A DNA stretch of 30,371 nucleotides from Bodo saltans (Eukaryota > Euglenozoa > Kinetoplastea > Eubodonida > Bodonidae). The translations under genes were made by a program, and so were the position numbers. Of this stretch, positions 1 to 30,371 are shown piece by piece. Within the stretch, counting starts at the first letter, position 1. Each line of letters begins with the position of its first letter. The stretch covers positions 1 through 30,371 of the forward strand of contig CYKH01001881.1 in assembly GCA_001460835.1 (NCBI GenBank). The letters are read 5' to 3'. The notes under the pieces were generated by a model that worked only from the letters and a program-made list of their open reading frames with translations, was not told the DNA's origin and ran no database searches.

Positions 1-197
1 GCACTCCGTTTGTGGAGTACAACGCCGCAACGCATGAAGGGGACGGAAAGGACAAGCACTACCTGTCGCTGGTTCGCAAAGTGATGGCCAAGTTTCATGT
101 GGACAAAGTCACCAATGAGTCTCGTAAGGTGCAGCTCCTGTACCACGAGATCACGCTGGTTCTCACCCACTACATCACTGTTGGGAAAGGAGTGTAA
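1..197 (+). CDS. 3' end of an unidentified protein (truncated by window edge)
   Basis: An open frame runs from the left edge (codons in phase with base 3) to a TAA at 195-197, giving about 64 C-terminal residues. The stretch is mixed polar and hydrophobic with no low complexity; the end reads as a plausible amphipathic helix (YLSLVRKVMAKF, then LLYHEITLVLTHYI). Codon use and composition look like a real conserved C-terminus rather than chance. I do not recognise the family and the N-terminus lies outside the window, so no function is given. A GTG at 12 could be taken as a start, but the frame is open upstream of it. Confidence 0.6.
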   Translation, partial: TPFVEYNAATHEGDGKDKHYLSLVRKVMAKFHVDKVTNESRKVQLLYHEITLVLTHYITVGKGV

Positions 198-499
198 GTA
201 GGTCCCTCTTGGCTCCATCGTTGTTGCAGATTATTTTTTGTAGTAGAAATGCACTGAACAAAAACACTTTTTTTTGCCGGTTGCGTTCAAGCACCAGCAG
301 AAATTCTGATAAACCTGAAAAAGAGAAACAAAAATACTACCCTGCGATACGCATCAACAGGGCCCTGAACAACCGGATCGTTTGTAGGATCGCCTCAACA
401 ACAAACAAAGAACGAAGCACCTTTGCAATCACTTCAATGTCAAAAGAAAACAAATGGACAAAACAAACCTGTGGGAAATTGATCCTTCAAAGGAAAATT
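198..499. other. Intergenic spacer, no gene seen
   Basis: This is AT-rich sequence with short T- and A-runs between the first gene and the palindromic element. An open frame through 209-640 continues straight into the repeat and has no protein-like features. I found no homology here to the missing 5' part of the cyclase-like relic that follows the element. Confidence 0.5.
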
Positions 500-541
500 G
501 GGCATAATCCGATCGGGTATATACCATATATAGAGTTTTAC

Positions 542-645
542 CTCATATATATATCCTCGATCGGCATTTTCAGAATTGCCGAACGGGTATATAGAGTTGC
601 AACTCTACTCAACTCTACCAAACTCTATATACCCAATTGAGACCC
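542..645. repeat. Palindromic unit, copy 1
   Basis: The unit starts with an alternating ctcatatatat tract, then a short CGGCA...TGCCG hairpin, then a perfect 14-bp inverted repeat (gggtatatagagtt at 585-598 pairing with aactctatataccc at 621-634), and it ends in gaccc. A 12-bp palindrome, gagttgcaactc, lies at 594-605. The unit recurs at 1003-1095 with substitutions. Confidence 0.75.
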
Positions 646-1002
646 TCATCTACCCAACATTTTTTAAAGAAAATTGCACGGATCAAAAAAAAAAAAATTG
701 TGAAATAAAAAGTCACGCTTCTCGAACGACGCGGAGCGATGATTCCGCTATTGGGCTTCGGAGTAGTGAGCTGTCGTGAAGGTGAGTCGATTGAGTCCAG
801 AGCAAATTAGCGTCTGTTGCATTGCTGAGAGTAACAAACCCCTTTGAACATATGCCGATAATGCAAAGATTGTTGTCTTTTCTTTCCCACCTCACGACCA
901 AAACAATCCAAAAAAAAAAACTGTTGAAAATGCATTCATACATTTCTGGAAAATCATTTTTTTTTCTTTTTCCTTTTTCTCTCAGGTAGCACCAGATTTT
1001 CT

Positions 1003-1095
1003 CTCATATATATATACCCAACCGGCATTTCCGGATTTGCCGATTTGGTATATAGAGTTGTAACTCTACTAAACTCTATATATCCGTTCGGACCC
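1003..1095. repeat. Palindromic unit, copy 2
   Basis: This has the same order as the copy at 542-645: ctcatatatat tract, CGGCA...TTGCCG hairpin, then ggtatatagagtt (1047-1059) opposite aactctatatatcc (1072-1085, one mismatch), ending in gaccc. It is followed by a further half-unit (1103-1118, actctatatacccaat) and then by the right terminus of the element. Confidence 0.75.
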
Positions 1096-1149
1096 CACCC
1101 CCCACTCTATATACCCAATCGGAAAATATATACCCGATCGGATATAGCC

Positions 1150-1569
1150 CATGTTCTCTCTGCACTTACCGTCGTATTGAAAGCCCTTCGAGACGTTCCT
1201 ACCGGACTGTCTTTTGGAATTTCTTCATCGGTGTCGGTATGCGGGTTTATGGGACCTGCTGCTTGTAAGGTGTTTACAGTAGTGTCCACAAATGTCCCCC
1301 ATGCATCCATCATGGCGAGGCTGGTGCCCGAGTTTCATAACGTCCTTGGGAACTTGCGTGTCCTCCTGACGTGGCGAGCAACAGAAGTTGCGAGGCTCGA
1401 GCAGCGAACATTGTTTCGAAAACTTCCAGTTGCTCTAGGAATGCTTGATGAAGGTGCAGTGTACTGTGATTTCAAACCAATCGTGGAGATCCTCCTGCAG
1501 GGGGAAGAGGTGAATGCTCCTCCCTACGGATTTGGTGTCGTACCAATGGCACCTCGACCAAGGCAATGA
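1150..1569 (+). pseudogene. Cyclase-like receptor, copy A: C-terminal relic
   Basis: From 1150 the frame encodes about 139 residues closely matching the C-terminus of copy B at 1985-4351. Both begin at the HVLSAL motif of the cyclase-like domain, and both contain SSSVS.CG.MGPAACKVFTVV, then STNVPHA, MARLVP and LLTWRA. The last half of the cyclase fold is therefore present. The Cache-like domain, both membrane segments, the linker and the first cyclase half are absent. Homology starts exactly where the inverted-repeat element ends, and the residues read upstream in this frame come from the repeat itself. The TGA is at 1567-1569. There is no credible start, so it is a relic, most probably of a tandem duplicate of copy B, its nearest relative in the window. 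Confidence 0.8.
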
Positions 1570-1908
1570 CAACTGTTTTGCCTTCTTGTTGTGATGGGGT
1601 TTTTTTTGTTGTTGTTGTTCTTGGACGTGGATAGTGTAATATTAGATGAATTGGGCTTTCCTGCTCGTTCAGAAGCATTCTTTCACGTGATCATTATTTA
1701 CTGTCATTCACTTAACGATTTTTTTTGCTATCCCTTCACCTTTGAGCCGCCCGCTGCCCCTTCAGTGAAATATGTCTGCAAATGATTTTGCTTGATGTAA
1801 TTGACCAGCGAAAAACAAAGTCGCCACAACTTTTTATGCGTATCGCAAGCTAGCACGCGAAAAAAAAACGTTGCTTCGCCGTACGATCGTATTTCCCTTT
1901 GCATTAAC

Positions 1909-1956
1909 TATCTCTTCTTTTTCTTCGCATTTTTTTGTCGCGCAACACATCACTAG
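1909..1956 (+). promoter_or_regulatory. Probable spliced-leader acceptor for copy B
   Basis: A C/T-rich tract (tctcttctttttcttcgcat and the following T-run) is followed by the first AG at 1955-1956, about 29 bases before the ATG at 1985. This is the expected layout of a kinetoplastid trans-splice site. It is inferred from layout only. The remainder of the 1570-1984 spacer shows T-rich 3'UTR-like sequence and no gene. Confidence 0.4.
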
Positions 1957-1984
1957 TGACGACGGCGTCGCTTCCGGTTCAAGG

Positions 1985-4351
1985 ATGCGGATTTCTATCA
2001 AAACCTTCGTTGCTCTCCTTCTCGTGGTTGTGTCACTTATCGCCCTAGTACTATCTAGCGTGCCCACGATTGACCAAGTCCATGACAACGCAATGAACTT
2101 TGTCCTCCAAGCTGCCGAAGGGTCAGCGGACCAAGCCCAGTACGTTTTAGCCGCACAGCTCTTAAAGCTGCGTAAATTTGGTGACGTGTTGTACAAAGCC
2201 GCGCAAAATCCCGATATCATCAGTGGTCTTCAGCCGTGGCATCTCGTCAGCTGGGCAGGCCCTACAGTCTCTGCAAACGACTTTGGTGTCACACTCTTCC
2301 GCCAAGATGACCGTGGATTCGTCCTGACCGCTTACAATACAGTTTATGGAATCACACGACCAGGGTACATTTTTCTTACCAATCTATCAAACCCCGGTGT
2401 CAGCATTACCACCGGATTCTTTTCGCCGAACTCTCCCTACATTCCGGGAAATATTACGTCCCCTTGGACAGTGTCCAACAGTTCCGTACGTTTTAGCATA
2501 GAGCCAGTGGGTCTTGCGTTAACGCAACCAAATCGAAGTTTGTCCATGCAGTGGGTGGGCCTTACGGCACTTCAAACGACCCCTACGACGGTTCTGTCAC
2601 TTCTTACCTACGGGGGCCCGATTCACGTCGACCGGGACGCATCTAATCGGCAGTATCTGTTGACGAGCATGCGAGGCACTGCCCTTTCCAACTACCTAAA
2701 AGCCATGCCGATAAGCCAGAGCGGATCTCTTGTGTTGTTTGATCTTGTGACTCGATCGTTCGTTGCAGGGAGTGTGAGCGACATTGGCGCGTCCATTGTG
2801 AATAACGGTACAACGCCCAGACTCACCCCATTAAGCAGCGTGCGCGATCCGCGAGTGGCGTCCATTGTTCATGCCTCCTTCGCCGCAACCGACGCACAGT
2901 GGGGAAACACTCCTCTCACAAACACTGGGCTCTATGCACTCGTAACGTGTGTCACGCCCTGTACGTTCGTCTACTGGCCACACGACAACACACTGCGGCA
3001 AGGGCAATTTTGGTCAAGGTTCAATTTAGATGTCCTGGTGCATTCCTTTGTCGCGGTGCGCGTTGTGGATGTGAACGATGGTGCCACCCATTCCTCCTCC
3101 TCCACAACTGCAATGGTCATGAACCTCCGACTCATGGTGACCGTTCCCTCTGACGATATTGTGCAAGAGTACATCAATGGCGTCCAAGACAGCTTGCTGA
3201 TATCGTTTGTTGTCATCTGCGGCCTTTGCATCCTCACCACCATTGTCGCCCATTTTGTCTTTGCAGCGTTGTCGTACATGGAGCAGGACATTTTGGGGCT
3301 TGCGTGGGTGTTTTTATTCTCCCCGATGGAATCACATGTTCGTCCTCACCTCGACGGAGAAAAACAACAAAGCGGTGACGTCAACCTAGCGATGATGTCT
3401 GTATTTAAAGAATACAGTCGGATTTGGAGTGCCCTCAAGGCGCTTTCACGAGCCCTGTACACATTGCGTGCATTCTCGCCCGCTGTTGTAACGACCCCTG
3501 CTGTGAGTCATTCCGCGACAACAGTATCCAATAAAGAAGTGTCTACCATCGGTGCTGGTGTTTCTAGGGGTGCTGTGTCGCCCAGTGAGTCATCGTCGTT
3601 GCGGGGTTCTATCTCCTCGCCCCAAGCGATAGCCATCGACGGGTCACAGTCGCCAAAGTTCATTGAAGTCCCTTACAGCTTGAATCGCAATGCCAACATT
3701 GAATCCTCAGGGCTGTGGCATGTGCCCGTGACGTCTATGTTCGTCGTCATGGATCCGTTTATGTTTGACCCGCAGACTGAGGACCCAATGGCCATCCACA
3801 CAAACCACAAAGTCATATTAGAAGCATTCCAGAAGTTCGTCGGCCAAGTCCCTGGCGCTTCCATCGATCAGTTTTATGGAAATCGGATTCTCATCCATCT
3901 GAACGCGTCCGGACGGGCGCACAAGCACGTGCTATCGGCGCTAAGCATTGCGTTGAAGACATTGCGTGTGGTGCCGCAAGGTGTTTCTGTTGGAGTATCT
4001 TCATCAGTGTCGCTTTGTGGGTACATGGGACCAGCAGCATGTAAAGTGTTTACCGTTGTGTCTACGAATGTCCCTCATGCGGCAGTGATGGCCCGACTTG
4101 TCCCTCAGTTGAAGACTTTGGGCGACCTCAGAATGCTGTTGACGTGGCGAGCGGTGGAGGCAGCGCAACAAGAGCAGCGAACACCATCGCGAAAACTTTG
4201 TGGGAGCGCCGCTATTGACCCGGTAGCGCTCAGCTGTGGCTTTAGGCCAATTGTAAAGGTTGGACTTTCGGGAGAGCAACCGTCCCTTCCACCCTATGCG
4301 TTTACGCTAGTAGTCCCCGCCCTGCCAAAGAACTTGAGCGACAATATCTGA
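1985..4351 (+). CDS. Transmembrane receptor with Cache-like ectodomain and degenerate class III cyclase domain, copy B (intact)
   Basis: 788 aa. The ATG at 1985 was chosen because copies D and E start at the same aligned residue (M..S[IV]K..); the longer frame from 1871 has only a TTG. Residues 7-27 form a membrane anchor. Residues 28-403 are extracellular and resemble a double Cache sensor (PW...SW, then SMRGTALSNYL and a strand ending FVAGS), with several N-glycosylation sequons. Membrane segment 2 is about 404-427. A helical linker ending SRALYTLRAFSP resembles the HAMP-like connector of transmembrane cyclases. Residues 580-783 match the class III cyclase fold: VTSMFVVM strand, IDQFYGN, HLNASGR, SSSVSLCGYMG, FTVVS, MARL. 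The first metal Asp is Val588, the second is Asn633, the transition-state Asn is Ala700, and Arg704 is kept. Catalysis is therefore unlikely; a sensing or dimerising role is inference. Confidence 0.8.
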   Translation: MRISIKTFVALLLVVVSLIALVLSSVPTIDQVHDNAMNFVLQAAEGSADQAQYVLAAQLLKLRKFGDVLYKAAQNPDIISGLQPWHLVSWAGPTVSANDFGVTLFRQDDRGFVLTAYNTVYGITRPGYIFLTNLSNPGVSITTGFFSPNSPYIPGNITSPWTVSNSSVRFSIEPVGLALTQPNRSLSMQWVGLTALQTTPTTVLSLLTYGGPIHVDRDASNRQYLLTSMRGTALSNYLKAMPISQSGSLVLFDLVTRSFVAGSVSDIGASIVNNGTTPRLTPLSSVRDPRVASIVHASFAATDAQWGNTPLTNTGLYALVTCVTPCTFVYWPHDNTLRQGQFWSRFNLDVLVHSFVAVRVVDVNDGATHSSSSTTAMVMNLRLMVTVPSDDIVQEYINGVQDSLLISFVVICGLCILTTIVAHFVFAALSYMEQDILGLAWVFLFSPMESHVRPHLDGEKQQSGDVNLAMMSVFKEYSRIWSALKALSRALYTLRAFSPAVVTTPAVSHSATTVSNKEVSTIGAGVSRGAVSPSESSSLRGSISSPQAIAIDGSQSPKFIEVPYSLNRNANIESSGLWHVPVTSMFVVMDPFMFDPQTEDPMAIHTNHKVILEAFQKFVGQVPGASIDQFYGNRILIHLNASGRAHKHVLSALSIALKTLRVVPQGVSVGVSSSVSLCGYMGPAACKVFTVVSTNVPHAAVMARLVPQLKTLGDLRMLLTWRAVEAAQQEQRTPSRKLCGSAAIDPVALSCGFRPIVKVGLSGEQPSLPPYAFTLVVPALPKNLSDNI

Positions 4352-4799
4352 TGCTCGCGCTTTTTTTGTGTGTTTGTTTGTTTGTGTTTTTGTGTTTTGC
4401 GTGACTCTTTCAACCCAAAAGTTTCATCCGTCTCGCCTACGATGACATATCACATATCATGTGGCCGTTCTTCCTTTACTCCCAACTCAAAAGTTGTGGA
4501 TGCTGTACATCTTACGCAACTGCCTCTACATCGCCCACTTTTTTTTTCTCCCAGACTATCTTTTTCCCCTCGTGTGTGTGGCAGAACACCGCAGCCCTCT
4601 CTTACTTCATTCAATCGCCCAAGTTCTCCTTATTTCAGCAAAACATGTTGTGATTGCTTCTGTGTAATGTGCTTTGCCATGTGCGGCTGATCACTTACGC
4701 GATGATGGTGGTCTCTACGTTTGCGTTCTTGTTCTTGTTAATCTCTAAAATTCAATGACACAGAAACAATAAAGAGTTGTTGGAATTGTTTTTAATACG
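4352..4799. other. Intergenic spacer: 3'UTR of copy B and 5' leader of the next gene
   Basis: The spacer begins with a T/G simple-sequence run (4361-4400). Short open frames at 4370-4690 are low-complexity and overlap one another in three phases, so none is called. A T/C-rich stretch at 4722-4742 followed by cag at 4761-4763 is a plausible trans-splice acceptor for the gene starting at 4800. Confidence 0.45.
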
Positions 4800-7700
4800 A
4801 TGGACGAACCACGCACCGAAAGGCGAACCGTTGATCTTGATCGTCCGCCGCTTCGACCAGAACTTCAACTTGATACCAAACCAACGGTGGCAACTAGCCT
4901 GACAAACAGGTTACGTGAGAAGGCGCCAGCGGCATTGGATGGAACGTCTCCTCCTTCACTTAGTTATCATGAAGGGGGTCACCATGTCTGGTCGCCTCAG
5001 CCCTCCAGCTCTAATTTAGTTAGTCCTCAAATACCACCGCCGATGTTCCGCGATGGCACGTTTGCGTACGTGGATGATGCAATGACGCCGTTAGCAGCAG
5101 GGCAGTCTACCACCACACCGTTGACGGCGTTTGCTGCAACAGCTCATCCTACGCCAGTCGGACATAGCCAGCAGCCCACTACACACTCAACCACACAGTA
5201 TCCCGATGCTGTTCTTCGACTCTCATCACTTAGTGTGACTCACGCAGACGGTACCAGCACACGCCCCACGACCGCTGCTCCGATGTACGCGTCTGCTCGT
5301 GGCCTCATCGCGGAGTTCGACGAGGAGGTTTCATACGGCGGTGGCCATCCAGCAGGAGGACAAGACGAAGACTACGATGATGACGATGATTCATGGATTC
5401 GGCGCCAAGCAACTGAACCAACCCCAGGACCACATCTCATCCCAACTTCCATCCTACACCGCGTCAGTGGTCAAGAGACTAACGTTTATGGAAGTGGAGA
5501 TCAGCGAATCCCCTTAGCACAAGATGCATTCCAAACACCAACCACGCCAAGTCCTCAGCGCCCCTTGTTTCCACTCTCCACCGATGAGGATACGTTTCGC
5601 CCAGCCACACGGCTCTACACTGCAGAACACACCGTCTCCGGATTATGTACCCCAGTTCAGCCTGGAACGCCAACAAGACAGCAACACACACCGGACAAGG
5701 CGGACTTGTCGAGTCCCACCGCACGATTTCCCTCAGATTTCCCCTCAACAAGTGCATCCAGCCCTCCACCACCGACGCCAATGAAAGCCCGAGGAAGTGG
5801 TGGTGGCCTCTCTCGCATGACGACCCCTCAGCCGTACGGCGCTTGTTTTACGTCCACGACGCCCTCCCGTGCTGCGTCCATGCCGCTGCTCAACCGTCAG
5901 GCGTCCCCGGGAGCTGGTTGTGGAGGTCTATCTCCACAGAACCACCTTACTGTCAACGTCAACCCATTTTCTCAAATTCAAGGACAAATCCAAGAGCTGC
6001 ACATCACACCAACCCCAGTCTCGAAGCCTACTGGCGTTTGCGACTGCAGCATCGATGACGATGCAGAGAACATCGGAGACGAGGAGTTGATGAGCCCGTT
6101 GATGAATGACGCAGCCCTCTCCGCTGCTGCTCGCTCAAGTTCACCAGGCGGCGGCCTACTGTCCCACACTCGGGTTGCGGTTCGCAGCCAAGCATCTCGC
6201 ACGTCATCTTCTAGCGCAATGCAACACCAGACGAGCGCCATGTTAATGTGCCCCCCTATTCATTCCCCAACGTCTGGAGGTTCAGGCATGGCTCAGTTCC
6301 CGTCCATGCTATCGTACGTGGGATCAGCAGAGCGCACTCCACGGACTAGCACACGATTGGGACACAGTCGTGCAGTTTCAATGGACATGGGGTCTTTTAG
6401 CCACCAAGGAGGAGGCCTTACAGTGCCCGCACTTGAGCATTCACCGAGCTTGGTAGGCGCAGGTGTTCCGTTTGCTCGTGCACCTCCTAAACTTACCACG
6501 ATGCACCCGTTGTTGGGATCGCCTGATACTCTGGAGGCGACAATGGAAGGACCCCGAGGTCCCCTTGAAGGCCAATCTGGAAATAGTAATGCTGCAAGGA
6601 CATACCACCACAACTACGCAACACACACAGCGGGCAGCCTTCATCAACCATCATTCATGTCCTCTCCTCCGTTCGCCCCACGCGATGAAGATCCACAGAG
6701 CAGTTGCGCTCCTCCTCTTGGCTCACCTACCACTGATCCCCCGGAGTATTACGACGTCATGCAGAGGCTTGACTTCCAATCAGAGGACAGCGACAACGAC
6801 CACGCACAACAAAGGAGCGCCACGAGGAAAATTCATCAATCCGCTAACGGTTCGCGTGAATGCTCATCGTCGCTTCCCGCAGCACTGCGGAGCGATGTAG
6901 AGGACCTCAGCCTGCACAGTAGCACTCGCAGGCCGTATGAACGCAGCACATTACTTGACACGTCTGATGAGATGTCGCCGGTCTCGCCGTGTCCTCCCAG
7001 TCAGGTTTTCCCCCATGCAAACAACGAGCTACTCACTTTTCCGCCACGTGCAACGGAATCGCATGTGCTGTATGAAAACTTCACAACTCAACCTCGCTTT
7101 CCGTTACCAGTTTCTGCAGCCGTGGATCAGTTTTCCCCACGCTTCAGTCATCAGTTGTCCTCACGCTCGTCAGCGAACCAGTTGCGCAGCACGTCATCCA
7201 CAACAGTCAACGATGACTGCATGACGGTTGGGTGCGGAACGTCGGTGGGTGGGCTTCACGACGAGGATGACGATGATGATCGCCTCGATGAGGAGCAGCA
7301 GCAGCATCAGCGACGCTACTCCGACGTCTCTCCTCCACGGTACTACGCAGAGCGTCGGTTAAGCGGTGATGAAGGAGGAGCGATGCCAACCGAACCACCG
7401 TTTCTTCTGGCTGACCGATACGATGACGACGATGAAAAGAAACGGTTCATGTTTGCACACGAGGACCCACGGCACAATGACGGGAGCAAATGTCTCGTGC
7501 CCCTCCACATCGACGTGAACGGTGTCGTGTGGTTGGCGACCCGCACCATCGACGGTCAGCATTACGCAGTGAAGGAAGTGCCACTTGTCACCGTCTCAGT
7601 CGGTGAAGTCGGCGACGAGTCGACTGCCCTGGCGTCGCCACACGCGCAGTACCTCGATGTGGAGTTAGAGTGCCTGACCATCAGCACCGCACATGCGACA

Positions 7701-10328
7701 GCACTTGATGGCATTCGTGCCGCTGATCACATCGTCCGATATCACTCAAGTTTCGAATTCCCCTCACGTGCCTCAAGCTTTCTTCGCGGCCAGCGAGGAG
7801 ACACAGCCCCATCCATCCCGCCACAAGTGATGACCTTGCAGCTCGAGTATTTCCCCCGCGGTAATGTAGCAGAGGTGTACGCGGCACACTGGCAAGGCCC
7901 ATTGATTGTCCTGCACAACACACTACGAGAACGCTGGCAACGAGAGCACCGACCTAAGGCAGTACAACAACGGAACACAGCGGTATCGTTAGGTTTGTCG
8001 CCGCGAGTCAGTGTGCATCATGGATGGCCGATCAAGTACGAAAAAGAAGCGCAGCATACACTGTCCTGGCTTGTGCGTGAAGTCTTGCCCTCACCGTTGG
8101 AACTCTTGACGATGCTTCAGCACACTGTCCTTGCACTATCCTGCTTGCATCATAGAGGAATTGTTCACGGTTGTCCGACACTATGGAGCCTGCACATCGT
8201 GACGAACTATCACTACAAGTTGAGCAACTTTGGTGCCGCCCGCCGTGTTCCACCAGCGGCTTTGCTGTCCATGGCTGGGCCCGGTTGGGTGGATCAATTG
8301 TTTGGGTCCTGCCCAACAGAGCTCTTACCTGCGCCAGAGAAACTGTCGCGCATGACTCCACAGCAAGTCGATTTGCATGTTGTGGCAGCTTCTGTTCTTC
8401 GTTTCATTTATGTTGCGATGAACAAAGTTGCAAAATGCTTTTCAGCCATTTTCTCGAACGCAAGTGGGCCTCCCACTGTTGAGCAGCTTCAACGTGCTGC
8501 ATTGTCGTCACAAGAAACGCTGAAATCTCCCTTATGTTCCTCTGGTCTGACACTGAATGCAACCCACCTGCTGACCGCTGCAGACACAGCGCACCTTCAC
8601 CCATACCGCACTGTCCGCCCTCCTGGCCAGCAACAGCCATCGTTGGACGATGACGAAGATGAAGTGTCCATTTCTCAACGCATTGTAGCCGTGCTAAACA
8701 TTATGCTGGAGGGCTCAACATCCTCCACAGACGAGCTTCTTGGGCCCGTGTACCTGGACTGCCCCTCGCCACTGGCATTCCAAGCTCAAAATGCGTATGA
8801 TCGCGATCTGATGGCGCTTCAAGCACGCATTCGCGCGCTCGAAGAAAAGAAGGCAATGTTGCAGCGCAAAGAGAAACGCGATGCTGCAGTAGAACGTCGG
8901 TCCCAATCTCCATCACGTAGGAGCGCAACAACAACACGCGTGCTGGATGGTGTGAATGAAGACTCGCCACCGCCATCGTCTTCCGCGTTCGAAGAACGAA
9001 ACGACAGCATCCTTTCTGACGATATTGTTGGGCCACCATGCGCAAAAGGCCAGCGAATCGACCCTGCTGCCGTCCGTAGCCCAACAGCGCTCCAACCAAC
9101 TGCTTCTCCAGATAACAACGCAATATCACTGCACAGACGACCTCCGTTGACGACGAGCAATGCGTCGTCGCTGCAAGTATCTCCGGTCGCGCGCCCGAGC
9201 AGCTCGTCGAGTGTTCCAATGTCGTCGCTAAGCCTTCCTGGGGCAGCAACAAGTCTCGCCTCTCGACCTCCTCCTACAACCCCGAAAACAATCACGTCAG
9301 GGTTTAGCAGCGGTGCGTCTACACCCAGGTCCTCCACAACAACAGGGAACAACTCCTTTACAGGAGCGTCGCTGTTCGGCAACTTTGCGAGTGCCACGAC
9401 TCTTGGGAGTAGTGGTCACAATTATGGGTTCTCTCAGCAGCTGCGCTCTTCTGGTGCAGTCCCCCAAATCCACAGTGCACGGTCGTTTGGCAAAATTGCA
9501 ACGAGCCATGCTACTGTTCCTCCGTCTGCTCAGCTCGTCTACGACATCACGCAGCCGGCAACACATTCATCGGCATCAGGTCCACTCTCGGCAGCGTCAT
9601 CGTTTAACTCGTCCGCCGGCGGAAGTGGAGCAACTTCGTCCATTGATCTGAAAGGGCCGTCCCTTTTCCGCACTGAGCCTCGTGGCGTCGAAGGGTTTCA
9701 AGCTCTCCGTGTCTCTCAACATAGCAACTCTGGAGGAACTGCTGGTTTAGCCGCAGCTGCGCAAGATTGCTCATCCTCGACGTTGTCACAGAGATCTTCG
9801 ACGCAGCGTGCAGTCGTAGGTGTTCATCGCACAAACGATCACTTCACGGCTAGCGGCGATGAAGCCGCTGCTGCTTCACCTAGGTATCGTCATCATCTTG
9901 ACCCTGCGGCTTCTCACATCGGCCTTTCTGATCCCGACGCCGCTAGAGTCATCGGCGTCACGACGCCCCCTCTTGCGTCGCGGCCGTTCGTTCGCCGAGC
10001 CACCGCTGCGCCACCACCAAGTGCCGAGGACCAAGTTGTGCTGGCTCCCTACCCACTGTGCGACCACTTCCGTCCCGTTCGATTGATGTCGTCTTTGACA
10101 GTCAATGCCGTGCTGTCGTTTATCAGCAACACGATGCATCTCGAGGCATACTCGAGCTTTGGGACTACCGAGGAATGCAGCGGCGCTGTGTATCGGCGAA
10201 AATCGGTGTTCCCAGGGGTGCAACAGCGTCAACCGCCATCTCCGGGGCACAATCAGCGTGCGGTTTGGGCCATTGCTGCCCCCAAAACAATGAATGTCAT
10301 GAAGAATTTTGACTTTGCGTCTGCCTAA
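4800..10328 (+). CDS. Giant low-complexity protein with an embedded pseudokinase domain
   Basis: 1842 aa. Residues 1-900 are Ser/Pro/Thr-rich and probably disordered, with acidic runs near 195 and 820-835. A protein-kinase fold follows at about 905-1230. It has YAVKEV with the ATP-site Lys at 925, a hinge at LEYFPRGN (about 1015), an insert of roughly 65 residues, LHHRGIVHGCP (1117-1126) in the catalytic-loop position, KLSNFGAA with NFG at 1143-1145, and APE at 1178-1180. The HRD Asp is Cys1125 and the DFG Asp is Asn1143. No glycine-rich loop is evident. These losses mark a pseudokinase. A short charged coiled coil lies near 1335-1375, then another Ser-rich tail with a final ordered block at about 1765-1842. 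It is probably a scaffold or regulator. The ATG at 4800 is the first in frame after a plausible splice acceptor. The kinase fold is clear; the role is not. Confidence 0.85.
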   Translation: MDEPRTERRTVDLDRPPLRPELQLDTKPTVATSLTNRLREKAPAALDGTSPPSLSYHEGGHHVWSPQPSSSNLVSPQIPPPMFRDGTFAYVDDAMTPLAAGQSTTTPLTAFAATAHPTPVGHSQQPTTHSTTQYPDAVLRLSSLSVTHADGTSTRPTTAAPMYASARGLIAEFDEEVSYGGGHPAGGQDEDYDDDDDSWIRRQATEPTPGPHLIPTSILHRVSGQETNVYGSGDQRIPLAQDAFQTPTTPSPQRPLFPLSTDEDTFRPATRLYTAEHTVSGLCTPVQPGTPTRQQHTPDKADLSSPTARFPSDFPSTSASSPPPPTPMKARGSGGGLSRMTTPQPYGACFTSTTPSRAASMPLLNRQASPGAGCGGLSPQNHLTVNVNPFSQIQGQIQELHITPTPVSKPTGVCDCSIDDDAENIGDEELMSPLMNDAALSAAARSSSPGGGLLSHTRVAVRSQASRTSSSSAMQHQTSAMLMCPPIHSPTSGGSGMAQFPSMLSYVGSAERTPRTSTRLGHSRAVSMDMGSFSHQGGGLTVPALEHSPSLVGAGVPFARAPPKLTTMHPLLGSPDTLEATMEGPRGPLEGQSGNSNAARTYHHNYATHTAGSLHQPSFMSSPPFAPRDEDPQSSCAPPLGSPTTDPPEYYDVMQRLDFQSEDSDNDHAQQRSATRKIHQSANGSRECSSSLPAALRSDVEDLSLHSSTRRPYERSTLLDTSDEMSPVSPCPPSQVFPHANNELLTFPPRATESHVLYENFTTQPRFPLPVSAAVDQFSPRFSHQLSSRSSANQLRSTSSTTVNDDCMTVGCGTSVGGLHDEDDDDDRLDEEQQQHQRRYSDVSPPRYYAERRLSGDEGGAMPTEPPFLLADRYDDDDEKKRFMFAHEDPRHNDGSKCLVPLHIDVNGVVWLATRTIDGQHYAVKEVPLVTVSVGEVGDESTALASPHAQYLDVELECLTISTAHATALDGIRAADHIVRYHSSFEFPSRASSFLRGQRGDTAPSIPPQVMTLQLEYFPRGNVAEVYAAHWQGPLIVLHNTLRERWQREHRPKAVQQRNTAVSLGLSPRVSVHHGWPIKYEKEAQHTLSWLVREVLPSPLELLTMLQHTVLALSCLHHRGIVHGCPTLWSLHIVTNYHYKLSNFGAARRVPPAALLSMAGPGWVDQLFGSCPTELLPAPEKLSRMTPQQVDLHVVAASVLRFIYVAMNKVAKCFSAIFSNASGPPTVEQLQRAALSSQETLKSPLCSSGLTLNATHLLTAADTAHLHPYRTVRPPGQQQPSLDDDEDEVSISQRIVAVLNIMLEGSTSSTDELLGPVYLDCPSPLAFQAQNAYDRDLMALQARIRALEEKKAMLQRKEKRDAAVERRSQSPSRRSATTTRVLDGVNEDSPPPSSSAFEERNDSILSDDIVGPPCAKGQRIDPAAVRSPTALQPTASPDNNAISLHRRPPLTTSNASSLQVSPVARPSSSSSVPMSSLSLPGAATSLASRPPPTTPKTITSGFSSGASTPRSSTTTGNNSFTGASLFGNFASATTLGSSGHNYGFSQQLRSSGAVPQIHSARSFGKIATSHATVPPSAQLVYDITQPATHSSASGPLSAASSFNSSAGGSGATSSIDLKGPSLFRTEPRGVEGFQALRVSQHSNSGGTAGLAAAAQDCSSSTLSQRSSTQRAVVGVHRTNDHFTASGDEAAAASPRYRHHLDPAASHIGLSDPDAARVIGVTTPPLASRPFVRRATAAPPPSAEDQVVLAPYPLCDHFRPVRLMSSLTVNAVLSFISNTMHLEAYSSFGTTEECSGAVYRRKSVFPGVQQRQPPSPGHNQRAVWAIAAPKTMNVMKNFDFASA

Positions 10329-10794
10329 ACATTTTTTTTTCACCCAACGTAAAATATAGGTATTCCACCACGTTCGATACAGCCATAGATCGTGTTGATC
10401 CCCCCCTCTTTCTTTTTTTTTCTCCACGGTGGCGCCATGTGTGTTTTGGGTGCGTCCCGCTGGGCAGTGCGTTGTTGTTTTGCTGCAACAGACCGCACAA
10501 ACATAGACCAACACGTGGGACGGTCAATTTCTTGCGAGTGTCACTTAACACTCGGAAGTTGATTAGCCGAATCACGAAACATACAACTGAACAATACCAT
10601 GTGAAAATGTGCGTGAATATCAGAAATGTCTTTGATGTTCCGACAACCTTTTCTTGTTTCTGTTAGACTGCAACCTGTACGACGCTCGATAAACGTATCG
10701 CATCTTCACTCTTCGGTAGATCCAACGTATTGCGCTCATGATAACTTGTTTCTTGTTTTGTTTGCTTCTGGAGCAGAAGAATCGTGTGTGAAAG
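10329..10794. other. Intergenic spacer with probable spliced-leader acceptor at 10746-10776
   Basis: No gene was seen. T- and C-rich runs at 10404-10424 suit a 3'UTR. A long pyrimidine-rich tract (10746-10770) is followed by gag and cag at 10771-10776, 18 bases before the ATG at 10795, as for a trans-splice site. An open frame at 10439-10666 has no protein-like composition. Confidence 0.45.
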
Positions 10795-11865
10795 ATGAAT
10801 CGAACGAAAAAAACAACGTCAAACGGTCGAAGCGTTGAAGACAAACAGCAGCGAGCCCACAATATCAACAATGTTGAGCCACTTCAGCGACACGGTTGGC
10901 TGTCCCTCAACGCGCATGTTGCTCGCCTGACGCACAGCACGGAAGTCCGGTACTTGGATATTAGTGACGTTGTGTTCTCCGCATCAGAATGGAGTTGGCT
11001 CGTCGACATTATCCCGACGATGGCAAACTTAGAAGTGCTTTCCTTATGCGGTAACGCCTTGACCGATGAGCAAGTGTCATCATTACTGCAACACGTAATG
11101 CCTCGTGGCTCTTCGAGCGGGCCTCTTGGCGTAGCTCCCTCACGATCCGAGCGGCGATATGCGACACCAAACACAGCTGGACTGCAGTACCTACAAGTCC
11201 TATCGTTAGCGAGCAATCGACTGACCTACAAGTCTATGTCGACCATGTATCGATTTGTCCTGTGGCACACGGCAACGCTCACGGCATTGGACTTATCTGA
11301 CAACCCACTCCGTGACCACGGTGCTCATGTGCTAGCCATCGGCCTTGCCAAGCAATCCCTTCACCCGTTGTTGGACCACCTCACTCGCGCTGAAGCCGGT
11401 GCCGCCACCACGTCCTGGTTTCCAGTTCCATTTCAGTCGAGAATGAAGAAAGTGGCTGCCGCAGTGAGAAGGCGCGATGCACCGACGGCAGCCATAGCAG
11501 CGGTGTTTGGAGGCCTTACTGTGTTATCACTGGCAAGATGCCGTGTGTCGATACGCGGCGTACACGACGTGCTGCGCTCCATTGTTCATATTCCCAACCT
11601 CACCTCGGTGGACATGTCTGAGAATACCGTCACCTACACGACACCATTAAGTGCCTTTGACAACGATATCACTGCTCAGCATCATGCTCATGGTGGTAGT
11701 GCAGGGGGGATTGCTGTACTAGAATCGCTGAATCTGTCGGGATGCCTGTTAGGTGAACAGCTGACGCCGAGTGGTGCACATGAAATGCTGCTGTGGGTGT
11801 TGTTTCACGCAACCCACCTTCGGGAATTGCATCTTGCAGACTCTCATCGAATATCTTTTGCTTGA
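10795..11865 (+). CDS. LRR giant protein, N-terminal part (before frame switch)
   Basis: 356 aa in this frame. After a short basic start, leucine-rich repeats of the ribonuclease-inhibitor type run from about residue 40 to the end. Examples are LEVLSLCGNALTDEQV, LQVLSLASNRLT, LTALDLSDNPLRDHGAHVL, LTVLSLARCRV, LTSVDMSEN and LESLNLSGCLL. The last repeat starts LRELHLAD and is cut by a TGA at 11863-11865. Its second half, LSDEGARTLTYAL, continues one frame back in the next entry. The two frames therefore form one ancestral gene of about 1850 codons. The switch maps to a TTTT run at 11856-11859. It may be a sequencing or assembly error, a recent mutation, or slippage. Such repeats usually bind other proteins. 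Confidence 0.8.
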   Translation: MNRTKKTTSNGRSVEDKQQRAHNINNVEPLQRHGWLSLNAHVARLTHSTEVRYLDISDVVFSASEWSWLVDIIPTMANLEVLSLCGNALTDEQVSSLLQHVMPRGSSSGPLGVAPSRSERRYATPNTAGLQYLQVLSLASNRLTYKSMSTMYRFVLWHTATLTALDLSDNPLRDHGAHVLAIGLAKQSLHPLLDHLTRAEAGAATTSWFPVPFQSRMKKVAAAVRRRDAPTAAIAAVFGGLTVLSLARCRVSIRGVHDVLRSIVHIPNLTSVDMSENTVTYTTPLSAFDNDITAQHHAHGGSAGGIAVLESLNLSGCLLGEQLTPSGAHEMLLWVLFHATHLRELHLADSHRISFA

Positions 11866-14800
11866 GCGATGAGGGTGCACGAACGTTGACGTACGCACTC
11901 GTTAATCGACCTGATCAACATTTTCTCGGAAACCTCGTCGCACTTGACGTCTCTCGAAACTATCTGTCGATAGACGGCGCGCTAGACCTGCTCGACGCGA
12001 TTTTATTGCTTACACGAGATCGAAAAGTCTACGCTGGAGGCCGCGAAGTCTTCATCCTATCGACCCAAGGAAACTGGTATGTCGACTCAATGGCCGAGGT
12101 AGACGAACTTTTTGATGCAGCTGTGACGATGTTGTATGAAACAATCGAAGAACCCTTGCCCAGTGGGAAGACTCCCGCAGAGCGCGTGCATTTCTACTTT
12201 GGACCGTGTGTTTCTCAACAGCGAGAACAAGCTCCGTCATTTTCTTGTGCTGAATACTGTCGACAAGTTCGACGAAAGCGCTGGCCATATCCTGAACCTC
12301 ATGCCCCAAACGTAGCCGACAAGCGTCCCAGCGTTTCTTCGCCTCCATCACAAACCCAAACAGCAGAGATGCAACGGAGTCCGCGACACAACAGCCCTCA
12401 ATCCCCTGCACGCCAACCAATCATTAACCCCACTGTGGCAGAGGATGCATGGGTTCACCAGCGTCGTGCTCCTTCACCTCGCCGCGACGTGGTGGGAGCT
12501 TCAGAGATACTAGGCAGCACTGGAGTGTCGCCCATTCGACACATTACCTCTGTGGACGATGCGTCGGTCGACCAACATCGCCATGATGTGTACGATCAAC
12601 AACATTCGTACCAACATCCTCTCCACACACAACGTGCGTACGATCCATATGCAGACCCTCGCGACGGAATTCGTGGTGACCTTTCGGCTTCGCGAGCAGT
12701 GCAACGCGCACTGGTGTCTACGGTAACACCAGCGAATGATGCAGAGGGGTACACTGCTGCCACAGCAACAACAACAGTAACGAATGAACATTACTACGCA
12801 GATCACATTGAAGTGCAGCACAATTTAAGTACATCTTTGACAAGGCGACCCCTTGTCTCGCCGGAGCGAACCGATGACGAACCTCAGCCAGAGGATAGAC
12901 ACAGTCACGTGGTTCGCTCGCACCACGGTGAGCATCACGGCCCTCACCACCAGGGTGCGGCGCAAGCGGACAGTTATCATCATCATCAGCAGCTTGACAT
13001 CACCGAAGAGCTTCAGGAACCCGCCAAGGAAACAGTGCAACAGCAACCCACTGGCGTTGCCTCGCCGCCAACAAGCCCGCTAAAGACTACTGTTCCATAT
13101 TATGATGCCGCAGCCCAGCAGCGTCGTGCAGAGAGGAGAGTGACTCTTGAGTCCGTTCAGACAGATACAACAGCTCCCCCCAATCCGTATGACAACAATC
13201 GTAACGATGCCGTCGTGTCTGCACCTGCCCCGTTCGTTGACACAGTGACAGCACCTCCACCAAGCGCAGACAACGACCATAACAATAGCAGCACACTGGT
13301 TATCACAGCTGCGGACAAAGCAGCGGCACGCAAAACACGACTTGCCGCGAATCGTGCTCGCCGTCGTAAGTTGCTTGTCGACGCGTCTGACGACATCCTG
13401 GGAGAGGGGGAGGTACCTCCTGCCGCTGCTTCCAGCGTGACTACCTCTCCTGTGGAGGACGTCACACCGCCGCCCATCGAGGTTGCTGCACCGCCGCCGC
13501 CCCAAGTCGTGGACACCCCCTCCCCAATCACGCCACAGTCCCCTCAACTGCATCGTGAGAAAGGAGTGAATCCCGTCGTCGCCGTTAATCATGTTGCACC
13601 ACTTGCGCTTCCCGAAATCATTCCGAGAGACCCATCATTGCTAAAAGGACGCGTGAAGAACTTTACCTTGACCTACCACCACCCTCCAGGTCACTTATTC
13701 TGCCGCATGTGGTCTGCTCTTAGTGGCTCGCTTGGTAAAGAAGTGGCCCGCCTGAGTGCCGCAGCATTAGGAGGCGATTTCCTTGCTCTACTCCAGCCAG
13801 ACAAAGACGAGACAGCGTACACTGTGGATTCTGTGACGGCCAGTGTTCATGCCGATGCACTGTCCATTGACTTGAGCATCGCCACGAATGAAAAACGTGC
13901 AACTGTTGCCCAGCGGCTTCAAGATGCTGCGGGACTTGGGTCAGCGCCGTATGACATCAGCGACAAGAATGCGCTTACAACGCTGCCTGCTGATCATTTT
14001 CCTCGCTGCTGTCGAATATTATCCGGTTACACCATCGAAGGATCACCCCTCCCCGTCGACCCAACAGCAACGACAACGCACTGCACAGTGGATCTCCTAG
14101 GCGCAGTAATGACTGCACCACCAGACGCACTGCCGCATGCAGTCATTGAACAGTGCGGCGGTGTGCTAGAGTGGTTCCACTATCATCACGGCAGGGAGAG
14201 CGAAATTGTTGAACTCCTGCCCTCAGATCACGTAACACCAACGCAGCAGTCTGACCAGCAAGCAGCACCGGTAAACGTTGTTGAGAGTGTGCACTCACCT
14301 CCGCGTGTCGAACGTGACGCTCTTTTCAATCCTGCTACAGAAACGACGCCGCATCATAGTCATCCCTCACCTGCTCACGAAGAGAAGGAGGAATCGTTGC
14401 AAGTGTCACCAAAGAGCCCAGAAGATCTGCGACCGTCGCCTGAGTCCACCGCCGTGTTCAACCACAACAATGACGAGGGGAACGATTTGTCATTACAACT
14501 TGCGAACATACCTGACACACCACCCCCAACCGCAACAAACGAGGTGGGCGGCGGTGCGACGTTCTTGGCGTCAGTTGTCGACGCTCCCATCGATGAGGAT
14601 CGACTCCATCAAGACGACGTGTCGACTGTGTCACTTGAGTTCGAAGAGGACGTTGGTAGCAAAGCAACGCCTCAGCCTGATCCTCCCTCTGAACTACCGC
14701 CACCAGAGGACTTTACCACAAATGACAACGTCCCTCAGGTTGTAGTGGAAGATTTGCAGCTAGCCGATCGCAGCGGTGGCAGCAACAACATCACGCTAAG

Positions 14801-16355
14801 CTCCGTGTCGCTGATCCCTGCCGACATTCCATGGGCACTTCCTAACCCTGCAACTGAGGAAGACAGTCATAGTACTACTGCAGAGCATGCTGCGTACCCG
14901 CTTCCTGATGTTGTGGTGAAGTGGACGACGGCTGGGGGAGGTTTGTCCCTCCGCACGCCACAGAATGGTAGTCACGCTGGGATTATTGGTAGTGTCCTTC
15001 GAACTCTGCACGGTGGAGGTCATCGAATTCAACGATGCATGTCACCGAGTGGTGACGAAGATGCATCGAATGAGATCGTGCCAACTCACCACCAGCAACA
15101 CAACACGAGTCGTCCTACGACACCCTCTCCACCGCCTCCTGACAGCCCAGCCTCACCGCACGGTATTGTAGACGCCAGCCCAGGGAATATTTGGGGGCTG
15201 AGTAATATCCCCTCGCCCTCCAATGAAGGTCCTGTCGGAACTCACCACAGAAACAGCAAAGCCTCAAACCAAGCGCACGACGATGGGGATGACAGTGAAG
15301 TCGATCCCTTGGCACTGGGGCCTCTGTCACAACTGGTGCAGCACCGTGTCGCCCAAGACCCCGCTTTGGCGTTCTTAAAGAAGCACGCAGGCGAAGTCCC
15401 CTCTTCTGCATCATCAGCCTCTCGCTTTACGACACCAATGGTGCGGCGACCGTCACATATTGCGTCGAACGTCAGTAATAACGACGACGACGGCACGGCA
15501 TCACGAACCAACAGTCCACCTAGGAGACCCCCTATTACCGCTGAGCAGGGCGTGTTTCGCACTGATTGGCAAAACGCAGCAGAAGCCATTCTCGATCGTT
15601 GCCCAGCCAACCTTGTGGTGGACCCCGCCGTCACGGCCGATATGCTCGCACGGAGGCTTAAGAACATCGATCGAATCTGCGCAGATTCAGTAAAGAACGG
15701 TGCAGTCGGCCTGTCCTACTCCGCTCGTCACAAGTTGCGTGTGTGCCAAGGGACCATGATGCTGGACAAATCCGCCTTAGACCGTTTTAACACTGGCGCA
15801 CGGGTGAGCAGTGATGCGATTGTCCAAGCGGTTGCTGATGGGACGCCAAGTCCCGCCCCCAGAGACCGAAGCAACGATAGGCCGTCCACGCCTTCTTCCG
15901 CCTTGAAAGTGAAGCCTGTGCGCATCACCCTCAGTGTGGAATGGGATGGCTTGCTTGTCCTCAAGCGTGACGATGGCGCCATGGCGGGTAAGACTGTGCT
16001 CCTCGTGTACCCACTGGCGTATGGTGTGGGCAGTAACTCTGCTGGGGCTGGTGCCGCTGAGGGACTGGGAAAAGAGCTCGTCGTGGAGCTGCGCAAGCCA
16101 ACCCCAACAGAAGCGGAGCAGCAGGCACAACAACACGAAGTCTCTAATCAAGCACTATGGGGTAAGGTTGGCAATGTGTCACCGAGTGCGCCTGCAGCTA
16201 ATCTAGCCGGGGCGTCAGACCACTCCCTTCAGCTTCGTATCGACCTCGGTAGCCACAAGAAGGTGGAAAAGGCGTTAGAACTGCTGAGGAGCCGACAGCA
16301 AAGTGCGTTGAAGATGGTCCTTCAACCTCCTCAACAGCAGCAGCAAACGTCGTAG
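11859..16355 (+). CDS. LRR giant protein, central and C-terminal part (after frame switch)
   Basis: The frame is open from 11793 to a TAG at 16353-16355, but coding evidence starts near 11859, where the interrupted repeat resumes. A last repeat (LVALDVSRNYLSIDGAL) closes the LRR domain at about 12000. A His/Gln/Pro/Ser-rich, probably disordered stretch follows (12300-13600), with a strongly basic helix-like patch near 13317-13372 (ARKTRLAANRARRRK). An ordered unknown domain lies at about 13630-14190 (GRVKNFTLTYHHPPGH, FCRMWSALSGSLGKEVARL), then acidic low complexity to 15300. A helical block at 15540-15800 and a terminal strand-rich block ending in an amphipathic helix (15905-16320) complete the protein. 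The last block could be a PH-like fold, but this is weak. Its size, neighbour and style suggest a large scaffold. The gene is not recognised. Confidence 0.8.
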   Translation, partial: CLSDEGARTLTYALVNRPDQHFLGNLVALDVSRNYLSIDGALDLLDAILLLTRDRKVYAGGREVFILSTQGNWYVDSMAEVDELFDAAVTMLYETIEEPLPSGKTPAERVHFYFGPCVSQQREQAPSFSCAEYCRQVRRKRWPYPEPHAPNVADKRPSVSSPPSQTQTAEMQRSPRHNSPQSPARQPIINPTVAEDAWVHQRRAPSPRRDVVGASEILGSTGVSPIRHITSVDDASVDQHRHDVYDQQHSYQHPLHTQRAYDPYADPRDGIRGDLSASRAVQRALVSTVTPANDAEGYTAATATTTVTNEHYYADHIEVQHNLSTSLTRRPLVSPERTDDEPQPEDRHSHVVRSHHGEHHGPHHQGAAQADSYHHHQQLDITEELQEPAKETVQQQPTGVASPPTSPLKTTVPYYDAAAQQRRAERRVTLESVQTDTTAPPNPYDNNRNDAVVSAPAPFVDTVTAPPPSADNDHNNSSTLVITAADKAAARKTRLAANRARRRKLLVDASDDILGEGEVPPAAASSVTTSPVEDVTPPPIEVAAPPPPQVVDTPSPITPQSPQLHREKGVNPVVAVNHVAPLALPEIIPRDPSLLKGRVKNFTLTYHHPPGHLFCRMWSALSGSLGKEVARLSAAALGGDFLALLQPDKDETAYTVDSVTASVHADALSIDLSIATNEKRATVAQRLQDAAGLGSAPYDISDKNALTTLPADHFPRCCRILSGYTIEGSPLPVDPTATTTHCTVDLLGAVMTAPPDALPHAVIEQCGGVLEWFHYHHGRESEIVELLPSDHVTPTQQSDQQAAPVNVVESVHSPPRVERDALFNPATETTPHHSHPSPAHEEKEESLQVSPKSPEDLRPSPESTAVFNHNNDEGNDLSLQLANIPDTPPPTATNEVGGGATFLASVVDAPIDEDRLHQDDVSTVSLEFEEDVGSKATPQPDPPSELPPPEDFTTNDNVPQVVVEDLQLADRSGGSNNITLSSVSLIPADIPWALPNPATEEDSHSTTAEHAAYPLPDVVVKWTTAGGGLSLRTPQNGSHAGIIGSVLRTLHGGGHRIQRCMSPSGDEDASNEIVPTHHQQHNTSRPTTPSPPPPDSPASPHGIVDASPGNIWGLSNIPSPSNEGPVGTHHRNSKASNQAHDDGDDSEVDPLALGPLSQLVQHRVAQDPALAFLKKHAGEVPSSASSASRFTTPMVRRPSHIASNVSNNDDDGTASRTNSPPRRPPITAEQGVFRTDWQNAAEAILDRCPANLVVDPAVTADMLARRLKNIDRICADSVKNGAVGLSYSARHKLRVCQGTMMLDKSALDRFNTGARVSSDAIVQAVADGTPSPAPRDRSNDRPSTPSSALKVKPVRITLSVEWDGLLVLKRDDGAMAGKTVLLVYPLAYGVGSNSAGAGAAEGLGKELVVELRKPTPTEAEQQAQQHEVSNQALWGKVGNVSPSAPAANLAGASDHSLQLRIDLGSHKKVEKALELLRSRQQSALKMVLQPPQQQQQTS

Positions 16356-16440
16356 TGCTTTGCATGAGAGTCGATGCTACTTTTTCTTTCTCCTTTTGGC
16401 ACCCTGTACTATCATGAGATCAAATTTCTTTGTCTTCCAT
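16276..16440 (+). repeat. 3' end and 3'UTR of the LRR giant gene, original copy of a duplicated segment
   Basis: This stretch covers the last 26 codons, the stop and 85 bases of 3'UTR. A diverged copy lies at 17659-17825. Shared landmarks in order are agcaaagtgcgttgaagatg, tccttcaacctcc, gcagcagca, atgctactttttct and tgagatca. Together the two copies flank the LRR pseudogene as direct repeats. Confidence 0.8.
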
Positions 16441-16441
16441 A

Positions 16442-17619
16442 ATGGTTGCTCTCTTGTGCGTGCGTACGTCACGAATTCGATGGCCATCATGCTTTTTTTC
16501 AGTTTTTCTTTTGTGTCTGTATTCCGCCAAAGCGAATGAAGAACACAACGCTGCTATGGCAAGGAATCTCAACAACGTCTCGGCACCACGCGGCCGAAAG
16601 CGGCCTCGCTCACACCCTACGCATCTCGATGTAAGGGATTCAGCCGAGATCACAAATGTGGGCCTTGAAAGCGTTGCGTTGCTTCGCAACCTTCAATACT
16701 TAGACCTTCGAGGCTGCGACGGGATCGCTGATAAGAAGGGCAATGATGGCTGCGACATTGTCGCTGAGTGCATTTCTTCGCTGCATCAGCTTCGATTCCT
16801 GTTCCTGCCAATAGGCGTCGGAGATCCAAGCCTTGTCAACGTTGCCGCACTTCAACGACTAGAACACCTTGATCATCACCAACGAAGGAATTGCGCGAGT
16901 CAGCTCGTTGCAGCAGCTTAAACACCTGAACCTCTCTTCGCTGCATCAGCTTCAATTCCTGACGCTGCCAGGGCACATCACAGACAAAGGGATTGCCATG
17001 CATCGGCTTGCTGCAGCAGCTGAAGCACCTTAATGTCAGCCGTTCCGGAGATTACGCTTACAACAAAATCACTGACGTGGGCCTTGTCAGCATTGCCGCG
17101 CTGAGCCAGCTTCAGAGCCTTGAACTGAGATACTGTAACCAGGTCACGGATGCTGGTCTTGTCAACATCGCTGCGCTAAGCCAACTTCAGTTCCTCAATC
17201 TTAGCGGCTGCGACCAGATCACGAGTATTCATGACATTAGCTCGCTGCAGCAACTCCGGGGCCTTGCCCTTAATGACTGCAAAATTATGGATGCGGGCAT
17301 TGCCAGCATCGGTTCCCTTCATCAACTTCAGCGACTTACTCTCAGGTGCACGAGAATTACCGATGCGGGTATTGTTATCGTTGCTTCACTGAAGCAGCTT
17401 CAGGTCCTTGACGTGGACGGCTGCACAAGCATTACGGATGCGACCCTTGTCATCGTTGCCTTGATGCCGCAACTTCAATTACTTGGCCTCGACTGCAACC
17501 AGTTCGATTTCGACCACTTTGACTTTAGGAGATTAGTATTAGTTCAAAATCAGCAGGTGCAGCTTTGGCACGGAGATTGGAACTGTTATAATGTGTCGCA
17601 CGTGCCAGACGATTTTTAA
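16442..17619 (+). pseudogene. LRR protein (AMN1/F-box-like cysteine-containing repeats), frameshifted
   Basis: From an ATG at 16442 there is a short hydrophobic segment (FFSVFLLCLY) and then LRRs of the roughly 24-residue type (LQ.L.L..C..ITDAGL..IA.L). Examples are LQSLELRYCNQVTDAGL, LQFLNLSGCDQIT, LQRLTLRCTRITDAGI and LQVLDVDGCTSITDAT. The repeats pass through three phases. The first frame is coherent to about 16870; a second covers 16872-17000 (IITNEGIARVSSLQQLKHL); the third runs from about 17000 to a TAA at 17617-17619. At least two frame lesions are thus needed, so this is a pseudogene. It sits between two copies of the neighbouring gene's 3' end, which suggests it arrived by a duplication or insertion event. 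LRR fragments at 20640-21080 are from the same type of gene. Confidence 0.75.
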
Positions 17620-17620
17620 G

Positions 17621-17693
17621 CAACGCACTTCAGTGCTGAGCACGCTCAGCACCAATGCTAGAGCTGCTCATGAACGCTGAGCAAAGTGCGTTG
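17621..17693. repeat. Nested inverted repeat immediately after the LRR pseudogene
   Basis: Outer arms caacgcactt (17621-17630) and aagtgcgttg (17684-17693) are perfect complements. Inside the left arm region a 7-bp hairpin gctgagc-ac-gctcagc lies at 17635-17650. The right outer arm belongs to the duplicated 3' end of the LRR giant gene (also at 16301-16310), and the left arm starts two bases after the pseudogene stop. Confidence 0.7.
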
Positions 17694-17825
17694 AAGATGG
17701 GTCCTTCAACCTCCACAACTGCAGCAGCACGTGATGTAGTTCTTTGAAGTGCGTACGAGTTCTATGCTACTTTTTCTCTTTTGCACTTTGTTTGATCGTG
17801 AGATCAGACCGTATCTGTTCTTCAT
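17659..17825 (+). repeat. Diverged second copy of the LRR giant gene 3' end
   Basis: This is homologous to 16276-16440 with substitutions and small indels, including one extra G after gaagatgg that would shift the frame. It is now non-coding. Just downstream, cttcatagg occurs twice within 20 bases (17820-17838), and homology to the receptor family begins abruptly near 17896. Confidence 0.75.
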
Positions 17826-17895
17826 AGGCACTTCATAGGGATCCTTCTTACAGCTCATCAATTTTTATTATCAACTCGTTTTGATAATTATCAGA

Positions 17896-19719
17896 GGCCG
17901 AAACACTTCGCGCCCGACCTCAGCGTTACTCACCTATGGTGGTCCTCTAAACGTTTCTACGGCATCGGACCCGCCAAGCCAGCGCCAAACCCTCTCCGTC
18001 AACGTTCGAGGAGAGACATTGTCAACACATTTCTCCAACATGACATGCCTGAAAGTTCGTGGCGCGGTGGCGCTTCTCATCGACACCGTTAGCGGTTCGT
18101 TCATTGCCGGAAGCATCAGTGACCCCACCAGTACCTACGTTGCTGGCCACCCTGTACTTATGAACGTAACAGCCCTTCGTGACCCAAGAATATTCCCCAT
18201 CCTGCATGCTAGTGCTGGAACTATGAGCGGTGCAGATGCGCTGCTCACGTGCTCCGTCCCGTGCCTCTTCACGTACTGGCCGCATCTTGATGAACTCCAC
18301 AGCGGCCAAGCTGTAGTGCCAATGGGTGTAATCGGGTTCCGCTTTACGACTGTGTATGTTTCACAAGTGGACTACAACACAGGTCATTTGTTAGATCTGC
18401 GACTGATTGTAGTGCTGCCATCCAGCAACATTATCGGAGAATTCATCGAAGGTGTGCGGTCAAGCTTGTACGTTCCTGCGGCTACCATCGCCTGCGTCAC
18501 CGTCGTGGTGGTCATCATCGTTTCTGTATTGTTCCGCGAATTAACGAAGGTGGAGCGACGTATTCGCAAACTTGCGTTTCAACTCCTTTCGGAGCCGCCT
18601 TTGAGTCAACGCTGCTGCTCTTGTGATGGCGGCGATGAGTGCTGCCCACATACCTCATCGTTGTCGCCGAGTGTTTTAGGCGTGACAGGAGCTACGAACG
18701 AGCACAAATCGGATGATCAAAGTGTGTTTTGTGAGCTGGATCGGATGATTGTCGCCATTCGAACGTTATCACGTGAATTGTTTACCCTCAGAGCATTTAC
18801 GACGGGCATGATGCCTCGTCCCAGTGCTACGATTGAAGGGCAACAGTGGCGGAGTGATAACAATGACACCGCCGTTCTCTCATTCTCTTGCGACGCAGAG
18901 TTCAGTCGTCGCTCGTTTGCTGCAGCATGCCGTTGTGTCCCGTACGATATTTCGGTCAACAAGACGTGGCGCGTTCCCGTCACGACAATTTACGCCCAGG
19001 TCGGCGCTGAATTTGTTGGAGCACTTCGGCATGCGCCGTATGTTGTGCATGAGCGGCTCCGCAGCGTGCTTGGAATTTTCCAGAAGCACGTTCGACGTAT
19101 CCCTGGAGCATCGCTCGATGCGTGCAGCGGCGATACGTTTGTCATTCATTTTAACGCGTCGGGGCGAACTCCGCGCCATGCGCTCGCTGCACTTAATTTG
19201 TCTGTAAAATGTGTTACTGAAGCGAGAACCCTCGCCATTCAATACCACCTGCACGATGACGTCATGAAAATGGACTCGCTAGGCAGCAGCAACATCAGCA
19301 GCTCGGGTCGTGAGATTCCTCTGGCCATAGGCATCGCTTCTGCTGTTGCCCTATGTGGAATGATGGGCCCACCATCGATGAAGACGTTTACTGTGGTGTC
19401 GTTTTGCGAATCGCAGGCGATGTTCTTGTGCAGAATTGCAAAGAAAGATGGACAACCCATTCTCTTAACATGGCGCGCTGTAGATTTCGCATTGCAGCAA
19501 ATGCAGAAAGTTTGCAAGCCAACAACAAGTGGAACTCCACCTGCGGCATCATTGTCGCCTGTGGATCCGTTCAATGACGATGACAGAAGTCAAGAAGATA
19601 TTCACAGCTTCTACTTTATTCCTTTTGCACATGCATACTTGCCGGGGGAATGGAACCGTGTTACCGACGTGTTCGTCCCAATCCTAAACCGGGCAGGATT
19701 GTATGGTGAGGCTCGATAA
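17896..19719 (+). pseudogene. Cyclase-like receptor, copy C: 5'-truncated
   Basis: Homology to the family starts at RNTS (about 17896), equivalent to the middle of the Cache-like domain, and continues in one open frame to a TAA at 17717+2000 (19717-19719). The membrane anchor and first Cache half are missing, and the first in-frame ATG is at 18040. What remains is the second Cache half (TYGG, NVRGETLS, FIAGS), a membrane segment near 18466-18545, the linker ending LSRELFTLRAFT, and a cyclase-like domain from about 18970. The first metal Asp is Gln (18997-18999), the second Asp is kept in SGD (19132-19134), and the transition-state Asn is Met while its Arg partner is kept. With no membrane-insertion signal it is unlikely to make a working receptor, although 600 codons remain open. 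Confidence 0.75.
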
Positions 19720-20639
19720 AGTAGACTGCTGCCATTCACGCAAAAATAAATCGCAAAAAGTAAAAGCAAAAACGATACAGCTGAGGGATGAGACGTCCAT
19801 CCTCTCTTTATGTGCAGATCCCCCATCCCCCAACACCCCAACTTGGAGATCATCCCCAGCTTTTGTTGCTTGTGTCTCTCTAATTGACACGTTGTCGATG
19901 CGAAGTTTCGTCAGCATTTTCCCAAATCGATAGCGACTTCTCCCTTCCCCAGCATCTGTGATCCTTCCACTACGAATAGAAATAAGACACGCTTGACGAT
20001 GTCGTGGCTTCGAATCATTGTTTTTTCTTTTTCGTGTGTGACACATTTTTGTGCATCTGCGAGACCATAATCATGCAAATAAAATGCCCACAGTTCCGTT
20101 GCATTTGCAAAAGACCTTCGTGCACGTGCCCGCTTGACTGCTGAGCTTTCCTTTATCAAAATTTCCCTCCTGACACCCCAATACTACGCAAATCCGCTCT
20201 TTTTTTTTTCAGTGTGTGTGAGTGTCTGCTTTCCCCTCTGCGAATTAAAGAATCCAATGCAATTTTCTTTCTTACTCCCTCGTGAGTTGTGATGGCTTTT
20301 GCAGTTCCCACCCCCGCGAATTCTAGTCGTTGACGATTTTTTCTACTTCAACTTCAAAGCAAAGCGAGACCCAGAGCCGATGCTCCCGTTGCCTGTATTC
20401 CTCTCTGATTTCTACTGTTCGTTTCTGTAAATCTAGCACACATGTGAATTTCAACGCAGTCATTCTACTTTTTCATCCATATCTAAAAGCTAAGCACCAG
20501 ACAAACACAAAAAGCTGCCCGCACCCCCACCACCTTTGAGTCTCGCTACTCTTTGCAGTATGTCCTGTCCGCTGCATCGAACTGTCCCTTTGGCCTCTGC
20601 GTTATGGAGAAGGACTCTCACGACGCTGTTCAGCGTTGC
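19720..20639. other. Gene-free stretch with an orphan trans-splice-like acceptor
   Basis: No protein-like frame was seen. At 20194-20212 there is a strong pyrimidine run followed by cag, as good as any acceptor in the window, yet no intact gene follows it for over 1 kb. The rest is A- and T-rich 3'UTR-like sequence after copy C. Confidence 0.45.
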
Positions 20640-20869
20640 CTCAAGCGCCCACGTTGCGTCGCTTCCACCACTTGGCATCTTAACTCGACTTGAGCTTCTC
20701 TAAAATCACAAATGTGAGTATTGGTTCGCTTGAACAACAGCAGCGCCTTACTCTTCATAGCTACCAGCGCTGATGCGGGCCTCCTCAGTGTCGCAACACT
20801 GCAGCAGCTTCAGGCCCTCGATCTCTATGGCTGCAAGCAGATCACGGATGTGGCGAAACAGTCGTAACG
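20640..20869 (+). pseudogene. LRR gene relic, + strand
   Basis: Short repeat fragments can be read in changing phases. KITNVSIGSLEQQQRLTLHS is around 20702-20760, then DAGLLSVATLQQLQALDLYG and CKQITDVA run from about 20770 to a TAA at 20867-20869. The consensus is the same as in the LRR pseudogene at 16442-17619. There is no start and the frames are broken, so it is a relic of about 60-75 residues. Confidence 0.6.
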
Positions 20870-21080
20870 GAGTGACGTTGTTGAAGTCAAGGAACTGTAG
20901 CCGACATGGGTCTAGTGGCTGCGCCCGGAGTAACCGTAACGTAGAAACTGCGAAGAATTCCGCCACTTGGAAATGCCGACGTTAGCGTAATGTCTACATC
21001 CAGCACGTGAACAAAGCGTAGACGCTATCAATGTAAACTGCCTCGCTCGACAGCAGCCTTGAGCTTCATTGAAGGAAGCA
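20870..21080 (-). pseudogene. Possible LRR gene relic, inverted
   Basis: On the minus strand, fragments resembling the same LRR consensus appear in different phases. HVLDVDITL (around 20985-21012), HYANVGIS in an overlapping phase, and RLQFLDFNN (around 20879-20905) recall LQVLDVDGC, ITDVGI and LQFLNL of the pseudogene at 16442-17619. It would be tail-to-tail with the + strand relic. The fragments are short and decayed, so chance resemblance is possible. Confidence 0.35.
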
Positions 21081-21384
21081 CGGTTGACAGTCTTGATTCT
21101 CACTTATCAATCTTTGCTATGAAACACACCAGTGGGGTAACTGTGTACGTGTCTGATTTCCATCAATCCACACGCCGCTCATTGAGGATTATTTAACCAA
21201 CAGCAAGTCTTGGTGAAAGGTAAACGATTTCGAGGAAGGACAAAAGATTGTTGAGCTCCTTAACGATGGATTCTCTGTCTTTGTTCTTGTTCTATCTCCG
21301 GATCCCTTTGATGTTTTTTGCCCTGTATTTGACATTTTTGACACCTACATAAAAGACTTTCAATGCAAAACAATAACCTGCGCA

Positions 21385-22077
21385 ATGCAACTTTCTGTTA
21401 AAGTTGTAGTAGGAGCACTGGTCATTCTCACGTCACTACTGTCTGTCATGTGTGCGTTGATTCCTCCAGCGCTCCAACTCCCAAGTGAGGCCATGACGTT
21501 TGTGGTAGACACTGCCGCTTCCGTTTCTGACAAGATTCAATTTAGCTTAGCCGTTCAGCTTCGGACAGTAAAATCTTCATGTGACACGCTTTTCAAAGCT
21601 GCGAGTGAACGAGATCTTCTTACGCCAAATAACGCATTGGAGCCTTGGCAATTTCTAGCTTGGACAAGTGGAATTGTTGCGCGAGACAACGTCACAGTCA
21701 TTCTTGGTCGGTTGGACTGGCGTGCCATTATTGTATCACCATACAACACTCTGTTTTCTGGGGACGCTAGCCAAGGGTACGTCGGGGCGATACCTGGCTA
21801 CGTGTTTCTTTACGTTGCGAGCTCCCCTGGGCACTATGTAAACTACGGATTCTTTCAAGTTGATGCCCCTCATCTGCCAGCCAACGCGACGCATCCGTGG
21901 GCAAATTATTCAACGGGATTTACACTGGAAAATCAGCCAATGGTCCCAAAGATTCTTGAGAACTCACCCAACCGCACAACCCCTATGCAATGGACAAGTC
22001 TTTCTGTGCGCAACACGTCGTCCCCCTCCTCGGCGCTCATCACGTATGGAGGGTCGTTTAGTTTGCCCATCGCATAG
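21385..22077 (+). pseudogene. Cyclase-like receptor, copy D: N-terminal part before a frame break
   Basis: 230 codons from an ATG at 21385 aligned with the starts of copies B and E. Residues 5-27 form the membrane anchor (VVVGALVILTSLLSVM), followed by the first part of the Cache-like ectodomain. Landmarks shared with copy E are CALIPP, VQLR, DTLFKAAS.RDLLTPN, LEPWQFLAWTSG and the TYGG motif near the end. The frame ends with TAG at 22075-22077 directly after PIA. Alignment to copy E (TAIDNASRTQ) shows that the protein continues one base back as ID followed by a matching segment. The lesion is therefore a one-base loss at 22074-22075 in an otherwise intact gene, or an assembly error. A short upstream ATG at 21363 opens an 11-codon out-of-frame uORF. 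Confidence 0.75.
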
Positions 22078-23732
22078 ATCCCAAAAGTCGTGAGCAACTG
22101 ATTATGGTTAACCTTCGCGGGGAATCACTCTCCGATTTCTTTTCCCACGTTCATGTGTCTGCAACAGGAACTGCCATCTTAGTCGATGCGGTAAGCGGTG
22201 CATTCGTCGCTGGAAGCGTACGAGATGCGACTGGTGCGTACACCGCCGACGAGGAACCCCGTCTTGTCAATGTCACAGAGTTGCGCGACCCTCGGATTTC
22301 CTGCATTCTTCACGCAGAGGCTGTACTGGAAGAGAACGCTCCCCAGGACTCTGTAAGAAGCGCATCTGAGGCCCTTCTCTCATGCACTCCGCCCTGTCTG
22401 TTTACCTTCTGGCCACATCTTAACCAACTTCATGAAGGGCGAGACATAGTACCATTGGGCGTGATTGGGTACCGCTTTAGCACGGTCTGCGTGACACGAG
22501 TGCAGTACGCTGCTGGGGCAAAGTTGGACCTTCGACTTGTCGTCGTCCTTCCCTCCGATGATGTCCTTGGCGTGTTCTTAGCAGGGTTGTACTCCAGTCT
22601 TTACTCCCCACTGGCAACAATCGTGTGCGTCACAGTGGTTGTGATACTCAGCGTCTCGTTGGTATTTCGCCAGCTGATCGACGTTGAGCATCGTATTCAT
22701 GAACTCGCATGCACGATGTTGATTCCGTCCCGTGAACCGGTGACATTGCTTGGCTCTTCCATTTCCGTAAACTCTGGAGAGCCGCCAATGAAAAGCATGT
22801 TTTCGGAGTTTGATCGTCTTGCTCGTGTCCTTCATGCGTTGAAGCGAGAGTTGTTTACCCTTCGCGCATTTACATTTCGCTCATTTGACCAATCTAATGA
22901 AACGACAACAACCACCGAAGGAGGCGTCAGTGAGAACCCCCCTCCCACAAGTCGGATGCCTCGCGAGCATTCTTCGGATGCCTCGCGAGCCTCCTCATGC
23001 ATCCCTTACGACTTAGCTGTTAACGCGACGTGGAGAGTGCCTGTGATAACAGTGCGCGCAGAAATTGGGAGCGCCCTCCTTGGCGCCCTTCGCCTGGATC
23101 CTCTCGTGACGTACCACCGGCAACGTGACGTCCTTGATGTCCTGCAAACACACGTCAAATCGGCGCCTGGTGCATCGGTTGATTACTTTGGTGATCGCTT
23201 CGTTGTGCACCTCAACGCATCTGGTCGCACCCCACGACATGCCCTTGTCGCATTGTCATTGTGTACACAGTCTGCAGAAGATATTGCACGACTAGCAGAA
23301 GCGTACTGCAACAGCGAAGCCACACCACGTTCAGGTTTCTCGAGTCCTCAACCGTGTGAGTTGCCCTTCGTGTGCGGCATTGCGTCGGCAGTTGCCGTGT
23401 GTGGCATGATGGGCCCTGCAGCGATGAAAGTATTCACCGTCATCTCTGTTGGCGAATCGCAAGCAATGTTCCTTTCCAGAATTGCCAAAGTGGATCGCCA
23501 CAAGATCCTGTTGACGTGGCGTGCTGTCGACTTTGCAATGCAGCAAATGGCATTCCAACGATTGGTATCGACAGCAACACTGACCGAGTTACCTGCTGGA
23601 CGTAGTCTTTGCGCTAATACTCACAGATACACGTTTGTTCCTGTAGCAAAGGTCTATCTGCCTGGTGAGTCTGATCGCTCATCCCATGTGTATGCGACTG
23701 CGACGCCAGAACAGGAGAAAACCTTGCCGTAA
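22075..23732 (+). pseudogene. Cyclase-like receptor, copy D: remainder after the frame break
   Basis: This is in phase with the ATG at 22104 and open to a TAA at 23730-23732. It carries the second Cache half (NLRGESLSDFF, FVAGS), a membrane segment near 22605-22670 (ATIVCVTVVVILSVSLVF), the linker ending LKRELFTLRAFTF, and the cyclase-like domain from about 23035. The first metal position is Glu (23061-23063) rather than Asp, the second Asp is present in FGD (23193-23195), and the transition-state Asn is Met with Arg kept. The linker contains a 16-bp direct repeat (22953-22968 and 22975-22990). Together with the first part it would make about 780 residues, the same size as copy B. Starting at 22104 alone would give a protein without anchor or first Cache half. 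Confidence 0.75.
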
Positions 23733-24049
23733 AAACCACAAAGGCAATAAGGGTGACGACTGTGATAAAAATGGTGCTAGGATCTTGGCGCGAGCAATGG
23801 CGAATCTCACGCACTGGTCTCCTGCTGGTTGTCCGAGCATACAGTGCCAAAATAACAAACTTTTCAACTTCATTACCTCCGTTCACTTTAACTATCCACG
23901 TATGGCGGCAAATGTGACTTAACCTCCTATTTCTTGTAGAGCGTGTGTTAAATTCCTCTCGATTCTATCATTTGCTCTCTTTCGTAGTTTTGCTTCTGGG
24001 GGCTCGTCAGCTCATCAATTATGGGCGACCAAGAAATCTTGTCAGAAGA
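23733..24049. other. Intergenic spacer with trans-splice-like acceptors and a uORF
   Basis: Acceptors are plausible at 23923-23939 (cctcctatttcttgtag) and at 23970-23987 (tgctctctttcgtag). An ATG at 24021 opens a 16-codon frame (stop 24069-24071) that overlaps the chosen start at 24050 in another phase. No other gene was seen. Confidence 0.4.
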
Positions 24050-26800
24050 ATGTCTACAGTTTCCAATTTAACCCATACGTTTGTTGCCCGTACGACACAC
24101 CTTGCACATTTGATTGTGCTGCTAGCGATGGTGAGCGCGCTCCTTCACGCCCAGGAATTGGATCGTGCTGCACTTGTTGCCTTCTACTCAGGCACTAATG
24201 GCCCCACCTCGTGGAACAGTAGTATTCGCTGGGACACAGCCAACAGTTCCTCTAACTCATGCAACTGGTACGGAGTGACATGTGGTAGCGGTGGACGCGT
24301 CACCAAAATTGTCCTTCGCAATGCGGGCTTAAGTGGCACACTTCCGCCCTTGCTTGGCACCATAAAGAAACTGAACAACATAGACCTTCAAAGCAACCGA
24401 TTATCTGGTATTGTTCCGAAAGAACTCGCGAACTGCACGAACCTCATAGAACTTCATCTGCAAGTAAATCGGCTTAGTGGCACTTTTCCGCCAGAGTTTT
24501 CGTCGCTCTCACAGCTTTCCATCTTTCACATGTCCAACAACTCGTTGTACGGAACGTTGCCGTCGTCGTATCAATCACTTACACAACTCACATCCTTTGA
24601 AGTTGACCAGAATGAGCTGACTGGGACGCTACCTCCTGAATACTCTGCATGGAATAGCATTCAATCGTTTTATGCAGATCGAAATGGGTTCACTGGATCA
24701 CTGCCACCAGAGTACTCGGCGTGGAAATCCATCGTGACATTTCGTACGTTTATCAACCCGCTCACTGGGACGCTTCCTGAGTCCTATGGCAGCTCGTGGA
24801 CGAATGCGGTGTCCGTGTTTATTTACACCACAAATATCAGCGGCTCAATTCCCGGTGAGTGGGGCGGAATGACTTCACTGTACCAGTTGCAAATCTTCAA
24901 CAACAAACTCACCGGCACTATTCCTGCTTCCTTTGGCAACTTCACAAAACTGTACTACATCAACCTCTCATTCAATAATCTCACTGGCGAAGTACCGTGG
25001 GCAGCCTGGTCCAAACTACGTGGCGTCGATGTCTTCGGCTTTCAAGACAATCCGTTGCTCTCTGGCACGATACCGATTGGCTTCAGTGATGTTCTTGTTC
25101 CGTTCCTCTCGATGGTATCGGTGTGTCGGACAAGAATCTGTGGTCCTCGGCTGCCAGCGTTAACGCTCGGATACGGGTGTGTGCCGCCATCGTTTGTCAG
25201 TTCACTGGGTGAGATTACCACAGCAGCAATGTCGTCAATGGTGCAGATTGCGACGTATGAACCATCGTTTTCGTGTGAGACGCCCCAACCCACACTGACA
25301 CCGCGTGCCCGTGACGTCACTCGCACTGTACTCGTCGTCCCACCTCCTGCACCACACAGTGACCACGCTGCAAGCCTCGCCACCTCTGGGCCCACCGTCA
25401 CCGCTTCGCTTGTTGTGGTCTCTCAGCTGATCTCTGGTGCTGCTGCATCAGCCGGTGGCTTGCACGCGATGCAAGCGTTGATGCGCATTCAGCGTCTTCG
25501 TGATTTATGTGTCGCTCAAAATCAATTATCATCATCATTATCGACATCGAGTTCAGGCGACGATGACGATGGCTCCTCATCGGATTGCTGTGATGAACTC
25601 ACAAGTCCATTGCACTTGACCATCGATGTCAATGGGAACAGCGTTGGGGAAAAGGAAGCAGGCGCACTCATTGGAAACACAATTGCGCTTGTTGTGTTTG
25701 GCCTCCTTCGAATAGTCGGCCAGTGGACTGTTCATCGATTCAAGCAGCAGCACAGCACCGCGAATTTCGAGAAACGTGAAGCCTCGACTATCTTCCACCA
25801 CGTCACAACAGCATTGATCGCTTGCTTTTCCTCAAAGAACATTTCTACCATCTGGCCAGCCTACACCTTTTTGATCTGTCCTACGGTTGGTGTTTGTTGC
25901 ATGCTGCTCCAAGTAGGAAACAGCGATGGGCTGTTTGTGGCGGTCGCCCTGCTAGCACTGTGGACGATTCCTTGCATCGCGGCCAACGTTGGGCTTGCAT
26001 ACAACGAACACCTTCAAAAGGCGGCACGTTCATTTTCACTGTGCTCAGTTGAAACACATGAAACAAAACTTCGGTCAAGCGTGCTCACTGCAGCATGGCA
26101 ACGCATGAAAGACTTCTTGCTACAGCCAACGGAGGAGCTTGAGTTTTCCAATCACGTCATTGCCAAAGCCATTGAGCATGCCTACGGAGCGGTGTTGTTT
26201 GGCTTCCGGTCGTCGCGTCTTTGGTACTTCAACGTGGAGCTGTTCTTCGGTATTGCCACTGGAGTGTTGATTGGGGTGACCCTCAGCAGCTCGGATCCAT
26301 GTAGTATTAACACCGTTGGCTGGATCATGGCCGCTGTTGGCCTACTGGAGTGTGTGTCGGCGTTCTGCATCCGACCTTACTGCGCCCCAGTTGACTTTGT
26401 AGTTCTTGCCGTTGTCAATGGGCTCTCAGTAGTCTCGCAGATGATCGCTCTTATGGACGATAGCAGCAGCGCCCAAGTCGCGTCTGTGGTTTTAGGACTT
26501 GTTGCCAGCGGCTTTCAGTTGGTGGTCAGCGTGTTGCTCGCAATCGATGGGTGTTCTGGCAGCTCTGTCTATCACGCGGCTTCTGTCACAAAACATGACG
26601 CCACCACAATGGTTGCAACTTCCAAGGAAAGAGCAAGACGACGAAGTCGTTCATGTAGTCGAAGTAGCGATGCAACTCGAAACTGCACAACAGAAAACAG
26701 CAATGCTTCAGAATTTCAACACGGTGCTCTCGTCATCTTAATTCGCACAATCTGTAACTCTGCTGGTGATGCTGCGTCCTCATCAATATTCAAGTGGTGA
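24050..26800 (+). CDS. Plant-type LRR ectodomain protein with multi-pass membrane C-terminus
   Basis: 916 aa. ATG 24050 is the first in frame and gives a signal peptide (LIVLLAMVSALLHAQ, residues 20-35). An N-terminal LRR cap follows (ALVAFYSG..., SCNWYGVTC) like the LRRNT_2 cap of plant receptor ectodomains. About ten 23-25-residue repeats of the L.G.lP...g.l..L type run over residues 88-345. Two successive repeats share PPEYSAW, suggesting recent internal duplication. A Cys-containing C-cap lies near 360-385. From about 453 onward seven or eight hydrophobic segments follow (near 453, 541, 600, 627, 723, 757, 782 and 809), and the tail is Arg/Ser-rich. There is no kinase domain. It is probably a surface protein; kinetoplastids are known for LRR surface proteins such as the PSA family. 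Ligand and role are unknown. The frame is open upstream to 23945, but only with a GTG. Confidence 0.8.
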   Translation: MSTVSNLTHTFVARTTHLAHLIVLLAMVSALLHAQELDRAALVAFYSGTNGPTSWNSSIRWDTANSSSNSCNWYGVTCGSGGRVTKIVLRNAGLSGTLPPLLGTIKKLNNIDLQSNRLSGIVPKELANCTNLIELHLQVNRLSGTFPPEFSSLSQLSIFHMSNNSLYGTLPSSYQSLTQLTSFEVDQNELTGTLPPEYSAWNSIQSFYADRNGFTGSLPPEYSAWKSIVTFRTFINPLTGTLPESYGSSWTNAVSVFIYTTNISGSIPGEWGGMTSLYQLQIFNNKLTGTIPASFGNFTKLYYINLSFNNLTGEVPWAAWSKLRGVDVFGFQDNPLLSGTIPIGFSDVLVPFLSMVSVCRTRICGPRLPALTLGYGCVPPSFVSSLGEITTAAMSSMVQIATYEPSFSCETPQPTLTPRARDVTRTVLVVPPPAPHSDHAASLATSGPTVTASLVVVSQLISGAAASAGGLHAMQALMRIQRLRDLCVAQNQLSSSLSTSSSGDDDDGSSSDCCDELTSPLHLTIDVNGNSVGEKEAGALIGNTIALVVFGLLRIVGQWTVHRFKQQHSTANFEKREASTIFHHVTTALIACFSSKNISTIWPAYTFLICPTVGVCCMLLQVGNSDGLFVAVALLALWTIPCIAANVGLAYNEHLQKAARSFSLCSVETHETKLRSSVLTAAWQRMKDFLLQPTEELEFSNHVIAKAIEHAYGAVLFGFRSSRLWYFNVELFFGIATGVLIGVTLSSSDPCSINTVGWIMAAVGLLECVSAFCIRPYCAPVDFVVLAVVNGLSVVSQMIALMDDSSSAQVASVVLGLVASGFQLVVSVLLAIDGCSGSSVYHAASVTKHDATTMVATSKERARRRSRSCSRSSDATRNCTTENSNASEFQHGALVILIRTICNSAGDAASSSIFKW

Positions 26801-27106
26801 GTGCAGAACAGTCTTACTTTGTGTCACGGTGAAGAATGGCGATAGTTAAATGTGATCGGTCATTCACTCTTTTCCCTTTTGTTGTTTGCATTCAAAAATT
26901 CGCCTCACTTTCAATCGCTCACTTCCTCAGCACTTTCCATTGACGTTCTTCCCCTCTGTATTAGCCCCCTACCGGTAACACATATCGGCGTCAATGCAAT
27001 GTATTTTTTTCAAAGCATGCTAAATATGCCTCGACGATGACGAAATCCCCTCCAATTTGACCGGTTTTGTTTTTTCTTGCAGTTGAAAGAGCAGAAAAGA
27101 TCCAAA
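26801..27106 (+). promoter_or_regulatory. Spacer with a clear spliced-leader acceptor at 27065-27082
   Basis: The sequence ttttgttttttcttgcag ends at 27082, 24 bases before the ATG at 27107, and is a textbook pyrimidine tract plus AG for trans-splicing. The rest of the spacer is T-rich with no coding features. Confidence 0.5.
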
Positions 27107-27523
27107 ATGCCGCTGCCTTTAAGAGACAGCGAACCTTCTTCTCATTTTGATCGGGAAAGATCACTGCATGTTGGCCCACAGTCGCCTAGAGAAACAAAGC
27201 GTTCTCGTGTCCCTCTTCCGCACAAAACTCTTTTCGCCCTGGTGGTGGTTAGTCTTATCGCGACACTCATTATTCAACAGTCGCCGCAGCAAGAGCTGAC
27301 ATTGAAATCGTCTTATTATGTGCGCCAAAGTGTGTCTACAGTGCAACGTACTTTTGGGGGTTGCTTTGAGCGGTTTCCGTTCATACATAACGGAGGCTTC
27401 CGGCGTTTCAACGCTTCTTTTGTAGATTTGCTAGTGTTGCCGCAAACAGACATTGCGACGTTGCGGAAAAATCTAAGCACATGCTCCACAACCATGCCAT
27501 ACATCTCTGACATTGAATTGTGA
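27107..27523 (+). CDS. Type II membrane protein, possible family 61 glycosyltransferase, N-terminal part
   Basis: 138 codons from ATG 27107, the first after the acceptor. A basic, hydrophilic N-terminus of about 38 residues is followed by one membrane segment (TLFALVVVSLIATLII, about 40-57) and a lumenal stretch. This is the layout of Golgi glycosyltransferases. The frame stops with TGA at 27521-27523. The next frame, one base back, opens at 27517 just after its own TGA at 27514-27516, so the switch must lie within about seven bases. The two parts together make about 450 residues, typical of GT61-like enzymes. The break may be a one-base loss or an assembly error. On its own this part has no catalytic region. 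Confidence 0.55.
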   Translation: MPLPLRDSEPSSHFDRERSLHVGPQSPRETKRSRVPLPHKTLFALVVVSLIATLIIQQSPQQELTLKSSYYVRQSVSTVQRTFGGCFERFPFIHNGGFRRFNASFVDLLVLPQTDIATLRKNLSTCSTTMPYISDIEL

Positions 27524-28461
27524 ATAACACCCTCGCACACGAAGATCCAGTTCGATCTTCTGTGGAAGAGGTAGAGCTCGTCGCAGCTGTTTGGAGGCAA
27601 TGGCCCCACGCACCCTATCACGGGTTGTTCCGTCCTGGCGTGATTTGGTTTCACTCTATCCTTACTCGTTTCGCTGCTTTTCATGGAGTTGTACCCCACC
27701 GCCACGCGAAGCTACGGACAGTTGTCGTTGACAGCCATCCAGCACTACCCTATCCCCCTATCATTCACGAGATCAAAAATTTGTTGCTGGACGAACGCAT
27801 TTCTGATTTCAATATGAGCGACGGTAGTGTAGTTCCCATCTCACGATCTCGAATTGTGTTTGTGCATTGGACGACATTCCGGAACATTGATTGGGTGTTG
27901 ATCAATTCCACAGTGAAGGCAGTGGACCTTGAGTTGCGGGTAAGGTTTCCGGAGCCAGCCGGCGTGGATAAACAAAGCGTGTTCGTTGAAAAACGAACAT
28001 TCAGCCATCGCTCCCCGCATAAGCAATTTCGTGGTTACCGTCCTGAGGTGTGGAGCGTGATTAAACTTGTGGCGGCGAAGAACAACCTTACGTTGGATGT
28101 GGTGGATCTAGGCTCGCTCACGTTCGCACAGCAATGGAACACCCTTCACAAGAGGAAGTACATGATTGTGACGGAGGGATCGTTTTCAGTTTGGATTCCT
28201 TTTTTACGAAGGGGTACTGTCTGTTTGATGATTTATGATCACTACGGAAATGGACGGCATATTCCGCGTGTGCATCTCCCTTTGGCACTCCTAGGGGACC
28301 GAAAAATGAAGATGGTGTTCGTGTCGATCTTCAACAGCAGCATTCCCACGGAGGAGGTGCTGACCACGGCGCTACTTCTTGGCGATCCATCTCCTCAAGT
28401 GTCGGTTCTCACCGTTCCGTACGACGCCGCTGTTCAACGTCTCTCACATTTTTCTGTGTAA
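27517..28461 (+). CDS. Possible family 61 glycosyltransferase-like catalytic part (after frame break)
   Basis: About 314 codons to a TAA at 28459-28461. There is no ATG at the beginning, which fits continuation from the preceding frame. The C-terminal third resembles GT61/DUF563 proteins: LDVVDLGSLTFAQQWNTL is followed by a strand, YMIVTEGSFSVWIPFL, then RRGTVCLMIYD. In GT61 proteins the corresponding motif is usually HGAG(L), followed by a hydrophobic strand after a P-G turn. Here it reads TEGS, so the fit is partial. The N-terminal part contains WRQWPHAPYHGLFRPG with aromatic clusters. If real, it would transfer a sugar in the Golgi lumen. Family assignment is tentative, and the altered motif leaves activity in doubt. 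Confidence 0.5.
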   Translation: MVNNTLAHEDPVRSSVEEVELVAAVWRQWPHAPYHGLFRPGVIWFHSILTRFAAFHGVVPHRHAKLRTVVVDSHPALPYPPIIHEIKNLLLDERISDFNMSDGSVVPISRSRIVFVHWTTFRNIDWVLINSTVKAVDLELRVRFPEPAGVDKQSVFVEKRTFSHRSPHKQFRGYRPEVWSVIKLVAAKNNLTLDVVDLGSLTFAQQWNTLHKRKYMIVTEGSFSVWIPFLRRGTVCLMIYDHYGNGRHIPRVHLPLALLGDRKMKMVFVSIFNSSIPTEEVLTTALLLGDPSPQVSVLTVPYDAAVQRLSHFSV

Positions 28462-28771
28462 CATATCTTTATTTGGACCCTTTCTTGGAAAATTTCCGCA
28501 TGTGTGCGTCTCCCTATGGCGCTTCAGACTCGTGTTTGCCGTATGTTTGCAAAACGGCTACAAGAAGGACTCTGGATCCCTTGTTCTCAGTTATCACGTT
28601 TCTCACCCTCTGTGACACACCAACGTTGTCACGCCAAATCTTTGGGGTTTTTTTCTACTTCTTCTTCTTTTTCATTTAAACGTTCTAACAAATCATTTTT
28701 CCGCACTTTCCACCTTCTCGATTTTTCTGCGTGATCTGAGCTGAATTATTGCAGGGAAACATAACCGAATC
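28462..28771 (+). promoter_or_regulatory. Spacer with probable spliced-leader acceptor before copy E
   Basis: Pyrimidine-rich tracts (28649-28675 and 28694-28729) are followed by AG at 28739-28740 and gcag at 28751-28754, 17 bases before the ATG at 28772. The acceptor layout is intact although the gene it serves is broken. Nothing coding was seen in the spacer. Confidence 0.4.
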
Positions 28772-29846
28772 ATGCTGGTGTCGATTAAGGTTGTCATCGC
28801 CACGCTCCTTATCACAACCACCATCGCGGCAATGATATGTGCACTCATCCCACCCATTATTCACCTGCAGGACGATGCTATGGACCTCGTTGTGAACTCT
28901 GCCACCTCCACCGGCGGCAGTCTTCAATTTGCCCTGGCGGCTCAGCTCCGACGCGTCGGAACTTCGTGCAACACGCTTTACAAGGCCGCCTCCAGTCGTG
29001 ACCTTCTCACCCCGAACGGTGTCTTGGAACCTTGGCAGTTTCTTGCTTGGACAAGCGGGCTGATCGCGGACAACGGCTATAGCATTTCATTGATACGGCC
29101 AGATGGGCGTGGCTATGTGCTGGCTCCCGACAGCACGGTCGTCGATGGCAGCGCGTTGCCAGGGTACGTCTTTATTTCCCGTATTACTGACCCTGGGGTG
29201 GGGATGGACTACGGCTTCTTCCGTGTTGGAGTTCCTCCCACCCCAGCCAACCTCACGAGCCCATGGACGAATCTTTCCACCACCGTATCGTGGGTCGATC
29301 AGCCGATGTATCACAAGCTTATTAGTGACGTCAATCGCACGTCAGTGATGGCGTGGACAAGTCTCTCACCGCGCAATTCGTCTCGTGCCAGCTCATCGTT
29401 GTTAAGCTACGGCGGTCATTTTACAGTCCCTACAGCAATTGACAACGCTAGCCGCACACAAATTCTTTCCATTAACCTTCGTGGTGAGGCGCTGTCGGAT
29501 TTCTTCTCCACCGTGCCTTTTCGTCTCGCAGCCAGTATCCATTGGTATTGCATCGGGTGTCGCAACCTGTGGGCTGTTGGGGCCGCCAAGGTTACGACGA
29601 TTCACCGTTGTATCGCCTAGCGAGTGTCAAGCTTCGTTTATGGCGAGACTTGCGACGGTCGAGCGCCAGCCTATTCTCATGACGTGGAGAGCCGCAGAAT
29701 TAGCACGACAACAGCATGACCAGCGCCACACCGATGCTGCCGTTAAGGTGCAGCCATTTGCATTCGTCCCGATTGCAAAGGTTGTGCTGTCTGGGGAGGA
29801 AGCCTTTCCTGAATGTTCGACAGATGCATTTGCGCCTGTCGTCTAA
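28772..29846 (+). pseudogene. Cyclase-like receptor, copy E: large internal deletion
   Basis: The ATG at 28772 begins a frame aligned with copies B and D: membrane anchor at residues 5-27, then Cache-like ectodomain with LEPWQFLAWTSG, SYGG and NLRGEALSDFF (to about 29515). The sequence then jumps to the last part of the cyclase-like domain, read one base forward from about 29531. That part contains PVSIGIASGVATCGLLGPP, FTVVS, MARL, LMTWRA and FVPIAKVVLSGE, ending with TAA at 29844-29846. Compared with copy D about 1.2 kb is missing: the second Cache half, membrane segment 2, linker and first cyclase half. The original frame ends at a TAG at 29618-29620. The product would be a 282-residue anchored half-sensor. 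The transcript-processing signal upstream still looks intact. Confidence 0.8.
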
Positions 29847-30371
29847 TTTTCCATCTGCTTCGGCAACTATTGCCAGAAAGCTTTCCAAGAAAAATGTGTG
29901 TGAGGTGTTTTGAAGTCAATCGCCGTTTCATTCGAGAACGATTCTTTCCTTTCATCCGATTACGTAGTTTCCTTTTTTTCTTTGTGATTGATGTGTGTGC
30001 TGAGCTGTTATTATTACTCCCCCTCATTTCGTGCGTAACTGTGTAGTCCGTTTCACACATACACTGATTTCTAACCTTATGGGATACAACACGGGATATG
30101 TGATTGTTTGTCCTCCGTCATTTGTTTTCGCCCGCCCACTCCCTTTTGTTCAGGCCCCCTCCCGAAATTGCTGTGTGAAATCTTTTTAAAGGACTGCAAA
30201 GCAACATCATTATTGAGATCCTGTTTGCTTGAAATATCAATTGGCTTGAAGCTTTGCTATTCTATGAAAAGCAGAGCTCGTGTGAGAAGATTGTGTATTA
30301 AAACAAATGAATTTGTTTGCTTACTAATCTAGTCACACTGCCTTGTACCCCACATACACAGGGGGGATTAG
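29847..30371. other. Terminal stretch, no gene seen
   Basis: This is T-rich sequence following copy E up to the window edge. An open frame at 30108-30332 has unusual composition and no protein-like pattern. No repeat, RNA gene or family relic was recognised. Confidence 0.45.

Follow-up and report, generated by a model that had tools for sequence, protein, structure and literature searches.

Copy B, a gene of Bodo saltans, encodes an intact receptor of 788 residues whose C-terminal domain appears, from profile searches, alignments and a predicted model, to have the class III nucleotidyl cyclase fold and to have lost the active site, i.e. both metal-binding aspartates as well as the transition-state Asn/Arg pair. 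The favored interpretation, held at a probability of roughly 0.6, is that copy B is a transmembrane (TM) receptor in which this pseudoenzyme fold would serve as a non-catalytic module acting by protein contacts. If this is correct, a whole set of cyclase-fold receptors signals without making cAMP or cGMP, and a reason is given for the cyclase-like domain inside the receptor kinase RDK1. The role of a cyclase fold that no longer cyclises is thereby made a testable question. The window analysed here, a 30,371-nt stretch of DNA, is one whole contig (C735) of an assembly of 934 contigs and 29.3 Mb; its main frames are long, open and all on one strand.

Gene layout and copies of the receptor

The open reading frame of copy B is real and runs from an ATG through 788 codons without a stop to position 4351 (Table 1). 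When the bases of the gene were shuffled 2000 times, every shuffled version met a stop by codon 164, confirming the intact frame reported in an earlier, sequence-only reading of this DNA. The pyrimidine-rich tract and AG that precede the ATG are a possible trans-splice acceptor; an exact spliced-leader pattern had 0 matches in the contigs searched, and leader arrays may lie on other contigs.

Copy B has two hydrophobic segments, and five of its seven N-glycosylation sequons fall within aa 28-405. The order of its parts is a TM anchor, a divergent Cache-like ectodomain, a second TM segment (TM2), a linker and the class III cyclase fold, after which the protein stops without a C-terminal protein kinase. 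This agrees with the domain plan drawn in the sequence-only reading as to the two hydrophobic segments and the cyclase fold; the linker of that plan is HAMP-like by its position only, a HAMP profile having no match at E<=1 after TM2 in copy B or in its relatives C115b and C737. The two-segment topology also rules out membership of the bodonin multigene family, defined in the B. saltans genome paper by about seven TM helices following a repetitive ectodomain (PMC4728078).

Table 1. Positions in the window of copy B, its parts and catalytic positions, and the other copies of the family
Feature	Position	Strand	Basis or remark
Copy A, truncated C-terminal remnant	1123..1566	+	60% identical to B at the protein level (146 codons)
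Pyrimidine-rich tract then AG, before ATG	1910..1956	+	sequence read
Copy B, intact 788-aa receptor, predicted pseudocyclase	1985..4351	+	ORF and segment analysis
First hydrophobic segment, signal anchor (aa 8-26)	2006..2062	+	hydrophobicity peak
Cache-like ectodomain (aa 28-396)	2066..3172	+	hhalign chain through relatives
Second hydrophobic segment (aa 404-422)	3194..3250	+	hydrophobicity peak
Juxtamembrane linker, ends in TLRAF-like motif common to paralogs	3251..3493	+	HAMP-like by position only
Variable low-complexity linker (aa 504-575)	3494..3709	+	pN 0.55-0.74; weakly constrained reference
Class III cyclase fold (aa 576-788)	3710..4348	+	profile search, predicted model, alignments
Val588 at Me-D1	3746..3748	+	12/12 alignments
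Asn633 at Me-D2 (Asp in 7 other alignable family copies)	3881..3883	+	12/12 alignments
Pro697 at transition-state Asn position	4073..4075	+	12/12 alignments
Val701 at transition-state Arg position	4085..4087	+	12/12 alignments
Arg704, not the catalytic Arg	4094..4096	+	family alignment; kept in 7/8 family copies
Copy C, without 5' part	17839..19719	+	six-frame search
Copy D, 5' piece of broken frame	21385..22077	+	six-frame search
Copy D, 3' piece of broken frame	22104..23732	+	six-frame search
Copy E, 5' piece	28772..29620	+	six-frame search
Copy E, C-terminal piece, different frame	29535..29846	+	six-frame search

There is a fair case, made by profile comparison, that the ectodomain is Cache-like, and it is made through intermediates only. 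In hhalign comparisons the family ectodomain pairs with those of the receptors C806b (99.1%) and C115b (94.9%), C115b pairs with C737 (87.6%, a pair without a shuffle control), and for C737 a dCache_1 match is seen at E 2e-9, which does not reach the curated cut-off. The direct comparison of the family with C737 is weak (5.3%), and that of C806b with C737 gives 0.25%, which argues against a Cache link by way of that pair. The Cache-like sensor of the sequence-only reading therefore stands by way of the intermediates and not by a direct dCache match, a Pfam search of copy B against dCache_1 having returned nothing at E<=1. An ectodomain profile had 0 matches in the PDB and the AF2 model of this part reached a pLDDT of 33.2; dCache membership of the ectodomain is unproven.

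A six-frame search with copy B finds at least 13 copies in the assembly: five in the window (A-E), three on contig C131, two on C82, and one each on C398, C762 and C698. Intact full-length frames are present in five of the 13 (B, C131b, C131c, C82a and C762), another seven, A, C, D and E in the window as well as C131a, C82b and C698, are broken or truncated, and the C398 copy runs off the end of its contig. This mix of intact and broken genes is most naturally read as the gain and decay of tandem copies. A literature search over titles, abstract starts and partial listings found no description of the family, which is not proof that it is unpublished; the word "cyclase" is absent from the main text of the B. 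saltans genome paper (PMC4728078).

Cyclase fold, catalytic positions and constraint

The class III assignment of the C-terminal part comes from profile searches and a predicted model. When the cyclase domain of the family was searched as a profile against the PDB, all seven matches were class III cyclases, and with the two bridge sequences C115b and C737 added so were 26 of 26; Cya2, CyaC and sAC were among the best of these. A weak predicted model of the copy B domain found class III cyclases in 50 of the 50 matches listed, which supplies the structural match that the sequence-only reading had named as a check. A second check named there, a profile search against PF00211 (Guanylate_cyc) and dCache_1, gave no direct match for copy B: a Pfam search of copy B yielded no family at E<=1, and copy B thus falls short of the PF00211 cut-off, which the two bridge sequences pass. 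Single family members gave two Pfam matches only (E 0.12 and 0.21), both to unrelated families, below cut-off and taken as chance, and copy B alone found 0 matches in the PDB by phmmer.

The catalytic positions were read against CyaC (1wc0) in 12 alignments (three MAFFT modes by four overlapping sets), which are not independent of one another. All 12 put Val588 and Asn633 in place of the metal aspartates, as the sequence-only reading had it, and none restores the aspartates or the Asn/Arg pair, the outcome by which that reading proposed it could be refuted. Its placing of Ala700 at the transition-state Asn and Arg704 at the Arg has to be corrected to Pro697 and Val701, residues given also by HMMER profile alignments to CyaC and sAC that are ungapped across the Asn/Arg helix. 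The Lys position is taken by Gln629 and the base-contact position by Thr690 in all 12 alignments, and at the six positions tested copy B agrees with CyaC at Thr690 only, a variable position. Copy B would thus have in common with class III cyclases the fold, the order of secondary structure and the ungapped alignment of the Asn/Arg helix, but as aligned it lacks the metal aspartates and the transition-state Asn and Arg that mark a nucleotidyl cyclase enzyme of this class, together with the Lys.

Arg704, formerly taken for the sole catalytic remnant, is ruled out as a retained catalytic Arg by Val701 at that position in the 12 alignments and in the HMMER alignments. It reads as a family feature lying three residues past the Arg position and not as a relic, because it is kept in seven of eight family copies while five of nine more distant ("outer") relatives have Gln there. 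Nor is loss of the site a trait special to copy B, since Me-D1, Asn and Arg are each present in 0/8 alignable family copies. The Me-D2 Asp is kept in seven of these eight, copy B alone having lost it. The alignable set omits A, E, C398, C82b and C698, whose cyclase domains are incomplete or split; by eye, Me-D1 is missing from C82b and C698, which retain the GD, and C398 stops short of the GD.

Synonymous differences among the copies are saturated (pS 0.73-0.80), making dN/dS incomputable, and pN was compared by domain instead, over 10 pairs from the five intact copies (pS 0.64-0.92 over all segments). The values are 0.38-0.50 for the cyclase core (aa 576-734), 0.39-0.51 for the ectodomain, 0.42-0.55 for TM2 with the juxtamembrane part, and 0.45-0.61 for the C-terminal end (aa 735-788), which is looser than the core. 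The core of copy B against its four intact paralogs gives 0.41-0.47, no higher than among those paralogs (0.38-0.50). Because core pN resembles that of the ectodomain and lies below that of the low-complexity linker, the dead cyclase core is about as constrained as the sensor, in line with the earlier suggestion that a receptor with a dismantled site is kept under selection.

Relatives and cyclases elsewhere in the genome

In the tree the family forms one clade (support 100/100), sister to the C806 receptor pair (93/88, a branch that is not starred), and joins the outer members in a 17-row Cache-type clade (99/97); the positions of the long-branched C842, C737 and C717 are uncertain. Over core columns the family matches the outer members by hhalign at 99.5% with a score of 145.6, the maximum in 40 column shuffles being 21.0, and single outer domains find copy B directly at E 9.6e-4 and 1.3e-3. 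Me-D1 is Asn and Me-D2 is Asp in all nine outer rows compared, of which none has the catalytic Arg and three keep the transition-state Asn, counts in which the rows are not independent (C115a and C115b are 90% alike, C806a and C806b 55%). The nine omit C806c, C302, C91, C65 and C673, the last of which could not be aligned by eye; inspection by eye gives Asn at Me-D1 in C806c and C302 and Thr in C91. No complete catalytic site was found in the 17 Cache-type rows, and Asp at Me-D1 occurs in none of them. Gln or His directly follows the old Asn position in eight of nine outer rows and in eight of eight family copies; with the Asn at Me-D1 of the outer members, this may mark a reshaped pocket.

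The simplest history suggested by the tree and these residue states is that the Me-D1 Asp first became Asn, that Asn was then lost in the family, and that Me-D2 was lost last, in copy B. A broader proposal can be offered only tentatively: the cyclase fold may have been converted to non-catalytic signalling ahead of the expansion of a kinetoplastid receptor superfamily, from an ancestor with Asn at Me-D1 that kept a reshaped pocket made up of Asn, Asp and Gln/His, with part of the descendants becoming joined to a kinase in the manner of RDK1, and the family in the window, copy B furthest, becoming pocketless and acting by surface contact alone.

Annotation by fold overcounts the cyclases of this genome: all four catalytic residues (D1, D2, N, R) in sound context are shown by six of its 29 PF00211 matches. 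The complete six (C364, C208, C537a, C537b, the first domain of C296, and C382) are all of trypanosomatid type by signature, the type being presumably that of the receptor adenylate cyclases ESAG4/GRESAG4. Five further rows are incomplete pieces of this type (C408, C147, two of C834 and the second C296 domain), among which a single row has Gly as its Me-D2 residue, and the other 18 matches are each missing one or more of the four residues or leave a position uncovered. In the raw table the second C296 domain, too, has an Asp in the Me-D1 column, which is not counted since the first strand is missing; C296 itself is a trypanosomatid-type cyclase with its catalytic domain partly duplicated in one frame, which could be an assembly artefact. 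An Asp stands in the Me-D1 column of C480, C143, C567, C360 and C522 too, but the Asn is missing from all five and further residues from some of them. C842 (33956-34492; best PF00211 match) has Ala at Me-D1 and keeps Lys, Me-D2, Asp, Asn and Arg, a residue set reminiscent of a C2 half.

The trypanosomatid-type cyclases share the cyclase fold within the same genome, and several have a preceding hydrophobic segment by eye, but copy B has neither their FTDI...GD...VNxAAR site nor kinship with them. The complete ones lie far from the Cache-type clade in the tree, and by hhalign the type matches the family at 19.6% (score 29.8 vs 21.6 in shuffles) and the outer members at 3.4% (score 23.1). A Cache-type cyclase with a complete site was not found in the assembly, an absence that is provisional since the assembly may be incomplete. 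Searching the genome with dCache_1 finds C737 and C115 only, a blunt test that misses the family's own ectodomains.

Proposed role and competing explanations

In the mechanism proposed for copy B, the Cache-like ectodomain would bind a small ligand and the signal would pass by way of TM2 and the linker to the other side of the membrane. There the pseudocyclase, which is presumably dimeric, would shift its arrangement and in this way control a separate effector by protein contact. The effector would act in trans because copy B has no fused effector, and the model for this mechanism is the kinase-bearing relative C91 (12935-17905). In C91 an ectodomain flanked by two hydrophobic segments is followed by a degenerate cyclase region that matches the outer profile at 95.4% (score 56.6 vs 24.8 in 40 residue shuffles), and then by an intact-looking kinase (Pkinase E 6.9e-55, HRD and DFG present); C91 is related to the copy B family only through the outer members. 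RDK1 is described as a sensor-like region followed by a TM, a cyclase-like segment and a kinase, an arrangement that B. saltans is stated to retain (PMC8519429), and loss of the T. brucei RDK1 kinase triggers differentiation (PMC3894213). Kinetoplastid receptor kinases of this type, T. brucei RDK1 and C91, combine, as copy B does, an ectodomain, a TM part and a cyclase-like domain within a single receptor, but they carry a kinase after the cyclase region, where copy B ends; C91 is RDK1-like by architecture only.

Partnership with another cyclase may be envisaged in two ways. NeoR/RGC heterodimers and mammalian C1/C2 pairs have, as copy B does, one site or half that is degenerate. In NeoR/RGC1, NeoR contributes the aspartates of the active site and RGC1 its base residues (PMC12264004), and in C1/C2-type pairs the aspartates come from one half and the base and transition-state residues from the other (PMC12264004, PMC6027212). 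Copy B is unlike either half of these pairs, holding neither residue set apart from the variable Thr690; this speaks against it as the non-catalytic half of a C1/C2-type heterodimer, and a C1/C2-type catalytic role is judged unlikely from the alignments because residues of both halves are lacking. The C1/C2-like half suggested in the sequence-only reading is therefore set aside, no complete Cache-type cyclase having been found in the assembly either. A pure sensor or scaffold role may still apply. It is conceivable, if rather unlikely, that copy B pairs up with an active cyclase and inhibits or modulates it, as a dominant-negative or allosteric partner: class III domains work as dimers, NeoR/RGC1 shows that an active site can be modulated by a degenerate one (PMC12264004), and six complete cyclases exist in the same genome. 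Those six, however, are of trypanosomatid type and remote from the Cache clade by tree and hhalign, and none of the 17 Cache-type rows has the Me-D1 Asp.

Reuse of the dead pocket as an allosteric site for a nucleotide or other ligand is improbable for copy B. The invariant Asn at Me-D1 and Asp at Me-D2 in the partly similar outer rows, and the Gln/His after the Asn position there and in the family, would suit such a pocket, but the Me-D1 Asn is found in none of the eight family copies and the Asp too is gone from copy B, for which the argument is weakest. That the family is decaying, with copy B a recently dead gene whose frame is not yet broken, is quite improbable; it would account for the seven of 13 copies broken or truncated, four of them in the window, and for the loss of Me-D2 from copy B alone, whereas the core of copy B is no more divergent than among its paralogs and stays below the values seen in the weakly constrained linker. 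An active cyclase with an unusual site is hardly credible: the apparently complete fold is the sole point for it, and it is opposed by agreement with CyaC at nothing but the variable Thr690. A non-catalytic receptor module acting by protein contacts remains the preferred account of copy B.

Among the neighbours of copy B in the window, the next large frame downstream (4800-10328, + strand) encodes 1842 aa with a kinase-like segment at 7497-8669, for which all eight PDB matches at E<=1 are protein kinases, the best being PLK3 (E 0.0072); with HRD changed to HGC and DFG to NFG, it looks like a pseudokinase. A weak Glyco_transf_61 match (E 6e-4, below cut-off) lies at 27520-28461 (+). The frame at 23945-26800 (+) encodes a 951-aa protein with LRR repeats (LRR_1 E 6.1e-15) and several hydrophobic segments by eye, resembling the bodonin/PSA kind of PMC4728078.
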